A DNA stretch of 64,000 nucleotides from Pandoraea communis (lineage in GTDB: Bacteria > Pseudomonadota > Gammaproteobacteria > Burkholderiales > Burkholderiaceae). The stretch spans positions 1 to 64,000 of the forward strand of contig NZ_CABPSJ010000001.1 of the NCBI RefSeq assembly GCF_902459745.1, read 5' to 3'. Within the stretch, counting starts at the first letter, position 1, and every line of letters starts with the position of its first letter. The translations under genes and the position numbers were made by a program. The notes below the pieces were generated by a model. That model did not search any database, was not told the DNA's origin, and saw only the letters and a list, made by a program, of their open reading frames with translations. Shown here piece by piece: positions 1 to 64,000 of this stretch.

Positions 1-554
1 CCCGAGAGAATCTGCGGCAGACTTGCGGGCAGAATGACCTCGCGCATCACCTGCGCGTTACTCGCGCCGAGGTTCTTCGCGGCGCGAATGAGCAACGGGT
101 CGACATTGCGTGTGGCTTCGATCACATAGACCAGCGCCGGAGCGAACGTGCCCATGAACACGATGCTGTACTTCTGCGTCTCAGAGATACCGAACCACAG
201 CAGCGAGAGCGGAATCCAGCTCATCGACGGCAGCGGGCGCAGGAACGACAGGATCGGATCGAAGGCCGCGCGGGCGTAGCTCGACGTGCCGAGCACGATG
301 CCCAGGGGAATGGCCACGACCGTTGCAGCGATGAAGCCGGTCATCACGCGGCGCGTAGAGGCGAGCACATTGGCGAGCAGCGAGCCGTCGGCCAGCATCG
401 AGACGATGCGTTCCCCGACAGCCGACGGCGGCGGCAAGAACAGGGGATCGACGATCCCCGAGCGGCAGGCCATCTCCCACGCGAGCAGGAACACGACCAC
501 GGACGCAAATCCCACGCCGAGCAACGTGGCGCGGGACGGTTGACGATGATTCAC
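1..554 (-). CDS. ABC transporter permease, SsuC/TauC type (partial)
   Basis: Inner-membrane permease subunit of a nitrate/sulfonate/taurine-type importer; the 3' part lies outside the window. The 184 visible residues begin with a hydrophobic segment (about residues 11-29), followed by the LPPPSAV turn typical of SsuC/TauC proteins. The cytoplasmic EAA loop that contacts the ATPase is visible near residues 158-180 (RAAKNLGAS...ILPASLP). I chose a GTG start at 554 because AAGGAG lies 8 nt upstream. It lies 58 bp downstream of the substrate-binding protein gene on the same strand. The ATPase gene is probably just outside the window. The substrate cannot be read from sequence. Confidence 0.9.
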   Translation of the reverse strand, partial: MNHRQPSRATLLGVGFASVVVFLLAWEMACRSGIVDPLFLPPPSAVGERIVSMLADGSLLANVLASTRRVMTGFIAATVVAIPLGIVLGTSSYARAAFDPILSFLRPLPSMSWIPLSLLWFGISETQKYSIVFMGTFAPALVYVIEATRNVDPLLIRAAKNLGASNAQVMREVILPASLPQILS

Positions 555-576
555 TATCAGACTCCTTTTGCGAACA

Positions 577-601
577 CCGGTACCCGTCGGGTGGGTACCG
601 G
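577..601 (-). promoter_or_regulatory. Intercistronic hairpin between binding protein and permease
   Basis: A perfect 9-bp inverted repeat, CCGGTACCC at 577-585 and GGGTACCGG at 593-601, encloses a 7-nt loop. It lies between the stop of the binding-protein gene and the ribosome site of the permease gene. No U-run follows on the minus strand. It is better read as an mRNA-stabilising or attenuating structure giving more binding protein than permease than as a full terminator. That role is inference. Confidence 0.45.
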
Positions 602-612
602 CGCGCGACAGC

Positions 613-1626
613 TTACAGATACGACGTATTGACCCACTGACGCACGGCGGGCGCTTTATCGATCTGCTTGTACGTCACGAGCATTTCGGCAAGACGTTGC
701 AGGCCGTCGACATAGTTACCCGGCGACTTGAGCAATTGAGTTTGCTGCTCGAGTGAGTACCACTCGGCGTCCTTGATGGCTTCAATCTGATCAAGCGCCG
801 ACATACCGGTCAGGGCGATCAGCGAGCGCGCTGCCTCCTCGGGCTTCGTTCGCAACATCTGACTGGCTTCGAAGTACGCGCTCAGATACTTGCGCACGGT
901 GTCGACGTTCTTCTCGGCCCACGCGTTGCGCACGATCAGCACGTCGGGGCCCGGCGTTACGCCGTACTTCTTATGGAGCGAAAACTGTGTGTCGTCGGCG
1001 AACACCTTCATGCCAGACATGGCGCGGATGCGATTGAACTGCGGCGCCCAGACTGCGGCGGCGTCGATCTGGCCCGACTGAATCGCGCCAGGCAGCTCGG
1101 GCGCAGGGACATTCAGGAGGGTCACATCGTTCGACAGACCGGCGCTACCCAGCAGATCCAGCACCAGCAGGTGCGAGCTGGAGGCAAACGTCACCCCCAC
1201 CTTCTTGCCCTTGAGATCCTGTATCGAACGCACGCTGTCGCGCACAAGTAGCCCTTCGACACGTGAGAAGCTATCCGGGATCGCCACGATGGAGAAGTGT
1301 TTGGAGCCGCGCGCCATCAGCGCGAGTGCCGACACGATGCCGGTGCAGGCGATGTCGATGCCACCTGAGAGCACGGCGCTCATGCGGGCAGATGACGTGC
1401 CGAACGATTGCCATTGCTGATTGATGCCGGCGGCCGCGAATGCACCGGTCTTCATGGCGAGATAGGCCGGATAGTGACCGAGCCACGCCGAGCCACCGTA
1501 CTGAACCGTGATGGCGTCTGCGGCGCGGGCCGTGCCGGTCAGTGACAGACCGCCGACGGCGCTAACGGCGGACAGGGCTGACATGGTGGCGCTGGTGCGA
1601 AGGAACTGACGTCGTGAAAAGTTCAT
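613..1626 (-). CDS. ABC transporter substrate-binding protein, NMT1/SsuA family
   Basis: Periplasmic binding protein of the importer whose permease follows. The 337 residues start with a twin-arginine-like signal (SRRQFLRT at residues 4-11, then a hydrophobic stretch ending ...GTARA), so Tat export is likely. After it comes a family-typical YGGSAWLGHYPAYLAMKTG region and the helix of the ligand cleft (GTSSARMSAVLSGGIDIA). Length is normal for SsuA/TauA/NMT1 proteins. It is the first gene of a minus-strand operon with the permease; a 480-bp spacer separates it from a divergent oxidoreductase. The ligand (sulfonate, pyrimidine, aromatic acid) is not predictable here. Confidence 0.9.
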   Translation of the reverse strand: MNFSRRQFLRTSATMSALSAVSAVGGLSLTGTARAADAITVQYGGSAWLGHYPAYLAMKTGAFAAAGINQQWQSFGTSSARMSAVLSGGIDIACTGIVSALALMARGSKHFSIVAIPDSFSRVEGLLVRDSVRSIQDLKGKKVGVTFASSSHLLVLDLLGSAGLSNDVTLLNVPAPELPGAIQSGQIDAAAVWAPQFNRIRAMSGMKVFADDTQFSLHKKYGVTPGPDVLIVRNAWAEKNVDTVRKYLSAYFEASQMLRTKPEEAARSLIALTGMSALDQIEAIKDAEWYSLEQQTQLLKSPGNYVDGLQRLAEMLVTYKQIDKAPAVRQWVNTSYL

Positions 1627-2106
1627 GCATTTCTCCTGGGAGGCTTCGTGAAACTCGCGTCGAACGTAGGGTGCGCCTCAGATTGGGGCTGCCCGCCTTG
1701 GCACGCCTCGTGCCGGAGGTGGTGCACCCCGGCAACGGCAGGCAGCCCAATTGTTGCGCCACAATGAATTTGCACTCGAATTTCCGGCGATTGTAGGGAT
1801 GCGAGGAGAGGAAAAAAATAAGTGAAGTAAAACTAATACGGCTTATTAGGGGCTGTCGCCATGCTCCCCCCGGCATCCTTCCGTTCAGGGAATGGGTGGT
1901 TGGGGTGATTGGGGGGGTTGGCCCCGGCGAGCATTTGCCCGATGACCCGACGTAGTCGTTCAGAAACTGAAATCTTCAGTATTAGATCGTCTTATCCGGA
2001 TTCATGTTTGGTCCCTCGAGTGGCATCTTTGTCATTTCTTATTCCCATGGACATCTTCTGTCGATGGGACAAGCTCGATCGACAGATCAATGAGTTGAGG
2101 AATCCG
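1627..2106. promoter_or_regulatory. Divergent intergenic region with G-run cluster
   Basis: This 480-bp spacer separates the minus-strand ABC importer from the plus-strand FAD oxidoreductase, so it should hold both promoters. Around 1809-1852 it is AT-rich (aaaaaaataag...actaatacgg), a plausible promoter zone. At 1888-1917 the plus strand has four G-runs, three to seven G long, separated by 3-5 nt. In-frame codons upstream of 2107 extend the oxidoreductase reading frame to 1909 but show no family homology, so I treat them as leader. Confidence 0.4.
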
Positions 2107-3444
2107 ATGGGACCTGAAGTACAAAACGTTGCGCTGGACCCTGTCTTGCCGGAAAAGGTGGACGTCGTCGTCGTCGGTGGAGGAATTGTCGGCCTCTGTA
2201 CCGCGCTGCATCTGTCCGAAAAGGGGTTGAGTGTTGCTGTCTGCGAGAAGGGACGTATTGCCGGAGAGCAGTCGAGTCGAAATTGGGGATGGGTTCGCGT
2301 CATGCGCCGCGACCTCCGCGAACTCCGCCTGAGCATCGAAAGCTCGAAAATGTGGAGACAGTTCGACCAGATGTTAGGTGGGAACACCGGCTATCAGCAA
2401 TGTGGGTTGCTGTATATGACGTCGGATGAAAAGACGCTGGACACCTATGTGAGCTGGCTCAGACGCGCGAAAGATCTGGTGGGCGACGCACTTCACACGG
2501 AGTTGGTCGGCACCGAACAGATCGCCCGGCTGTTGCCACAGTCGGCAGTGCGATTCAAGGGCGGTTTGTATACGCCGACTGACGGCCGTGCCGAACCTCA
2601 GCAAGCGGCGCCCGCCGTTGCCGCTGCCCTACGTGCGCGAGGGGTCAGCGTGGTGGCGCCTTGCGCAGTTCGGGGCGTTGAGACGAGCGCTGGAGCGGTG
2701 AGCGGCGTTGTGACGGAATGGGGTGAAATCAAGTGTAAAGGCGTCGTGATTGCAGGCGGCGCCTGGTCGCGGCTGTTATGCCGCAGCCTGGGCGTTGAGC
2801 TTCCTCAGCTTCTGGCCAAAGGCTCGGTTCTACGGACCACCGCCGTCAAGGACGGTCCGGCAATAGGGGCGAGCAACAAGCACTTCGCGTTCCGGAAAAG
2901 AGCCGACGGCGGGTACACGATCGCGAGCGGTTTCCGGACGTATGCCGACCTTACCCCGGACGCATTTCGCTTGTTCTTCAAGTACATAGAAGCATTGAAA
3001 AGTCAGGGCTCGGCCTTGCGCCTGAGTGTGGGTTCGCGATTCTTCTCGGAACTCATGCGCCCCAGCCACTGGCCGTTGGACAAGAAATCGCCCTTCGAAG
3101 ATGTGCGCGAGCTGGATCCGTCTCCGGTCTTGCAAAGTACGGAATACGCGCTGCGCGGATTTCTCGAGGCATTTCCGCAGCTTCGCGGCATCCAGGTTGC
3201 GCAACGCTGGGCCGGGTACATGGACGTTACCCCCGATGCCATTCCGGTCATATCCGGCGTCGCCTCGCATCCCGGCTTGTACGTGTCGACCGGTTATTCG
3301 GGGCACGGGTTCGGGATCGCGCCGGCAGCCGGCCGATTGATGGCTGACATCGTCTGCAACGACGACCCAATCGTCGACGCCAGAGACTTTCGTCTGGAGA
3401 GATTCAGTGACGGGTCTCCCACTATCGTGGACGCGGGATTCTAA
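2107..3444 (+). CDS. FAD-dependent oxidoreductase, DAO (D-amino acid/amine oxidase) family
   Basis: Flavoenzyme predicted to oxidise a secondary amine or amino acid. The 445-residue product has an N-terminal Rossmann dinucleotide motif (VVVVGGGIVGLCTALHL, about residues 17-33). Near the C-terminus is the family-typical block VTPDAIPVISGV followed by GLYVSTGYSGHGFGIAPAAG, which closes over the flavin. I placed the start at 2107 because a GAGG/AGGAAT stretch precedes it and the product then has normal length; an earlier ATG at 2047 adds 20 non-homologous residues. A cupin gene follows 62 bp downstream and probably shares the transcript. Substrate unknown. Confidence 0.88.
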   Translation: MGPEVQNVALDPVLPEKVDVVVVGGGIVGLCTALHLSEKGLSVAVCEKGRIAGEQSSRNWGWVRVMRRDLRELRLSIESSKMWRQFDQMLGGNTGYQQCGLLYMTSDEKTLDTYVSWLRRAKDLVGDALHTELVGTEQIARLLPQSAVRFKGGLYTPTDGRAEPQQAAPAVAAALRARGVSVVAPCAVRGVETSAGAVSGVVTEWGEIKCKGVVIAGGAWSRLLCRSLGVELPQLLAKGSVLRTTAVKDGPAIGASNKHFAFRKRADGGYTIASGFRTYADLTPDAFRLFFKYIEALKSQGSALRLSVGSRFFSELMRPSHWPLDKKSPFEDVRELDPSPVLQSTEYALRGFLEAFPQLRGIQVAQRWAGYMDVTPDAIPVISGVASHPGLYVSTGYSGHGFGIAPAAGRLMADIVCNDDPIVDARDFRLERFSDGSPTIVDAGF

Positions 3445-3506
3445 CGGCGGGCCGTCATCGACGGGTACCGCAATTCGACAGCATTCTTTTTGACCAGGAA
3501 TTCACT

Positions 3507-3866
3507 ATGAAGAAAAATCAATTTCTCCATGCCCTTCGCTTTGCGAACGGTACCGCGGCGTTCGGCGAAGACTGGGGAGGCGCCCCCGTCCTTGGTGATC
3601 CCAAAGCATTCGTTGTCAACCGATACGAGTCTCAGGACAAACAGTACCAAGTCGGTACCTGGGAGTCGTCAGTGGGCACATGGGCGCTCGACTACAGCGA
3701 TTGGGAATATTGCTTTGTCCTTGAAGGACGTTTTTATATCCAGCCCGAGGGCGGCGAGCGCGTGGAGTTTAGCGCGGGAGACACCTTCGTGCTCGAGCCC
3801 GGATTTAAAGGGACGCTAGAAGTCGTGGAGCGTACACGGAAGTGGTACGTGTTCCACAACCGTTAA
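3507..3866 (+). CDS. Cupin-fold protein (DUF861/cupin_3)
   Basis: A 119-residue single-domain cupin. The conserved stretch runs from GTWALDYSDWEYCFVLEG (about residues 55-72) to the second cupin motif AGDTFVLEPGFKGTLEV (about 91-107), ending in KWYVF as in EutQ/ureidoglycine-aminohydrolase-like cupins of the DUF861 group. These proteins often sit beside amine oxidases and may handle an unstable imine or ureido product; that link is inference from its position behind the FAD oxidoreductase. AGGA 7 nt before the ATG supports the start. Confidence 0.85.
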   Translation: MKKNQFLHALRFANGTAAFGEDWGGAPVLGDPKAFVVNRYESQDKQYQVGTWESSVGTWALDYSDWEYCFVLEGRFYIQPEGGERVEFSAGDTFVLEPGFKGTLEVVERTRKWYVFHNR

Positions 3867-3897
3867 TCCGGAACCCCTTGCGACGCGCCCACCAAGG

Positions 3898-4851
3898 TTA
3901 ATTGAATAGTTCGAGCGGCAGAGCCGGCATCGCTTTGCGAAGCGTCGGCTCGACTTCATTGCGCAGTGTCCGGATGGCACAGTCGGCGAGTAATTTTGCG
4001 ATGTCGTCCCATTCCCCGTTGCGCCTCAGCAGGAAAAAATGGCGCTTTGCCAGAGGACTTTCGGGTAATGGCGCCAGCGCAACGTTGGGCAGGTGGTGGC
4101 GCGCCTGAAGCAAACAGAGTGGCGTTGTCAACGCGCAGCCGCGGCCGGAGGCAACCAGACTAAGCAATGGGTCCGTCGCGTCGAACTCATACATGGGGGG
4201 GGCGTCAATTCCGATATGGCGGATGAATCGTTCCGCTTGCTGCGCAGTCATTTGACGCCGGGAGTAACGAATCAAAGGAATGCTGCGCGCAACTTCGACA
4301 AATGGCGCACCCGCATGTGACAGCGGAACGACGGCGATGAATCTCTCGGAGAAAAGCAGTTGCTGAGTGACACGTTCGGGGTCGACTGTCGACTCGGTAC
4401 AAATGGCGAGATCCAGCTCGCGATTTACCAACTGCTCACTGACCATCGGCGTCAGGCCGGACCACATTCGAAGATTCTCTGCCGTACCCACCAGTTGTTC
4501 TACCAGGGCCGGCCCGATCGTTGCGGCGAACGAGTCGACACAGCCTATGCGCAACAGCGACAAGCTCGTTTTGGTGGCCGCGCGAACACTGAGGGCAACG
4601 TCCCGGGCATGAGCGAGCAATGGACGCGCCCTGTCGAGCAGAACGCGGCCAGCGGCGTTAGGTCTCAACGGCCGCATCTGCCGGTCGAATAAAACATCGC
4701 CGTGCTCGCGCTCAAGTACCTTGATACATTGACTAATCGCACTCTGCGATATGCCGAGTACACGAGCGGCTTCAGTCATCGAGGCGGTTTCGCAGACGGT
4801 GACAAACACCTGCAATGCGCGAAGGTCGATCGGCGGTGCGATGGAATTCAT
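3898..4851 (-). CDS. LysR-family transcriptional regulator
   Basis: A 317-residue LysR protein. The winged-helix DNA-binding region occupies residues 8-67 (LRALQVFVTVCETASMTEAARVLG, then ISQSAISQCIKVLE) and the periplasmic-binding-like effector domain fills the rest. I use the ATG at 4851 because the domain begins 8 residues later. The reading frame stays open further upstream without homology. It converges with the FAD oxidoreductase/cupin pair, which is its nearest plausible target. It resembles the LysR at 24072-25079 in several stretches (ATDPLLSLVA, TTPLCL), suggesting that the two are paralogues with related effectors. Confidence 0.9.
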   Translation of the reverse strand: MNSIAPPIDLRALQVFVTVCETASMTEAARVLGISQSAISQCIKVLEREHGDVLFDRQMRPLRPNAAGRVLLDRARPLLAHARDVALSVRAATKTSLSLLRIGCVDSFAATIGPALVEQLVGTAENLRMWSGLTPMVSEQLVNRELDLAICTESTVDPERVTQQLLFSERFIAVVPLSHAGAPFVEVARSIPLIRYSRRQMTAQQAERFIRHIGIDAPPMYEFDATDPLLSLVASGRGCALTTPLCLLQARHHLPNVALAPLPESPLAKRHFFLLRRNGEWDDIAKLLADCAIRTLRNEVEPTLRKAMPALPLELFN

Positions 4852-5155
4852 GAAGGCGCATCTCCAATCAAACAAAAAACGCCATGTAGGGGAAGCACAA
4901 AGCTCATTGCGGCCTAAGCGCGCAGCAAGAATCTTCAGCGTACTTGCTGCGGCATTATAGCGTTGGCGGGAAACGATCCTTGATCGTTGCGACGTCGCCC
5001 TGATTCCAATGGCACCTGGCCTTGGCATCCGGGGGCCGCGGCGTTGAAAACCCGGCTTCGCGCCGGCTAACCGGGCTTGCCTGCCAAGATGGCGACGATC
5101 GATCGGAAGGGTCAGCGACAATACCGGCCGTTTCAGGCATCGTCAAACACCGGGT
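4852..5155. other. Intergenic region between two LysR genes
   Basis: About 300 bp between the start of one LysR gene and the stop of another, both on the minus strand. It should carry the promoter of the 3898-4851 gene. Apart from a candidate terminator hairpin at 5047-5066, I see no gene or repeat. Two open stretches cross it but have no recognisable protein features. Confidence 0.4.
5047..5066 (-). terminator. Candidate intrinsic terminator
   Basis: On the minus strand a CCGGC-GCGAA-GCCGG hairpin is followed by GTTTTC. It lies about 90 bp downstream of the LysR gene that ends at 5156, so it would stop that transcript before the next LysR promoter. The stem is short (5 bp, G+C only) and the U-run has four residues, so strength is uncertain. 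Confidence 0.4.
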
Positions 5156-6079
5156 TTACGTGTCCAGATGTTTGCGCATCAGGTCTTCGAACCAATCCAG
5201 AAAGACGGTCAATCGCCGCGAACGCTGGCGGCGGTGCGGGTACAGCAGCGAGATGGGCATCGGCGCTGCACGGTACGCCGGCATCACCTCGACCAGTTCG
5301 CCGGCATCGAGCAGGTACTGCACGTCGAAGCGGGGGATCTGGATGAGTCCCAGGCCGGCGCGGCAACACGCGATATATCCCTCGGCGTTGTTCGTCACGA
5401 CCTGGCTGGGCACATCGAGCAAGCGCTCGACACCATCGACGCCCAATGACGCCCAAGGCAACGCTTGCCCCGTCGTGGGCGAAGCGTAACCCACCATCCA
5501 ATGCCCCGACAGCAGATCGTCCGGTCGCTCAGGTGTCCCCTGTTCCTTGAGATAGTCGGGACTCGCGCAGTTGATCAATGTGATCGCCCCCAGCGAGCGC
5601 ACGACCAGACTGCTGTCCTGCAACGTGCCGACACGTACCGCGCAATCCACGCCCTCCTGTACGAGATCGACCGTGCGGTCGCTTGATCGCAATATCAGGC
5701 GTAGCCGTGGATGGCGGCGTAGCAGCGCCGGCAGCGCCGGTACGATCAGCCGGCGTGCGATGCGGCTGGGTACATCGATCTGAAGCTGGCCGGACACTTG
5801 ACGCTGACTGGCATGGAACAGCAGGTCGATCTCTTCCACGTCCGCCAGCAGCGCACGTACGCGATCGAGCAGCAGCGCCCCGTCGCCGGTCAGTCGCACC
5901 TGACGCGTGGTTCGGTGCAGCAAACGCGTGCCGACCTGAGCCTCCAACTGCTGAATGGCCGCTGACACGGACGCGCGAGGCACGTCCAGCGCGTGTGCGG
6001 CCTTGATGAAGCTTCCCATCTCCGCGACCTGCGCGAAGATTCGGTACTGGTCGAATCTGTCCATGGGCGTCTTTTGCAC
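5156..6079 (-). CDS. LysR-family transcriptional regulator
   Basis: A 307-residue LysR of the common single-gene repressor/activator type. The HTH region begins at MDRFDQYRIFAQVAEMGSF and continues through VPRASVSAAIQQLEAQVG. The effector domain contains the GGTL-like segment VGTLQDSSLVVRSLG and ends LTVFLDWFEDLM. An internal ATG at 6064 fits the family start better than 6079; either is possible. It lies 87 bp downstream of an SDR gene on the same strand, so it may be cotranscribed with it and regulate it. No palindromic operator was obvious. Confidence 0.9.
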   Translation of the reverse strand: MQKTPMDRFDQYRIFAQVAEMGSFIKAAHALDVPRASVSAAIQQLEAQVGTRLLHRTTRQVRLTGDGALLLDRVRALLADVEEIDLLFHASQRQVSGQLQIDVPSRIARRLIVPALPALLRRHPRLRLILRSSDRTVDLVQEGVDCAVRVGTLQDSSLVVRSLGAITLINCASPDYLKEQGTPERPDDLLSGHWMVGYASPTTGQALPWASLGVDGVERLLDVPSQVVTNNAEGYIACCRAGLGLIQIPRFDVQYLLDAGELVEVMPAYRAAPMPISLLYPHRRQRSRRLTVFLDWFEDLMRKHLDT

Positions 6080-6166
6080 CGCGCCTGTCGGGCGACCGGC
6101 ACTCTCCTTCGGCTTGATCCAGAGAAGCCGTCATTGTCGCCCATGACGAAGAGCCGCCAATACGTT

Positions 6167-6940
6167 TTACTTGGTCGTGTATCCGCCGTTGATCAAGATG
6201 GTCTGGCCAGTAATCCACCAGCCGTCGCTGACAAGATGACGAATAAACGGCACGACGTCCTCGATGTCGGTAAGACCTGTTTTGCTGAACGGCGACAACG
6301 CAGCCGCCGTCTTGTGATACGCCACCGCATCGGCCCCTTCTGCGGGGTAGAAGAACGGCGTATCCATGGGCCCCGGCCCGACCGCCGTGACTGAAATGCC
6401 ACGTGCGCCGAACTCCTTGGCTGCCGCGCGGGTGAAGTGCTCCACCGGCGCCTTGGTGCCGGCGTACGACGCGTAGAACGGCGTGAACGCGCCCAGCAGC
6501 GACGTCACCAGGGTGAGCACCTTGCCGTTATCGTTGACGTGCCTGCCGGCCTCGCGCAGAAAGAAAAAGGCGGTCTTCGAATTGACTGCGCTCATTTCGT
6601 CATATTCAGCTTCGCTGATCTCGACGAAAGGCTTTTTCAGTACTTTGCCCACGGTGTTGATCGCGATATCCGGGCGCCCGATGGCGTCGATCGTATCGGC
6701 GAAGAGCTTTTCGACGGCCCCTGCGGTACTCAGATCAGCTTGAAAGGCCACCGCTTTGGCCCCCAAAGCTTCGATGGCGGCCACGGTGGCATCGGCGTGC
6801 GCCTTACTCGGGGCACTGTTGTAATGGATGGCAATGGCCTTGGCACCCTGCTGCGCCAAATCGCGAGCGATCAACCCGCCCAGGTTTTTGGCGCCGCCCG
6901 CGATCAGAACGGTCTTGCCCTTGATGGAATGGTCTGCCAC
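6167..6940 (-). CDS. Short-chain dehydrogenase/reductase (SDR)
   Basis: NAD(P)-dependent oxidoreductase of the classical SDR fold, 257 residues. The cofactor motif GGAKNLGGLIAR lies near the N-terminus, the structural IAINTVGK (NNAG-like) in the middle, and the catalytic S...Y-x3-K as TSLL...YAGTK. The C-terminal WWITGQTILINGGYT is the usual family ending. A GTG start at 6940 is preferred because AGGGAGA precedes it; a start at 6988 adds 16 unrelated residues. The substrate is not determinable. The LysR gene immediately downstream is the likely regulator. Confidence 0.88.
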   Translation of the reverse strand: MADHSIKGKTVLIAGGAKNLGGLIARDLAQQGAKAIAIHYNSAPSKAHADATVAAIEALGAKAVAFQADLSTAGAVEKLFADTIDAIGRPDIAINTVGKVLKKPFVEISEAEYDEMSAVNSKTAFFFLREAGRHVNDNGKVLTLVTSLLGAFTPFYASYAGTKAPVEHFTRAAAKEFGARGISVTAVGPGPMDTPFFYPAEGADAVAYHKTAAALSPFSKTGLTDIEDVVPFIRHLVSDGWWITGQTILINGGYTTK

Positions 6941-7210
6941 GGAAATCTCCCTGCCTGAACGATGGAGCTTCCAATGTAGACGCGCCACGCTGTCGCATAA
7001 ATACCCGGAATCTGGATAGAGAATCCAGGAAATCGTGCTAATCGATTCCCCCGCCCTGCCTTAGCCGTGCGATGACTCCCTCGGACTGCGCTGCGACGCT
7101 GAACATCGCGCGAAGGCTCTCGACGTGCAGGACATCAAGACCAAGATTGCGACAACGGTCGTTGGCTGAACGGTATGCGCATCTGGCGCGCTAGCCGGCC
7201 TCGTGCTGAC

Positions 7211-8170
7211 TCATTCACGCGGCGCAATGGCCGTGGGCACATCGGAGGTAATGCCGCAGCCAGCCGGCCCGGCCAACCCCAAGCTACGAAGTTCGTCTTG
7301 AATATGATCGATCAGCACCATCAGCAGCCGGCGCTGCCGCTGTGAACGAGCAAATTGGGCTCGAAACCAGAACTCGGGTAACGCGAAGTTCTCCAGTACT
7401 TGAACGAGCGTCCCGCTGTCGATCGCCTCCTGAGCGACATAGTTCGGCAGGATACCGATGCCCAGGCCGTCGACCACCGCCTGGTACATCACCTTGATGT
7501 CGTTGGTCTGAAACGTACTGTTGACGTGCACGTCCACTTGCCCGCGAATGCCCTTGAGCGTCCACGTGACGCCGGGACTCAGATATGAGTATTGCAGGCA
7601 GCGATGATTCGCGAGGTCCTCGGCCTGTAACGGTGTGCCCTTCTGCGCCAGGTATGAGGGCGATGCGAAGAGCATTCGCTGAATCGGGAAAAGGGCGATT
7701 TCCTCGATTTGATCATAGGATGGCGGCAACCCGGTGATGACGAGATCGAACCCCTCGGTGACCGGATTGACTGGCCGGTCGATCAGCAGCAACTCCAGAA
7801 TCACTTTGGGATGCTGGACCAGGAAGCGGTTGATGATCTTCGAAAAGTGCAGGTAGGTCAGTGCCGAAGGCGCCTTCACACGCAGCCGGCCGGACAACTC
7901 GGCAACGTCGTTAGAGATGTCTCCCATCATGCGATCGTGAGCCTGGACGAGGTCGCGCGCGTGGGATAGCACGGCCTTGCCGGTCGCTGTCAACTCGACT
8001 CGCCGCGTGGTGCGCACGAACAGTTGCCGGCCGATCTGCGCCTCGAGTTGACTCACGCGCTTGGTGATCACCGACGGCACCACCTGAAGGTGCTTTGCCG
8101 CCGCCGAGAAGCCTCCCGTCTCGGCCACTACCAGGAACGCACGAGCCTGGTCGATCGCATCCATTGTCAT
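7211..8170 (-). CDS. LysR-family transcriptional regulator
   Basis: A LysR protein of about 319 residues. The DNA-binding domain runs from MDAIDQARAFLVVAETGGF through VPSVITKRVSQLEAQIG, and the effector domain from about residue 90. The start is either 8170 or 8164 (two close ATG codons); a further in-frame ATG at 8200 adds ten unrelated residues. It lies downstream of, and on the same strand as, the MFS/porin/AroE-like/FAD unit, separated by about 90 bp, and is its most likely regulator. Confidence 0.88.
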   Translation of the reverse strand: MTMDAIDQARAFLVVAETGGFSAAAKHLQVVPSVITKRVSQLEAQIGRQLFVRTTRRVELTATGKAVLSHARDLVQAHDRMMGDISNDVAELSGRLRVKAPSALTYLHFSKIINRFLVQHPKVILELLLIDRPVNPVTEGFDLVITGLPPSYDQIEEIALFPIQRMLFASPSYLAQKGTPLQAEDLANHRCLQYSYLSPGVTWTLKGIRGQVDVHVNSTFQTNDIKVMYQAVVDGLGIGILPNYVAQEAIDSGTLVQVLENFALPEFWFRAQFARSQRQRRLLMVLIDHIQDELRSLGLAGPAGCGITSDVPTAIAPRE

Positions 8171-8256
8171 CCTCGCAGACCCGGCCGTCAGGTCGGGCAT
8201 TATCCGGTCGCCGAATCGAGCGACCGAAGGGCCGCTAGCCGCCTAGCGGCCAGACG

Positions 8257-9528
8257 TCAGACGATGGCGTTCTGTTCGAGCAGCGCGTGACGCAGCGCAG
8301 CACTCGACACCAGCTTGCTTCCGGCCACGCTCAGCGCCGCCGATACCCCCGCCGCATGCCCGGTGGCGAACGCCGTGCCCATCACCCGGATCGAGCCGTA
8401 CGCTTGACGATCGCTACCGATCGCGCGGCCGGCCAGTCGCAGATTGGTCACACCCTTCGGCAGCAGCGCCTGATGCGGAATATCGAAAAAGCCTTCGCCG
8501 CCAATGGGTGAATACTTGATCTTCCCTGGACTGGCATGCACTTCCATCGGCCAGCACCCTCGTCCAATGCCGTCTGGCGAGCGCAACCCCTCAACGGCAT
8601 CCGTCACGCTGACATCGCGCACGGATTTCGGATGACGCGTCTCGCGAATGCCCAGTTGCGGTCCGGTCGTCACGATATACGCCCGCTCGAAGCCTGGCTG
8701 CTGGCGCAGCACGTCGAGATACGACCAGGCCAGCTCGCGCGCGGCAGTTTCGGCACGCCCCACGTCGTCGCCCGACAGGCCGCCAGTCTGCAAATCGACG
8801 GCCATCCACAATACGTCGCCCGATAACGGCAGGTCAAGCATGATGCCGCCATCGGCACGCGGAATCGGATATGGGGCCGCGCGATTGTACTGCTCGATGC
8901 TCTGGCGAAGCAGCGCACGATCGATCCGGGTGGCTTTTGCCACGCCACCGATGCGCACCGGCAAGGTCGCAGGTTGCAGTGGCGCGTCGCCGGCTGCGCC
9001 GGTCTGCAGGTCGACGCCGGAGAAAGCCGACAGGCTTGCCTCACCGCTGGCGTCAACGAAGGCACCTGCCTCGATCTCATGCATTCCTTCGTGATCGGCC
9101 ACGACCACCGACGCAATAGTGTCACCGGCACGCTTAACATCCACCAGACGGCTATGCAGCTTGAGCTCGACCGCGGCAGACAGCAGCAGGCGGTCGAAAG
9201 CGAACTTGGTCGCTTCCGCGTCCAGCGAGATGATCCAGTTTCCGGTCCTGGTGAACACCGGGGTCGTGTCGATGCCCAGGCTGCGCATTTCGCGCAACAC
9301 GTCCTCGCCGACGCCAGCCACCTGCTGCACCGGCGCCTGCCCCTGCCCATAGAAGCCGCAGTACGCGAGCACCTGTGCGTTGGTCGCCGCACCACCGAGA
9401 AAACCGTAGCGCTCGACCAGCGCAGTGCGAGCACCGGTACGTGCCGCGCCCACTGCTGCCGCCGCGCCGGCAGCCCCTCCGCCGACGACCACCACGTCGT
9501 ACTGAGTTTTCGTCATCGCCGCCATCAT
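8257..9528 (-). CDS. FAD-dependent oxidoreductase (FAD_oxidored family)
   Basis: Flavoprotein of 423 residues. The N-terminus carries the FAD-binding VVVVGGGAAGAAAAVGAAR with the following ERYGFLGGAATNAQV stretch characteristic of the PF12831-type family. A C-terminal GVTNLRLAGRAIGSDRQAYGSIRVMG block binds the second part of FAD. Start overlaps the stop of the AroE-like gene by 4 bp (ATGA), so the two are translationally coupled. It is the last gene of the operon MFS, porin, AroE-like, FAD protein. In this context it may dehydrogenate an alicyclic acid; that is inference. Confidence 0.85.
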   Translation of the reverse strand: MMAAMTKTQYDVVVVGGGAAGAAAAVGAARTGARTALVERYGFLGGAATNAQVLAYCGFYGQGQAPVQQVAGVGEDVLREMRSLGIDTTPVFTRTGNWIISLDAEATKFAFDRLLLSAAVELKLHSRLVDVKRAGDTIASVVVADHEGMHEIEAGAFVDASGEASLSAFSGVDLQTGAAGDAPLQPATLPVRIGGVAKATRIDRALLRQSIEQYNRAAPYPIPRADGGIMLDLPLSGDVLWMAVDLQTGGLSGDDVGRAETAARELAWSYLDVLRQQPGFERAYIVTTGPQLGIRETRHPKSVRDVSVTDAVEGLRSPDGIGRGCWPMEVHASPGKIKYSPIGGEGFFDIPHQALLPKGVTNLRLAGRAIGSDRQAYGSIRVMGTAFATGHAAGVSAALSVAGSKLVSSAALRHALLEQNAIV

Positions 9529-10388
9529 TTGCCTTGTTCCGCGCTAATGTCGGCGGCGTCCGAAGTCATCACGTTCATGAACGCCCCCATCAGCGGCATT
9601 TGCGCGTGCGCCATCTCCGCGCCCGTCTGTATCTTGCAGCCACGTTGCACCGCCAGCGCTAGCCACTGGGTCAGTTCTGGCGAAGTCACCACATCGGCGA
9701 CCAACGCGCCCGGTGCATTTGCCTCGATGACCCACGCGGGCAGCGGCAGCGACATATCGTCAGCCATCCCCGCAGGCGTGGCGTTCACGAGCAGATCGGC
9801 GTGCACGTCGACAAGTGCCTTCGGCGGCCCCCCTGTGCCGACGTCGACCCACGGGAAGTCATCCAGCAGCCGTGCCGCGAGCGATTCGGCGCGAGCGTCG
9901 TCACGATCCAGCACGATCAAGCGGGCGATACCCGCCTCGCACAGGGCGTGAGCAATGGCGCTGCCAGCGCCTCCGGCGCCGGCGATCATCGCAGTGCGCC
10001 CCCGCGCTGCGAAACCATGGCGCTGCGCAGCACGCAGGAAACCCAGTCCGTCGGTCATATCGCCGACCAGCCGACCGTCCGGCTCACGCCGAACGACATT
10101 GATCGCGCCCAGTGCTGCCGCGCGATCACTCAGACAATCGACACGCCCGGCGAGCTGCTGCTTGTAGGGCACGGTCACGACGCAACCGGCAAGGTTCTCC
10201 CAGCCGCGCAGCAACGCAACAAAACCGTCCAGCGCGGCGGGTAGCACGTTCATGGGAATCATGGCGATGTCGGCACCGACACATGCGAAATGCGCATTGA
10301 AGTTCGCGGGCGACTTCACTTGCGCCACCGGCGATCCGACGATTGCCACCAATCTAGTATGTCCAGTGATCAAACCAACCTCTTGCAT
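9525..10388 (-). CDS. Shikimate/quinate dehydrogenase family protein (AroE-like)
   Basis: A 287-residue AroE-family protein that would use NAD(P) on shikimate, quinate or a related hydroxy-acid. Substrate-binding elements are visible: GSPVAQVKSPANFNAHF near residue 17 and the catalytic-lysine motif VTVPYKQQ near 72. The Rossmann motif GAGGAGSAIAHAL lies about 135. The usual NTDG substrate motif reads GDMTDG, keeping the Asp. Its place in a transport/porin operon away from other aromatic biosynthesis genes points to catabolism rather than the housekeeping shikimate step. It overlaps the following FAD gene by 4 bp. Confidence 0.85.
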   Translation of the reverse strand: MQEVGLITGHTRLVAIVGSPVAQVKSPANFNAHFACVGADIAMIPMNVLPAALDGFVALLRGWENLAGCVVTVPYKQQLAGRVDCLSDRAAALGAINVVRREPDGRLVGDMTDGLGFLRAAQRHGFAARGRTAMIAGAGGAGSAIAHALCEAGIARLIVLDRDDARAESLAARLLDDFPWVDVGTGGPPKALVDVHADLLVNATPAGMADDMSLPLPAWVIEANAPGALVADVVTSPELTQWLALAVQRGCKIQTGAEMAHAQMPLMGAFMNVMTSDAADISAEQGK

Positions 10389-10429
10389 GAGCTAAAAGGA
10401 AAAACCTGTCGCCGCGTTGCCGGGCAACG

Positions 10430-11563
10430 TCAGAACGAATGCCGGATGCCTATACGCGTGGCCAGTTGCGTCTGGGTGCTTGACGCACTCAGGGTCGCAA
10501 TATTGGCGACGGCTTCCCCGCCCAGCGAGCTTTCGCCCGAGGCGTGCTGCCAGGCCACAATCGCGTACAGGTAGGTGAGTTTGGAGAGGTTGTACTGAGC
10601 GCCAAAGTTCACCTGGCTGTAATGCGCCTTCGGCGCCTTGGTGTAGTCGTAGCCGACACCGGCATCAACTGATGGCGAGAACTGGTAGGTGTAGCTGACC
10701 TCGACGTTCGAGAACTGCGCACTGCCCCTGTTCGGCGTGGAAGCGGTATGCACCATGTCGTCGAAGAGCGTGAGCGAATACTGGGCGCCAACGGTCGAAG
10801 CGCCGAACGAATACAGCCCCCCCACTGACGTCACCTGCAGACGGTTGGCCGAGATATAGCCGTTGAAGATGGGGTTCGTGATCGGATTGGCATAGCCGGC
10901 GCCTGCCACCGGCGCCGCACCGCCGTACAACGACACGGCCGGATTGCGCAGATTCAGATATGTCGCCCCAAACCTGAGGTTGCTGCCGGCATAGCCGGCG
11001 CCGAATTCATAGGCGCTGTTACGCGATCCGTCACCGGCCACGCCCCCGAGACTGACCATTGTCGCCGCCGAGAACCCTCCGAAGCTGGGGGTCACGTACT
11101 TGATGTCATTGTCGAGTTCGTAAGTGCCCCACAGGTTGTCGACGTCGCCCGCGTGCGTGGCTAGCGCACCGGCAAAGCGCAATGCGCCGGTCAGGCCCTG
11201 CGCATAGTCGATGGCCAGGTCGTACTGCCGGCCGACCGTCACCGTACCAAACGGGCCGGTGATGCCGACGTCAGCATAGCGTCCGAATTCGCGATTGCCG
11301 AGGTAAGTCCCGCTGATCGAACTGATCGCCCCTTCGAGATTGAAGATCGCCGCGTAGCCGTCGCCAAGATCTTCGCGCCCCTTGAGGCCCCACTTGCTGG
11401 CGCCCCGCGACCCACTGTTCTCTTGCCAACTCGCCGCACCGCTCTGGTTGTTCGTATACGTGATGCCGGTGTCGAGCGTGCCGTAAAGGGTAACCGCGCT
11501 TTGCGCAAGCACCGGCAGACTGGCACAGGCGAGCAGGGACGCAACGACGAATCGCTTTTGCAT
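10430..11563 (-). CDS. Gram-negative porin (Burkholderia type)
   Basis: Outer-membrane 16-stranded general or substrate-specific porin, 377 residues. It begins with a Sec signal peptide (MQKRFVVASLLACASLPVLA) cleaved before QSAVTLYGTLDTGI, the standard first beta strand. It has KWGLKGREDLGDGYAAIFNLEG and FGTVTVGRQYDLA strands and ends in phenylalanine (RIGIRHSF), the BAM recognition signal. I chose 11563 as start because of the signal peptide; the frame stays open far upstream through the MFS gene only by chance. It is the second gene of the MFS/porin/AroE-like/FAD unit, so it probably passes the same solute. Confidence 0.95.
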   Translation of the reverse strand: MQKRFVVASLLACASLPVLAQSAVTLYGTLDTGITYTNNQSGAASWQENSGSRGASKWGLKGREDLGDGYAAIFNLEGAISSISGTYLGNREFGRYADVGITGPFGTVTVGRQYDLAIDYAQGLTGALRFAGALATHAGDVDNLWGTYELDNDIKYVTPSFGGFSAATMVSLGGVAGDGSRNSAYEFGAGYAGSNLRFGATYLNLRNPAVSLYGGAAPVAGAGYANPITNPIFNGYISANRLQVTSVGGLYSFGASTVGAQYSLTLFDDMVHTASTPNRGSAQFSNVEVSYTYQFSPSVDAGVGYDYTKAPKAHYSQVNFGAQYNLSKLTYLYAIVAWQHASGESSLGGEAVANIATLSASSTQTQLATRIGIRHSF

Positions 11564-11610
11564 AGAAGTCTCCTTAATGTTGTAGTTTTGGGTACTGCGT
11601 GTTTCCACTG

Positions 11611-12981
11611 TCAACGGGCAGCGATGCCCGAATCGTTCGACGGCGCAGGCGCGCTCGCCTCGGCGTGCGTGACGGGCATCCGCAGGCCGGCGACGCAGAT
11701 GGCTGCGACCAGCGCGGGGATCGACACCACCGTGAAGATCGTGCCGATGCTCCAGCCGCCGCCTAGCAGCAAGCCGCCCAGCAGCGAGCCCGCGATCGAT
11801 CCCAGGCGACCAATGCCGGACGCCCATGCCACCCCTGTCGCGCGCATGGTGGTCGGATAGCACAACGTCGCCAGGCCATTGACACCGACCTGCGAGCCGC
11901 TGATGCAGAAGCCCCCGAGAAAGATTGCCAACGCGAGCACGACCGGCAAATCGACCAGGTGACTGATCGAGAAGATCACCGCGGCGGCGACGGTGTAAGC
12001 GCATGCCAGCACGACCTGCGGCATGGCGCGGTCCATCACGCGACCGAGCACCACGGCACCGCACGTGCCGCCGATCGACCACGTCGCCATCAGCAGCGAC
12101 GCCGCACGTACCGAACCGCCGGCATTGGCGACGATCGTCGGCAACCAGCTGGAAAACAGATACAGGACAAGCAGCCCCGCGAAGAAGGTGATCCACAGCA
12201 GCACGGTGGCTTTCAGATGTGCGGCCGTGAGCAGGTCGCGCACGGGAGAGCGGCGTGTGACGACTTCCGCGGCAAACAATTGCGAAGCGTCTACCGTCGA
12301 GCCAGACGACATGCGCGCGACCATCTTCTGTAGTTGCGCCTTGCGCGCGTTCCCACGCAATCCCACGAAGCGGATCGATTCCGGCAACAGGACGTATAGC
12401 AACGGCCACAGCACCAGCGGCGTAACGCCGCCGAACACCAGCATTGCCCGCCAACCGGCATGGCCGATCAAGAACGACGCCACCAAGCCGCCGAAAGCCG
12501 AACCCAACGACAAGCCGCAGAACATCATCGTGACCAGCGAGAGCCGACGCTTCCTGGGAGAAAACTCGGCGGTCAGGGTCACGGCATTGGGCGCTGCCCC
12601 GCCCAGCCCGATGCCGCTGAGCAGGCGCAGCACCGTCAGGTCCGTCACGTCATGGGCCGACAGCGTCAGCAGGGTCGCGACGCCGAACACGAACACCGAG
12701 CACAGAATGACCGGCCGACGGCCGAAGCGATCCGCCATGGGTCCGAAGAGCAACGCCCCCAGGGTCAGGCCGATCAGGCCCGAAACGAAGATCGGCGACA
12801 GTTGCGCGGCCGTGAGATGCCACTCATGCCGGACCGACGGCGCGACATAGGCCGCCAGCCCCAAGTCGATGCCGTCGATGGCGACGATGAGAAAACACAG
12901 GAAGATAGTACGGATCTGAAAGCCTGAGAGCGGTACCGAATCGATGAAGTCCTGAATCTCCATGGGGCGGGGTGCCGTCAT
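11611..12981 (-). CDS. MFS transporter, aromatic acid:H+ symporter (PcaK/BenK type)
   Basis: Twelve-helix inner-membrane permease, 456 residues. After TM1 (FLCFLIVAIDGIDLGLAAYV, with the D-x-x-D of aromatic acid symporters) the loop 2-3 motif MADRFGRRPVI is intact. The second half carries the matching loop GRVMDRAMPQV. AAAGGAGACACC directly precedes the ATG at 12981, deciding the start; an upstream ATG at 13068 lacks such a site. It opens the operon with the porin 47 bp downstream. The divergence of family members makes the exact acid (hydroxybenzoate, quinate, shikimate) uncertain. Confidence 0.92.
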   Translation of the reverse strand: MTAPRPMEIQDFIDSVPLSGFQIRTIFLCFLIVAIDGIDLGLAAYVAPSVRHEWHLTAAQLSPIFVSGLIGLTLGALLFGPMADRFGRRPVILCSVFVFGVATLLTLSAHDVTDLTVLRLLSGIGLGGAAPNAVTLTAEFSPRKRRLSLVTMMFCGLSLGSAFGGLVASFLIGHAGWRAMLVFGGVTPLVLWPLLYVLLPESIRFVGLRGNARKAQLQKMVARMSSGSTVDASQLFAAEVVTRRSPVRDLLTAAHLKATVLLWITFFAGLLVLYLFSSWLPTIVANAGGSVRAASLLMATWSIGGTCGAVVLGRVMDRAMPQVVLACAYTVAAAVIFSISHLVDLPVVLALAIFLGGFCISGSQVGVNGLATLCYPTTMRATGVAWASGIGRLGSIAGSLLGGLLLGGGWSIGTIFTVVSIPALVAAICVAGLRMPVTHAEASAPAPSNDSGIAAR

Positions 12982-13193
12982 GGTGTCTCCTTTAATTATT
13001 TGTTGTACGCCTGGCGACGCTTGTTCGATGTTGGAGTGTAGCCACGACGATATCGGCAGAGAACGCATCGCCGGAGAAAACGACGATTTGCGATTCGCGA
13101 ATGATGACTGTGCGTTTCAATAGACAACCCGGCGCTTACGCGCGCAGTGCCGAGCCCACGTGAACCATGACGCGTGTGTCATGGTGTCGTTGG

Positions 13194-14153
13194 TCATGAA
13201 GTCAAACGTTCAGTCTGGGGGGCGAGGTCGTTACCCAGCAGCGGATCGCCGAACCAGCAATCCACCAGTTGGCGAAACTTCAGCTCGAAGGTCATCGTCA
13301 GCGGGGTGCTGACGGCATCGCGCCGTCGCGAAATCACGAGTGGCGCCGCCATCGGCGGTGCAATTGGCAGCGTATGCAGACCACGCATGCCAGCCGACCT
13401 GGCGGTCAGGCCATCAACAATTGCCACCGCCGATTGTTGCTCGATCACACTGCACGCTGTCGCGCCGTTTCGCACGAGCACTGTCGGATCCGGTTCGAGC
13501 CCGCCAAGCCCGAACCAGCGCCGCACCGCCATGTCGCCGTACGAGCCCGGCAAATAGGAAACCAAGGCATGTCCTGCGAGATCCTTGGGGCCAACCCACA
13601 GCTTCTCGCTGAGTGCCGGCAGGTTTCTGAACACCGCAACCAATGGCACGTCGCCCATCGGATATACGCCGAAATCGTCATCCGGGAGGCCAAACAAGGT
13701 CACCGCGAGATCTGCCCGCCCTTGCTCAACGTAGGTGGCGAGCATTTCCTTTGGCAGACACTCGAACGTCAGTTGCGCCGCGGGAAATCGACGGCAAATG
13801 TCGGCGATAACGATGGGAATCAGTTCGATACCGGATTCCCGCGTCGAGACGATGCGCAATCGGCCTGCGGTCGTGCCACGAAGCGATTCTGCAAACGCGT
13901 TCAGGGAGTTGACCCATTGGCTGATCGGCTTGGCGTGTTCGTGAAGCGACAGTGCTGCCTGCGTCGGCCGAATGCCGCGGGGAGTGCGATGAAACAGACT
14001 GATACCGAGCCGGTATTCCAACAACGATATCGTTTTACTGACATTCGGGGTCGAAACGTGCAATTGCTGAGCAGCCGCCGTAAATCCACCATGGCGCATG
14101 ACTGCATCAAATATCTCGATCTGCCGCATATTGATCTGCATGTTGGCCCTCAT
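13194..14153 (-). CDS. LysR-family transcriptional regulator
   Basis: A 319-residue LysR. The HTH lies at MRQIEIFDAVMRHGGF...VSTPNVSKTISLLEYRLG, followed by the effector domain with RLRIVSTRESGIELIPIVI. Starts at 14153, 14141 or 14129 are all in frame and all precede the HTH; 14153 is the longest sensible one. It lies between the MFS-led operon (upstream end at 12981) and the ferredoxin-reductase cluster, so it could serve either. Same-strand position just downstream of the reductase gene favours the latter. Confidence 0.88.
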   Translation of the reverse strand: MRANMQINMRQIEIFDAVMRHGGFTAAAQQLHVSTPNVSKTISLLEYRLGISLFHRTPRGIRPTQAALSLHEHAKPISQWVNSLNAFAESLRGTTAGRLRIVSTRESGIELIPIVIADICRRFPAAQLTFECLPKEMLATYVEQGRADLAVTLFGLPDDDFGVYPMGDVPLVAVFRNLPALSEKLWVGPKDLAGHALVSYLPGSYGDMAVRRWFGLGGLEPDPTVLVRNGATACSVIEQQSAVAIVDGLTARSAGMRGLHTLPIAPPMAAPLVISRRRDAVSTPLTMTFELKFRQLVDCWFGDPLLGNDLAPQTERLTS

Positions 14154-14465
14154 ATCGAAGCATGTTGAGAATGCTGTCGGCGTCGCGTTGTTTTCTGTGA
14201 GTTTCGTTTTCACAACAGCGACATCGGGACTTCGCGGCACCAACTCTAATCCAAGAAATGAGCGCAAAAAACGTGCAACCGGGAAATCGATTTTTTCTCC
14301 GGCGAGAATAATTTCGGAATATTACAGATCGACATTCCCCGGACGATGCTTCCCCTCGGGAGAGGGACTGTTCGTCCGGAAGCGGGAGAAATGATGGCTT
14401 CCGGCGCGGGACGGCGCACCGCACCGGGCCGTTCTGCACGGGCGGCGCAGAGCCCGGCGCCCGTG
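14154..14465. promoter_or_regulatory. Intergenic region upstream of a LysR gene, with a large hairpin
   Basis: About 310 bp. The half near 14160-14320 is AT-rich and should contain the LysR promoter. At 14339-14379 an inverted repeat CCGGACGA/TCGTCCGG encloses a loop that itself can pair (CCCCTC/GAGGG). The remainder is very GC-rich and shows no coding features. The hairpin lies downstream of the ferredoxin reductase gene and may stop its transcript, though no U-run was seen. Confidence 0.35.
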
Positions 14466-15236
14466 TTAGCCGGCGAAAGCCTTTTCCACTACGTAATGAC
14501 CCGGCGCGCTATTGTTACCCTCCTTGAAGCCCAGATCGTCGAGCAGATAACGGGTATCACGCAGCATCTCGGGACTGCCGCACAGCATCACGCGGTCGGC
14601 GTCCGGCGAGAAACTCGGCACGCCAAGGTCGCTGAAGAGCTTCCCGGTCTTGATCAGTTCCGTAATGCGGCCCCGATTCTTGAAAGTCTCACGTGTCACA
14701 CTAGGGAAGTACAGCAGCTTCTCCCTGACGACCTCGCCCAAATGCTCGTGTGCGGGCAAATGATCCGTGATGAATTCCCTGTAAGCCAATTCGTCGACGA
14801 AGCGGCACGTATGCGTAAGCACGATGCGCTCGTACCGGTCGTAGGTCTGCGGATCCTTGATGATCGAAATGAAGGGTGCGAGACCGGTGCCCGTGGAAAT
14901 CAGCCACAAGGTCCTGGCGGGCAAAAGACTGTCGGCCACCAGCGTACCGACGGGCCTTTTGCCGATCAACACCTGGTCGCCGACCCTCAGATGCTTCAAG
15001 CGCGACGTCAGCGGACCGTCCTTCACCTTGATGCTGAGGAACTCCAGACAGGCTTCGTAATGCGCACTCACAAGACTGTAGGCGCGGATCAGCGGTTTTC
15101 CGTCGACTTCGAGGCCCACCATGGTGAACTGCCCGCTCTCGAAGCGGAATGCCGGATCGCGCGTACACGTAAAGCTGAATAATGTGCTTGTCCAGTGATG
15201 CACGCTCAGGACCGTTTGTGAGGTCAGATTGGACAT
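14466..15236 (-). CDS. fpr: Ferredoxin-NADP+ reductase
   Basis: Flavoprotein (256 residues) that passes electrons from NADPH to ferredoxin or flavodoxin. FAD-binding residues are in the block IRAYSLVSAHYE (R-x-Y-S, about residues 49-60). The NADP-binding LISTGTGLAPFISIIKD is near 113-129, and the C-terminal FKEGNNSAPGHYVVEKAFAG matches bacterial subclass-I Fpr. A chorismate mutase gene ends 35 bp upstream on the same strand, and a 7Fe ferredoxin gene lies at 17658. This suggests a dedicated NADPH-Fpr-ferredoxin chain for the cluster, beyond the usual oxidative-stress role of Fpr. Confidence 0.93.
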   Translation of the reverse strand: MSNLTSQTVLSVHHWTSTLFSFTCTRDPAFRFESGQFTMVGLEVDGKPLIRAYSLVSAHYEACLEFLSIKVKDGPLTSRLKHLRVGDQVLIGKRPVGTLVADSLLPARTLWLISTGTGLAPFISIIKDPQTYDRYERIVLTHTCRFVDELAYREFITDHLPAHEHLGEVVREKLLYFPSVTRETFKNRGRITELIKTGKLFSDLGVPSFSPDADRVMLCGSPEMLRDTRYLLDDLGFKEGNNSAPGHYVVEKAFAG

Positions 15237-15270
15237 GGGCGTTCGATCATCATGCGAGCGGTGGGGTAGA

Positions 15271-15603
15271 TCATTGCGTGCCGCCGCTTATATCCACACG
15301 TTGCGCGGCCACGACTTCCTGTTCCAACTGACATGCGCCGACATGGATCGCCTGGTAAATGGCTTCGACCATGCCTGCGTCAATCCCGTGGCTTGTCGCG
15401 GCAGCACGGAGCCTTGCCTTGATCTGCTGGAATCTGGCATCCGCCAGGACTGGCGCGCGAAGTCTGGCCTTCACTTTCGCCACTTCCCGTACATGCACGA
15501 ACCGTTCTGCCAGCAATGCAATGATCCTGTCGTCGAGCACATCGATTGCATCTCGCAGAGGTTTAAGTTCGACATCCAGTCCGTGGTTCGATTGCGTGGT
15601 CAT
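15271..15603 (-). CDS. Chorismate mutase family protein (AroQ / PchB-like)
   Basis: An all-helical AroQ-fold protein of 110 residues acting on chorismate (to prephenate) or isochorismate (to salicylate plus pyruvate). The first helix carries LRDAIDVLDDRIIALLAERF, with the active-site Arg after it (HVREVAKVKARLRAPV), and the third helix GMVEAIYQAIHVGACQLEQEV. Such free-standing mutases occur in secondary metabolism as well as phenylalanine synthesis. GGATGGAAG precedes the ATG at 15603. It lies 34 bp upstream of fpr and is most likely cotranscribed. Sequence alone cannot separate mutase from lyase. Confidence 0.8.
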   Translation of the reverse strand: MTTQSNHGLDVELKPLRDAIDVLDDRIIALLAERFVHVREVAKVKARLRAPVLADARFQQIKARLRAAATSHGIDAGMVEAIYQAIHVGACQLEQEVVAAQRVDISGGTQ

Positions 15604-15943
15604 GTAGTAACTTCCATCCTTTGTAAATCGGCTTTCCCGTTTTCCAGTAAATCCCGGCCCTGATCGACGAGCGCATCGGAAACAAAGCCCCTGCCGCGGG
15701 ACACGAGGTGGATCGTGGTTGCAGAGGTCGAACGCCGCGCGTTCAGGTACGTTCCAAAGGTCGTCGGAGCATCTTACGGTGCACCTCGCTCGCGACACAC
15801 GATCTGAAGTGGAAAATCACTTTTCCTGAAACGCGAATAGTGGTGGGACGGGCACTATCCCGCGCCTTTCGCCGCGAGCGTTGGCTTCGAGTACAGCACC
15901 TGTCGAGAAAGCGCCGTGCGCGCAACCGAGGCCGCCCACGAGA
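15604..15943. other. Intergenic region, no gene recognised
   Basis: About 340 bp between the chorismate mutase start and the stop of the flavoprotein gene, both on the minus strand. Short open stretches are present in several frames, but none has a ribosome site or family features. The spacer is long enough for a separate promoter for the mutase/reductase pair. Confidence 0.4.
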
Positions 15944-17419
15944 TCAGGCGAAGCTCGCGTCGTAATGAAGATGAACTCTCTCGACCAGATCGGAACGTCC
16001 TATGGCCGCCTGCGGCCAGCCCCCCGAGGCTACGTCGTGACACGCAAACGCGCACGCGAGACTGATCTCCAGCAAGGGATTGACGCCATCGGTGCGCTTC
16101 CAGACAGTTGTCAGCGCGTCGGCCCACGCCAAGGTTCCGGCTTCGGGGTCTGATCCGAATGCAAAATCGAAGAGGCCTGACGTATTGATTTCCTTCAAAT
16201 TCCGGCCCCCCATCGCGCTTTCGGCAGGACCGCTGTTTCGGGAATCAACAGTCACCGCCTCCCATTCAATGGCGCGCGTTGCGGCGGCTCGGCGCGCAAC
16301 CGCGTCATTGACGAGTGCTGCGCCAACGATACAGTTGACCAGCGCTACCCCCGGAAATCGGACCTTGTGTCCGCACCAGTAGCCGGTGCCGGCGGCATCG
16401 CCGACGGCAAACAGGTTGCGCATGCCCGCGACCGTGAAGCCGTCATGTGTCTCGATCCCCATGTGGCTGTAGTGATGCGACACACGACCCAGCTTCTCTG
16501 TCTGATCGGGGAACACAATCCGCACCACCCCGCCATGCCGGATAAATCGCTTCGATATCTCGGCAAACTGATAGTGCGCCTGATGTTGTGCCAGCAGATG
16601 TGTGGTTTCCTCGTCGAGGACATCGAAGTGTCCGCTCGCACTGCGAAGATAAATCGTGGCCTGATCGAGCACGTCGGTCTCGAAGCATCCGACGCGTGCA
16701 GCACCGGCGCGATCGCAGTTTCCCAGGATGTGGAACATCGTGAGGTCAAGGTCCGTGAGCGAAAGGCCGGCCTCCCAAGCAAGTTCATGCGGACTGTGCC
16801 GGATCTCGACGTTCGTCGATTGAAACAGGGCGCCCCCCGGATTCCCCCCGGCCAGGACATAGGTATCGGCACGCAGCAGGTTTCGCCCAATGGAACCATC
16901 CGGCTGTTTCGTCTGCACCGTGACATGCTCGATGATATCTGCCTGGCGGGACAGTCGCGTCACGGTCCCTTGCACCGTGCGTACGCCGAGTCCCTTCGCA
17001 AGCTCGGAAAGCCATTGCATCAACGCGAATCCGCGGGCGTTCCCCCATTCATTCGGCCGTCCCAGCTGCGGCCCGAACCACGTGGGTTCGTCATCGAAGT
17101 CGAGCGGCGGCAGGTCAATGCCATGATCGGCAGGGTTAAGCGACAGCCATCGTGACAGTTCCGAGACAGACAATAGGGCGAAGCGCTTCATGGCATCTGT
17201 CACGACACCGCCGTTTCGGTCTGCAAACAATTTCTCGAGTTGCTCTACCCGATCACCCGTCTGATGGGCAACGCGATTCCGAAACCGTTGGCCAGCCACT
17301 CGCGTATTGCTTGGCCTGGCATCGGTGACCAGAACAACCTCCTCGTCCAGGTCTGACATCTTCAGATTGATGGATAGCGCTATCCCAGCCAAACCGCCGC
17401 CAATAATGCATACCGACAT
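15944..17419 (-). CDS. FAD-binding protein, fumarate reductase/aspartate oxidase-like
   Basis: A 491-residue flavoprotein. The N-terminus has CIIGGGLAGIALSINLKMS for FAD binding. The late segment SHHYSHMGIETHDGF...NLFAVGDAAGTGYW and the following GVALVNCIVGAALV correspond to the FAD/active-site region of the FAD_binding_2 group (NadB, fumarate reductase). The central capping domain is divergent, so substrate is unknown. Start at 17419 is set by AGGAGAGG five nt upstream. The gene faces away from a ferredoxin and a TauD-like dioxygenase gene, with which it appears to form a divergent cluster. Confidence 0.8.
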   Translation of the reverse strand: MSVCIIGGGLAGIALSINLKMSDLDEEVVLVTDARPSNTRVAGQRFRNRVAHQTGDRVEQLEKLFADRNGGVVTDAMKRFALLSVSELSRWLSLNPADHGIDLPPLDFDDEPTWFGPQLGRPNEWGNARGFALMQWLSELAKGLGVRTVQGTVTRLSRQADIIEHVTVQTKQPDGSIGRNLLRADTYVLAGGNPGGALFQSTNVEIRHSPHELAWEAGLSLTDLDLTMFHILGNCDRAGAARVGCFETDVLDQATIYLRSASGHFDVLDEETTHLLAQHQAHYQFAEISKRFIRHGGVVRIVFPDQTEKLGRVSHHYSHMGIETHDGFTVAGMRNLFAVGDAAGTGYWCGHKVRFPGVALVNCIVGAALVNDAVARRAAATRAIEWEAVTVDSRNSGPAESAMGGRNLKEINTSGLFDFAFGSDPEAGTLAWADALTTVWKRTDGVNPLLEISLACAFACHDVASGGWPQAAIGRSDLVERVHLHYDASFA

Positions 17420-17657
17420 GTCGACCTCTCCTGAAGCGTGGATTTTCAGTGCATTCCGGCGCGAAACACGAACCGTCGAACGCAATGCGTGCAGGGCGGA
17501 GTATCGAGGGGAGAATCACGGTCGGCAACCAGTTAACCGATAGTCAACGGCAAAGCAAATATGTTCGCTTGATAGACAACATCGGATAGCTAAACTTCTT
17601 CCCATTGCCAATCCGGTTTTTTCATTCCCCGACACACTCACTTTCCGGAGAAAGTCA
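17420..17657. promoter_or_regulatory. Divergent promoter region, flavoprotein / ferredoxin
   Basis: The 238-bp spacer between the two divergent arms of the ferredoxin cluster. The stretch 17520-17600 is AT-rich (gttaaccgatagtcaac, aaatatgttcgc, gatagctaaac) compared with flanking genes, as expected for overlapping promoters and a regulator site. No exact palindrome stood out. Confidence 0.35.
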
Positions 17658-17981
17658 ATGACGCACGTGGTCACGGAGGCATGTATCAAATGCCGTTATG
17701 CGGACTGTGTGGCAGCTTGCCCGGTCGAGTGTTTTCATGAAGGTCCGAACTTCATGTGTATCGATCCCCGATCCTGCATCGACTGCGGCGTATGTGTCAG
17801 CGTGTGCCCCGTCGACGCAATCCGGCAGGCCGACAGCCTGGCCGAACACGAGAGAGTTTTCCTAACGATCAATGCTGAATTGGCGCAATCCTGGCCGGTC
17901 GCCTCACACCCCATCGAGGCGTTGCCCGAGGCCTCCGCCTGGCGAGCCAGCACCGGCAAGCTGCCATTTCTTGAGCGCTGA
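17658..17981 (+). CDS. fdxA: 7Fe ferredoxin (3Fe-4S/4Fe-4S), FdxA-like
   Basis: Small cytoplasmic electron carrier, 107 residues. Cysteines follow the Azotobacter FdI pattern: CIKCRYADCVAACPVECF at residues 9-26, then CIDCGVCVSVCPVDAI at about 40-55, giving one 3Fe-4S and one 4Fe-4S cluster. CCGGAGAAAG precedes the ATG. It is followed after about 130 bp by a TauD-like dioxygenase and faces the flavoprotein across a shared promoter region. Fpr, encoded nearby, is its natural reductase. Confidence 0.93.
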   Translation: MTHVVTEACIKCRYADCVAACPVECFHEGPNFMCIDPRSCIDCGVCVSVCPVDAIRQADSLAEHERVFLTINAELAQSWPVASHPIEALPEASAWRASTGKLPFLER

Positions 17982-18112
17982 CCGAACATCGTGCCGCAAC
18001 GATGTCGAGACGCAAGCGTGTCTCGTACCAGAGTATTTGTGTGTCACAACACTTCGCAACCCGTGCATCGAGAAGACGAAGCCAGTCGCCCAACTCCTGA
18101 GAGAAATCGATC

Positions 18113-18793
18113 ATGACGCAACAGCACGATCCTTACAACGCATTGCCCGCGCGGGGATATGCCGTGTTTAATGGCGTTCGCAATCGGGCCGAATATCTGA
18201 ACCTTATTCAACGTCTTGGCCGCCCTACCCCTCAATACGACGGGAATATCATGTTCGACGTTGCCAGGGACGACTCAAGAATGCAGACGTACTACTCCAA
18301 AGGATCGGCCTCCATAGGGCCACATACCGACGGGCACGATCTGGAGGCGCCGCCGAAATACCTTTTCCTTTACTGTATCCGGGCGTCCCAGAATAATGAC
18401 GGCGCTACTGAAGTGTCCGATTTTCGTCAGATTCATGACAACGTCGATACCGACGTCCGTCAGTTGCTGGAGACTCGCCCCTACGTGTTCAAGTCAAAGC
18501 CGAAACATCAGGAGGAGGCCACGCGCGAGGTCATGCCCATCCAATGCCCCATATACGACGCCGCACGTTCAATCTATCGATACAGCACCAACTACATCTC
18601 CCGGCAGAGCGACGACGCCCACACGAAAAAACTCGTCGCTGACATTGCGACCCGCCATGCGCAATCGAAAACATCCATCCTTCTGAAGCCTGGGGACGTT
18701 CTCGTCGTAGCCAATCACCATATGTTGCACTCGCGGACCGAATTCTCCGACCCAAATCGCCTCTTGGTTCGTGCGTGGGCGTCGGTGGATTGA
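18113..18793 (+). CDS. TauD/TfdA-like Fe(II)/2-oxoglutarate dioxygenase
   Basis: A 226-residue member of the TauD/clavaminate-synthase-like oxygenase group. The 2-His-1-carboxylate iron site is visible: H-x-D in GPHTDGHD (about residues 63-70) and the distal His in NHHMLHSRTEF (about 200). A following Arg (NRLLVRAWASVD) fits the 2-oxoglutarate carboxylate. It is shorter than TauD (about 280), lacking part of the C-terminal extension. It would hydroxylate or otherwise oxidise a small substrate. Its place beside ferredoxin and a chorismate-using enzyme suggests a tailoring step; the substrate is unknown. Confidence 0.8.
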   Translation: MTQQHDPYNALPARGYAVFNGVRNRAEYLNLIQRLGRPTPQYDGNIMFDVARDDSRMQTYYSKGSASIGPHTDGHDLEAPPKYLFLYCIRASQNNDGATEVSDFRQIHDNVDTDVRQLLETRPYVFKSKPKHQEEATREVMPIQCPIYDAARSIYRYSTNYISRQSDDAHTKKLVADIATRHAQSKTSILLKPGDVLVVANHHMLHSRTEFSDPNRLLVRAWASVD

Positions 18794-19079
18794 GCGATCT
18801 TGGGGCAGGGTCAATCGCCTGCGGAATTTCCTCGAATGAGCCTTTTCCTGACGCGGCACAACCTCACACCCGCGCTTGATCTCAACGGTATTGGCGTTAC
18901 CGCACGCCACCACGAGCGATTGGACCGGGCATTCTGTTCGGAATCCCGGGCCATTCCAGGGGTAACTTAGCCGACAGTTCTACTAAAAATCGCCCGCACT
19001 TATATTGAAGGTATGTCTTTTCGGCTGTACGAGACTTCGACTATCCATTCGTAAACCTCGCATTCGGAAAGGCAGAACC

Positions 19080-20267
19080 GTGAATACATACGATGTCGTT
19101 GTCATCGGCGCTGGCGTGATCGGTAGCTCAGTGGCATTTCACCTCGCCAAGTTCGGCGCAAAAAACGTGCTCGTGCTCGATCGCGGCACCATTGGCGCCG
19201 GCACGACGTCTCAGTCCTCGGGAATTCTGCGCACGCATTACTCCGTCAAGGAGAACGTCGAGCTTGCGCGTCACTCCTGGCAAGTCTTCAACAACTTCGC
19301 CGAGTATCTCGGCGACGACGAAGCCTCGTGCGGCATGGTCAAGTGCGGCTACATGATCGTCGCGCCTGAAGGTGACAAGCTCGAACCGCTGCGCGCCTCA
19401 CTCGACCAACAGCGCGAACAAGGCATCCCGCTGGAGACCCTGTCTCAGGCTCAGGCACGCGAACTGCTACCCATCGCACAGTTCGACGACGCCGCACTGA
19501 TCGGCTACGAGCCGGAAGCCGGTTTTGCCGACGCCTATCTTGTGGCGACCAGCTTCGCCCGTGCAGCACGCCGCGGCGGCGTGACAATTCGCGAGAATGC
19601 CGAGGTCAATCGCGTGCTGATCGAGAACGGCAAGGTCGTTGGCGTTTCCACGTCGATCGGCGACTTCAAGACGTCGATGGTCATCAGCGCGCAGAACATC
19701 TGGACGCCGGAACTCGCCGGCTGGACCGGACGCGAACTGCCGGTGACACCGGAGCGCCACGCGGTGCTCGCGCTCGAATGCGACGTCGCCAAGTACACCT
19801 TCTCGATGCCGGTGTTCAAGGATCTGGCGTCGCCGGGCATGCTCTACTGCCGTAGCTACGGTGGCAGTCAGATGCTCGTGAGCGAGGGTGTCGTGGGCGA
19901 AAGCCTTGCCGCCGCTCAGGTCGAACAGGGCGACATCCCGATGGACTATGTCGTCGAAGTGGGCGCCCAGGTCGCAGAGCGTTTCCCGGCCTACGAAGCG
20001 TCGGGCATTGCGTCGTCGTGGACCGGCGTCTATGACGTCACGCCGGACTGGAATCCGGTACTGGGCAAACTCCCGGGAATCGAGGGACTTGTCGTCGGTT
20101 ACGGCTTCTCGGGCCACGGCTTTAAGCTCTCGCCGACGGTTGGCCGCATCCTCGCGCAGGAAGCGCTCGGCATGCCGACCGACGTGTCGCTTGCGCCGTA
20201 CTCGATCGAACGCTTCCACACCGGCAAGCTGCTGACCGGCAAGTACGGCCTCGGCGCGGTGTCCTGA
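19080..20267 (+). CDS. FAD-dependent oxidoreductase, DAO / dimethylglycine-sarcosine dehydrogenase-like
   Basis: A 395-residue flavoprotein with VVVIGAGVIGSSVAFHLAK at the N-terminus and RGTIGAGTTSQSSGILRTHY, the family's covalent/near-flavin His region. The C-terminal block GVYDVTPDWNPVLGKL...YGFSGHGFKLSPTVGR is typical of sarcosine oxidase subunit-beta and N-methyl amino-acid dehydrogenases. A GTG start at 19080 follows GGAAAGG. HutD and EtfBA follow closely on the same strand, so electrons from the flavin probably leave through ETF rather than to oxygen. The natural substrate is likely an N-methylated or secondary amine. Confidence 0.88.
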   Translation: MNTYDVVVIGAGVIGSSVAFHLAKFGAKNVLVLDRGTIGAGTTSQSSGILRTHYSVKENVELARHSWQVFNNFAEYLGDDEASCGMVKCGYMIVAPEGDKLEPLRASLDQQREQGIPLETLSQAQARELLPIAQFDDAALIGYEPEAGFADAYLVATSFARAARRGGVTIRENAEVNRVLIENGKVVGVSTSIGDFKTSMVISAQNIWTPELAGWTGRELPVTPERHAVLALECDVAKYTFSMPVFKDLASPGMLYCRSYGGSQMLVSEGVVGESLAAAQVEQGDIPMDYVVEVGAQVAERFPAYEASGIASSWTGVYDVTPDWNPVLGKLPGIEGLVVGYGFSGHGFKLSPTVGRILAQEALGMPTDVSLAPYSIERFHTGKLLTGKYGLGAVS

Positions 20268-20283
20268 TCGGATAGCGCACGCC

Positions 20284-20877
20284 ATGATCGCGTCGCACAA
20301 CGTCATCGCGCTCGATCGGGTGAGCGCGGAACCCTGGAAGAATGGCGGGGGGGTGACCCGGACACTCGCCGCGCACGACGGCTTGCGTTGCCAGTGGCGG
20401 GTGAGCCTTGCCGAGATTACCCAGGATGGTCCCTATTCGCGTTTTGACGGTGTAGTCCGTCATTCGTTGATCGTCGCGGGTCGTGGCATCGTGCTTCGCA
20501 ATGGCAGCGATACGGTCGTGCTCGCCCCCGGTGCGCCCGCGCAGTATGACGGCGAGCCGGTATGGGAAGCCTCGCTCGTCGACGGCGCTTGCCAGGCCTT
20601 GAATGTCATGGTCGATCGCACCCGTTGGCTGGCGCGCGTCGAGACATTGGCCCCCGAAACCCTTGCCGAGTTTGTGCCGCGCATCGGTAGCGTCCTGGTC
20701 GTGTTCTCCGGCGACGGCAAATGCGAGATTCGTCGCGCAGGCGAGCGTTGCATGATGCCTCCCCGTACGTTCGTAACGCTCGACGCCGATGCATCGCCCC
20801 TCACATGCACGGTGACGTCGAGCGCGCTTGAAGACGCCATGCCGTGTGCGGTGGTCGTGATCGAGCCATTAGCTTGA
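20284..20877 (+). CDS. hutD: HutD/Ves family cupin protein
   Basis: A 197-residue HutD family protein (bicupin). The opening LDRVSAEPWKNGGGVTRTLA and the DGPYSRFDGVVRHSLIVAGRGIVL stretch are diagnostic. HutD limits flux in histidine utilisation in pseudomonads, possibly by binding N-formylglutamate or another pathway ligand. Here it starts 16 bp after an FAD oxidoreductase and precedes etfBA, with a HutG gene beyond, but no hutH, hutU or hutI is in the window. It may therefore serve a related N-formyl or formimino pathway. Confidence 0.88.
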   Translation: MIASHNVIALDRVSAEPWKNGGGVTRTLAAHDGLRCQWRVSLAEITQDGPYSRFDGVVRHSLIVAGRGIVLRNGSDTVVLAPGAPAQYDGEPVWEASLVDGACQALNVMVDRTRWLARVETLAPETLAEFVPRIGSVLVVFSGDGKCEIRRAGERCMMPPRTFVTLDADASPLTCTVTSSALEDAMPCAVVVIEPLA

Positions 20878-20980
20878 GCGGTGAAACGCCAGGCCACGCC
20901 GACGAACCGCAAAATCCCCATGAATTCGGAAACGGCGCTGTGGCGCCGTCCGTGGAAGACTTTGTAATGAGGAATCTCTG

Positions 20981-21730
20981 ATGAAAATAATTACGGCAGT
21001 CAAGCGCGTGGTTGACTACAACGTCAAAGTCCGCGTGAAGTCCGACCAGAGCGGGGTCGATATCGGCAACGTGAAGATGTCGATGAACCCGTTTGACGAG
21101 ATCGCCGTGGAAGCGGCCACGCGTCTGAAGGAAGCTAACGTGGCGACCGAAGTCGTCGCGGTGTCTTGCGGTACGGCGCAGAGCCAGGAGACGCTACGCA
21201 CCGCGCTGGCGATCGGTGCTGATCGCGCGGTGCTGGTCGACACCGATGCTGAGCTGCAACCGCTCGCGGTCGCCAAGTTGCTCAAGGCCGTCGTCGAGAA
21301 AGAACAGCCGCAACTCGTGATTCTCGGCAAACAGGCCATTGATGACGATGCGGGGCAGACCGGGCAATTGCTCGCCGCCCTGCTCGATTGGCCACAGGCC
21401 ACGTTCGCCAGCGATATCCAGATCGAAGGCGGCTGGGCGACGGTTACGCGTGAGGTCGACGGTGGTCTGGAAGTTATCTCGCTGAAGTTGCCGGCGATCA
21501 TCACGACGGATTTACGTCTGAATGAGCCACGCTATGTGACGTTGCCCAACATCATGAAGGCAAAGAAGAAGCCGCTCGACGTGGTGACGGCTGACGCGCT
21601 GGGTGTCGATCCGTCGCCTCGACTGAAGACGTTGCGCGTTGAAGAACCGGCGGGGCGAAAAGCCGGGGTGATGGTGCCCGATGTGGCGACGTTGATCGAT
21701 AAACTGCAGAACGAAGCGAAGGTGATCTGA
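20981..21730 (+). CDS. etfB: Electron transfer flavoprotein beta subunit
   Basis: ETF beta subunit (249 residues) binding AMP and forming the heterodimer with EtfA that carries electrons from flavin dehydrogenases to ETF-quinone oxidoreductase. Opening [19 protein letters not shown], the internal [20 protein letters not shown] and the recognition-loop leucine region [20 protein letters not shown] agree with the family. AGGAAT precedes the ATG. Stop and etfA start touch. A second, housekeeping etfBA set would be expected elsewhere. Confidence 0.96.
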
Positions 21731-22660
21731 ATGACAACGCTGGTAATAGCTGAACACGACAACACGCAACTCAAGGGCGCGACGCTGCATACCGTCGGCG
21801 CTGCGCGCAAGATCGGCGGGCCGGTGCATGTACTCGTCGCGGGCTTGGACACACAGGCTGTGACCGACGCGGTGGCACGCATCGAGGGTGTCGAGAAGGT
21901 GCTGGTCGCCGATGCGCCGCAGCTCGCCGAAGGCTTGGCCGAAAACGTGGCCGCGCAGGTGATCGCATTGGCGAGGGGGTATTCGCACATCTTGTTTTCC
22001 GCCACGGCGGCAGGCAAGAATGTGGCGCCGCGTGTGGCCGCGAAGCTCGATGCTTCGCAGATTTCCGAGATCGTTGCGGTCGAGGCACCGGACACGTTCA
22101 AACGTCCTATTTATGCAGGCAATGCGATGGCGACAGTGCAGTCGTCCGACGCCGTGATCGTGGCGACGGTGCGAACGACGGCTTTCGATGCCGCTCGCCC
22201 GGAGGGGGGGACGGCCACGATCGAGACGGTGGTGGCAGTACCTGACGCGGGTACCTCGCGTTTTGTGAAGCGCGAGGTGGTAAAAAGCGACCGTCCGGAA
22301 CTGACAGCGGCACGCGTTGTGGTGTCGGGGGGGCGTGGGCTGGGTAGTGCGGAGAACTTCGCGATACTTGATCCGCTGGCGGAAAAACTTGGTGCGGCGA
22401 TTGGTGCGTCACGCGCTGCGGTGGATTCTGGGTTTGCGCCGAATGATTATCAGGTGGGTCAGACAGGCAAGATCGTCGCACCGGAGTTGTACATCGCCGT
22501 GGGCATTTCGGGCGCAATACAACATCTGGCGGGGATGAAAGACTCCAAGGTGATCGTGGCCGTGAACAAAGATGCCGACGCACCGATTTTCAGCGTGGCC
22601 GACTACGGGCTTGTCGGCGATCTGTTTGAGGTCGTGCCGGCGCTGACGCAGTCGGTGTGA
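21731..22660 (+). CDS. etfA: Electron transfer flavoprotein alpha subunit
   Basis: ETF alpha subunit (309 residues), which binds FAD in its C-terminal domain. The family signature is visible around residues 200-290: [54 protein letters not shown] and [10 protein letters not shown]-like [20 protein letters not shown]. It starts immediately after etfB (TGA-ATG), so translation is coupled. With the upstream DAO-family gene it probably forms a dehydrogenase-ETF unit. Confidence 0.96.
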
Positions 22661-22687
22661 GGTTCATCGGGATGCGATGCCAACAAA

Positions 22688-22713
22688 AACGCCGAGGCTA
22701 GCGCGTCGGCGTT
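22688..22713 (-). terminator. Intrinsic terminator, convergent etfA / hutG
   Basis: AACGCCGA at 22688-22695 pairs with TCGGCGTT at 22706-22713 around a 10-nt loop. Read on the minus strand the stem is followed by TTTTTGTTG, so it serves hutG. It may also stop etfA transcripts from the other side, although no U-run follows on the plus strand. Confidence 0.75.
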
Positions 22714-22822
22714 AATGAGATGGCCCCTCACCCTGTACGCGGTAACGCGGCAGGGTGTATTTCATTTGAAGAGGCCATCATGCGGAACGTGGCGCTCAAG
22801 GGAAGCACCCGGACACGACCGC

Positions 22823-23620
22823 TCACACCGCCTTGAGCGCATCCAACGCAGCCTGCATCATGCGTTCGACCACCGGACGCACGCCGTCCGCGAGGTCGGG
22901 ACGATAGGCGAACGGTGAGCTTTCGTTCATATACGTCGACTGGCACATCTCCAGTTGAATCGCATGCACGCCCTGCTCCGGCCGGCCAAAGCTGCGCGTG
23001 ATGTAGCCCCCCTTGAAGCGGCCATTGGCCACCCAGGTGTAAGGCTGCTCGCCCAACGTCGCGGTCACCGCATCGAGCACTCTCGCGTCGCAGCTCGCGC
23101 CGGAATTGGTCCCCAGGTTCAGGTCCGGCAACTTGCCCTCGAACAGGCGCGGCAGCACACTTGCAATCGAGTGCGCCTCCCACAGCAATACCGATCCAAA
23201 TTCCGACTTCAGCCGCGCGATCTCTGCTTCCAGTTTTGCGTGATACGGCTGCCAATACGTCTGGAGTCGCATGGCTTGTTCGGCAGTGTCCGGTTCCGAG
23301 CCATTTCGGTAGAGCGGCTCACCACGGAACGTCTCCATCGGGTACAGGCCAGTCGTCGTCTGGCCCGGATAAAGACTCTCCCCCGTCGACGGACGGTTCA
23401 GATCGACGACATAGCGCGAGTATTTCGCGCCGAGTACCGACGCGCCCATGCGTTGGGCGAAATCGTACAGACGGTCGAGGTGCCAATCGGTGTCGGCCAC
23501 CTCCAGCGCGTGCGGCTGCAACTGCGCGGCGATCGCAGCAGGAATTTCAGTGCCGAGGTGAGGTATCGAAATCAGCAGCGGCACGGTGCCCTGCTGGAAG
23601 TGGAATACGGATTCAGACAT
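22823..23620 (-). CDS. hutG: N-formylglutamate amidohydrolase
   Basis: Zinc-type amidohydrolase (265 residues) converting N-formylglutamate to glutamate plus formate. FGAM-family features are PLLISIPHLGTEIP near the N-terminus, DTDWHLDRLYDFA, and SRYVVDLNRPSTG followed by PGQTTTGLYP. The last part has ITRSFGRPEQGVHAIQLEMCQSTYM. I selected the start at 23620, 12-13 residues before the first family motif. It converges on etfBA and shares their terminator. With HutD it suggests a pathway ending in N-formylglutamate. Confidence 0.92.
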   Translation of the reverse strand: MSESVFHFQQGTVPLLISIPHLGTEIPAAIAAQLQPHALEVADTDWHLDRLYDFAQRMGASVLGAKYSRYVVDLNRPSTGESLYPGQTTTGLYPMETFRGEPLYRNGSEPDTAEQAMRLQTYWQPYHAKLEAEIARLKSEFGSVLLWEAHSIASVLPRLFEGKLPDLNLGTNSGASCDARVLDAVTATLGEQPYTWVANGRFKGGYITRSFGRPEQGVHAIQLEMCQSTYMNESSPFAYRPDLADGVRPVVERMMQAALDALKAV

Positions 23621-24023
23621 GATTTCAGCCATCCGGTAAAGTTTGCGATCTACGTTGATAACAGTCGTTACGCCACGCTCAGTCAAGCGACGATACACGT
23701 GGCTCGGGAGACGATGGCGAGGTCGAGCCGTACCTGCCCGCCGCATCGTGTCTTGCGCAATGCGCCGGTCGTTTGATCTGACGCGTGATGTCGACCTTGA
23801 GCGCCCCCCTTGTACTTGAGCGTCTCGTCGAAGTGCAATGAGCCGAAGCCGCGCTCCGAGCTGAAGGTGCCATAAAGCTCAACCGCAATGTCACACCACA
23901 TGGCCGCCTTGTAGGCATTGATCCACGCTGACTCCACATTGAAACCAAGGGAAACCCTGAAGCAATGGGCGATTCAGGGATTGGTGTGCGATGGCGTCAA
24001 GCGTAAGCCGCACAAAAAAAGAG
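23621..24023. other. Intergenic region with a coding-like fragment (23683-23937, minus strand)
   Basis: About 400 bp. On the minus strand an 84-codon stretch at 23683-23937 has GC-rich third positions and begins V/MESAWINAYKAAMWCDIAVEL before losing any clear pattern after LKYKGG. A second frame (23679-23948) takes over with no stop near that point. It looks like a truncated, possibly frameshifted gene, but I do not recognise the family. The rest should contain the hutG promoter. Confidence 0.3.
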
Positions 24024-24041
24024 GCGCCTTACTTAAGGCGC
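24024..24041 (-). terminator. Intrinsic terminator downstream of LysR
   Basis: GCGCCTT pairs with AAGGCGC around an ACTT loop. On the minus strand it is followed by CTC and a run of seven T residues. It lies 30 bp beyond the stop of the LysR gene at 24072, the expected place for its terminator. Confidence 0.85.
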
Positions 24042-24071
24042 GCTTATGTTCTAGGTCGGGCTTCGGTTATA

Positions 24072-25079
24072 TCAGTCGCTCGCCAGTCCGAACGAGAACA
24101 CATGGTCTGGGTTGAGCGAAAGCGCCTGCGCGATATCCTTCGCCACCTGCTTCTCATAGGCGCGGCATAGCAAGTCGTGCATTTCATTCGGCATGTTGCC
24201 GAGTTCGTTCTCGCGGGAACTTAGATAGAACGTGCGCGACAACGGCTCGTACGGACGGCCGTGGCGCGAGAAGTCCGACAGCGGCACTACCCGGAGTTCG
24301 GGCACGAAATGGCGCGACTGCCAAATGCACAGCGGCGTGGTGATTGCAAAGCCAAGACCCGCTGCTACGAGACTCAGCATCGGGTCAGTGGCGTCGAACT
24401 CGCACGTCCGCTCGATGTTGTCGGTGTGGGCCATCAGATAGGCGTCGACATGCTGCCCGATCACCGAGCGTGCGCTGTAGCGAATGAAGCGCAGATGGCG
24501 GCTGAGTTCGGTCAGCGAGGTGAAACGATCGAGCGCTGCCTCCTTGGGCAGCACCACATAGTAGGGCTCGGAGAACAGTTTCTGTCGACGCACGCCGGGC
24601 GTGCTGCTCACCCCCGTCGTGGTGACGGCCATGTCGAGTTGGCGCGCGTCGAGCAAGGCGTCGAGCGTCGGCGTGATGCCGGACCAAAGCCTGATCTGCT
24701 GCGACGTTCCGGTGAGCGCCTTGATGATGATGGGCCCCACGGTGGCAGCGAATGAATCGACGGCGCCAAGTCGCACGACGACCCGTTTGGCGCGCGTGAC
24801 ATTACGCACGCTTTCCACCATCTGGTCGGCGCTTTGCAAGATGGCGGTCGCATGTTCGAAGAGGCGCTGCCCCGCAGCGTTAGGACGCGCCGGACGTGTC
24901 GAGCGGTCAAGCAACACCGTATCGAGCATCGACTCGATGGCCTTCACGCGCTGCGACACGCCTGCCTGCGAAATGCGCAGGCGCTTGGCGGCGTCGGAGA
25001 TAGACCCGGCTTCGACAACGGCCACCCAACTTTCGAGCAACTCCCAGTCAGGGTACCGTCCACTGACCACATCATTCAT
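24072..25079 (-). CDS. LysR-family transcriptional regulator
   Basis: A 335-residue LysR with HTH WELLESWVAVVEAGSISDAA...RISQAGVSQRVKAIES and a regular effector domain with VVRLGAVDSFAATVGPII. An in-frame ATG 13 codons upstream (25118) is possible; I use 25079 because the HTH follows directly. The effector domain strongly resembles that of the LysR at 3898-4851 (DSFAATVGP, ATDPMLSLVA, AITTPLCIWQSRH), so the two are probably duplicated regulators. Target unknown; hutG lies beyond the terminator. Confidence 0.9.
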   Translation of the reverse strand: MNDVVSGRYPDWELLESWVAVVEAGSISDAAKRLRISQAGVSQRVKAIESMLDTVLLDRSTRPARPNAAGQRLFEHATAILQSADQMVESVRNVTRAKRVVVRLGAVDSFAATVGPIIIKALTGTSQQIRLWSGITPTLDALLDARQLDMAVTTTGVSSTPGVRRQKLFSEPYYVVLPKEAALDRFTSLTELSRHLRFIRYSARSVIGQHVDAYLMAHTDNIERTCEFDATDPMLSLVAAGLGFAITTPLCIWQSRHFVPELRVVPLSDFSRHGRPYEPLSRTFYLSSRENELGNMPNEMHDLLCRAYEKQVAKDIAQALSLNPDHVFSFGLASD

Positions 25080-25111
25080 AGCCGTATAAATTGCATGCGA
25101 GAGCGACGACT

Positions 25112-25318
25112 TTAGCATAGCGAGTCACATGCACAAGGAAGCGACTCAAATTGTTGGGATAACGCGGTTGCCGAGTCGTTCTTCAGCAGTTTGAAAAAGT
25201 AGAGCATGCGCAAACGCCTTGGATTTTCCCCCGTCGCCACAATCTGCGCCAGTGCTTGATCGATATCCGCGTCGCCGGTCGGATGGGAATTCGGGGTTGT
25301 CAGAATTTCCGTGTTCAA
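25112..25318 (-). CDS. Small hypothetical protein or gene remnant
   Basis: A 68-codon frame opening with TTG, containing ADIDQALAQIVATGENPRRL and MLYFFKLLKNDSATALSQQF, which look protein-like with GC-rich third positions. No ribosome site is clear and I do not recognise a family. It lies between the LysR gene and a broken IS256-type transposase, so it may be the stub of a gene cut by that insertion. Confidence 0.25.
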   Translation of the reverse strand: MNTEILTTPNSHPTGDADIDQALAQIVATGENPRRLRMLYFFKLLKNDSATALSQQFESLPCACDSLC

Positions 25319-25331
25319 GGCGGGTTGAGAG

Positions 25332-26031
25332 TCACACGGACGGTCGAACGAATCGATCCGCGTAAAGGATAGCGAGTTGTTTCATTGCTGTCTTCCAGTC
25401 CTTGGCTGCGCGGTCCCAATCAGCCGCGATGCTGCGTAGCGCCAGATAAACCGCCTTGTTGCGTACAACGGCATCCTCGCGAATCTTCACACGCATCGCG
25501 TCGAAGAACACGACCGGGTACATCGGTTCGAGCGGCCGGGACTACCGGGCGGTGACTTCACTCATCACCTCATCGGTGACCGAACTGATGAATTCGGGCG
25601 AGACTTCCATGCCGTACTGCTCCAGTACGAAACCCTGAATTTCACGTACGGTCATGCCACGGGCATACATGGCGATGATCTTGTCGTCAAAGCCCGTGAA
25701 GCGTCGCTCGTGTTTGGGAATCAACAGCGACTCGAAGCTGCCGTCGCGGTCGCGCGGCACCTCGATGCGGATCGGTCCGTCCTCTGTCAGGACCGTCTTG
25801 GCGCCACGGCCGTTGCGCTGGTTCGTCACGCTGGCCGGTTTGGCCTTGCCCGATGGGTAGCCGAGATGGTGGTTCATCTCGCCGCCCAGCGCTCGCTCGA
25901 TCAACGCTTTCCTGGAGGCCAACGATGCGGCATTGATGGCGTCGCGGGCCGTTGCCGAACTGCTCAAGCAGCTCGGCGGGGATCGTCGGCGGCTCTGCCG
26001 GTGGGGGTTTCGGTTTGCGAGGCATAGTCAC
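25332..26031 (-). pseudogene. IS256-family transposase, decayed
   Basis: Minus-strand remnant of a mutator/IS256 transposase. The N-terminal part reads MTMPRKPKPPPAEPPTIP up to LLEQFGN, then shifts frame near 25955 into DAINAASLASRKALIERALG...MEVSPEFISSVTDEVMSEVTA. A stop codon interrupts where W-Q-SRPLEP normally occurs (near 25542). The next block, YPVVFFDAMRVKIREDAVV...VYLAL, joins straight to SIAADWDRAAKDWKTAMKQ. This removes roughly 200 residues including two of the three catalytic acidic residues, and the joint coincides with repeated LAL codons. It cannot transpose. Confidence 0.88.
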
Positions 26032-26296
26032 TCCTTAGCGACATGTTATGCCTTAAACACGAAATTAATGACAGGCCCAAGCGAGGTGGACGAACTGCAG
26101 GCTGGTGTTGAGCTTTCGACCAAACGCCCTCTCGCCGAAGCTTGCGGTGCTGCTCGAAAAGATCGCGGGAGGCGCGTCTGGGCCGGCGCCTCGCTGTCGG
26201 AGCGGTGGAAGCCAACCAAGTTTGTGCATGAAATCTCCAGCGACAGGTCGCCATGCACTGCTGTGGGGCCTCGAAGCGCTCCCGTTGGCACCGGCG

Positions 26297-27043
26297 TCAC
26301 TTCTTCGGCTGCTCGGACGGCAAGCCGAAAATTGTGCGCAAATCTGCCTTTGAGCCAATTTTGACGCTCAAATCCAGGCTGGCTTCCAGGTCGTCCAGAT
26401 GCTGGCGCATGGTGTCGATGGCACGCTTCGTGCGACGGGCCCTGAGGTGTCCGATCAGCTTGCCGTGATCGTCATGCCAGCAACTCATGCCGCTGGCGTT
26501 GTCGTACAGGCTCGTGACCAGCGACGTGCGCGCGACCAATTGCTTGACCAGGTCCGCGAGGATCGCGTTGCCGGCGATATCGGCCAGCAACAGGTGAAAG
26601 CGGCCCGACTCCTTGATCGCCTCGCGCATCCGCCCCGCACGGCGCAATGCGTCCTCGTCGGCAATGGATTTTTCCAGAACCTTGAAGTCGGCGCCAGAGG
26701 CTCGAGTGGCCGCCAGTTCGACGATGCCGGCCTCGATTGATTTGCGCGCTCCGAAGATGGCGCGCGCCTCCTGCGCGTCTGGCGACGCCACGAAAGCCCC
26801 TCGGTTCTGAATCGGCACCACGAGCCCCTCACACTCGAGTCGCGTAAACAAGTGCCCCATCTCCCGACGTGATACATCGAACAGCTTGCTCATTGCCAAC
26901 TCATTTAGCCGGGTGCCGGGAAGCAAGCGCTGGTCGACGATCGCATCGATAAAAGTCCGATACAACGATTTGGCATCCGTTGCGCCTGGCGTCAATTTGT
27001 CCTGCGCATTTTCAATCGATTTCCCCGTACCTTTTCGTGCCAT
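26297..27043 (-). CDS. GntR-family regulator (FadR/VanR subgroup)
   Basis: A 248-residue GntR. The winged helix is YRTFIDAIVDQRLLPGTRLNE...VSRREMGHLFTRLECEGLV. It is followed by an all-helical FCD ligand domain containing ARAIFGARKSIEAGIVEL and the metal/ligand His/Asp positions (HLLLADIAGN, HDDHGKLIGHLRAR). Start set at ATG 27043. It is divergent from the hydantoinase/ABC operon beginning at 27186 and is its obvious regulator; a near-palindrome AATTGTGCGCAATT lies 26 nt upstream of its start. Confidence 0.9.
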   Translation of the reverse strand: MARKGTGKSIENAQDKLTPGATDAKSLYRTFIDAIVDQRLLPGTRLNELAMSKLFDVSRREMGHLFTRLECEGLVVPIQNRGAFVASPDAQEARAIFGARKSIEAGIVELAATRASGADFKVLEKSIADEDALRRAGRMREAIKESGRFHLLLADIAGNAILADLVKQLVARTSLVTSLYDNASGMSCWHDDHGKLIGHLRARRTKRAIDTMRQHLDDLEASLDLSVKIGSKADLRTIFGLPSEQPKK

Positions 27044-27185
27044 TTCCGTCTCTTTGATTAGCCGCTGCAATTGTGCGCAATTTTAATAAAAAATTGACCC
27101 AAAAAAAATATCAAAATAGCGAGCAACAATTGGCACATTAATTGCGTTGCTGGGGCTGTCAGCCGATATCCAAAGGAGAGCCCGC
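27044..27185. promoter_or_regulatory. Divergent GntR / hydantoinase-operon control region
   Basis: An AT-rich 142-bp spacer. AATTGTGCGCAATT at 27069-27082 is symmetric at 12 of 14 positions and resembles FadR-subgroup operators (ATTGT-n-ACAAT type). TTGACC at 27094-27099 could be a -35 box for the rightward operon, with a weak TAGCGA 17 nt later. A second imperfect inverted repeat (GCAACAATT ... AATTGCGTTGC) spans 27122-27151. AAAGGAG precedes the ATG at 27186. Confidence 0.4.
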
Positions 27186-28292
27186 ATGCGCACCATCCTG
27201 AAACACGGAAAAAACCACTACCTCAATCGGGGTCTGCACCCGCGTCGAATCGACGTACTCCCATCTTTGATTTCCAAGGTAATCGCTGCAATCTTCACAG
27301 CGATGCTTATTTACTTCGGATTGCTAGGTCAGGCGGCCGGGCAACCCGCCACCACAGTCAAGCTATCGCTCAACGCTCCCTTCGACGGTAGCAACGCGGC
27401 CTTCTTTTTGGCCCAGGAAAAAGGCTACTTTGCGGCAGAGGGACTTACCGTCGTCATGGACCCGTCGGGTGGATCGGGGGAGGCCGTGACGCGCATCGGG
27501 TCCGGTGCCTACGATTTCGGCTTCGCGGACGTCAACGTCCTGCTCGATTTCGCCGCGCGCAACCCGGCCAGCGCCGGCAAGGCGGTCTACATGCTGTACT
27601 ACCGCTCGCCGTTGGCGATCGCGAGCTTCGCCAAGACCGGGGTCAACAAGCCCGGCGATCTCGCAGGCAAGAAGATTGGTGGCGCGCTGACGGACGGCGC
27701 CTACAAGTTGTTTCCCGCCTACGCCCAGGTAACGGGCGTGCCCGTGGGCTCGGTCAAATGGGAGTACGGCGACCTGCGCCTGCGCGAAGCCATGCTGCTC
27801 AAGGGTGATGTCGATGCGATCCTCGGCTTCGACTCGACCATGTATTTCAATCTCACCCGACAAGGCATCAAGCCCACCGATATCAAGCTGCTCTACTACT
27901 CGGACGCCGGCCTCGACCTTTACGGCAACGCCATTCTTGCGTCGAAAAAGATGCTGGATACACAACCGGATGTCGTCAGGCATTTCGTTGCAGCATCGGC
28001 CAAGGGCTGGCGCGACGCCATCGCCGATCCGGCCGCCGCCATTGCCGCGCTCAAGAAATATGCGCCGATGACTGACGAGACTCTCGAACTGGCCAAGTTG
28101 CGCTGGATCATCTCCCACCAGATGGAAACCGCCGAGTCGAAGGCCGACGGCCTGGGCGGTGTGCGCGCACCACGCTTTCAGAAGTCGGTCGTCTTGCTGA
28201 CCAAGGCGTTCGAGCTGCCCGCGGAAGTGCCACCTGGCAACGTCTTCACCGACACGTTCCTGCCTGCCGCCGCTGTGCGCCGTCTGCCATGA
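27186..28292 (+). CDS. ABC transporter substrate-binding protein, NMT1/THI5-like
   Basis: Periplasmic binding protein of 368 residues. A long, basic N-region precedes the hydrophobic signal segment (VIAAIFTAMLIYFGLLGQAAG, residues about 33-53), so the signal peptide is unusually long. The mature part opens KLSLNAPFDGSNAAFFLAQEK, followed by GLTVVMDPSGGSGEAVTRIGSG, matching NMT1/ThiY-type proteins that often bind pyrimidines or related rings. It starts an operon with permease, amidohydrolase, SDR, GlcG-like and ATPase genes. Stop overlaps the permease start by 4 bp. Confidence 0.9.
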   Translation: MRTILKHGKNHYLNRGLHPRRIDVLPSLISKVIAAIFTAMLIYFGLLGQAAGQPATTVKLSLNAPFDGSNAAFFLAQEKGYFAAEGLTVVMDPSGGSGEAVTRIGSGAYDFGFADVNVLLDFAARNPASAGKAVYMLYYRSPLAIASFAKTGVNKPGDLAGKKIGGALTDGAYKLFPAYAQVTGVPVGSVKWEYGDLRLREAMLLKGDVDAILGFDSTMYFNLTRQGIKPTDIKLLYYSDAGLDLYGNAILASKKMLDTQPDVVRHFVAASAKGWRDAIADPAAAIAALKKYAPMTDETLELAKLRWIISHQMETAESKADGLGGVRAPRFQKSVVLLTKAFELPAEVPPGNVFTDTFLPAAAVRRLP

Positions 28293-29071
28293 ACGCCCGT
28301 GCTCGCATGCTCGAAGGCGCCATGCCGTGGTGTTTCGTAACCGGCATCCTGGTTATCTGGGAAATCACCTGCCGCCTGTTCTCGATCCCGACATTTCTGC
28401 TGCCCAGTCCGTCGGCCGTGGCCGCATCGATCGCCAAATGGTCGGGGCCGATCCTGGAAAACGCAGGCTTCACCCTGCTCTCCACGCTGATCGGCTTCGC
28501 TCTGGCGGTGGCCGCCGGGCTCGTCATCGGGGTGGCCATCGGCTCGTCGCGTCTGATCTACCGCGGTCTTTTTCCGGTACTGGTAGCGTTCAATAGCGTG
28601 CCCAAGGTAGCCGTCGTGCCGGTCTTCGTGATCTGGTTTGGCGCGGGCACGATTCCGGCTGTGCTCACGGCGTTCATGGTGTCGTTCTTTCCGATCGCCG
28701 TGAACATGGCCACCGGCCTCGCCACCGTCGAACCGGAGCTGCTCGACGTGCTGCGTGCGCTGGGCGCGACGCGACGCGACATTCTTGCGAAGGTGGGCAT
28801 GCCTCGATCGATGCCGTACTTCTTTGCATCGCTCAAGGTGGCCATCACGCTCGCTTTCGTCGGCACGATCATCTCCGAGACGGTCGCGTCCCGCCATGGC
28901 ATCGGCTTCCTCATGATGTCGGCCACATCGAACTTCGACACGCCGCTTGTCTTCGGCGGTCTGGCTGTCACTTCCGTCATGGGTGTGGTGCTCTACGCCC
29001 TGTTTGCGCTGATCGAACGGCGCACCACCTTCTGGTCGCAGCGAGACGGCGGCCTGCTCTCGGCCACATGA
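28289..29071 (+). CDS. ABC transporter permease, SsuC/ThiX type
   Basis: Inner-membrane permease, 260 residues with about six membrane segments. The EAA loop RALGATRRDILAKVGMPRSMP (about residues 154-174) would dock the ATPase encoded at 31767. The N-terminal WEITCRLFSIPTFLLPSPSAV matches the SsuC/ThiX group. It overlaps both neighbours by 4 bp, showing tight translational coupling with the binding protein and the amidohydrolase. Confidence 0.92.
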   Translation: MNARARMLEGAMPWCFVTGILVIWEITCRLFSIPTFLLPSPSAVAASIAKWSGPILENAGFTLLSTLIGFALAVAAGLVIGVAIGSSRLIYRGLFPVLVAFNSVPKVAVVPVFVIWFGAGTIPAVLTAFMVSFFPIAVNMATGLATVEPELLDVLRALGATRRDILAKVGMPRSMPYFFASLKVAITLAFVGTIISETVASRHGIGFLMMSATSNFDTPLVFGGLAVTSVMGVVLYALFALIERRTTFWSQRDGGLLSAT

Positions 29072-30513
29072 TGTCAGCACACTCCATCGACTTGTTCGAT
29101 ACCGTCATCCATGGCGGCACGGTCGCCACGGCCAGCGACACCGCGCTTTGCGACGTCGGCATCCGGAACGGCAAGATCGCCGCGCTAGGCCAGGACCTGC
29201 GGGGACGACAAATGCTCGATGCCCGTGACCGGCTTGTTCTGCCCGGAGGTATCGACGCCCATTGCCATCTGGATCAGCCGCGTGCGCAGGGTCTGGCGTC
29301 CGGCGGCGCACTGATGGCGGACGACTTTCACTCCGGCAGCCTGTCGGCCGCATTTGGCGGCAATACGACGATCATCCCCTTCGCCGTCCAGCATCGCGGA
29401 CAATCGCTCGTGGCCGCAGTGGCCGATTATCACCAACGCGCCAATGCCCGGGCGTTCATCGACTACGGGTTCCACCTGATCGTCTCCGACCCGCGCCCGG
29501 AAGTCCTCTCCGACGAGCTTCCGATGTTGATCGCTCGCGGGCACGCGTCAGTCAAGGTCTATATGACCTATGAAGCGATGCGCCTGTCGGACCGGCAGAT
29601 TCTCGACGTTCTCGACTGCAATCGACGGGCCGGGGCCCTGACGATGATTCACGCGGAGAACTACGAATGCATTTCGTGGCTCACCGATCGTCTGGAAGCG
29701 GAGGGAAAGCTCGCTCCGAAATTCCATGAAGACTCGCGCCCCATGGCCATCGAACGCGAAGCGACCCATCGGGCCATCACACTCTCCGAAGTCGCGCAGG
29801 CCGAGATGCTCATCGTCCATGTTTCCGGGCGAGAGGCCATCGAAGAAATCCGGCGTGCACGCGCGAGAGGCATCCGGATCTACGCCGAGACGTGTCCTCA
29901 ATACCTGTTCCTGAGTACGGACGACCTCGATCAGCCCGACTTTCGCGGCGCGATGTGCATGTGCAGCCCTCCGCCGCGCGACCCCGTCAATCAGACGCAT
30001 GTCTGGCAGGGAATCGAGGACGGTTTATTCGACATTTTTTCGTCGGACCACGCGCCGTATCGCTTCGATCCGTCGGGCAAGCTGATGTACGGACCGAAAG
30101 TCTCGTTCCGGCGAGTCGCTAACGGCATTCCGGGCCTGGAAACGCGCGGGCCACTGCTTTTCTCGGAAGGCGTGATGACCGGCCGCATCGACCTGAATCG
30201 CTTCGTCGCGCTCAACTCGACCAATTCCGCGAAGTTGTACGGCCTGCACCCCCGCAAGGGCACGATCGCCGTGGGTTCGGATGCCGATATCGCCATCTGG
30301 GACCCGGCGCGGCGCGTGACGATTACCAACGACATGCTGCATCACAACGTCGACTACACCCCTTACGAAGGTCGCGAGATTTGCGGCTGGCCGGTCACTG
30401 TCATCTCGCGCGGCGAAGTCGTCGTGCACGAGGGCGAGCTGCTCGGCCACGCAGGCCACGGTCACTTCCTCGAACGCTATCGTCCCGCGAAAGGAGCTGC
30501 ATCATGGAACTAG
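29068..30513 (+). CDS. Dihydropyrimidinase / hydantoinase-type cyclic amidohydrolase
   Basis: Metal-dependent amidohydrolase (481 residues) expected to open a cyclic ureide such as dihydrouracil, hydantoin or allantoin. The TIM-barrel metal ligands are visible: GGIDAHCHLDQP (H-x-H, about residues 66-68), the carbamylated lysine in SVKVYMTYE, His in MIHAEN and VHVSG, and Asp in FSSDHAPYRFD. Length fits the D-hydantoinase family. It lies between the permease and ATPase genes of one importer, so substrate uptake and ring opening are coupled. Exact ring substrate cannot be fixed. Confidence 0.9.
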   Translation: MMSAHSIDLFDTVIHGGTVATASDTALCDVGIRNGKIAALGQDLRGRQMLDARDRLVLPGGIDAHCHLDQPRAQGLASGGALMADDFHSGSLSAAFGGNTTIIPFAVQHRGQSLVAAVADYHQRANARAFIDYGFHLIVSDPRPEVLSDELPMLIARGHASVKVYMTYEAMRLSDRQILDVLDCNRRAGALTMIHAENYECISWLTDRLEAEGKLAPKFHEDSRPMAIEREATHRAITLSEVAQAEMLIVHVSGREAIEEIRRARARGIRIYAETCPQYLFLSTDDLDQPDFRGAMCMCSPPPRDPVNQTHVWQGIEDGLFDIFSSDHAPYRFDPSGKLMYGPKVSFRRVANGIPGLETRGPLLFSEGVMTGRIDLNRFVALNSTNSAKLYGLHPRKGTIAVGSDADIAIWDPARRVTITNDMLHHNVDYTPYEGREICGWPVTVISRGEVVVHEGELLGHAGHGHFLERYRPAKGAASWN

Positions 30514-31313
30514 GCATTATCGGCAAACGTGCCCTCGTACTCGGCGGCAACCGAGGCATCGGCCTCGGTATTGCGCGCGCACTCGTGGCGGAAGGCGCGA
30601 GCGTCGTCGTCACCGGACGCGATGCTACGCGACTGGGCGAGGCCGTTGACGAACTGAGGGCGATTGCATTCGACCGTGGCGGCAACAGCCAGCAACGCGT
30701 TGAAGGCCGCACCGTCGACCTCACGCGCGTCTCAACACTACCCGCCTTCGCGGCTGAGATCGTCGAGACGTTCGGCGACATCGACATCCTCGTCAACAAC
30801 ACGGGCGGCCCGGGATACGGCGGTGCCTCGGGGCGCAGCGCCAGCGATTGGAACGACAGCTTCCAGGAGATGGTGCTCTCGGTGATCACCGTGACGGACG
30901 CCCTCCTCCCCGCCATGCGAAAACGCGGCTGGGGACGGGTCATGACGGTTGTCTCGAGTGGTGTCGTGCAACCGATTCCGATCCTCGGTATTTCGAACGC
31001 GTTGCGCAATGCGCTCGTGACCTGGTCGAAGACGTTGTCGCAGGAAGTGGCACGCGAGGGCGTCACCGTCAACGTACTGGTGCCGGGTCGCATCGATACG
31101 GAGCGGGTGCGACTGACGGATGCGGCCGTGGCCGACAAGGAGAGGATCACGGCGGAGGAAGCCCGGGCCCGTTCCACCGCGACGATACCCATGGGACGGT
31201 ACGGTACGACGGCCGAATTTGGGGCATTGGCAGCGTTTGTAGCAAGCGAGCCGGCCAGCTATATCACGGGCAGCCTGATGCGCTGTGACGGCGGCAATAT
31301 CCGCTCTGTTTGA
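30504..31313 (+). CDS. SDR-family oxidoreductase lacking the Tyr-x3-Lys motif
   Basis: A 269-residue SDR. The cofactor motif GGNRGIGLGIAR and the NNTGGPG segment are intact. Where classical SDRs have Y-x3-K, this protein reads LGISNALRNALVTWSKTL, giving S-x3-R. Such variants are known in a subgroup of SDRs, so it may be a working divergent enzyme or have lost oxidoreductase activity. AAAGGAG precedes the ATG at 30504, which lies inside the end of the amidohydrolase gene (10-bp overlap). Confidence 0.87.
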   Translation: MELGIIGKRALVLGGNRGIGLGIARALVAEGASVVVTGRDATRLGEAVDELRAIAFDRGGNSQQRVEGRTVDLTRVSTLPAFAAEIVETFGDIDILVNNTGGPGYGGASGRSASDWNDSFQEMVLSVITVTDALLPAMRKRGWGRVMTVVSSGVVQPIPILGISNALRNALVTWSKTLSQEVAREGVTVNVLVPGRIDTERVRLTDAAVADKERITAEEARARSTATIPMGRYGTTAEFGALAAFVASEPASYITGSLMRCDGGNIRSV

Positions 31314-31323
31314 GGACCAGATC

Positions 31324-31749
31324 ATGTCGAATTTCGTTGAGCGACTCAAGCTCACCCACGCCGGCGCCCAAGCGATCGTTACCGCCGCAGTCGCGCATGC
31401 ACAGGCCATGGGGCAACCGCAGTGCATCGCCGTGGTGGACGATGGGTGCCGTCTGATGGCGTTCCTGCGCATGGATGGCGCGAAGGTGCTTTCGGAGCAG
31501 TCGGCCATCCGCAAGGCGATGACCGCTGCCTCGAACCGGGCACCGACCGGCAACGCGACACCAGGACTGGACATCAAGCTTGCGCTTGCGACCGACGGCT
31601 GTGTGACTCATCTGCTCGGTGGCTTGCCAATCGTGGTGTTCGGCCATGTCATTGGCGGCATCGGCGTGGGCTCAGGTACGGGCGAGCAGGACGTCGAGGT
31701 CGCAAAACACGCCCTGAAGTGCCTTGACGGCACGCCGTCGTTTGAATGA
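31324..31749 (+). CDS. GlcG/HbpS-family protein (heme-binding-like)
   Basis: A 141-residue single-domain protein of the GlcG/HbpS (PF03928) family. Visible family features are AIVTAAVAHAQAMGQPQCIAVVDDG, FLRMDGAKVLSEQSAIRKAMTAA, and GGLPIVVFGHVIGGIGVGSGTGEQD. These proteins occur in many catabolic operons; a few bind heme or cobalamin, but most have no proven role. GAGGACC precedes ATG 31324. It overlaps or abuts the ATPase gene. Confidence 0.88.
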   Translation: MSNFVERLKLTHAGAQAIVTAAVAHAQAMGQPQCIAVVDDGCRLMAFLRMDGAKVLSEQSAIRKAMTAASNRAPTGNATPGLDIKLALATDGCVTHLLGGLPIVVFGHVIGGIGVGSGTGEQDVEVAKHALKCLDGTPSFE

Positions 31750-31766
31750 AGGAGTCCCCATCGATC

Positions 31767-32714
31767 ATGAATACGCTGAAAAACGCCGTCCCGCTGGATC
31801 GAGTCGCCTCGCCGGCGCTTGCCGAAGCGCCTGAACATGAGCATTTCATCGACTTTCGCAACGTATGGCTGGCCTACGACGAGCGCCTGATGCGCCAGCG
31901 AAAATTCGCCGTCGAAGGCATCGATCTGAAGATCGCACGGGGCGAATTCGTCGCTATCGTTGGGCCTTCGGGTTGCGGCAAGTCCACGTTCATGAAGCTC
32001 GCCACCGGCTTGCGCTCGCCGTCGTTGGGCGAGATCCATATCGACGGCCGCCGACTCGACGGTCCGCTAAAAATTTCGGGCATGGCATTTCAGTCGCCGT
32101 CGTTGCTGCCGTGGCGCACGACGCTCGAAAACGTTTTGCTACCGCTTGAGATCGTGGCGCCATATCGCCATGACTTTCGCAAACGCCGCGACGAATACGC
32201 TGCGCGCGCGCAGCGATTGCTGGCCGACGTGGGGCTTGCCGGCTACGAGGACAAATATCCGTGGCAGCTATCGGGAGGTATGCAGCAGCGCGTCAGTATC
32301 TGCCGTGCGCTGATTCACGAACCGTCGTTGCTGCTGCTCGACGAGCCCTTCGGTGCGCTCGACGCATTCACGCGTGAGGAGCTGTGGTGCATCCTGCGCG
32401 ACCTATGGCAGAAGCGGCGCTTCAACGTGATTCTGGTGACGCACGATCTTCGCGAGTCGGTGTTTCTGGCCGACACCGTCTACGTCATGAGCGCCAGCCC
32501 TGGGCGCTTCCTGCTACGCCAGCAGGTCGACTTGCCGCGCCCACGCCCGATCGATGTGACCTACACGTCTGACTTCGCCCAGATCGTGATGACGCTGCGC
32601 GGTCATATCGGGCACGCCCGTGCGACATCCGCAACCGTCGACGAGCCGCCGTCTGCGCGACACGTCGACGCTATTCCTTCGCTGATAGGAGACACACGCC
32701 ACCTTCCGACCTGA
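31767..32714 (+). CDS. ABC transporter ATP-binding protein, SsuB/TauB type
   Basis: Nucleotide-binding subunit (315 residues) for the importer of this operon. Walker A GPSGCGKST, Q-loop (FQSPSLLPWRTTLENV), signature LSGGMQQRVS and Walker B LLLLDEPFGALDAF with the switch His in VTHDLRE are all intact. The C-terminal 45 residues are longer than usual and variable. AAGGAGT precedes an ATG at 31767; a start at 31746 that overlaps the GlcG gene is also in frame. Separation from its permease by three enzyme genes is unusual. Confidence 0.92.
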   Translation: MNTLKNAVPLDRVASPALAEAPEHEHFIDFRNVWLAYDERLMRQRKFAVEGIDLKIARGEFVAIVGPSGCGKSTFMKLATGLRSPSLGEIHIDGRRLDGPLKISGMAFQSPSLLPWRTTLENVLLPLEIVAPYRHDFRKRRDEYAARAQRLLADVGLAGYEDKYPWQLSGGMQQRVSICRALIHEPSLLLLDEPFGALDAFTREELWCILRDLWQKRRFNVILVTHDLRESVFLADTVYVMSASPGRFLLRQQVDLPRPRPIDVTYTSDFAQIVMTLRGHIGHARATSATVDEPPSARHVDAIPSLIGDTRHLPT

Positions 32715-32797
32715 ACGCTTCACTACACAGCGGCATCCCGGGCACCCCGCGTCGACGGCGTAGCCCTCACATTACCGATAGAAAAAGGAAATAAGAA

Positions 32798-33790
32798 ATG
32801 GCACTTGATCCGGCAAATGGCTACCCGACGACCGATCCGGCGATTGGCGCCTGGGCAGGCGACCTCAAGCAGCAATCCATGCAGTTCGTGCTCGATATCG
32901 ATACGGCTATGCGTGCAAATTACGCGACCAACATCGAGATCATCGGACAACGAATCTTCCCGATGATGTACGTGGAATCGACCTTCGACGGCGGCCGCTA
33001 CACGCTTCTCGTTGACGAGGACACGCGTTACGTGAAGCAGAACGTCGGCCCGGTGTATGACATCTGTAAAGCGATCGCACATATCCCGCTGGGTATCTAT
33101 TCGATCATCGGCGGTTATATCGACGATCCCCGCCAAGGGCAGTGGATCCCGGCATTGACCAGCTATTTGGAGCAGGTGATGCTTGTTCGCAGCAACTATT
33201 TCGAGCTCGACATTGCGGGTACCGAAGCAGAGGAGGCGGGAATCACGATCGTTTTGTACATGTCGGACTGGATGAAAAAGGTGATTCAGCAGAAGACATT
33301 TACCCTGGACGATTACCTCAAGTATTGCCGATTTGTTACCGGGTCAATCGTCGTGTGCCAACAATTTGCGGCAAAGATCCAGGTCGACGAGATGACCGCC
33401 ACACTCAAAGCGTGGAAAGCCGAAATCGGTGAAGCTCAGTGGAAAAAGCTCTATGTGGTGATCTCCGCGCTGTGGACCTTGTCGCAGGAAAACGCCCACG
33501 AAATGATCATTAAGTCGACCATGAGTCCGGACCAGCAGGAAACGAACGTCATCGTCTCAGAAGCGCCGCAGACATTGCAGGACGCACAAACGCTGCTCGG
33601 CCGCATTCTAGGCGATCGCGTGATGGCGGGATACGTGTTCAACAATAAGGGAACGCTCGACGAGAAGGAAAATATCTACTCTTTGTCGACAAAGCGCGAC
33701 CTCCTGTCGCAGGCCGTGGAGCAGGTGTTAGCCAGCGAAGGCGCGGCCAAGGCAAGCGTCGCCATCGCGTGTCCGCACATGGTGGGCTGA
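32798..33790 (+). CDS. Uncharacterised 330-residue protein
   Basis: I do not recognise this family. The 330 residues appear mostly helical and soluble, without a signal peptide or clear membrane segment. They are rich in Tyr, Met, Gln and Ile, with a conserved-looking core (YDICKAIAHIPLGIYSIIGGY, residues 88-108) and a C-terminal tail ending ASVAIACPHMVG. AAAAAGGAAATAAGAA precedes the ATG, giving a weak ribosome site. It lies 83 bp after the ABC ATPase gene and ends in a hairpin, so it may be the last gene of the hydantoinase operon. A role in sensing or binding cannot be argued from sequence alone. Confidence 0.75.
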   Translation: MALDPANGYPTTDPAIGAWAGDLKQQSMQFVLDIDTAMRANYATNIEIIGQRIFPMMYVESTFDGGRYTLLVDEDTRYVKQNVGPVYDICKAIAHIPLGIYSIIGGYIDDPRQGQWIPALTSYLEQVMLVRSNYFELDIAGTEAEEAGITIVLYMSDWMKKVIQQKTFTLDDYLKYCRFVTGSIVVCQQFAAKIQVDEMTATLKAWKAEIGEAQWKKLYVVISALWTLSQENAHEMIIKSTMSPDQQETNVIVSEAPQTLQDAQTLLGRILGDRVMAGYVFNNKGTLDEKENIYSLSTKRDLLSQAVEQVLASEGAAKASVAIACPHMVG

Positions 33791-33846
33791 CCCTGCGGCA
33801 GTCCATGCCCGACACGCGACGGCGCTCGGGCACCCCCTAGCGGCAC

Positions 33847-33870
33847 GGCGTCTGATCGCGAGCAGACGCC
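33847..33870 (+). terminator. Hairpin downstream of the uncharacterised gene
   Basis: GGCGTCTG at 33847-33854 pairs perfectly with CAGACGCC at 33863-33870 around an 8-nt loop, 57 bp after the stop codon. The following bases are tctgcccc rather than a U-run, so it may act as a weak or Rho-assisted terminator. Confidence 0.45.
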
Positions 33871-34012
33871 TCTGCCCCCCCCTTCAGGCACTGAACTATC
33901 CACGTCGGTTGGAGGGAAACGCACGTCCGAACGACGACTGATCACGACCGCAACGGCGCCTTCCGAGGCAAGCCCGCGCCAACGCGACAATGCAATGACG
34001 GGAAACGAGAAC

Positions 34013-35134
34013 ATGAAACTACGACCACTAGTCCTGTGGGCGGGATTACTCGCCGCAGGTGCAGCCCATGCGCAGTCTGGCGTCACGATATACGGGATTC
34101 TTGACGAGTATGTCGGCTACATCCGCAGCGGCACCGGCACCAACGTGACTTCGATCAATGACGGCGGCTTGTTTAAGAGTCGCTTCGGCTTCAAGGGTAT
34201 CGAGGATCTCGGCGGTGGTTACAAGACCACATTCCAGTTGGAAAGCGGATTCAACGGCAACAACGGTGCGTCGACACAAAGCAACCGAATCTTCGATCGG
34301 CAGGCCTGGGTCGGCATGCAGACACCGGCGGGAGAATTTCGCGTCGGCCGGCAAGCCACGGCCATCTTCTTCACTGGTCTGATGAATGACTACACAGGCC
34401 GAACGACGTATGGGTCGGTGATGAACGACATCGGCAACCCGACGCAGTACGACAACGATATCTCGTGGCGCTCCCCTCGCTTGTCGGACCTTCAACTGGA
34501 GCTGCATTACGCAGTCCCCGGGATTGCTGGCGGGTCGGCAGCGCGCGGTATCTACCAGGCGGCGCTGGATTACAGCCATGGGCCGTGGCGTGGCGGCTAT
34601 GCAGGCCTCGTCGCGCTGCCCGACGAGAAAACCGCGATCTACCGCAATGCGATTCAGTATCACAACGTGTACCTGAACTACAACTATGGTTCGGGCACGA
34701 TCTATTTAGGCTACGTGCGTACCAACAACGTCACGTCCAGCGCCAACGGTAATACCGCAACCACAATCCTGAGCAATATCAGCAATCCGAACAATTCGTT
34801 CGCAGGCACCGACCCGAACGTGAAGCGTTTCTACAATATCTATCAGATATCGGTCGACTACGTGATTTCGGCCGCGTGGCGGGTCGGGGCGCTGTACGGC
34901 GAGTTGCGCGACACCTCCGGCGGAAGCGCGGGGGCGCGTGGCGGCAGCGTAGGGGCGTTCTACTCGTTATCGGTCCGGACTCAGATTTATAGCGTGGCTA
35001 GCTATCTCAAGAATGACAAGAACGCGGGCTTTCGTTTCAGTGGCTCAGGCGCCCCCAGCGGTAACCTGGCCGGAAGCGATGTCAACGGCAAGTCGCAACT
35101 CGGCTTGCAGTTGGGCGTTTTGACCAAGTTCTAG
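34013..35134 (+). CDS. Gram-negative porin (Burkholderia type)
   Basis: Outer-membrane porin of 373 residues. The signal peptide MKLRPLVLWAGLLAAGAAHA precedes QSGVTIYGILDEYVGYI. Strand motifs KSRFGFKGIEDLGGGYKTTF and GEFRVGRQATAIFF are present and the protein ends LGVLTKF, a C-terminal Phe as required for assembly. GGGAAACGAGAAC precedes the ATG at 34013. A hairpin separates it from the preceding operon, so it may have its own promoter. It is likely the outer-membrane entry for the same substrate. Confidence 0.94.
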   Translation: MKLRPLVLWAGLLAAGAAHAQSGVTIYGILDEYVGYIRSGTGTNVTSINDGGLFKSRFGFKGIEDLGGGYKTTFQLESGFNGNNGASTQSNRIFDRQAWVGMQTPAGEFRVGRQATAIFFTGLMNDYTGRTTYGSVMNDIGNPTQYDNDISWRSPRLSDLQLELHYAVPGIAGGSAARGIYQAALDYSHGPWRGGYAGLVALPDEKTAIYRNAIQYHNVYLNYNYGSGTIYLGYVRTNNVTSSANGNTATTILSNISNPNNSFAGTDPNVKRFYNIYQISVDYVISAAWRVGALYGELRDTSGGSAGARGGSVGAFYSLSVRTQIYSVASYLKNDKNAGFRFSGSGAPSGNLAGSDVNGKSQLGLQLGVLTKF

Positions 35135-35153
35135 CCTACATAAAACCAATCAC

Positions 35154-35393
35154 GCGGAGCTCGCCACGGTCCACTCCCGTAAAAGGCGATCGGAATGGCT
35201 CGATCAATTGGAAGCGGTAGGCGTGCCGTGCGGGCCCGTCAATAACCTTGAGGGGGTGTACAACGAACCTCACATGAAAGCGCGAGGGGCCGCGATGGAC
35301 ATTCCCTGCAAACGGGCACTGGGCGGGAGCGTCAAGCTGCTGGAAACACCGTCACCTGTGCCCGTCCCTCCCCGCCCTTGGCCGAATTCGTAA
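35154..35393 (+). pseudogene. CaiB/BaiF CoA-transferase, C-terminal remnant
   Basis: About 80 codons with clear similarity to the end of family III CoA-transferases: RRSEWLDQLEAVGVPCGPVN, then GVYNEPHMKARGAAMDIP and GGSVKLLETPSP. There is no start codon or N-terminal two thirds, and the frame begins just after the porin stop. The 3' end overlaps the last codons of the LysR gene on the other strand. It is a stub left by a deletion. Confidence 0.75.
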
Positions 35394-36303
35394 GCTCGTC
35401 GATGAGCAACCGTGCTGCAGCGCTCAATGAAGTGCCCCGTCTCGTGACGATTCCATAGGGCTCCGTGCGCGACTGGACATCGATGTCCAGTCGAATCGAC
35501 AGTCCATGCTCGATCAGAAAGTCGGACATGTCGCGCGGCATGAGGGTCACCAAATTGGGGTCTGTTTGCAGGAGTAACATCGTGGCCGTCATCGATGCTG
35601 TCTCAATCGGGTGCGCGGGAAACGGGAGCCCCGCCTCCTTGAACTCTCGCTCGAGGAGACTGCGCAGCGGCATGACGCTTGGATAGACGATCCACCCACA
35701 GTCAGCAAGATCGGTGAGCGCGAGGCTTGGCGTGCGGGCCAGTGGATGCGTGGGACCCGCGATTATCGCCAGCGGTTCGTCGCGCAAGGGGATATAGACA
35801 AAATTCTCCGGCTGGCGCGCGACACTCAACCGGCAAAGTGCTAACTCGAGCCTTCCGCTTTCTACCAGCGCCAAAAGACGGACACTGGTGTCTTCCGTGA
35901 TTTCCGTTCTGAGCGACGGTTGCTTCCGGCGAAGTCGCATCACTGCATCGACCAGCACGCCAGATACGGCGCCCATGATGGCTCCCACCGCGAGCCGCCC
36001 GCCAATACCGGTAAGCACGCCTTCCATCTCTTCGACAAGGTGGGTCACATCGGTCTGTATCAACTTGGCATAACGAATGACACATCGGCCCAGCTCGTTC
36101 GGCACCATGCCCTGAGACGTCCTGACGAAAAGCTCATTGCCGAAGGTGGACTCGATCTCCCGCAACGCCTTGGTCGCCCCAGGTTGCGTCAAAGCCAGTT
36201 CGTCGGCAGCTCGATGGAGCGATCCGAAATCGTCTATCGCCACAAGTAACCTCAGTTGCTTGAGCTTGAGGCGAGTGGAAAGCACGTCGGGACTTGGAAG
36301 CAT
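35332..36303 (-). CDS. LysR-family transcriptional regulator
   Basis: A 323-residue LysR of the type that controls sugar-acid or aromatic genes. HTH: KLKQLRLLVAIDDFGSLHRA...LTQPGATKALREIESTFG. The effector domain has LAVGAIMGAVSGVLVDAVM and WIVYPSVMPLRSLLEREF. Start 36303 gives a standard N-terminus; the frame extends 23 codons upstream. It is divergent from the hydrolase/SDR/MFS operon at 36461. Its last 20 codons overlap the CoA-transferase stub and may be non-native. Confidence 0.9.
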   Translation of the reverse strand: MLPSPDVLSTRLKLKQLRLLVAIDDFGSLHRAADELALTQPGATKALREIESTFGNELFVRTSQGMVPNELGRCVIRYAKLIQTDVTHLVEEMEGVLTGIGGRLAVGAIMGAVSGVLVDAVMRLRRKQPSLRTEITEDTSVRLLALVESGRLELALCRLSVARQPENFVYIPLRDEPLAIIAGPTHPLARTPSLALTDLADCGWIVYPSVMPLRSLLEREFKEAGLPFPAHPIETASMTATMLLLQTDPNLVTLMPRDMSDFLIEHGLSIRLDIDVQSRTEPYGIVTRRGTSLSAAARLLIDELTNSAKGGEGRAQVTVFPAA

Positions 36304-36460
36304 GTCGTTGTCTCTAGGGGAAAGACCCGATGAGGGAAAGTTATCGCCTGCTCGCAATCTATCATTATTCAAAACATCTGCACTCTTCTACATTTCGGAT
36401 CACGCCTCGCCGGCAAGGTAGTGCCGGCAGAACGAGAAAAATGCATAGGAGAGAGTTGAA

Positions 36461-37303
36461 ATGAAGTTGCTCAGATTTGGCGAGCGTGGTCAGGAGAAGC
36501 CCGGTGTACTCGACGCACAAGGGGACATTCGCGATTTGTCTTCCATCGTTAGCGATATCGGAGGAGAGGCATTGCTGCCGGAGGGGCTTGAACGGTTAAG
36601 AGGTATGGATCTGTCGGCGCTTCCGCGAGTGGACCAAGCGACCCGCCTTGGCCCCTGCGTTGGCGGTATCGGGAAGTTCATTTGTATCGGGTTGAACTAC
36701 GTAGACCACGCGGAAGAATCCGGAATGCCCATTCCGTCCGAACCCGTCGTGTTCAACAAGTGGCTTTCTGCGGTTTGCGGCCCCAACGACGACGTGATCA
36801 TTCCGCGCGGTTCGAAGCGGACCGACTGGGAAGTCGAACTGGGTGTGGTGATCGGGAAGGCAGGGAGCTACATCGACGAAGCGCACGCCCTCAGTCACGT
36901 CGCGGGTTATTGCCTGATCAACGATGTGTCGGAGCGGGAGTACCAACTGGAGCGGGGTGGCACATGGGACAAGGGCAAAGGTTGCGATACGTTCGGACCG
37001 CTCGGCCCTTGGCTTGTCACTTCCGATGAGGTTCCCGACCCTCAAAAGCTGGAGATGTGGCTGGACGTCGACGGGACCCGCTACCAGTCTGGCAATACCA
37101 GCCGGATGATTTTCTCTGTCGCGCAGATCGTTTCCTATCTGAGCCGGTTCATGAGCCTTCATCCTGGCGACGTCATCTCGACGGGAACGCCTCCGGGGGT
37201 GGGTATGGGACAGAAGCCCCCCGTCTATCTGCGTGCAGGTCAGGTGATGAGCCTCGGTATCGAAGGCCTCGGTCAACAGCGCCAACATCTCGTGCAGGGT
37301 TGA
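36461..37303 (+). CDS. Fumarylacetoacetate hydrolase family protein (2,4-diketo-3-deoxy-acid hydrolase-like)
   Basis: A 280-residue FAH-family hydrolase cleaving a C-C bond of a diketo acid. After the small N-terminal domain (MKLLRFGERGQEKPGVLDAQ) come GLNYVDHAEESGMP (catalytic His), TDWEVELGVVIGK (metal-binding Glu pair), and NDVSEREYQLERGGTWDKGKG. The sequence ends with PGDVISTGTPPGVGMGQKPP, typical of L-2,4-diketo-3-deoxyfuconate or ureidoglycolate-type hydrolases. It is the first gene of an operon with an SDR and an MFS transporter, consistent with an L-fucose-like sugar-acid route. Confidence 0.9.
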   Translation: MKLLRFGERGQEKPGVLDAQGDIRDLSSIVSDIGGEALLPEGLERLRGMDLSALPRVDQATRLGPCVGGIGKFICIGLNYVDHAEESGMPIPSEPVVFNKWLSAVCGPNDDVIIPRGSKRTDWEVELGVVIGKAGSYIDEAHALSHVAGYCLINDVSEREYQLERGGTWDKGKGCDTFGPLGPWLVTSDEVPDPQKLEMWLDVDGTRYQSGNTSRMIFSVAQIVSYLSRFMSLHPGDVISTGTPPGVGMGQKPPVYLRAGQVMSLGIEGLGQQRQHLVQG

Positions 37304-37312
37304 GGGGCTTCG

Positions 37313-38065
37313 ATGAACCAATACGACTATTTGGGGCGATCCGCCGTTGTCACCGGTGGCGCGCACGGTATCGGATTTGCCGTGGCAGAACGACTGCTGA
37401 CCAGTGGCGCACGCGTGACGCTGTGGGATCGGGACGAAGCCGCGCTTGCCGCTGCGCGCGCCGAGCTTGGACGCTTCGGCGAGGTCAGTACCGTTACGGT
37501 GGATGTCACAAATTCGCAGGCGGTGAGCGAGGCTGTAACCGTAACGATTGGCGCCTTTGGCAAAATCGACGCATTGGTGCACAGCGCTGGCATTGCCGGT
37601 CCCAATGCGCCGCTGGCTGAGTACCCGGATGACGAATGGCGGCGTGTTATCGACGTGGACCTGGACGCAACCTTCCATGTCAACAAAGCCGTGATTCGGA
37701 CCATGATCGAGCGAGGTTACGGCCGCGTTGTCAACGTCGCATCGATTGCAGGAAAGGAGGGCAATCCGAACGCGTCTGCCTATAGCGCCGCAAAGGCGGG
37801 GGTCATTGCGTTGACGAAGAGCTTGGGCAAAGAGACGGCGAAGCTCAACGTGTCGGTCAACTGCGTAACACCCGCCGCCGCGCGCACGCGCATCTTCGAG
37901 CAAATGGCGGCGGAGCACATCGACTACATGCTCTCGAAAATCCCGCGTGGCCGTTTTGTCGAGGTGAGCGAAATTGCGTCGCTGATTGCCTGGCTGGCCT
38001 CAGACGAAAACTCGTTCACTACCGGCGCCGTATTCGATCTTTCCGGTGGCCGGGCAACTTACTAA
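37313..38065 (+). CDS. SDR-family dehydrogenase
   Basis: A 250-residue classical SDR: cofactor motif TGGAHGIGFAVAE, structural HSAGIAGP, catalytic S (VASIAG) and Y-x3-K in AYSAAKAGVIALTKSL. It lies 9 bp after the FAH-family gene and is plausibly the preceding step, oxidising a 2-keto-3-deoxy sugar acid to the diketo form that the hydrolase splits. That pathway reading is inference from gene order. Confidence 0.9.
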   Translation: MNQYDYLGRSAVVTGGAHGIGFAVAERLLTSGARVTLWDRDEAALAAARAELGRFGEVSTVTVDVTNSQAVSEAVTVTIGAFGKIDALVHSAGIAGPNAPLAEYPDDEWRRVIDVDLDATFHVNKAVIRTMIERGYGRVVNVASIAGKEGNPNASAYSAAKAGVIALTKSLGKETAKLNVSVNCVTPAAARTRIFEQMAAEHIDYMLSKIPRGRFVEVSEIASLIAWLASDENSFTTGAVFDLSGGRATY

Positions 38066-38099
38066 AACGCAAAAAAAATAATCAACAATGGAGACAACA

Positions 38100-39428
38100 A
38101 TGGAGACTGCTCGCCCTATTGGGCCGCTGGATGTCGACGCAGACGTGGACGCGCAAAATGCTACGCGAAAAGTGTTCTGGCGATTTATCCCGCTGTTCGT
38201 GATGTGCTTTGTCTGTTCCTATCTCGATCGGATCAATATTAGCTTCGCAAAGCTTCAGATGCAGAGCGAGCTTGGTTTGAGTGATGCAATCTACGGTACC
38301 GGGGCAAGCGTCTTCTTCATAGGCTACTTTCTGCTCGAGGTTCCGAGCAACATCATCCTGCACCGCGTGGGGGCCAGAAAGTGGATCGCACGCATCATGG
38401 TGACGTGGGGGATTGCGTCGGCAGCCATGATGTTTGTGCGCGACGAGACATGGTTCTACGTACTTCGATTTGCTATCGGTGCGCTGGAAGCCGGGTTCGT
38501 TCCGGGGGTCCTCTATTTCTTTACAACATGGTTCCCCTCGGAGCGACGCGGTCGATGCAATTCGATTTTCATGGCGTCGATTCCGCTTTGCGGCATTATC
38601 GGCGGCCCTATCTCAGGGGCGATTCTCAAATACTTCGACGGCATGCACGGGCTGGCGGGGTGGCAATGGCTGTTTCTTCTGGAGGGCATTCCGTCGATCT
38701 TACTCGGGGTCGTCGTTTTCTTTTTCGTCGACGACTCCATCAGTTCGGCACGTTGGTTGACCGCACAGGAGAAGCGGGTGCTTCAGACGCAGATTGCCAA
38801 TGACCCCAAGGCTCGGGAAGTCCATTCGCTGGGGGCGTCGCTGCGAGATCCCGTCACGATCATGCTGGCGTTCATCTACGTGTTTCTTGCGATGGGCATC
38901 TATGGCCTGGTTTTCTGGATGCCGCAGTTGATCAAGAGCGCAGGAACATCGGATGCATTACAAATTGGCATCATTTCCATGCTTCCATATGCAGTGGCTG
39001 GCGTTGTAATGGTTCTCGCCGGCAGGAGTTCGGACCGGACGGGTGAGCGCAGGTGGCACCTCGGAATGAGCGCGCTTGCCGGGGCAGTGGGATATCTGGT
39101 TTGCGGGCTGTTTCCGTCCAACACGCTGATACTTGTGATTGGCCTGACTGTTGCAGCGACCGGGATCATCACGTCGCTGGGGCTGTTCTGGATTCTGCCT
39201 TCCCGATTTCTCACTGGTATTGCCGCGGCAGGAGGCATTGCTCTGATCAACGGATTTGGCCAACTTGGGGGAATCATCAGCCCGTACATGGTCGGCAAAG
39301 TCACGACGGTGTCAGGGAGCCCCGCCCTTGGTCTGTACGCAATTGCCGGCGCGTGCCTTGTTGCGACGTTGCTAATACTCTGGGGTGTGCCTCGCCATCT
39401 GTACCTGAAGGAGCGGGGTCAAATCTGA
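38100..39428 (+). CDS. MFS transporter, anion:cation symporter (phthalate/hexuronate) family
   Basis: Twelve-helix permease of 442 residues. It opens RFIPLFVMCFVCSYLDRINI and SFAKLQMQSELGLSDAIYG, diagnostic of the ACS family (ExuT, NanX, phthalate permeases). Loop motifs HRVGARKWIARI and GRSSDRTGERRWH are present. GGAG 6 nt before ATG 38100 sets the start; the ATG at 38088 lacks a ribosome site. It is the third gene of the FAH/SDR operon and probably brings in the sugar acid. Confidence 0.92.
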   Translation: METARPIGPLDVDADVDAQNATRKVFWRFIPLFVMCFVCSYLDRINISFAKLQMQSELGLSDAIYGTGASVFFIGYFLLEVPSNIILHRVGARKWIARIMVTWGIASAAMMFVRDETWFYVLRFAIGALEAGFVPGVLYFFTTWFPSERRGRCNSIFMASIPLCGIIGGPISGAILKYFDGMHGLAGWQWLFLLEGIPSILLGVVVFFFVDDSISSARWLTAQEKRVLQTQIANDPKAREVHSLGASLRDPVTIMLAFIYVFLAMGIYGLVFWMPQLIKSAGTSDALQIGIISMLPYAVAGVVMVLAGRSSDRTGERRWHLGMSALAGAVGYLVCGLFPSNTLILVIGLTVAATGIITSLGLFWILPSRFLTGIAAAGGIALINGFGQLGGIISPYMVGKVTTVSGSPALGLYAIAGACLVATLLILWGVPRHLYLKERGQI

Positions 39429-39473
39429 GATGCGCGGTGGCGTATATGGCTGCCGCAAGGTCACGGCAGATCG

Positions 39474-39779
39474 TTGCGATCTTGTGTCGTCGCCACCTCC
39501 AATTGCCTTTGGCACGATCTTAATCAGCTCAGTTCGAGCGGGACGGGTTCGATGTTGCGATTCGGGTGGGGATCCCGCCGGCGCAAAGGGGCGCCCCGCG
39601 TTGATCCGGTCATGACGGTCGAGTGGAAAGGGGCAGCAAGGGCCGGCGAGCGTGATCTGCGCTTCGGACACTTTTTCATGTCGGTACGCGCAGACGAACC
39701 CGCGATCGCCGCATTCCGGGAGTGGATTGCCGCGGAAAGAGCGGCGGTGGCCACCGGGCAGAAGTTGAGGGGAGGTTGA
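39474..39779 (+). pseudogene. Probable LysR C-terminal remnant
   Basis: The last half of this frame (about 39620-39779) reads like the end of a GcvA-type LysR effector domain: FFMSVRADEPAIAAFREW followed by IAAERAA. The preceding 45 codons are not recognisable and no HTH is present. It directly follows the MFS gene and converges on an intact LysR. I call it a decayed fragment with moderate confidence. Confidence 0.45.
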
Positions 39780-39804
39780 ATTCAAGGGCGCATCAACCGC
39801 CCAT

Positions 39805-40710
39805 TCAATTGCCGCCAACACTGGAGCGAAGTGTTTCAGCGAATGCTTGCGCCGGTGTGGGCATCTCCCTGCCCTTTCGCGTAATCAGTTGAAACTCGGC
39901 ATGGTGCGTGAGGCGCTCCGGACAGATTGACCGCATCGTGCCCTGCGACACCCAAAGCCCGGCATAGTGCGAAGGCAAGTAGCCGATGAATCGCCCCGAC
40001 AGAATCAGCATTGCGACGGCTTCCATGTGAAAGACCGTCGCCGTATGTTTGAAGCTCGCGATACTTCCGGACTCCTTTGTTTCACGCAAATATCCGCGTG
40101 CAACATAGTCGAAACTTGCCAAGGTCTCTACATCGATATCATCTGGCGACGCATCGAATAGCGGATGCCCCGATCCGCAATAGAGCTGCAACTCCTCGCG
40201 ATAAAGCGGCTCATAATTCAGCCCCGGCTGGGCGTTGCGAACAGGGCCGATGCCCAGGTGCAGTTTCCCCTGCGACACCCCATCCTCGATCTCGGAGGGG
40301 GATTTGATTTCCAGCCTTATCTCCAGATCACGACTCTGACGCTTCAGCACATCGATCGCGCGGGCGACTTGCGACTGCGTGTCGGTAATCGTGTTGTCGA
40401 CGATACCAATCAGCAATTCCCCGCTGATCTGACGATGTAGCGCCCCCACATCCATCCGAAAGGCCTCGACCGAATCGAGCAACCGCTGCGCTGACAGGTA
40501 AAACGCGCGACCCTCATCGGTCAGCCGAAAGCCGCGACGCCCGCGGTCGCACAACCGAATTCCCAGACGCGCTTCCAGATCCGCCATGTGCGTGCTGATC
40601 GTCGACAGATTCATATTCAGCGCAGCCTCTGCAGCCGAGAATCCACCGCAATCCGACACCGTTTTGAATATGCGTAGCAAACGCAGGTCGAAGTCCGTGA
40701 CTTTGATCAT
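39805..40710 (-). CDS. LysR-family transcriptional regulator
   Basis: A 301-residue LysR. The HTH is FDLRLLRIFKTVSDCGGFSA...LNMNLSTISTHMADLEARLG. The effector domain contains LLIGIVDNTITDTQSQVARA and LHLGIGPVRNAQPGLNYEPL. Start at 40710 begins one turn before the HTH; an upstream in-frame ATG adds 14 unlikely residues. It is divergent from the ureohydrolase gene at 40921, its probable target. Confidence 0.9.
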   Translation of the reverse strand: MIKVTDFDLRLLRIFKTVSDCGGFSAAEAALNMNLSTISTHMADLEARLGIRLCDRGRRGFRLTDEGRAFYLSAQRLLDSVEAFRMDVGALHRQISGELLIGIVDNTITDTQSQVARAIDVLKRQSRDLEIRLEIKSPSEIEDGVSQGKLHLGIGPVRNAQPGLNYEPLYREELQLYCGSGHPLFDASPDDIDVETLASFDYVARGYLRETKESGSIASFKHTATVFHMEAVAMLILSGRFIGYLPSHYAGLWVSQGTMRSICPERLTHHAEFQLITRKGREMPTPAQAFAETLRSSVGGN

Positions 40711-40920
40711 GACAAGGTAACCGTGAATACCGCGGGTTGCATTGCGCCGCAACGCCTTGCCGCGCAGATTGTTTGGAAAGTGCCGAAGTTCAGTTTGATT
40801 GTTCGGGATTCCATGAGCACTGTGGAACGGGACACACTCGCTTCACGCCGCCAATTGCGTCGTGTGGCGGTGGGAGTCAGCTAGCCCTGCAAATTCACGA
40901 CGCGTTCCCGGGAATTGTCC

Positions 40921-41895
40921 ATGAGAGAAAATAAATTTGCACCCATCACCGGAACCGTCATGCCCCGCTTCTCGGGGCTCGCAACCCTCATGAGGCTGCC
41001 CTATCTCAGCCTGGCGGATGAGACTATCGGTGAAGTGGACATCGGCCTGATCGGGGTGCCATGGGACGGCGGCACCACGAATCGACCGGGTGCGCGTCAC
41101 GGCCCGCGTCAGGTGCGCGATCTTTCCACGATGGTGCGCAACGTCAACAGAGCCAGTGGCATTAACCCGTTTTCGTTATGCAACTGCGCCGATCTTGGCG
41201 ATACCCCTGTGAATCCGGTCGATCTGATGGACTCGCTGGCGCGCATCGCTTCGTTTTATGACGAGGTCTGCAACGCGGGCATTACGCCTCTGTCGGTCGG
41301 TGGGGATCATTTGGTGACGCTCCCGATTTTGCGGGCCATCGCCAGGGATCGTCCTGTCGGCATGGTGCACTTCGATGCACACACGGATACCTGGAACCGG
41401 TATTTCGGTGATAACCCTTACACACACGGCACCCCATTTCGACGTGCCATCGAAGAAGGCTTGCTCGACCCGAAGCGCACGGTACAAATCGGCATTCGGG
41501 GCGCTTTATATAACGATAGCGAAAACGATTGGGGAGAGCGCCAGGGCATTCGCGTCATCGACATTGAGGAATGCCGTGCGTTGGGAAGCGAGGCAGTCAT
41601 TGCCGAAGCGCGGCGGGTGGTTGGCGATGGCCCTACTTATGTGACATTCGATGTCGATGCGCTTGACCCGGTCTATGCGCCCGGCACAGGAACACCGGAG
41701 ATTGGCGGACTGACGACCCTCGAAGCGCAGCGCATGATTCGGGGTCTGCAGGGACTGAATCTGGTAGGCGGTGACGTTGTGGAAGTCTCACCGCCGTTCG
41801 ACACAAGTGGCAATACCGCACTGGTGGGTGCAACACTCATGTTCGAGATTCTTTGTGTGCTGGCAGATAGCCTTCGGCGCCGGAAACCGCGTTGA
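40921..41895 (+). CDS. Ureohydrolase (agmatinase/guanidinobutyrase-like)
   Basis: Binuclear manganese ureohydrolase of 324 residues that would cut urea from a guanidino compound. Metal motifs are complete: SVGGDHLVTLP, the MVHFDAHTDTW segment (D-x-H-x-D), and TFDVDALDPVYAPGTGTPEIG. N-terminal GVPWDGGTTNRPGARHGPRQV is typical of SpeB/GbuA proteins. It is followed by a lone TauA-like binding protein gene. Within the family, agmatine, guanidinobutyrate and guanidinopropionate enzymes cannot be told apart by eye. Confidence 0.93.
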   Translation: MRENKFAPITGTVMPRFSGLATLMRLPYLSLADETIGEVDIGLIGVPWDGGTTNRPGARHGPRQVRDLSTMVRNVNRASGINPFSLCNCADLGDTPVNPVDLMDSLARIASFYDEVCNAGITPLSVGGDHLVTLPILRAIARDRPVGMVHFDAHTDTWNRYFGDNPYTHGTPFRRAIEEGLLDPKRTVQIGIRGALYNDSENDWGERQGIRVIDIEECRALGSEAVIAEARRVVGDGPTYVTFDVDALDPVYAPGTGTPEIGGLTTLEAQRMIRGLQGLNLVGGDVVEVSPPFDTSGNTALVGATLMFEILCVLADSLRRRKPR

Positions 41896-41965
41896 CTGCG
41901 GCAACCTGAATACCGTGGGGGCGAGACCTGACCGCTCCTCGTGAACAGTTACTTTGGAGAAACGG

Positions 41966-42997
41966 ATGAATCAAATCGGGAGAATCGCCAGGTCACTCAT
42001 ATGTGGTCTGGGCCTTGTAGCCGGCAGCCTGCTTACGCCGCTTCACGCAGCCGAAAGAGTTGTCAACATCGCGTACCAAACCACGTACAGCCCCTGGATT
42101 GCGGCGATGGTCACCGGTGCGTTCGAAAAGACGACCGGTTATCGAATCAATTGGAAGAAATTCGATTCCGGTGCTGCGGTCATGAGCGCGATGGCGTCGG
42201 GCAGCATCGACATCGGCGTACTCGGATCGAGCCCGATCGCAGCGGCAGCCAGCCGGGGGATGGACATTCAATTGTTCTGGATTCTTGAGGACATCGCCAA
42301 TGCCGAAGCACTCATGGTGCGCAACGCAGCGAATATCAATTCGCCACAGGATTTGAAAGGCAAAACGATCGCTGTGCCCGTCGCGAGTACGAGCCATTAT
42401 CAACTAATGTACATGCTCGGCAAATGGGGCATCACCTCCCAGGTGAAGCTGGTCAACATGACACCTACACAGGCTGCGGCAGCGTGGGAGCGAGGCGACG
42501 TCGATGGCGCGTTCATTTGGGGACCCGCGCTGGGGCGAATAAGGCCGACGGGGAAACCGTTGATCACGGCTGGGCAAATCTGCGAACAAGGACGATGCAC
42601 GTTTGAGGGCATGGCAGTTACCCGATCCTTCGGATCGGCCAATCCGGAGTTCATGACCAAGTTCATCGAAGTCCTCGACTCGACCAATCGCGACTTCGTC
42701 GCGCACCCGCAAGCGTGGGCTGTCGGTTCGGCCAATCTCGCGGCTGTGATCAAGGGACTCGGGGGCAAAGCCGAAGACGCGGCAGAAGAAATGGCCCTTT
42801 ACAAATACCCGACGCTGGAAGCTCAGGTGTCATGCCAATGGCTAGGCTGTGGCGCGAAGAGCGGCGCTGCGCAGACGCTCATGTCAACCGCAGAATTCCT
42901 TTTGCAGCAAAAGAAGATCGACGCGGTCAAGCCGGACTATGGCGACGCCGTTGCCGCCGGCTATGCGGAAGCCGCAAGGAAGACGACGCGGAAGTGA
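41966..42997 (+). CDS. TauA-like ABC substrate-binding protein (no permease or ATPase nearby)
   Basis: Periplasmic binding protein of 343 residues with a signal peptide (RSLICGLGLVAGSLLTPLHA). The mature start VVNIAYQTTYSPWIAAMVTGAFEKTTG and the cleft region DSGAAVMSAMASGSIDIGVLGSSPIAAAASRG match TauA. GGAG precedes ATG 41966. TauA proteins normally sit with TauBC; here the gene follows a ureohydrolase and is followed only by hairpins. It may work with a transporter encoded elsewhere, possibly for a guanidino-sulfonate such as taurocyamine; that substrate is speculation. Confidence 0.9.
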   Translation: MNQIGRIARSLICGLGLVAGSLLTPLHAAERVVNIAYQTTYSPWIAAMVTGAFEKTTGYRINWKKFDSGAAVMSAMASGSIDIGVLGSSPIAAAASRGMDIQLFWILEDIANAEALMVRNAANINSPQDLKGKTIAVPVASTSHYQLMYMLGKWGITSQVKLVNMTPTQAAAAWERGDVDGAFIWGPALGRIRPTGKPLITAGQICEQGRCTFEGMAVTRSFGSANPEFMTKFIEVLDSTNRDFVAHPQAWAVGSANLAAVIKGLGGKAEDAAEEMALYKYPTLEAQVSCQWLGCGAKSGAAQTLMSTAEFLLQQKKIDAVKPDYGDAVAAGYAEAARKTTRK

Positions 42998-43410
42998 CGA
43001 ACCTGCGTGCCGAGATCCGGCACGCAGATCAAGTCCATCCTGGGTGAGGGCAGCTTCCGGCGCCCTCACCGGCGGACTTCGCCGTCACACTTGCGCGTCG
43101 AACACCTCCCGGGCTGCCCGGAAACTATCGATGGTGGCAGGCACACCGGCTAGTGGTCTTGTGCGCATAGGCTGGTCTGGCTCCGCAGGCGCTCAAGCGG
43201 CTTGGCGTCAAGACATACCCAAGCAGATTCGCGGCCCATAACGCTGGCAGCACCATGCAGTTGCCCGCGAACATTGTCATCAATACCGGGCGCCGTGTTA
43301 CCCACAAGCTGGGGTTTGGCCGGCAATTCACCCGGTATGAGAACGATTTCGAAAGAACCCTTTGAACTTATCGACGCGTCTGTCGCTAGAGAATATCTCA
43401 GCACCTTCCA
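42998..43410. other. Gene-poor region with two tandem hairpins
   Basis: About 410 bp without a recognisable gene. Two perfect 9-bp hairpins lie close to the stop of the TauA-like gene: CTGCGTGCC/GGCACGCAG at 43003-43027 and GGTGAGGGC/GCCCTCACC at 43043-43070. Neither is followed by a U-run. The rest (43075-43400) has open minus-strand stretches with protein-like composition but no identifiable family, perhaps debris of a lost gene. Confidence 0.45.
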
Positions 43411-43752
43411 TCACACCAAATGCGGATGCTCTGCAATGAACTGCCGCAACGCCGCATCGATTCTCGTCTGCCAACCGCTCCCCGACGCCTTGAAGTAATC
43501 GACAACCTCCGGCGACAGCCGAATGTTGATTCGCTCCTTCGTCACTTCGGCCCTGGGCCGACCACGAGGCTTGAGCAGTTTCTCAGCAGCCTCCTCGCCA
43601 ACAATCCCCGACAACATTTCACTCGCAGGTCGCGCCTTAGCGAACTCCGTCTTCGTCCATTCCGGATTCTGAGAATCCTGGCCCATCTGCTTCTTGATCT
43701 TGGCGTCCTCAGCCGGCATAGGGAGGACGGTTCCCGGCTTAAGTTTCGGCAT
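43411..43752 (-). CDS. brnA: BrnA-family antitoxin (toxin partner decayed)
   Basis: A 113-residue BrnA antitoxin. The C-terminal ribbon-helix-helix DNA-binding part is clear (RINIRLSPEVVDYFKASG, then WQTRIDAALRQFIAEH). The N-terminal toxin-neutralising part carries FAKARPASEMLSGIVGEEAAE. BrnA normally is the second gene of brnTA and binds its own promoter as a dimer with BrnT. Only a 21-codon brnT tail remains upstream, so this is an orphan. It could still act as a DNA-binding protein. Confidence 0.88.
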   Translation of the reverse strand: MPKLKPGTVLPMPAEDAKIKKQMGQDSQNPEWTKTEFAKARPASEMLSGIVGEEAAEKLLKPRGRPRAEVTKERINIRLSPEVVDYFKASGSGWQTRIDAALRQFIAEHPHLV

Positions 43753-43801
43753 AGCGTTTCACCTCTCGCTAATTCGCCTTGCGCAAGCTGATGACATGTA
43801 T
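43739..43801 (-). pseudogene. brnT: brnT toxin, 3'-terminal remnant
   Basis: Reading the minus strand in the frame that overlaps the brnA start gives IHVISLRKAN-stop-REVKRYAET-stop, the typical BrnT C-terminus with one internal TAG. The end overlaps the brnA ATG by 14 nt in the way intact brnTA pairs do. No further BrnT homology is visible upstream of 43801. Confidence 0.75.
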
Positions 43802-44108
43802 TTTTTACATGTGGGTTTCCGGCTTTTCACGCCCTCCCGCTTTCGAAGCAACGCCTCCCTAACCCCTTCCCCCACAACGATTTCCCAGCAGGACTTGAAA
43901 ACCAGCAAAGAGGTAATCAGGGGGACGTCACTGCTCTGGCAGCCGACAGCGGTCATCCGTCGCGTTCCCTGATTGAGGTGACGTCCAACGTTCGCGTTTT
44001 CGCAACGATGGTTTCGCCCTTGCCTGCTTCTTTGTCCGGTCTGCGCCGGGCACTATGCGGTCCATGCCTCGATACCTCTTCGGGGCGCCTTTCACAGGAC
44101 GGCCCCAA
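43802..44108. other. Intergenic region, promoter side of the MBL hydrolase gene
   Basis: About 300 bp with no convincing gene. Two overlapping open frames occur but lack ribosome sites and family features. It probably contains the promoter for the 44109 gene. The MBL reading frame continues upstream to 44055 without homology. Confidence 0.35.
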
Positions 44109-44993
44109 ATGGACACGATTCACAGTTATCAGATCGGGAACGCGACGGTCACTCGCGTGACCGAACTCATCCTGCCAGAGATTCCCGCGGATTATCTTTT
44201 CCCTGACCGCGACCGATCCGTTCTGACCGACGCCCGGCCGCACTGGATTGGCTCGGAAAACACCTCTGATGACGGCCAGAACGTCGCGCTGAGCGTACAC
44301 AGCTGGATCGTTCAGATTGGTGGCAAGACCCTCCTTATCGACACCGGCGCAGGTAACGGCAAAAACCGCCCGCTGAATCCGGTATTCAATCAGTTGAAAA
44401 CGCCGTATCTGAGCCGGCTTGCGGCCGCGGGCGTGCGACCAGCCGACATCGACCTCGTTCTCATCACGCACCTGCACGTCGATCATGTTGGCTGGAATAC
44501 GGTGCTCGCCGGTGATCGCTGGATACCGACCTTCCCGAACGCGCAATACGTGTTTTCTGCGCCCGAGTACCAGTTCTATGCGAACGAAAAGCATGTGCAA
44601 ACCCCGAGCGCCGGCATCTTCGCTGACAGCGTGCAGCCGATCGTGGACGCGGGTCAGGCTGTATTGATCGATGCCTCGCATCAGCAGCCTGTCGAGGGCT
44701 TCACCTTCCACCAGACCAAAGGACATAGCTTCGATCATCTGTCGATCAGCCTTGAATCGGCGGGCGAACTGGCCTTGTTCTCAGGTGATGTCATGCATCA
44801 CCCAGTGCAGGTCGCCAAACCTGACTGGAACTCAGTCTTTTGTGAGTTCCAGGACGACGCGCGACGCTCACGCGACTGGGCGCTGAATTTCGCAGCGGAC
44901 AATCACGCCACGTTTTTCAGCAGTCATTTCCCAGGCACCTCGGTTGGCGTTGTTGAGCGCGACGGCACCGGATTCAACTGGATTCCGCGCTAA
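44109..44993 (+). CDS. MBL-fold metallo-hydrolase
   Basis: A 294-residue metallo-beta-lactamase-fold hydrolase. The zinc motif T-H-L-H-V-D-H (ITHLHVDHVGWN, about residues 119-130), a later Asp in FSGDVMHHPVQV and a C-terminal His in FSSHFPGTSVG give a complete dinuclear site. Such proteins in the lactonase/quinolonase-like branch open lactones or esters. An alpha/beta hydrolase follows after 29 bp, so the two probably act in sequence on one ester or lactone substrate, which is unknown. Confidence 0.9.
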   Translation: MDTIHSYQIGNATVTRVTELILPEIPADYLFPDRDRSVLTDARPHWIGSENTSDDGQNVALSVHSWIVQIGGKTLLIDTGAGNGKNRPLNPVFNQLKTPYLSRLAAAGVRPADIDLVLITHLHVDHVGWNTVLAGDRWIPTFPNAQYVFSAPEYQFYANEKHVQTPSAGIFADSVQPIVDAGQAVLIDASHQQPVEGFTFHQTKGHSFDHLSISLESAGELALFSGDVMHHPVQVAKPDWNSVFCEFQDDARRSRDWALNFAADNHATFFSSHFPGTSVGVVERDGTGFNWIPR

Positions 44994-45022
44994 TCAATCC
45001 CATTCTTTCCCGAGAGAAGATC

Positions 45023-45991
45023 ATGACCAAGAAAACCGAAGTTCACGTCCGCGACTTCATGATTCCAAGCGACACGCCAGACATCGAGCTCCATATCCGC
45101 AACAAGCGTCCCGTCGGTCAGGAGGAGTTCGACGATGCCCACACCGTGATGATGATGCACGGCGCAACGTACGGATCGGGGAGCCTTTACGATACGTCCC
45201 TCGAAGGGTACTCGTTCATGGACTATCTGGCGCAGGCAGGCTTCGACGTGTACGCCGTCGATGTCCGTGGCTACGGCGACTCCACCCGCCCGCAGGAAAT
45301 GGACCTCCCGGCATCGCAAAATAAGCCGCTCGGTCGAACTGAGTCCGGCATTCGCGACTTCACGACAGCAGTCAACTTCGTGTTGCGCACGTCGGGCATT
45401 GCGCGATTGAATGTGATTGGCATGTCGTGGGGCGGCAGCGTCACAGGTACTTTTACAGCGCGTAACGGACACAAGGTTCGCAAGCTGGGACTTATCGCGC
45501 CTCAGTGGGTCAGCGACAAGCCGATTCCGCTGGATGCAGGCGGCCCGCTTGGCGGCTACCGTGTGGTGCGCGCCGCTGACGCACGTGAGCGTTGGGTGGG
45601 CGCAGCACCGCAATGGAAGCGCGATACCCTGATTCCCGCCGGTGGCTTCGAAGCCTGGCTCGACAACACGGTTCGGTCTGAACCGGATGCGGAACTTCGT
45701 GCGAATCAATCGGTGCGCGCTGTTAACGGACCGGTACAGGATATTCGCGAGTTCTGGTCCAAGGGGAAGCCGTTTTATGACCCGGCCCAGATCGAAGTGC
45801 CCGTTCTCCTGATCCACGGCGAATGGGATGTTGACGTGCCGATTGCGCTGGCTCAAGACTATTTCCTCCATCTCACCGGCACCACCGACAAGCGCTGGCT
45901 TGAACTCGGGGAAGCAACTCATATGCTGGTGCTCGAGAAGAATCGCCGGGAAGCCTTCGAGGCGCTTGTCCGGTTCATGGGCGAGGCGTAA
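45023..45991 (+). CDS. Alpha/beta-hydrolase
   Basis: Serine hydrolase of 322 residues. The oxyanion region MMMHGATYGSG lies near residue 40, the nucleophile elbow GMSWGGSVTG about 133-142, the catalytic Asp in HGEWDVDVPIAL and the His in GEATHMLVLEKNR. GAGAGAAG precedes the ATG. It follows the MBL hydrolase in one operon and is followed by a same-strand LysR gene. The substrate is not evident. Confidence 0.9.
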   Translation: MTKKTEVHVRDFMIPSDTPDIELHIRNKRPVGQEEFDDAHTVMMMHGATYGSGSLYDTSLEGYSFMDYLAQAGFDVYAVDVRGYGDSTRPQEMDLPASQNKPLGRTESGIRDFTTAVNFVLRTSGIARLNVIGMSWGGSVTGTFTARNGHKVRKLGLIAPQWVSDKPIPLDAGGPLGGYRVVRAADARERWVGAAPQWKRDTLIPAGGFEAWLDNTVRSEPDAELRANQSVRAVNGPVQDIREFWSKGKPFYDPAQIEVPVLLIHGEWDVDVPIALAQDYFLHLTGTTDKRWLELGEATHMLVLEKNRREAFEALVRFMGEA

Positions 45992-46152
45992 GCCATCCGG
46001 GTCGTGCGCGGGAACAACACGCAAGCGGCGTCCCGCGGACGCGACTATCCGCCGTTGACACATTGGGTGTGCGAGAATTCAGCGCGCACGCGTTGCTGCC
46101 GAACCGACCTTCGTCATAGCTCTGCGTCTGGCCCATCGTAATGGCTCAATGA

Positions 46153-47049
46153 ATGGATAAACTCTCTGCGATGCAAGCATTTGTTCGGGTCGTCGACTCC
46201 GGGACATTTACTCGGGCGGCTGATCTGATGAATGTGCCGAAGTCAACTGTGACACGTTTGGTCCAGGAACTCGAAAAGGAATTGGGTGTGCGCCTTCTGC
46301 ATCGAACCAGCAGACAACTCACCTTGACCCAGGAAGGTCAGGTTTATTACGAAGGTTCAATACGCGTACTCGACGAAGTTGGCTCATTGGACGGCAGCGT
46401 GCTCAGTGCGACTCGCTCTCCGAAGGGGAAGATCAAGATCGAGCTACCCAGTTCGCTGGCCCAGCACGTCGTCATACCGGCAATGCCTGATTTTTTTGCG
46501 CGCTACCCGGATGTACAGGTCGACATGAATGTGGGAAATCGGCCGGTGGACCTGATTGCCGAAAACCTCGACTGTGTGCTGCGGCTGGGACCGTTGCTCA
46601 ACGACTCGCTGATTGCGAGGCCCGCAGGTACGCTGACGCTTGTGACCTGTGCGGCGCCGGCATACCTTTCCCGACAGGGCACACCGCAAGCCCCTTCCGA
46701 CCTCGGTCAGGGCCATACGATCGTGCGAATGGCTTCACCGCGCACCGGTCGTGACCTTGTGTTCCGGCTCGCAATGGGCGACGCTGTAGCTGACGTACAC
46801 GGTGCCTATCAGATCACGGTCAACGACTCCGGCGCGGCGCTCGCCGCGGGTATTGCTGGTCTCGGCGTGCTCACCACTTACGAGTTCCTGGTGAGTCCCC
46901 ATCTGCAATCTGGCGCTTTGCAACGACTCTTTCCAGAATGGCACGGCGCCCAGATTCCGGTCCACGTGGCTTACCCCGCCAACCGGCATCTGGCGTCGAA
47001 GGTCCGTGTATTTGTCGATTGGGCGATTGAGATTTTGCGCAAGGCCTAG
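46153..47049 (+). CDS. LysR-family transcriptional regulator
   Basis: A 298-residue LysR of the common CrgA-like group: MDKLSAMQAFVRVVDSGTF...VPKSTVTRLVQELEKELG at the N-terminus and VLRLGPLLNDSLIARPAG in the effector domain, ending VRVFVDWAIEILRKA. It follows the MBL/hydrolase pair on the same strand by 160 bp and probably controls them. Immediately downstream on the other strand is a decayed relative. Confidence 0.9.
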   Translation: MDKLSAMQAFVRVVDSGTFTRAADLMNVPKSTVTRLVQELEKELGVRLLHRTSRQLTLTQEGQVYYEGSIRVLDEVGSLDGSVLSATRSPKGKIKIELPSSLAQHVVIPAMPDFFARYPDVQVDMNVGNRPVDLIAENLDCVLRLGPLLNDSLIARPAGTLTLVTCAAPAYLSRQGTPQAPSDLGQGHTIVRMASPRTGRDLVFRLAMGDAVADVHGAYQITVNDSGAALAAGIAGLGVLTTYEFLVSPHLQSGALQRLFPEWHGAQIPVHVAYPANRHLASKVRVFVDWAIEILRKA

Positions 47050-47087
47050 CCTTCCTGGGCGCGGGGTCCGGCCGACTCTGTCGAGCG

Positions 47088-47640
47088 CTACCGGTTTCGC
47101 GTCGCTTCTGGCCCACGCGAGGACGCCTGATCCCAGTATGGAGGGGTCCCGACATGGTCGCGCATATGTTCAAGAAAGAGACGGGCCTTCTTCACATGTG
47201 ATCGACCGGGAAGACGGACTGCATGGATTGCTGGGGCATCCTTCGCGGCGCTCCCGTCCTCCGACGGAAACAGTGAGACAAGTTCGCCACGTCGCAAACG
47301 CTCATCGACCAGCCACGTAGCCGGATGCACAATGCCGAACCCCGCGACCGCGGCGTCGGGCAACGTCTCGGTGTCGTCGCATTGCAGTCGCCCTTTAATG
47401 GGCAACGGGGCACCGCGGTTCAGACCGGGAAAAGTCCACCACCCACGTGGCGTCGGCTTCGACGACACCGTGAGGCATTCGTGATCGAGCAGATCTTTCA
47501 GCGTCTCCGGGCGCCCGTCCTTTTCAAGGTATCCCCGGGGACACACAAAGCAGCCGCTGTCCACGCGACGTCAATTCCGCGGAGAACATGCGCAGTGCTT
47601 CGATTATCGAACTATCGACATCCGGCGTTTCCTCGAGGCT
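47088..47640 (-). pseudogene. LysR-family regulator, C-terminal remnant
   Basis: Minus-strand fragment whose codons match a CrgA-type LysR effector domain: CPRGYLEKDGRPETLKDLLD, then LLDHECLTVSSKP, VAGFGIVHPATWLVDERLRR and a SHVKKARLFLEHMRDHV ending. A short upstream piece in another frame (VDSSIIEALRMFSAELTSR) seems to belong to the same domain, implying a frameshift near 47560. The HTH is missing. It faces the intact LysR at 46153. Confidence 0.7.
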
Positions 47641-47778
47641 CAGTATCACCGTCTGCACCAGGGTTGACTGGAGTTCCCATGATTTCGTGGAGACTCTATA
47701 ACCAACTGACAGAAGATCCTGGCCTGAGCGATTTGGCCGCTCACTGGAACGGCCATCGCCACTGTCGACCGATGACTT

Positions 47779-49158
47779 TCAGAAGAGTTTGACGAGCGCA
47801 GGCACACTCAATACCGCGACGTAATAGCCCATGAACTGCACACCGGTATTGAAAGCAAACATGCGCGACAGCAGCCCGCCGAATAACCCCACTGTCAGGA
47901 TGACCGCCAGCCCGAGAAGCTGCCCCTCCCACACGCTGATGACGACGATGAGTCCGGCGAACGTCGCGATGATGGCTTCGTGACTCAACTTTCGGGCCAC
48001 GATCGATGCGGCACGGTGCGCGTAGTTCATGGCGAGCGGATACGCGATTAACGCGGCAAGCAGCACCGATAGCAATCCGTAGCCGAGGAATTCCCCGCTC
48101 GACATCAGCGTATGCAGGTTGTTGACATGCCCCGTCGATGCATCGACAAAGAAGCGCGGCGGCGCGTTGAAGAGCGGCGCGGCCGGTCCCGCAGCGACCG
48201 GACTCAATGGCAGGCCGAACGCGATGAGCGGAATCAGCGCCTCAGCGATATACGTTGCCTCCGTCACACCATTTCTCGCCGCGATGACCGTGGTCAGCCG
48301 TTGATACGCGTGCTTGATGCGCGCGCCGACGACCTCCCCCATCACGACCGTCATGGCGACCGGACTGAATACGAACGTCGCACTTGAAACAGCAGCGGTC
48401 GCCATTGTCCATCCCGCCTGCTGGCGATCCAGAACCCGAAACGGATTGGGAAAATAACCCTTCCATCCCTTCACATCCGGCGCCAGCGAAAACGTCGAAC
48501 GGTGTTCGCGACGCATGCGACGGCGCTCGACCGGAGACAGCACGGCAAACAGGTCAGCGATCAATGGGCCAATGGCAATGCCGAGAAAATAGCTCACGCT
48601 CAGCTTTACGCTGTACGTGCTCGTCAACGCCTGCAGACCCACGATCAGCAACACGAACGGAATCAACAGCAGCACGGACGCCAAGCGGCCCGCCGAGAAG
48701 TAGGCGATGCCGATCGCAGCGGCAAGAAACACCCACGGCGCTGCCTTGGCGATGGCGCCGCCGAACGGTGCAAGCAGCACCGCAAACAAGACCGCCAGCG
48801 GAACCGCGACAAAAGCCGCGATAATCGCACCGGACGTCATCTTGCGCAGCGCGATATGTGGCACGCCGAGTGCGCGCAGCATTGTCGCCTGCTGAAGCAG
48901 TGGCGCCGCCATCGTGTCGCCGGGAATGCCTAGCAATGCCGTAGGAATCGAGTGCGTCATATGCTTGGCAACTGCCCCGGCCATGAAGAACGTGAACACG
49001 CCCGCCGGCGGCACCCCGAGCAAGGCGACCAGCAAGGTGAGCGGCGCAATGGTCGTAGTTTCGTCGGTGCCGGAGATCAGACCGATGCCTGAAAAAACGA
49101 TCGCGCCGATCAGTCCCATGCCGAGCGCGACGACGATTTGATGGACGAGCGGACTCAT
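47779..49158 (-). CDS. TctA-family tripartite transporter large membrane subunit
   Basis: Integral membrane permease of 459 residues with about eleven hydrophobic segments. TctA features include GLISGTDETTTIAPLTLL, HSIPTALLGIPGDTMAAPLL and FGLPLSPVAAGPAAPLFNAPP. It imports carboxylates using a periplasmic TctC and a small TctB. It overlaps the small membrane gene upstream by 4 bp and sits last in the mvaA-mvaB operon, so its cargo is probably mevalonate. No TctC gene lies nearby, which is unusual. Confidence 0.85.
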   Translation of the reverse strand: MSPLVHQIVVALGMGLIGAIVFSGIGLISGTDETTTIAPLTLLVALLGVPPAGVFTFFMAGAVAKHMTHSIPTALLGIPGDTMAAPLLQQATMLRALGVPHIALRKMTSGAIIAAFVAVPLAVLFAVLLAPFGGAIAKAAPWVFLAAAIGIAYFSAGRLASVLLLIPFVLLIVGLQALTSTYSVKLSVSYFLGIAIGPLIADLFAVLSPVERRRMRREHRSTFSLAPDVKGWKGYFPNPFRVLDRQQAGWTMATAAVSSATFVFSPVAMTVVMGEVVGARIKHAYQRLTTVIAARNGVTEATYIAEALIPLIAFGLPLSPVAAGPAAPLFNAPPRFFVDASTGHVNNLHTLMSSGEFLGYGLLSVLLAALIAYPLAMNYAHRAASIVARKLSHEAIIATFAGLIVVISVWEGQLLGLAVILTVGLFGGLLSRMFAFNTGVQFMGYYVAVLSVPALVKLF

Positions 49159-49661
49159 TGACGTTCTCCATGAATCGCAGCATCGTCACCGCGGCGCTTT
49201 TCCGCCGACGCAAACAGTTCGAGCAGACCGAGCTCCTCCATCTCGGCTCGAGCCGACGGCGAAAGATCGTCGATGGATCCCAGACCGCCAGATTCCGCGG
49301 CGAGTAATTGCAGCACGCGCATGCGCTCGGACTCGTCGGTCGTGTGCTCAACGACCAGCCGCTTCGGTTTGAACAGGTATGCGCAAATAGCGCCGGCCAT
49401 CAGACAGCCGGCAAGTCCCACGAGCATCGCGTAAGCGCGCGCGATGGCCGCGTCGGCAACGAACGCCGACAGCACATGCTTACCCGCAAAAAACGCCCCG
49501 ACGCTGATGCCTATGCCAAGCGCGACCGACCCTCCGAGATGACGGAGATCGACCGTGTCACCCCACACCTCGGCATAGCGCGCAGAGGTCTCCTCGGCGC
49601 GGATTGCCGATGCCGATTGCACCATAGCGGTTGTCGCGGAATGTCCGCGGTACTGTTCCAT
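49155..49661 (-). CDS. Small membrane protein, TctB-position partner
   Basis: A 168-residue protein with two hydrophobic segments (about residues 44-60 and 75-100, LVGLAGCLMAGAICAYLF) flanked by charged cytoplasmic tails. It lacks the four helices usual for TctB and I do not recognise a family. Its position directly before tctA (4-bp overlap) implies it serves as the small subunit. CGGAGGAG precedes the ATG at 49661. The acidic helical C-terminal tail (ERMRVLQLLAAESGG, then SPSARAEMEELGLLELF) is distinctive. Confidence 0.7.
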   Translation of the reverse strand: MEQYRGHSATTAMVQSASAIRAEETSARYAEVWGDTVDLRHLGGSVALGIGISVGAFFAGKHVLSAFVADAAIARAYAMLVGLAGCLMAGAICAYLFKPKRLVVEHTTDESERMRVLQLLAAESGGLGSIDDLSPSARAEMEELGLLELFASAEKRRGDDAAIHGERQ

Positions 49662-49719
49662 CTGTCTCCTCCGTTCTGAAGCATTTGTTATGGGATTCGC
49701 GTGTTTCCCGCCATCCCTT

Positions 49720-50649
49720 TCAAACCGACGCAAGCCTGACTTCACGCGCGCGGCTCGCGCGTGCAACGCTCGACGATGTCGTCCTGCTCAACGCATTCGA
49801 AATGAAGCTGCCTGCGTCGATGAGTGCTGCAAGATCGATTCCCGTCGCAATACCGAGTTCGTGGCACAGATAGACCACGTCTTCTGTCGCCACATTGCCC
49901 GTCGCGCCCGGCGAATACGGACATCCGCCGATTCCCGACACCGAACTGTCGAACGTCGAGATACCCGTCTGCAACGCAGCGTAGACGTTGGCCGTCGCCA
50001 TGCCCCACGTGTCGTGGAAGTGTCCGGCGAGCGCTGCGACCGGCACATCCTTCGCGCACGCATCGATCATGCGCCGCGTCTTCACTGGTGTGCCGGTGCC
50101 GATAGTGTCGCCCAGACTGATCTCATAACAGCCCATCCGGTACAGCCGCGCTGCCACCGCGGCAACGTGGTCCGGATCGACGTCGCCTTCGAACGGACAG
50201 CCCAGCACGCAGGAAACGTAACCGCGCACGCGAACGTCCGCTGCCAGGGCCTTCTCCACGACGGGGGCAAAGCGATCGATGCTCTCCGCGATCGAGCAAT
50301 TGATGTTCTTCCGAGAGAAAGTCTCCGATGCCGCAGCGAAGACGGCGACTTCGTCGCATCTCGCCGCCAGCGCGGCATCGAGTCCCTTGAGGTTCGGCAC
50401 CAGCGCCGAGAACACGACGCCTTCCTTGCGTTCGATGTCGCGCAGCACCTGCGCGCCGTCCGCCATCTGCGGCACCCATTTCGGCGAGACGAACGATGCC
50501 GCCTCGATCCATCTCACCCCCGCAGCGACCAGCCGGCGGACCAGCTCAACCTTCGTCGCACTCGGCACGATCGACGACTCGTTCTGCAACCCGTCGCGTG
50601 GACCGACCTCGACGATCTTCACGCCCTGCGGTAGCACCTGCTCACGCAT
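49720..50649 (-). CDS. mvaB: Hydroxymethylglutaryl-CoA lyase
   Basis: HMG-CoA lyase (309 residues) splitting HMG-CoA to acetyl-CoA and acetoacetate. Opening [17 protein letters not shown] carries the metal-binding Asp and substrate Arg, and the active-site cysteine loop reads [20 protein letters not shown]. The His pair is in [10 protein letters not shown]. The start at 50649 overlaps the end of mvaA by 8 bp. Together they reproduce the mvaAB order of Pseudomonas mevalonii mevalonate catabolism. Confidence 0.95.
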
Positions 50650-51928
50650 GACGAGGCCCTGCCAGCAATTCGATAGCGAAATCGGTGCGTACATCCTTCG
50701 CGGCGACCATCTTTTTCACGACCCAGTCGATCTCGTCACCTTTCGCGCCCGCCGACATTGCAATGTTGCGGGCATGCAGCGCCATGTGTCCGCGCTGAAT
50801 CCCCTCGGTCGCGAGTGCGCGCAATGCGCCCAGATTCTGCGCGAGACCCACCGCAACCGCGATCTCGCCCAGTTCCTGTGCCGATTTCACATCCATGATC
50901 TTCAGCGCCAGGCGTGCCAGCGGGTGCGTCTTGGTCGCGCCGCCGACCAGACCGACCGGCATCGGCAACTCGATTGTCCCGACGAGGTCGCCGTTCTTCG
51001 CTTTCTCCCACGTCGTCAGCGATGTATAGCGCCCGCTGCGGCTCGCGTAGGCGTGCGCGCCCGCTTCGACCGCGCGCCAGTCGTTGCCGGTCGCAACGAT
51101 CACCGGATCGATGCCGTTCATGATCCCCTTGTTATGCGTCGCCGCGCGGTACGGATCGATGGACGCGAACAGATAGGCGTCGATCACGCCATTGATGACG
51201 TCTTCGCCCGAATACGCCTTGGTTGCGAGCGTCTCGGCGGAATAACGGACCTGCGCACGCGCGAGCCGCAGATCGGCGAGGTTGGAGAGAATGCGCAGAC
51301 GCACCTTGCCTCCCGTCAGCGTCTCGATGCGGCCCGCAACGGATTCGGCCATCGTGTTGACGGTGTTTGCGCCCATCGCATCGCGCACGTCGACGATCAG
51401 GTGCGCGACCACCATCGCGCCGCGTGGCGTGTCGGGAAACACATGCACTTCGATGTCCCGGCATCCTCCGCCGAGACCGATCAGAACCTTGTCACGGCCG
51501 TTCGCGAGTTCGATCAGCTCGTCCTTGTGCTTCAGGATCGACAGTCGCGCGCCATACGGATCGGACACGTCGACGATCTGTACCTGCGCGCGCATCAGGG
51601 GCCCCGTGCTCGACGTTCGAAAACCGCCCGACTCTCGCGAGAGTTTGGCCATGAACGATGCGGCCGCCACGATCGAGGGTTCCTCGACCGCCATCGGCAC
51701 GATCACGTCCTTTCCGTTGATCTGGAAGTAGCCGGCGACAGCCATTGGCAACTCAAACGTGCCGATGACGTTTTCGATCATTCCATTCGCGATGTCGAGC
51801 GGTAGTGCGCCGGGTTTGGCCAACTGCGCGTGCGCCGCATCGTCAAGACCAACGGCCTTGCTGAGATGTGCGAGACGCTGTGCTGGTGACAGCGCACGAT
51901 AGTTGGGAAGCGTCGAATCGATGGTCAT
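50642..51928 (-). CDS. mvaA: Hydroxymethylglutaryl-CoA reductase, degradative (class II)
   Basis: Class II HMG-CoA reductase of 428 residues, converting mevalonate, CoA and NAD+ to HMG-CoA in catabolism. Seen: the Glu region [11 protein letters not shown]-adjacent [14 protein letters not shown], the dimer/nucleotide motif [12 protein letters not shown], the catalytic Lys in [12 protein letters not shown], Asp in [14 protein letters not shown], and the flap His in [11 protein letters not shown]. Length equals the class II average. It heads the operon mvaA-mvaB-small membrane protein-tctA and is divergent from a MocR regulator. Confidence 0.95.
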
Positions 51929-52087
51929 TCATTTGTCCTTTGTGTCGAATGCCGCAGGGGCGCTATTGCTTGCGGTGGCCAGTCAGTGGACGAATAATAG
52001 GCTCCGTGTACCCATTTTGAAGATACAGTTATCCACGACAGTCGAATGACTGTACCCATTACGGTCGGCTTATTTTGCGGAGCAACA
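51929..52087. promoter_or_regulatory. Divergent mvaA / MocR control region with direct repeats
   Basis: A 159-bp spacer. TGTACCCATT occurs twice in the same orientation, at 52007-52016 and 52051-52060, 44 bp apart (about four helical turns). Direct repeats on one face of the helix are the usual target of MocR regulators such as GabR and PdxR, so these are good operator candidates for the adjacent gene product. GGAG precedes the MocR ATG at 52088. Confidence 0.6.
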
Positions 52088-53476
52088 ATGAGGAATCGGC
52101 ATGAGAGGGGCACCCTATCAAGCTCGATGGCAGACAATTTGGCCAGACAGATCGAGGACGGCTTACTGCCCGCCGGCGCCAAGCTCCCCTCAATTAGGGA
52201 ATACGCTGAGGCGGCCGGTTGCTCGAAGAACACGGTCATCAGCGCGTTCGACAATCTGACGGCGAAAGGGCTGATCGAGCCGCGGCGCGGCTCCGGCTTC
52301 TTCGTGGCACGGCGCGTGAAAGCCACCGACGAGATCGATGAACCATCGACGCTCGATCGCGCAATGGATATCGTTTGGCTGATGCGCGAGCAGTTGCAGG
52401 TCAAACCCGACGTGCTCAATCTCGGTGAGGGGTTCCCGCCGGTCGAATGGCTCGAAGAGACGCGCCTCGATCAGTACCATCAACGCGTCGTGCGCACCGG
52501 CGTGGCGTCGCTGTTCCGTTATGGAAGCCGCTACGGCTATCTGCCTCTGAGGCAGTCGCTGCAGCAAAAACTGGCAGGCTACGAGATCGACGCGAGTCCG
52601 TCGCAAATCGTGCTCGCGCACGGCGCCAATCAGGCAATGGACCTGGTGCTGCGTTACTTCGTACGGCCCGGCGACACGGTTCTGGTCGACGATCCCGGGT
52701 ATTACCCGCTGTTCGGAAAGCTCAGGCTGAGTGGGGCGAACATCGTCGGCGTGCCGCGCGCCGTCGATGGGCCAGACATCGGCAAGCTCGAAGCGCATCT
52801 CGTCGCGTATCGGCCGAAGCTTTTTTTCACACAGTCGGTGGGCCATAATCCGACGGCGACCGATACCAGTGCGGCGAAAGCCCATCGCATTCTGCAGCTG
52901 GCCGAACGACACGATCTGACGATCGTCGAGGACGACGCGCTTGCCGATCTGAGACCACGCTCGTTGACACGCATCGCGACCCTGGACCAACTGCGGCGCA
53001 CGATCTACATCGGAAGCTTCGCCAAGTCCGTTTCCGCAGCATTACGCGTCGGATTCCTTGCGTGCAATCCAGCGCTTGCCAGCGATCTGGCCGACGTGAA
53101 GATGCTCACTCACGTAAGCAGCTCCGAATACTGCGAACGCACACTCGATGCGATCATCAGCGACGGTCACTTCCTGCGGCACACAAATCGTCTCCAGGAG
53201 AAGCTACGACGCGCTACAGGCACGGCTATCACCGCGCTGACCCGTTTGAATGCGGAAATCTATCGGCCTTGCGACCAGAGTCTGTATTTGTGGGCATCGT
53301 TGCCGGGCTGGTCCGATTCGATGAAACTGGCCGCGGCGCTCATCGAACATGGCGTCATCCTCGCGCCGGGCGCGGTGTTCTCGCCGACGGGGGAGCAAGT
53401 GTCGGCTTACTGCCGGTTCAACGTTGCGTACCTCGCGGACAAGCGCTTTGCGGCTGCGTTGAACGCCTGCGCGTAA
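52088..53476 (+). CDS. MocR-type regulator (GntR wHTH fused to class I aminotransferase fold)
   Basis: A 462-residue PLP-dependent regulator. The winged helix is MADNLARQIEDGLLPAGAKL and SIREYAEAAGCSKNTVISAF (residues about 14-60). The aminotransferase-like domain carries VLAHGANQAMDLVLRYFVRP, the Asp that holds the pyridine ring (VEDDALADL) and the Schiff-base lysine in IGSFAKSVSAALRVG. It is divergent from the mvaA operon. MvaR of P. mevalonii is of a different type as I recall, so this would be an alternative regulator; the effector may be an amine or PLP itself. Confidence 0.9.
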   Translation: MRNRHERGTLSSSMADNLARQIEDGLLPAGAKLPSIREYAEAAGCSKNTVISAFDNLTAKGLIEPRRGSGFFVARRVKATDEIDEPSTLDRAMDIVWLMREQLQVKPDVLNLGEGFPPVEWLEETRLDQYHQRVVRTGVASLFRYGSRYGYLPLRQSLQQKLAGYEIDASPSQIVLAHGANQAMDLVLRYFVRPGDTVLVDDPGYYPLFGKLRLSGANIVGVPRAVDGPDIGKLEAHLVAYRPKLFFTQSVGHNPTATDTSAAKAHRILQLAERHDLTIVEDDALADLRPRSLTRIATLDQLRRTIYIGSFAKSVSAALRVGFLACNPALASDLADVKMLTHVSSSEYCERTLDAIISDGHFLRHTNRLQEKLRRATGTAITALTRLNAEIYRPCDQSLYLWASLPGWSDSMKLAAALIEHGVILAPGAVFSPTGEQVSAYCRFNVAYLADKRFAAALNACA

Positions 53477-53576
53477 CCGAGCCTCACCGCCGTAGTCCTG
53501 CGAGGCTCTCCATCCCGCCGAATGGTCGAGATCGAAAATTGGCACTTCTGTAATGACCCAGCGAAACCTGCTCAGA

Positions 53577-54406
53577 TTAAGCGGCTAATGCAAATACCTC
53601 AGCCGGGGTTTTCATGTTCAGCGCCTGATGGGGCCGTCGATGGTTGTAGAACTGAATCCAGTCGGCGATCACACGGCTGGCGTGCTGCAGCGTTTCGAAG
53701 CGGTGACGATGTACGCCTTGCTCCTTGAGCGTGCGAATCACGCGCTCGACCAAACCGTTCTGTTGCGGGCAGTGTGGCGTGACGAACTCCTGACGCAGTC
53801 CGTAACCGCGCACCAGGGCCGTGTAGGCACGACTAGTGAAGACCAACCCGTTGTCGCTTCTCAGCAGGAACGGCTTCGGCACCCGTCCGAGCGTACCAAA
53901 GCGAGCAATCAACGCATGCTCCAACGCGCTCGAAGCCGTGCTGGCGCGGCCACTGCGTGACAGATGCCAGCCCAGTAGCTCGCGCGTATGACAGTCGATC
54001 ACCCGTGCCAGTGTCGCCCTGCCGTCCCGGCGTCCCGCCCAGACCACACGCGACACAAATCTGTTGACCAACGTTCATTGGGCATCGTCGCCACCGATGG
54101 CAACGCCTGAATCCTCGGTCTGAAGCCGATTGGCCGCTTGCGAACCTGCCAGCCCATCAACTGGAACACCCGCTGCACGGTGTTCTTGTTGAACCCCAAC
54201 AGGTACGCGACCGTCCGATAGCCAAACGACGGCGACTCCTCGATCAACGCCTTGATCAGCGCGGCGAACTTCGCATCGACCTTGCGCGCCGATTTCACGG
54301 GCTTGTAGTACACGGTGCGACGCGGTACACCGAACCCGCGGCACAGCTTGGCAATCGAGACGGTGATGCCGTCGGCTTGAAGTCCCTGGCGGATCGTCTC
54401 GATCAC
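53577..54406 (-). pseudogene. IS3-family transposase orfB, frameshifted
   Basis: The orfB product begins IETIRQGLQADGITVSIAKL with the HTH_21-type LCRGFGVPRRTVYYKPV. It continues to MPNERWSTDLCRVW and then goes out of frame near 54040-54046. The rve integrase core resumes in another frame: ATLARVIDCHTRELLGWHLS, LLRSDNGLVFTSRAY (second Asp) and TPHCPQQNGLVERVIRTLKE (Glu), closing QFYNHRRPHQALN. An inserted base explains the break. Confidence 0.88.
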
Positions 54407-54725
54407 TTCTCGTCCTCGCCCAGCAGGGACTGCAATTTTTTTCTGGCACGCAACTCCAGCATCGCCTCGCCGTAGGCCTCCTGGAGGTCCTTGATCTGGT
54501 GTTCATACTGTTCCCGCACGTCTTGTGGGTTGGCTCTCAAGGCATTCTCCATGCCCCGCCTGCCGTCATCGACCCACGGCTCGACCTCCGAAGGGTGACA
54601 GATCGTACTGGCGGCTCGCCTCCGCCACTGTGGTCTTGCCCTGAATGATGTCCAGCACCAGGGCGCTCTTGCGCTTCGCTGTCCACCTTTTGATGTCGTC
54701 CTCCATCACCTTGCTCATCGTCTTT
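54407..54725 (-). pseudogene. IS3-family transposase orfA, frameshifted
   Basis: Starts MSKVMEDDIKRWTAKRKSAL and proceeds to VAEASRQYDLSP. An extra base in a C-run (54593-54595) then breaks the frame. The remainder, SEVEPWVDDGRRGMENALRA up to LRARKKLQSLLGEDEK, is in the following frame. The gene is an HTH protein that pairs with orfB for transposition. Its end overlaps the orfB start, as is usual for programmed frameshifting in IS3. Confidence 0.82.
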
Positions 54726-54819
54726 TCCTCGATTATGACGTGAGCAGGTTTTCACTGGGTCATTACACCCCCTCGACCAACGAGTCTACGTTTGATGTCT
54801 ATTTGATAGTCGAAAAACA

Positions 54820-54854
54820 AAAACCCCATAAAACACTTGATTTTATGGGGTTTT
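54820..54854 (-). terminator. Strong intrinsic terminator (tRNA-Ser terminator)
   Basis: AAAACCCCATAAAA and TTTTATGGGGTTTT form a 14-bp perfect stem around a 7-nt loop. T-rich tracts follow on both strands (TTTTTT on plus; TTTTTG then TTTTTC on minus). It lies 10 nt downstream of the CCA-end of the tRNA-Ser fragment on the minus strand, so it is most simply the original terminator of that tRNA. Confidence 0.9.
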
Positions 54855-54864
54855 TTGATGCTTT

Positions 54865-54911
54865 TGGCGGAGAGAGGGGGATTCGCCCCCCCCGATAGGC
54901 TATTAACCTTG
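54865..54911 (-). other. tRNA-Ser 3'-end fragment, probable attachment site
   Basis: On the minus strand this reads ...GAATCCCCCTCTCTCCGCCA, the acceptor and T-stem end of bacterial tRNA-Ser including the encoded CCA. It extends up through the variable-arm side (GGTTAATAGCCTATCGG). The T-loop TTCGA is altered (GGGCGAATC). The 5' half of the tRNA is absent; unrelated DNA follows. A partial tRNA 3' end beside its terminator is the hallmark of an integrated island's distal att site. Confidence 0.82.
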
Positions 54912-55308
54912 GCTAGGGGTGGCTGGGGGGCTTATCTGGCAAGGGATTGCGAGTGGGGCGTTTACTATTTTGGGGTGTTACGCGAAGAGGGTAAGTGTTT
55001 GATTTTTATAGTGGGGGGATTGGGGTGATAGTAGGGGGTGTGGCGGGAAACTAAGCCCAAAAGGACGGCATTAAGATGGCAATTTTTTCGACCCATAACT
55101 GCTCGGCTAACTCGTGGATCGATGAGGGTCGCTTTCAAGGTGCGACCACCATTCGACCAGGAGTCCGCTGCCAATGCGATCGATAATGGATAAGATGTCA
55201 TAAGACCGCAAACTGATCCGCACCTCTCCGGTGAATCATTCCGGGGGTGCCGAAAATTGACCGCTAGCTTGCGTCCAAATTGCAGACAAGCCTCCGCAAA
55301 TCACAATT

Positions 55309-56142
55309 ATGTCGAAGATCAATCAGATGGATCGCGCTCGCCTAGCTTGGCCGGTGCTAGCGGCAATAGCAGAACAGAGAAAAACCATTACATACAAGCA
55401 GCTAGGCGACCAGATTGGAGTACATCACCGCGCTATTCGCTTTGTGTTGGGACGCATACAGGATTACTGCATGGAGTCTCGACTCCCTCCGCTGACGATT
55501 CTGGTCAGAAATGGATCCGGCCTCCCGGGATCCGGCTTCATTGCACATGATCGAAATGACCTCGATGCTGGGCTCAAACACGTCTGCTCGTATCGTTGGC
55601 GGCGGGAGGGAAACCCTTTCGATTTCGCGGCGAAGGGACTCTCGTACGACTCGTTGCTCGCAACTCTTACGGAAGCTCCCGATGAATCGGAGCAAGTCTA
55701 CACGCAGGTCAAATCCCGCGGTATCCAACAGATCCTATTTCGTGATGCGGTCAACAAGGCCTACTCTAAGCAGTGCGCGTTCACTGGGATGGAGTTCCAT
55801 GACACACTGGAAGCTTGCCACATTGTCCCTTGGTCGGAGGGGACGCGGCAACAGCGCCTTGACGTGCGCAACGGCATTTTGCTCAATCCCTTACATCACA
55901 AGCTGTTTGACAAAGCCTATATAACGCTCCGGTCAGACTACACGATCGCCTATCGGGATCCGAGAGCATCCTCGCGAAAGCACTCGAAACTGGAGGCAAG
56001 TCTGACGACAAAGCTTCACGGCCATCAGATGAGACTGCCGCGCCTACCTAAACATTGGCCGCTAGCCGACTATATTGAGCAGCACAATGATACTTTGCGC
56101 TCAAAATTAAAATTCGATGACTGGAAAGATTTCGATCTTTAG
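55309..56142 (+). CDS. HNH endonuclease domain protein
   Basis: A 277-residue protein. The N-terminal 70 residues (LAAIAEQRKTITYKQLGDQI and GVHHRAIRFVLGRIQDYC) look like a small winged-helix DNA-binding part. The C-terminal nuclease has CAFTGMEFHDTLEACHIVPW (residues about 158-177) followed by RNGILLNPLHHKLFDKAYI, giving the H-N-H residues. Such proteins act as restriction or defence nucleases. It is the first gene inside the island. Target specificity is unknown; restriction of modified DNA is one option. Confidence 0.85.
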   Translation: MSKINQMDRARLAWPVLAAIAEQRKTITYKQLGDQIGVHHRAIRFVLGRIQDYCMESRLPPLTILVRNGSGLPGSGFIAHDRNDLDAGLKHVCSYRWRREGNPFDFAAKGLSYDSLLATLTEAPDESEQVYTQVKSRGIQQILFRDAVNKAYSKQCAFTGMEFHDTLEACHIVPWSEGTRQQRLDVRNGILLNPLHHKLFDKAYITLRSDYTIAYRDPRASSRKHSKLEASLTTKLHGHQMRLPRLPKHWPLADYIEQHNDTLRSKLKFDDWKDFDL

Positions 56143-56446
56143 AGGGATATGAGCAAAGCTACGCGCTTGCCGTCCCTCTGATTTAATAGAGGAAAGATTC
56201 ACTCCTTATTTTTTTAAAAAATTACTTATTAACTGTGTCAAATCGGAATAGGACATCCTTCTTGCAAAGCGTATCGCCGACTCCAATCTGAGCAGAGAAT
56301 TTTGTGGAAGACCGTACATCGTGCGGCTCTATAATGACTACGGCCCCCTCACCAACATCCATACATTCTACATACTTGCAGCCTGACGGGCATGGAGTAT
56401 TATGTGGTACGTATTGAGATGAAAATGATTTTATTTAGGGGGCGAG
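56143..56446. other. AT-rich spacer with a possible small minus-strand gene
   Basis: About 300 bp upstream of the DUF4031 gene. On the minus strand a 46-codon frame (56222-56362, ATG start) and its non-ATG extension to about 56430 reads GCKYVECMDVGEGAVVIIEP and later VGDTLCKKDVLFRFDTVNK. This is protein-like but belongs to no family I know, and no ribosome site is obvious. The plus strand near 56400-56440 (atgaaaatgattttattta) is AT-rich and suits a promoter. Confidence 0.3.
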
Positions 56447-56749
56447 GTGGCAGTCTATGTCGATAATGCTCGAATTAGGTGGCGAGGACGACAATGGTGC
56501 CATCTGGTAGCCGACTCGCTTGACGAACTGCATTTTTTTGCCACTGCTCTCGGGTTGAAACGCGGCTGGTTTCAAGCCGAGGCGTCACTCCCGCACTACG
56601 ATGTGACGACGGAAGTTCGGGACCTGGCGATAAGTCGGGGAGCTCAAGTGGCAGACCGACGGACGTTGGTTATGCGTGGTCGAAAATTGAAACTCGAATT
56701 ACAAGCACTTCGGGCCAGTCAGACAAGCCAACTTAAGCTGTTTGACTGA
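56447..56749 (+). CDS. DUF4031 domain protein
   Basis: A 100-residue protein matching the DUF4031 pattern: VYVDNARIRWRGRQWCHLVA at the start, then DELHFFATALGLKRGWFQAE, PHYDVTTEVRDLAISRGAQ and a basic tail. The family is small, found in phages and actinobacteria, and has no known function; the conserved Asp, Arg, Trp and His residues suggest nucleotide or nucleic-acid handling. A GTG start with AGGGGGCGAG just upstream is used. It lies 70 bp before the thymidylate-synthase-like gene on the same strand, so a shared transcript is likely. Confidence 0.8.
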   Translation: MAVYVDNARIRWRGRQWCHLVADSLDELHFFATALGLKRGWFQAEASLPHYDVTTEVRDLAISRGAQVADRRTLVMRGRKLKLELQALRASQTSQLKLFD

Positions 56750-56819
56750 ATCCGCGTAACTCCGAAGCGGAGATGCGCGCGCACGTCGATGAACCAGCGT
56801 CGACGATAAGAACAATGCT

Positions 56820-57869
56820 ATGTATCTCAGTGCCGATACGCTAGATGACCTACTCATCAGGGTCTACAAGCGACTGCTGCGACGACGGGGCGCAGCAGAA
56901 ATTAATCCAAGCAAAGGTCAGGCAACCGAACTCAACGGTGTGCTCCTCCATATCCGGCAACCTCGTGCTCGGCTAAGTCGCACGGAGCGAAAAGGGACGT
57001 TTTTCAGCTGCTTGGGGGAGTTCCTTTGGTATCTATCAGGCACTGATGAGGTCGCTTTCATTGAGTACTATATTCGTGGCTACGACAAATTCTCTGACGA
57101 CGGCAAGACCATTTTTGGTGCATATGGTCCGAGGTTGTTCGGGCAGAACGGTACGAATCAAGTAGAGAATGTCATCACGACGCTAAAGGCACGCCCGGAT
57201 TCTCGGCGCGCAGTCATACAACTCTTTCATGGAGAAGACTTGGCCGCAGATATTGCAGCGAGGCGAAAGGACATTCCTTGCACCTGCACGCTACAGTTTT
57301 CAATTCGAAGCGGCCGACTTCATCTCTTGGTCATGATGCGTTCGAACGACGCATACATGGGGCTACCACATGATGTGTTCGCGTTCACAATGCTTCAAGA
57401 AATCGTCGCTAGGTCGCTGAAGGTGGAGTTGGGCTCGTATAAGCACGCGGTCGGCAGTCTTCATCTTTACGCGACCAATACGCGAGACGCAGAGGCCTAC
57501 ATCGAAGAAGGCGTGCAGGCGCGAGTGGAGATGCCACCAATGCCATACGGAGACCCCACCCCGTCGATCCGTAAGCTACTCAAAGCAGAGCAAAGCATCA
57601 GGGCCGGAAGATTTCCAGCTCTCGGTGCGTTAGATCCATACTGGGCGGACCTCGCTCGCCTGCTTCAAGTCTTTCGTATTTCTAAAAGGCGACCGACGCT
57701 TGAGAACCGAAAGCGGGTCGTCAGGATTAAGAAAGAGATGCATTCTGACATCTACGAGACGTACATCCTAAAGCGCGAGCTTCGAATGGCTCGACACGCC
57801 GAATCGCTAGAGCCACTTCTTTTTGATAAGGCTGAACTGGACGCTCAGCAAGCGCCACCTTCTGTTTGA
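56820..57869 (+). CDS. Thymidylate-synthase-family (d)NMP hydroxymethylase-like enzyme
   Basis: A 349-residue member of the thymidylate synthase fold. Family motifs in order: FLWYLSGTDEVAFI, PDSRRAVIQLF (phosphate-binding Arg pair), DIPCTCTLQF with the nucleophilic Cys, MMRSNDAYMGLPHDVFAF and GSLHLYATN. The residue that reads O4/N4 of the pyrimidine is Asn in ThyA (LPFNIAS) but Asp here (LPHDVFA), as in T4 dCMP hydroxymethylase and CMP-hydroxymethylase MilA. It may therefore add a one-carbon group to (d)CMP rather than make dTMP. The C-terminal 80 residues are an extra helical region. It precedes a pyrophosphorylase-like gene. Confidence 0.85.
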   Translation: MYLSADTLDDLLIRVYKRLLRRRGAAEINPSKGQATELNGVLLHIRQPRARLSRTERKGTFFSCLGEFLWYLSGTDEVAFIEYYIRGYDKFSDDGKTIFGAYGPRLFGQNGTNQVENVITTLKARPDSRRAVIQLFHGEDLAADIAARRKDIPCTCTLQFSIRSGRLHLLVMMRSNDAYMGLPHDVFAFTMLQEIVARSLKVELGSYKHAVGSLHLYATNTRDAEAYIEEGVQARVEMPPMPYGDPTPSIRKLLKAEQSIRAGRFPALGALDPYWADLARLLQVFRISKRRPTLENRKRVVRIKKEMHSDIYETYILKRELRMARHAESLEPLLFDKAELDAQQAPPSV

Positions 57870-57909
57870 ATTTTTCGTTGCAGTAGCCATATCTACATCA
57901 TCGGCAGAC

Positions 57910-58833
57910 ATGAAGAATCCGCAACTGACCAGACACCTCGAAGAAAATTTAAGGGAATATGGAGCTAAAGTGCGACAGCTCCCCGGACTAACAAGTCGAG
58001 CGGCCATTTCCGCATTGGCCGCACAGATGGTAGAAAGCATCCATCGGGTCAAATATGTGTCAGCAATTGGTAAGCGACCGATTTCGCCGAGACGCCTGGA
58101 TCCAAAGGACGTTGAGATGTTCGATCCACTACGCGCCGCGATAGTCCATATGCGCGAGGGGAACGTCGACGAAGCTTACTGGCTCGTGTATCTTTTTGTG
58201 CACTGCGGAAAACATGCGAGCAAAGGCTACGCACTGCTCCGCATGGTTTACGGCGCTTACACCGATGATTTCGTGTGGACTTGGGAACGGTTTTCGAGTT
58301 CGCCGGTAGATTTCTATATTTGGTTCAACCAGCACATCGATAACATCAAACGGGAGCGCAAGAATTTCCCGTTCGGAAATCATCGAAAGTATGAAAGTCT
58401 AGAAGACCTAGCCAATGTCCTGAACAGCTACGTGGAGTGGGTAGGTCCCGGTCGCTCGCATGTTGCAATGCTTTCAGCAGCGCAGGAGGTGGTTGGTGAT
58501 GATCCTAAGGAGCTCTTTGACTATCTGTATAAGAGCATGGATGCTGTCCATCGATTCGGACGAACTGGAAAGTTTGACTACTTGACCATGTTGGGCAAGA
58601 TCGGACTCGCCAACATCGCCCCACCTTCGGCATACATGATTCACGCTACCGGGCCAGTTCGAGGTGCACGCCTACTTTTTGGCGGGAGCGTCGAGGCCGG
58701 AATCTCAAAATCCGAACTTGATTCACTAAGCATAGAGTTAGACCAAGTATTAAATGTTGGCATGCAAGTAATTGAAGACTCCCTCTGCAATTGGCAGAAA
58801 AGTCCTGAGAAGTTCGTCCCATTTCGTGGCTAG
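57910..58833 (+). CDS. Alpha-glutamyl/putrescinyl-thymine pyrophosphorylase clade 3-like protein
   Basis: A 307-residue protein I assign to the aGPT-Pplase3 family, a DNA-glycosylase-derived group predicted from comparative genomics to attach amine groups to hydroxymethyl-pyrimidines in DNA. Family-like parts are PGLTSRAAISALAAQMVESI, DPKDVEMFDPLRAAIVHMRE, the DEAYWLVYLFVHCGKHASKG segment with the G-K-H motif, and WTWERFSSSPVDFYIWF. The assignment rests on recalled motifs, not a search. An in-frame TTG at 57823 overlaps the previous gene; the ATG at 57910 is preferred. It follows the TS-like gene by 40 bp and ends 2 bp from the convergent antitoxin gene. Confidence 0.68.
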   Translation: MKNPQLTRHLEENLREYGAKVRQLPGLTSRAAISALAAQMVESIHRVKYVSAIGKRPISPRRLDPKDVEMFDPLRAAIVHMREGNVDEAYWLVYLFVHCGKHASKGYALLRMVYGAYTDDFVWTWERFSSSPVDFYIWFNQHIDNIKRERKNFPFGNHRKYESLEDLANVLNSYVEWVGPGRSHVAMLSAAQEVVGDDPKELFDYLYKSMDAVHRFGRTGKFDYLTMLGKIGLANIAPPSAYMIHATGPVRGARLLFGGSVEAGISKSELDSLSIELDQVLNVGMQVIEDSLCNWQKSPEKFVPFRG

Positions 58834-58835
58834 TT

Positions 58836-59933
58836 CTACGCCCATTTGTATCGAACTTTTAGCTTATTAAAGTGCTCACGTCGCACTAATCCTTGATGCT
58901 GAAGCTGCCCCACAACAATACCATTGGATATACCAGCATCTCGTGCAAGGCGCACAATTCCGCGGACACTCTTCGCAGCCTCAGGCATTCGCGCCTGCAA
59001 ATGCTTGGGCACCAAAAAATCTGAGGCGAACAGGTTTGCCTCCTCCTCCTTGGGAGATGTCGGCCCGCCTGTTGAAATCTCAAGAATTAGCGCCTTTTCA
59101 TCGTAGTGAAGTACGAGATGCCCTGCCTCGTGGAAAAACGAAAACCAGAACTGATCGTCACTCAAATAGCGAGCCGACAATAGAAGGACTGCCTTGTTTG
59201 GGGTCGCAAAGAACGTCGCTCCGCTCGCCCGACACCCCGTAGGTGCTTTGGCAATCACGACGGCAACGCCAACCTCCGCACAGAGCTTCTGTAGCAGGGG
59301 GACGAATTCGGCCGGATTCGAAAGCCGCGTGAGCGCTCGGACTTTGGTGAGTTGCTTTTTGAACGACTCAGGATTCCAATCATTGCAAACCATTGCATCG
59401 GCGACTACCTCACCACGTCGGAGCCACGCGATAGTTGACGGTGCATTCTCTGGATGCGCTTCCGTAGTCCGAAACACGGCAGCTTCTTTGTAATCTCCAT
59501 AGGTTCTCCGCCAAGCGGCAACGCTCGGAACACCGAAAAATTCGAGACACTTACGAATTTTTCCTGCCTTATCTACCGGCAAATCAATCCAACCAAACTC
59601 CACCATTTGTCGCAAGGGCAAAGCGCGCAACAAGTCAGCATACTGGGCATCATTGGCGTCCACATCCATGTCTAACCTAGCAGCTTGCTCGCGATACTGC
59701 CCCTCTCGCCGAAGCCAAAAATCTGCGGAAGCACCAATAGTCTTCGCAAGGCCATCGGCAATCGCGTCAGTAAGAAAGGCACGCCCCTGAAGCAGCTCCT
59801 GAAGCTCTCCCTTTGTTAGATTAATTGACAGAGCTAGAGTCTCAAGCGAAATGCCTTTTGACTCCATCAGGTCCGATACTGTTCGACCAGGAGGGATCGC
59901 CCATGCGGGAAGGAAATCGGCTTCAGCTCTCAT
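58836..59933 (-). CDS. Antitoxin with HTH and ImmA/IrrE metalloprotease domains
   Basis: A 365-residue protein. The N-terminal HigA-type XRE domain contains VSDLMESKGISLETLALSIN and LTKGELQELLQGRAFLTDAI. The C-terminal ImmA/IrrE-like peptidase has H-E-x-x-H in SFFHEAGHLVLHYDEK and a downstream Glu region PKEEEANLFASDFLVP. This arrangement is common in antitoxins paired with HigB-like toxins, where the HTH represses the operon. ATG 59933 lies inside the end of the toxin gene (11-bp overlap); a TTG at 59945 is also in frame. Convergent with the aGPT-like gene. Confidence 0.88.
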   Translation of the reverse strand: MRAEADFLPAWAIPPGRTVSDLMESKGISLETLALSINLTKGELQELLQGRAFLTDAIADGLAKTIGASADFWLRREGQYREQAARLDMDVDANDAQYADLLRALPLRQMVEFGWIDLPVDKAGKIRKCLEFFGVPSVAAWRRTYGDYKEAAVFRTTEAHPENAPSTIAWLRRGEVVADAMVCNDWNPESFKKQLTKVRALTRLSNPAEFVPLLQKLCAEVGVAVVIAKAPTGCRASGATFFATPNKAVLLLSARYLSDDQFWFSFFHEAGHLVLHYDEKALILEISTGGPTSPKEEEANLFASDFLVPKHLQARMPEAAKSVRGIVRLARDAGISNGIVVGQLQHQGLVRREHFNKLKVRYKWA

Positions 59934-60261
59934 CAGCACACCCAATGGAAAGAATTTTGAGGCGGGAAACCTGGCCCCAGTTTACTTGGCCATTCGCAAA
60001 TCGTGGCACGGGTCTATGGCCAATCGTAGTGACCACCACGTTGTTCTCGCCAATAGGTATGACCATTTGAACATCCGAATTTTGGTCGAATTTGGCGAGC
60101 CCCATGCGAACGAACTCGCTCGGTGAGCCGATCGCCCGAAGATCGGCCAGTCTCGCGCGCAAGGTTCTAGCAATCTCGTCCCCCAATTTACGCTTCGACG
60201 AGACAGGACTTTCGCATATCGTGCGAAGTTTCTCATCCTTGAAGGAAAGTTCTATCGACAT
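59923..60261 (-). CDS. HigB/RelE-like toxin
   Basis: A 112-residue RelE-superfamily toxin of the plasmid-maintenance (HigB) type, expected to cut mRNA at the ribosome. The family pattern is visible: SIELSFKDEKLRTICE, KRKLGDEIARTLRARLADL, IGENNVVVTTIGHRPVPRF and the closing QVNWGQVSRLKILSIG. It precedes and overlaps its HTH/ImmA-IrrE antitoxin, the usual toxin-first order of HigBA. The start was set at ATG 60261; upstream codons to 60279 are also open. Confidence 0.82.
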   Translation of the reverse strand: MSIELSFKDEKLRTICESPVSSKRKLGDEIARTLRARLADLRAIGSPSEFVRMGLAKFDQNSDVQMVIPIGENNVVVTTIGHRPVPRFANGQVNWGQVSRLKILSIGCADES

Positions 60262-60611
60262 GGACGCGAAGTCAAGCATACGTTCTGCTTCGCGACACCG
60301 CTCAGTACTCGCATATCAAGTGCATCGTGAAATTTTCAAAAAAGGCAAATATCCATTGCGGCATGCCTACGCTAGCATCTCTACGACGCGCGCCCCCATA
60401 TGAAATCAATGAATAAAATTCATTCTTTTACTAAGCAATAGATTTTAAACACCACACCTCTTTTTAAAAAATCAATCTTATATTATCGCCCCCGACTAGT
60501 CGAGCATCTTCGTGATTGTCGGTCGAAGCTATAGTTGAGTGATAAGAAAAGGCGAGAAAATCGTCTGCATCACCCATACAAACGTGCGCGGCGCTTACGC
60601 ATCTCGAATGA
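60262..60611. promoter_or_regulatory. AT-rich promoter region of the toxin-antitoxin operon
   Basis: About 350 bp, strongly AT-rich at 60400-60490. A perfect palindrome ATGAAT-AAA-ATTCAT at 60409-60423 is a candidate operator for the HTH antitoxin, about 150 bp upstream of the toxin start. No gene was recognised. The right edge joins the broken IS3 transposase. Confidence 0.4.
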
Positions 60612-61326
60612 TTACCTCCCCACCGCAGCTAGCGACTGGACCGGCCAGAGTTTCGCAGACACGCATGAGCCGTTTAGCGCGTAGCGCCGCTCAAACTCTA
60701 CAGGTGACATGTCGCCGGCGGAACCATGTCGGCGAATCGTGTTGTAGAACATCTCAATGTAATCGAATACGTCCGTGGCAGCAGCAGCCCTGTTCGGGTA
60801 AATGCGCCGCTTGATTCGCTCCTTCTTCAATGCGCTGAAGAAGCTTTCGGCAACGGCGTTATCGTGGCAATTGCCACGGCGACTCATGCTCGGCACCATA
60901 TGGTGCGCCCTCAGGAATGGCTGCCAGTCATCGCTGGTGAACTGGCTGCCCTGATCCGGATGCGCCATCACGCCGGGTCTCGGTTTGCGTTTCCATACTG
61001 CGGCGAGCAAAGCCCGCAATACCAGATCGCTGGTCATCGTTGAGCGCGTGGCCCAGCCGACGATCTGACGCGAGTACAGATCCATGACTGCTGCCAGACA
61101 CAGCCAGCCTTCGTAGGTTCGGATGTACGTGATGTCGGTGACCCGAGCCTTGTTCGGCGCGTCGGGGGGCGAACTCCCGATTCAAGACATTGGCCACCAC
61201 GCCGACCGGACCGCCACGATAACGAGGCTTGCTACCGTAGCCGACCTCCGCACGCAGACCTTCGCCTTTCATCAGTCGATGCACGCGGTGGCGGCGGAAA
61301 AGATATCGGCCCCGAAAGCCTGCCAC
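60612..61326 (-). pseudogene. IS3-family transposase orfB, truncated and frameshifted
   Basis: Minus-strand remnant. It starts abruptly with RHRVHRLMKGEGLRAEVGYG and SKPRYRGGPVGVVANVLNRE, then shifts frame in a G-run (C-run on the coding strand) at 61164-61169. The catalytic core follows intact in the next frame: MDLYSRQIVGWATRSTMTSD, MAHPDQGSQFTSDDW and SRRGNCHDNAVAESFFSALK, ending EMFYNTIRRHGSAG. The first half of orfB and all of orfA are absent, and no inverted repeats were found. It is a different IS3 lineage from the copy at 53549. Confidence 0.88.
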
Positions 61327-61435
61327 GTCAGCTTAGTCTCTAGTTTCGCAAAAAACTTTTAGATTTCCTGTCTCAGCAATGAGAATTATCTCCAATCAAT
61401 CATACAAAAACAATCTATAAAATTCGCTATCCAAA

Positions 61436-62296
61436 TCACCTATAAGAGGCTATCGACCTACTAATCTTCACATCCTGTATGTAGTTTGTTTCGAGAAACG
61501 CGGCTACACTAACTTCAAGCGATGAGTTTTTTGGTCCGAGAATCACCTCGACAATGGCTCCATTGACGTTTTTTCTGGAAAAATCGATATCCAAATGCGG
61601 GACTGGCGCGCTCTCTTTCAAATGAAATTCAACTTTCGCTCGATACCAATCCGGATCATCTGCGGGACCGAAATCATCACTCAATCGAAACATCCGGTCC
61701 CCATTCGTTAGATTAGCAAGTCGCATTAGGCGAACCTCCCTCTCCTCCGAAAAAGCCGGACTCTTAAATGCGGCCATATCGAACGCCAAACCAGTACATA
61801 GGTGAAGAAATCCCTGTGGATCGCGAGGCTCTCCATTCTTCTCAACCTCGTACATCGCATTAACGAGACCGCGGATTTCCGCCTGCTGCTCTTCCTTATC
61901 GTATGTCACGCGAAGCGCCCGAGCACCGAGATTTACAAGGCGTTTAGCGTCAAAACCAATCGCATAGCCGCGCCCATCTTGAGCATAAGCACGCCATTGG
62001 CTCAAGACATCCCCCTGAGTTGATAGACATGTTGCGAGTGGATACCCTGCGATCCACGCAGCTTGCATACATTCACCAATGTCGTGAACCAACGGCTCTC
62101 CACACGTCTCTATCAGATCTGTCTTGCTCTCCCGCCACACTTGGCGCCCCCACTCCAACTCCATGAAATCGTTCATGGAATACAAGTCTGAGAACCGCAA
62201 CTTTTTATTAGAGATGATCGCTAGAAATGTTTCTGGCTTGCAATAGTGATAGAGAACGTCCCCATCATTAGGTTCGTATGAACGATTTTTCAACAT
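61436..62296 (-). CDS. DUF2971 domain protein
   Basis: A 286-residue DUF2971 protein: LYHYCKPETFLAIISNKKLR and FSDLYSMNDFMELEWG at the start, then the central LATCLSTQGDVLSQWRAYAQ and DGRGYAIGFDAKRL, and EEREVRLMR further on. The family is uncharacterised but frequent in mobile and defence islands; its R-Y...S-x-W-x-x-Y-x-x-x-x-G-G pattern has been compared with ADP-ribosyl-type folds, which I cannot verify here. Start ATG 62296 follows AT-rich DNA. It stands alone between an IS remnant and a gene-poor stretch. Confidence 0.82.
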   Translation of the reverse strand: MLKNRSYEPNDGDVLYHYCKPETFLAIISNKKLRFSDLYSMNDFMELEWGRQVWRESKTDLIETCGEPLVHDIGECMQAAWIAGYPLATCLSTQGDVLSQWRAYAQDGRGYAIGFDAKRLVNLGARALRVTYDKEEQQAEIRGLVNAMYEVEKNGEPRDPQGFLHLCTGLAFDMAAFKSPAFSEEREVRLMRLANLTNGDRMFRLSDDFGPADDPDWYRAKVEFHLKESAPVPHLDIDFSRKNVNGAIVEVILGPKNSSLEVSVAAFLETNYIQDVKISRSIASYR

Positions 62297-62696
62297 ATTT
62301 TTGATCGCATGAGATTGCTACTTGACATTTCATTTATGAATATCAATATTAAACCATGACATTCCAACCAAGCTAGCCAAGAAGGCCATTCGGCTCTGCA
62401 ATCTGTTCCAGAGAATCGACCTATTTGATCCGTTGGAAGGAATTCTTCGGCGCTGGACGAGAGCGAACGGTAGGCCCGGTTCCGGCCAGTATGCGACAAC
62501 CGCACTGGCCACTGGAGGAGCGATGCCGTCTTCGGCCACGTCGTTGCTATGCCCGCTCCCCGCTTCGAGCCCCGAGCGCAGCGCCAAGTACGCGGCGCTC
62601 ATTTCAATCTCGATGGACAAGCGAGCGCTCAGGTGTATCGCTCAGCTATCTCCATCTCCAGCAGTTCGTCGCCACTAGGATGACCGTCTCTTCCAA
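62297..62696. other. Gene-poor region inside the island
   Basis: About 400 bp. The part next to the DUF2971 gene (62297-62370) is AT-rich and should hold its promoter. The rest is GC-rich with an open minus-strand frame (62330-62620) that I cannot assign to any family. It looks like debris of a lost chromosomal or mobile gene. Confidence 0.3.
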
Positions 62697-62813
62697 TCAA
62701 TGCGCTCTGAGTGCCTCATTGATCAATGCCTTCGCGAATTGGAGGCCTGCAAGCGCCTTTGCCTTCGCCAGTAGTTCGTAGTCAAGCGTGAGGGATGTGA
62801 GCATTCGATACAT
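62697..62813 (-). pseudogene. VapB-like antitoxin, N-terminal remnant
   Basis: On the minus strand a 38-codon stretch MLTSLTLDYELLAKAKALAG and AKALINEALRAH resembles the ribbon-helix-helix start of VapB antitoxins (M-x-T-T-L-x-L-D-x-x-L-L...A-L-x-x-x-A-L-R-A). A stop follows where the usual E-R-x-x-R continuation should be, and no VapC toxin is seen next to it. Confidence 0.45.
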
Positions 62814-63058
62814 CCAGTAACGTGGCTGGAGCAGCTGTTCAGGATTCTGGCGGCTGAGGGGAGTTGTAGCACCGCCCACAAAACCCTACATTGAACCCTA
62901 CATTTATCTGCACACAAAATCAAAAAAAATCTATAATTCACAAACACTTAGACATCCTACAACCCTCCAAACAACCCTACATTCGTCCCTCCAAAAAGCT
63001 ATACAAACCCGGGAGAATAGGCGAGTTCACGAGGAAAAATCTACGCAAAGAAGGTCCC
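62814..63058. promoter_or_regulatory. Upstream region of fic with three direct repeats
   Basis: AACCCTACATT occurs three times in direct orientation, at 62882-62892, 62894-62904 and 62973-62983, in an AT-rich stretch upstream of the Fic gene. The first two start 12 bp apart. They may be operator sites for a regulator of fic. AAGAAGG precedes the ATG at 63059. Confidence 0.45.
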
Positions 63059-64000
63059 ATGGTTACTGTCGTCTCGATCCAGCCCCTCTTCCCGGAAGAC
63101 CGCGTGCTCGACGGTTCACTCGAACTGGCGGCCACTCTGTCTGAGAAAGCCCGCGAGTTGCAGGCCGACGGGAAAGGCCCGGTCGCTGAGGCACTCATTC
63201 CGCTCCTTCGTAATATGAACTCGTATTACACGAACAAGATCGAGGGGCAACACACCACTCCGGCGCAGATTCAGCAGGCTCTTGAGCAACACTATTCGTC
63301 GGACACGGAAGAGCACAAGAAGCAGCTGATGGCCACAGCGCATATTCACGCTGAGGAGCAGCTAGAAAGGCAATGGGGAGATACAACGGTTGGCAAGATG
63401 TTCGATGCGGAGCGCGTGTGCACCATACACCGACTGTTCTTCGAAGCGCTGCCGGAAAAATTCCGACTTACGAACGAAGGCGACCTTATCCGACCTGGCG
63501 AATTTAGGGAGAAGGATGTCACCGTTGGCAAGCACATGGCGCCCCCCGCAGATCTCATACCCCAGCTAATGGAGGAATGGGGGAAGCGCTACTCCCGCAT
63601 CAAGGCCTCTGAGTACCAACTGATAGCGACAGCTTGCTCACATCATCGCCTCGCGTGGATACACCCGTTCATCGACGGCAATGGTCGCGTCTGCCGCTTG
63701 CATTCGCATTTGACGCTACACGCATCTAGATTGACCGACGGCCTTTGGTCCCCGTTACGCGGATTCGCTCGTACCCACGATGAGTACTACGCTCGCCTCG
63801 CCGCAGCGGATATGTCTCGACGCAACGACTTGGACGGACGAGGCAACCTGTCGCAGGAGGAGCTAGCCAAGTTCATCAATTACTTCCTCGACTGCTGCCT
63901 GGATCAAGTCACCTTCATGTTGAAGATGATGGAGTTCGGAGGCTTCACAGCACGGTTGCGCGACTTGCTCTACTACCTTGACGCGAACCCGTGGCAGATA
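63059..64000 (+). CDS. Fic-domain protein (partial, runs off the window)
   Basis: At least 314 residues of a Fic protein, expected to AMPylate a target with ATP. The catalytic motif HPFIDGNGRVCR (about residues 203-214) contains the His, Asp-Gly-Asn-Gly and Arg needed for activity. An N-terminal inhibitory helix is visible as T-N-K-I-E-G (about residues 62-67, fitting S/T-x-x-x-E-G/N), so it is the self-inhibited class II type. The C-terminal half, probably with a winged helix, continues beyond 64000. AAGG precedes the ATG. It lies in the same island as other toxin-like genes. Confidence 0.9.
   Translation, partial: MVTVVSIQPLFPEDRVLDGSLELAATLSEKARELQADGKGPVAEALIPLLRNMNSYYTNKIEGQHTTPAQIQQALEQHYSSDTEEHKKQLMATAHIHAEEQLERQWGDTTVGKMFDAERVCTIHRLFFEALPEKFRLTNEGDLIRPGEFREKDVTVGKHMAPPADLIPQLMEEWGKRYSRIKASEYQLIATACSHHRLAWIHPFIDGNGRVCRLHSHLTLHASRLTDGLWSPLRGFARTHDEYYARLAAADMSRRNDLDGRGNLSQEELAKFINYFLDCCLDQVTFMLKMMEFGGFTARLRDLLYYLDANPWQI

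What the first reader, a model, noticed from the sequence alone, without database searches (positions are those of the whole stretch)
56447..58833. Island cassette of DUF4031, thymidylate-synthase-like enzyme and aGPT-pyrophosphorylase-like protein
Three same-strand genes with gaps of 70 and 40 bp. In phages that hypermodify thymine, a thymidylate-synthase relative makes a 5-hydroxymethyl pyrimidine nucleotide and glycosylase-derived alpha-glutamyl/putrescinyl-thymine pyrophosphorylases complete an amine addition in DNA. Finding both halves in a bacterial island beside an HNH nuclease and toxins suggests a base-modification based defence or self-marking system. DUF4031 would be its unknown third part. 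Seen: gene order and motifs. Known: phage pathway roles. Inferred: that these three work together.
Basis: partly seen in the sequence, partly recalled or inferred. Interest (0 to 1): 0.9.

Follow-up and report, generated by a model that had tools for sequence, protein, structure and literature searches.

The report
Four-gene base-modification and antitoxin module
The three genes are real, but the conserved unit is a pair of nucleotide- and DNA-base-modifying enzymes facing a toxin-antitoxin-like pair tail to tail; it recurs across distant bacteria and is probably a phage-defence module acting on cytosine rather than thymine.

Summary
In detail: DUF4031, a thymidylate-synthase relative and aGPT-Pplase3 (PF18746, 315 bits) lie where stated. 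The reading needs three corrections.

(1) The conserved unit is different. In 104 related loci (mostly close kin) the TS-like gene accompanies aGPT-Pplase3 in 101. So does a convergent HigA-ImmA protease gene (PD-Lambda-2_B-like) in 103, with a HigB-fold gene in 98; DUF4031 is optional (28). The HNH gene has a relative in 1 of 82 loci.

(2) The TS-like enzyme is closest to MilA CMP hydroxymethylase (239 bits; best true TS 100). It keeps the cytosine aspartate (45/45) and the Ser/Arg that favour deoxyribose (45/45, 44/45). Predicted: a dCMP 5-hydroxymethylase, not a maker of hydroxymethyl-dUMP.

(3) The HigB-fold partner has lost HigB's conserved His and C-terminal motif (0 of 98; free-standing relatives 12 and 13 of 14).

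Sampled flanks include defence genes (control 0 of 122). Most likely a mobile defence module; its mechanism is inferred. I found no description of this unit, but a predicted aGPT-Pplase defence system is in print (PMC13092281, figure not seen).

The parts
56447..56749 (+). DUF4031 protein, 100 aa; optional accessory gene
   Evidence: PF13223 91.6 bits; present in 28 of 104 loci, upstream of TS, between TS and aGPT-Pplase3, or downstream; confident model (pLDDT 92) without a clear fold match
56820..57869 (+). TS-superfamily enzyme, predicted dCMP 5-hydroxymethylase (core)
   Evidence: PF00303 94.5 bits; profile nearest MilA, 239 bits, against 100 bits for the best true TS; E67, C154, S175, D185, H215 and Y217 in 45/45, R129 in 44/45
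57910..58833 (+). aGPT-Pplase3 (PF18746) base-modifying enzyme (core)
   Evidence: 315 bits; 22 invariant columns in an alignment of 56 sequences
58836..59945 (-). HTH + ImmA/IrrE (M78) metallopeptidase, HigA-ImmA, PD-Lambda-2_B-like (core); 2 nt between its stop and the aGPT-Pplase3 stop
   Evidence: PF06114 44.5 bits, PDLC03982 88.5 bits, HigA model TIGR02607 29.6 bits, below its cut-off of 47.7; HExxH in 78 of 79 long relatives; 71 of 79 stop-to-stop gaps between -20 and +26 nt; 103 of 104 loci
59923..60279 (-). HigB-fold protein without HigB's conserved His and C-terminal motif (core); overlaps the start of the HigA-ImmA gene

Best explanation
A mobile, probably anti-phage module of four core genes in two convergent operons. 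Operon 1 (TS-like then aGPT-Pplase3, with optional DUF4031 or a possible uracil-glycosylase-like gene) makes a modified cytosine. The TS-like enzyme hydroxymethylates dCMP at C5, and aGPT-Pplase3 then acts on the hydroxymethylated base, most likely substituting an amine at the hydroxymethyl group, less likely removing the base. Operon 2 (HigB-fold protein then HigA-ImmA) is a toxin-antitoxin-derived control pair. The HigB-fold member is no longer expected to cut mRNA and instead holds the HTH-protease in check, as PD-Lambda-2 A holds B. When phage takeover disturbs the nucleotide pool or the modified-DNA state, the protease is released and infection is aborted. Shown: the families, the four-gene linkage, the convergent layout, the active-site residues, the loss of HigB residues, and defence genes among sampled flanks. 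Inferred: defence, the dCMP product, the action on DNA. Guessed: the trigger and the direction of control. The confidence is for 'a four-gene unit with a cytosine-directed hydroxymethylase, acting in defence'; for the detailed mechanism it is about 0.2.
For: Linkage: TS 101, HigA-ImmA 103, HigB-fold 98 of 104 loci, carriers from seven phyla as I assign the record titles (Pseudomonadota, Acidobacteriota, Bacteroidota, Chloroflexota, Planctomycetota, Actinomycetota, Verrucomicrobiota). Tree distances of the four genes: Spearman 0.63-0.81, highest of 200 permutations 0.19, 85 loci. Substrate: MilA as nearest solved relative; D185, S175, R129 read with PMC5175136 (passages), where Asp marks cytosine and Ser+Arg mark deoxyribose. 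The genome has its own ThyA at 432 bits. Control pair: HigB fold, HExxH in 78 of 79. Precedent: in PD-Lambda-2, B is toxic alone and A rescues (PMC9519451, passages). Polarity: 97 module HigA-ImmA proteins form one clade without any of 19 others (support 0.72), sister to four pairs whose HigB keeps its motif. Context: PADLOC matches at E 1e-15 among 147 sampled flank proteins (type I and II methylases, AbiEi, mad2/mad3, LmuB, DzbA, ZacA/ZacB, a DRT reverse transcriptase model), none among 122 control proteins.
Against: No activity is known for any aGPT-Pplase3 that I could read about. No sequence similarity of aGPT-Pplase3 to HhH glycosylases was detectable by profile comparison, so its glycosylase ancestry is recalled. 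No shared operator was found between the two operons (observed mean score 8.90, null 8.75, 91 loci). One aGPT-Pplase3 relative (L085/L157) stands without the other genes. Hydroxymethylase and methylase cannot be told apart here. HigA-ImmA of this type also occurs without the enzymes: 17 of 396 genomes match at E 1e-70, and 3 of these had aGPT-Pplase3. Two of five genomes with a TS-like relative at E 1e-35 have distant versions without the unit. The HigA part is supported only by sub-cut-off matches.
Confidence: 0.6

Rival explanations
1. One reading: hydroxymethyl-dUMP is made, incorporated, and aminated in DNA by aGPT-Pplase3, as in hypermodified-thymine phages.
For: aGPT-Pplase3 belongs to the family named for alpha-glutamyl/putrescinyl thymine. 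A dCMP deaminase could convert hydroxymethyl-dCMP to hydroxymethyl-dUMP (recalled). A distant TS relative sits beside genes that read like deaminases (L178).
Against: Asp at the base-specificity position in 45 of 45; nearest solved relative is a CMP hydroxymethylase. No kinase recognised among the recurrent families (by reading); the thymine cassettes of phages SN1 and Tonitrus include one (passages).
Confidence: 0.15
2. Base-poisoning effector: the enzymes are induced in infected cells, load replicating DNA with hydroxymethylcytosine, and aGPT-Pplase3 (or the glycosylase-like gene) attacks it; the HigA-ImmA/HigB-fold pair is the sensor and repressor.
For: HigB residues are lost where the enzymes are present, so toxicity may have moved to the enzymes; glycosylase-like accessory gene in 26 of 104 and MazG-like gene in 21 of 104 loci (both names are my reading); a 5hmC-excising DNA glycosylase gives phage defence (preprint PMC13160076, abstract and discussion).
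Against: No shared operator found; aGPT-Pplase3 has no shown glycosylase activity; the glycosylase-like gene is absent from the window and from 78 of 104 loci.
Confidence: 0.2
3. Self-marking of mobile elements: the enzymes protect the element's own DNA from host restriction, and the toxin-antitoxin-like pair stabilises the element.
For: 22 loci on IMG/VR contigs and 8 of 72,556 plasmid records; phage-type integrases among sampled flanks (3 of 147).
Against: No match in 50,697 phage records; the HigB-fold member lacks toxin residues; the 25 of 98 flank families shown are largely transport and housekeeping families.
Confidence: 0.15
4. Secondary metabolism: a MilA-like enzyme making a nucleoside antibiotic precursor.
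For: MilA is the nearest solved relative.
Against: The two residues that give MilA its ribose preference are the deoxy type here (S175 45/45, R129 44/45); I recognised no biosynthetic family among those recurring in three or more loci.
Confidence: 0.05

Closest known systems
PD-Lambda-2 (Vassallo et al. 2022, PMC9519451; passages read)
   Same: HigB-like first gene and HigA fused to a peptidase as second gene; the B protein of the module matches the PADLOC PD-Lambda-2_B model (88.5 bits)
   Different: Partner genes are a hydroxymethylase and aGPT-Pplase3, in convergent orientation; the HigB-fold protein matches no PADLOC model and lacks HigB's conserved His and C-terminal motif. Three loci with close PD-Lambda-2_B relatives (L087-L089) have a different short upstream protein
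Phage thymidine hypermodification cassettes (M6-like phages such as SN1, PMC9476957; Tonitrus, PMC11955845; passages read)
   Same: A pyrimidine hydroxymethylase together with aGPT-Pplase-family enzymes (SN1)
   Different: Clade 3 rather than 1 or 2; cytosine-type hydroxymethylase; no kinase recognised; bacterial, with a toxin-antitoxin-like partner
MilA CMP 5-hydroxymethylase and T4 dCMP hydroxymethylase (PMC5175136; passages read)
   Same: Cys, Glu, His, Tyr and Asp of the active site
   Different: Ser and Arg at the sugar positions as in T4 dCMP hydroxymethylase, not Ala and Lys as in MilA
DefensePredictor aGPT-Pplase prediction and validated TS-containing system (PMC13092281; passages read)
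   Same: An aGPT-Pplase system predicted as defensive (Fig. 6F legend); a TS domain and a 5-hydroxymethyluracil kinase domain validated in defence
   Different: I could not see the figure, so it may or may not show this unit; 'ImmA' and 'DUF4031' do not occur in its main text, and the passages shown do not mention dCMP specificity or a degenerate HigB
Brig1 and Brig3 DNA glycosylases (PMC11078745, opening and passages; preprint PMC13160076, abstract, discussion, passages)
   Same: Bacterial defence directed at modified cytosine; the optional gene between TS and aGPT-Pplase3 has a motif resembling uracil-DNA glycosylases
   Different: That gene is absent from the window, and its kinship is unproven (E 0.25)

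Membership tests
aGPT-Pplase3 (PF18746) | Match above the curated Pfam cut-off over the whole domain | tested here: met
   315 bits against a cut-off of 25, profile positions 2-279 of 279
aGPT-Pplase3 (PF18746) | Helix-hairpin-helix glycosylase ancestry | tested here: inconclusive
dCMP hydroxymethylase (TS superfamily) | Catalytic Cys, Glu, His, Tyr | tested here: met
   C154, E67, H215, Y217 in 45 of 45
dCMP hydroxymethylase (TS superfamily) | Asp for cytosine; Ser and Arg for deoxyribose | tested here: met
   D185 45/45, S175 45/45, R129 44/45, reading
dCMP hydroxymethylase (TS superfamily) | Makes 5-hydroxymethyl-dCMP rather than 5-methyl-dCMP | not testable with these tools
   Needs an enzyme assay
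PD-Lambda-2 | HigA-like HTH fused to a peptidase (B) | tested here: met
   PDLC03982 88.5 bits; HExxH in 78 of 79; the HTH itself only by sub-cut-off matches
PD-Lambda-2 | HigB-like first component (A) | tested here: inconclusive
   HigB fold, but no PADLOC model matched (whether the library holds an A model was not checked) and the C-terminal HigB motif is absent in 98 of 98
PD-Lambda-2 | Third component C required for defence | tested here: inconclusive
   None of 7 window proteins matched a PD-Lambda-2 model other than B; whether the library holds a C model was not checked
HigB ribonuclease toxins | Fold | tested here: met
HigB ribonuclease toxins | Conserved His and C-terminal [D/E/N/K][Y/T]H motif | tested here: not met
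   His column 0 of 98 and motif 0 of 98; 12 of 14 and 13 of 14 in free-standing relatives; 7 of 98 keep a His at the C-terminal column
Phage thymidine hypermodification pathway | Uracil-type hydroxymethylase | tested here: not met
   Asp instead of Asn in 45 of 45
Phage thymidine hypermodification pathway | 5-hydroxymethyl-dU DNA kinase in the cassette | tested here: inconclusive
   None recognised among families recurring in three or more loci; no kinase profile was run
Brig-type DNA glycosylases | UDG-superfamily domain | tested here: inconclusive
   Optional gene only, not in the window; motif aligned but E 0.25; best PDB sequence hit E 0.45 to an unrelated protein

The most novel reading that the evidence does not exclude
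A bacterial immune module that makes its own 5-hydroxymethyl-dCMP and decorates it into a hypermodified cytosine in host DNA, watched by a toxin-antitoxin pair whose ribonuclease toxin has decayed into a regulatory subunit. It would turn a modification chemistry known mainly from phage genomes into a bacterial self-mark or poison, spread as one unit across at least seven phyla.
Probability: 0.3. Interest if true: 0.92.

Novelty: new variant of a known kind. Interest (0 to 1): 0.72.

Why it matters
It would link three lines usually kept apart: phage-style base hypermodification, PD-Lambda-2-type toxin-antitoxin defence, and defence directed at modified cytosine. The decayed HigB together with the fixed enzyme pair gives a directly testable case of a toxin-antitoxin system being rebuilt as a regulator. 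If cytosine in bacterial DNA or nucleotide pools is hydroxymethylated by such loci, LC-MS on a natural carrier could show it.

Tried and rejected

Limits of the counts. The 80 genome loci are the best 80 of 121 relatives of this very protein, so the linkage is measured on close kin. The 104 loci are those 80, the 22 viral-contig loci, and L083 and L084 from a phylum sample. L001 (the window) and L002 (apparently the same place as L003) were left out as repeats, and L085 (an aGPT-Pplase3 without partners) was left out too; with it the TS count would be 101 of 105. In that phylum sample of 398 genomes 3 of 4 carriers, the window's genome included, have the full unit. Some viral loci look like copies of one another (L118/L119, L123-L125). 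By the loci without a TS hit are L033, L070 and L076 and those without the HigB-fold gene L064, L074, L081, L116, L120 and L125; all of these except L033 and L064 run into a contig end. The 19 HigA-ImmA loci used for comparison were picked by me from the list for their long open frames, from one phylum. The HigB motif patterns were chosen after looking at the sequences. Two looser patterns matched 5 of 98 and 7 of 98 module proteins against 10 of 14 and 12 of 14. The control for flanking defence genes is small neighbourhoods of repair-glycosylase genes (122 proteins), not matched islands. The number of flank proteins with a hit was not printed; 25 of 70 matched families were shown, and their names suggest something like ten of 147.

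Full report
What is there. The three genes exist as described: DUF4031 at 56447-56749, a TS relative at 56820-57869 and aGPT-Pplase3 at 57910-58833, gaps of 70 and 40 nt. Pfam confirms all three. They lie in a stretch of 50-53% G+C in a window otherwise at 54-66%. Directly behind, on the other strand, are a HTH-ImmA/IrrE gene (58836-59945) and a short gene (59923-60279). The first matches the PADLOC PD-Lambda-2_B model (88.5 bits).

What travels together. I fetched 80 relatives of the aGPT-Pplase3 gene from genome contigs (the best 80 of 121), 22 from viral contigs and two from a phylum sample. In these 104 loci the TS-like gene is present in 101, the HTH-ImmA gene in 103, the short gene in 98, DUF4031 in 28, a possible glycosylase-like gene in 26 and a MazG-like gene in 21. 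The last two names are my reading of motifs; one representative of each matched no Pfam family above cut-off and no PADLOC family. The HTH-ImmA gene is convergent, and in 71 of 79 loci its stop lies between 20 nt inside and 26 nt beyond the aGPT-Pplase3 stop. The carriers span seven phyla as I assign the record titles. Distances in the trees of the four genes correlate at 0.63-0.81 over 85 loci, against at most 0.19 in 200 permutations; shared host ancestry is not separated from this. One further relative (L085/L157) has none of the partners nearby. In a phylum sample of 398 genomes 4 carry the family and 3 of them carry the unit, the window's genome among them. From the other side, 5 of 398 genomes have a TS-like relative at E 1e-35: the same 3, and 2 distant ones without the unit. 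The HTH-ImmA profile matches 17 of 396 genomes at E 1e-70, of which 3 had aGPT-Pplase3. So the enzymes need the pair, but the pair does not need the enzymes.

The TS-like enzyme. A profile of 45 relatives finds MilA, CMP 5-hydroxymethylase, at 239 bits and the best true thymidylate synthase at 100 bits. The paper on MilA (PMC5175136, passages) says that an aspartate marks cytosine users, and that serine and arginine mark users of deoxyribose while MilA has alanine and lysine. Here the aspartate (D185) and serine (S175) are in 45 of 45 and the arginine (R129) in 44 of 45; the catalytic C154, E67, H215 and Y217 are in 45 of 45. The prediction is a dCMP 5-hydroxymethylase; a methylase is not excluded. 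The genome has its own thymidylate synthase (432 bits). This moves the chemistry from thymine to cytosine, though a deaminase could still lead from one to the other (recalled).

Defence context. Of 147 sampled flank proteins (150 drawn from 714 candidates, 3 dropped for length) several match PADLOC models at E 1e-15: type I and II methylases, AbiEi, mad2 and mad3, LmuB, DzbA, ZacA and ZacB, PDC-S34, a reverse transcriptase (25 of 70 families shown). Of 122 proteins beside housekeeping repair genes none did. The control is not matched for island character.

Mechanism. I commit to a defence module in which the enzyme pair produces a modified cytosine and the HigB-fold/HigA-ImmA pair controls toxicity. 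The trigger, and whether the modification marks self, feeds a signal or poisons replicating DNA, are not decided by sequence. A common operator for the two operons was looked for and not found.

Known and new. An aGPT-Pplase system is among the predicted defence systems of DefensePredictor, and TS and 5-hydroxymethyluracil-kinase domains were validated there (PMC13092281, passages); the figure could not be seen. PD-Lambda-2 is known. The near-fixed four-gene convergent unit, the dCMP-type active site and the decayed HigB were not found described in the searches made (listings). I therefore call it a new variant of a known kind.

Noticed in passing
L140, L146, L148: HigB/HigA-ImmA pairs without the enzymes: in L146 and L148 between hsdM-like and hsdS/hsdR-like genes, in L140 behind hsdM-like genes and before an ATPase/helicase-like pair (gene names are my reading).
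   Followed up: partly
L085 / L157 (1651-2559): An aGPT-Pplase3 relative (199 bits) without TS, HigA-ImmA or HigB-fold partners nearby.
   Followed up: partly
L178 (7506-9780): A distant relative of the TS-like enzyme next to genes that read like dCTP and dCMP deaminases; functions are my reading.
   Followed up: no
L179 (6083-7795): A 570-aa TS-domain protein in a cluster with a TIR-like protein; my reading.
   Followed up: no
L053, L058, L059, L066, L126-L130 and others: A MazG-like gene directly upstream of the HigB-fold gene, found in 21 of 104 loci; the name is my reading.
   Followed up: partly
L003, L004, L005: The module lies within a few kb of a glmS-like gene in these three loci (my reading), a common landing site of Tn7-like elements (recalled).
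   Followed up: no
61436-62296: DUF2971 protein matching PADLOC candidate PDC-S31, a further possible defence gene of the island.
   Followed up: no
53577-54506 and 60612-61326: ORFs that read like IS3-type transposase pieces bracket the stretch with the HNH gene and the module (by reading).
   Followed up: no
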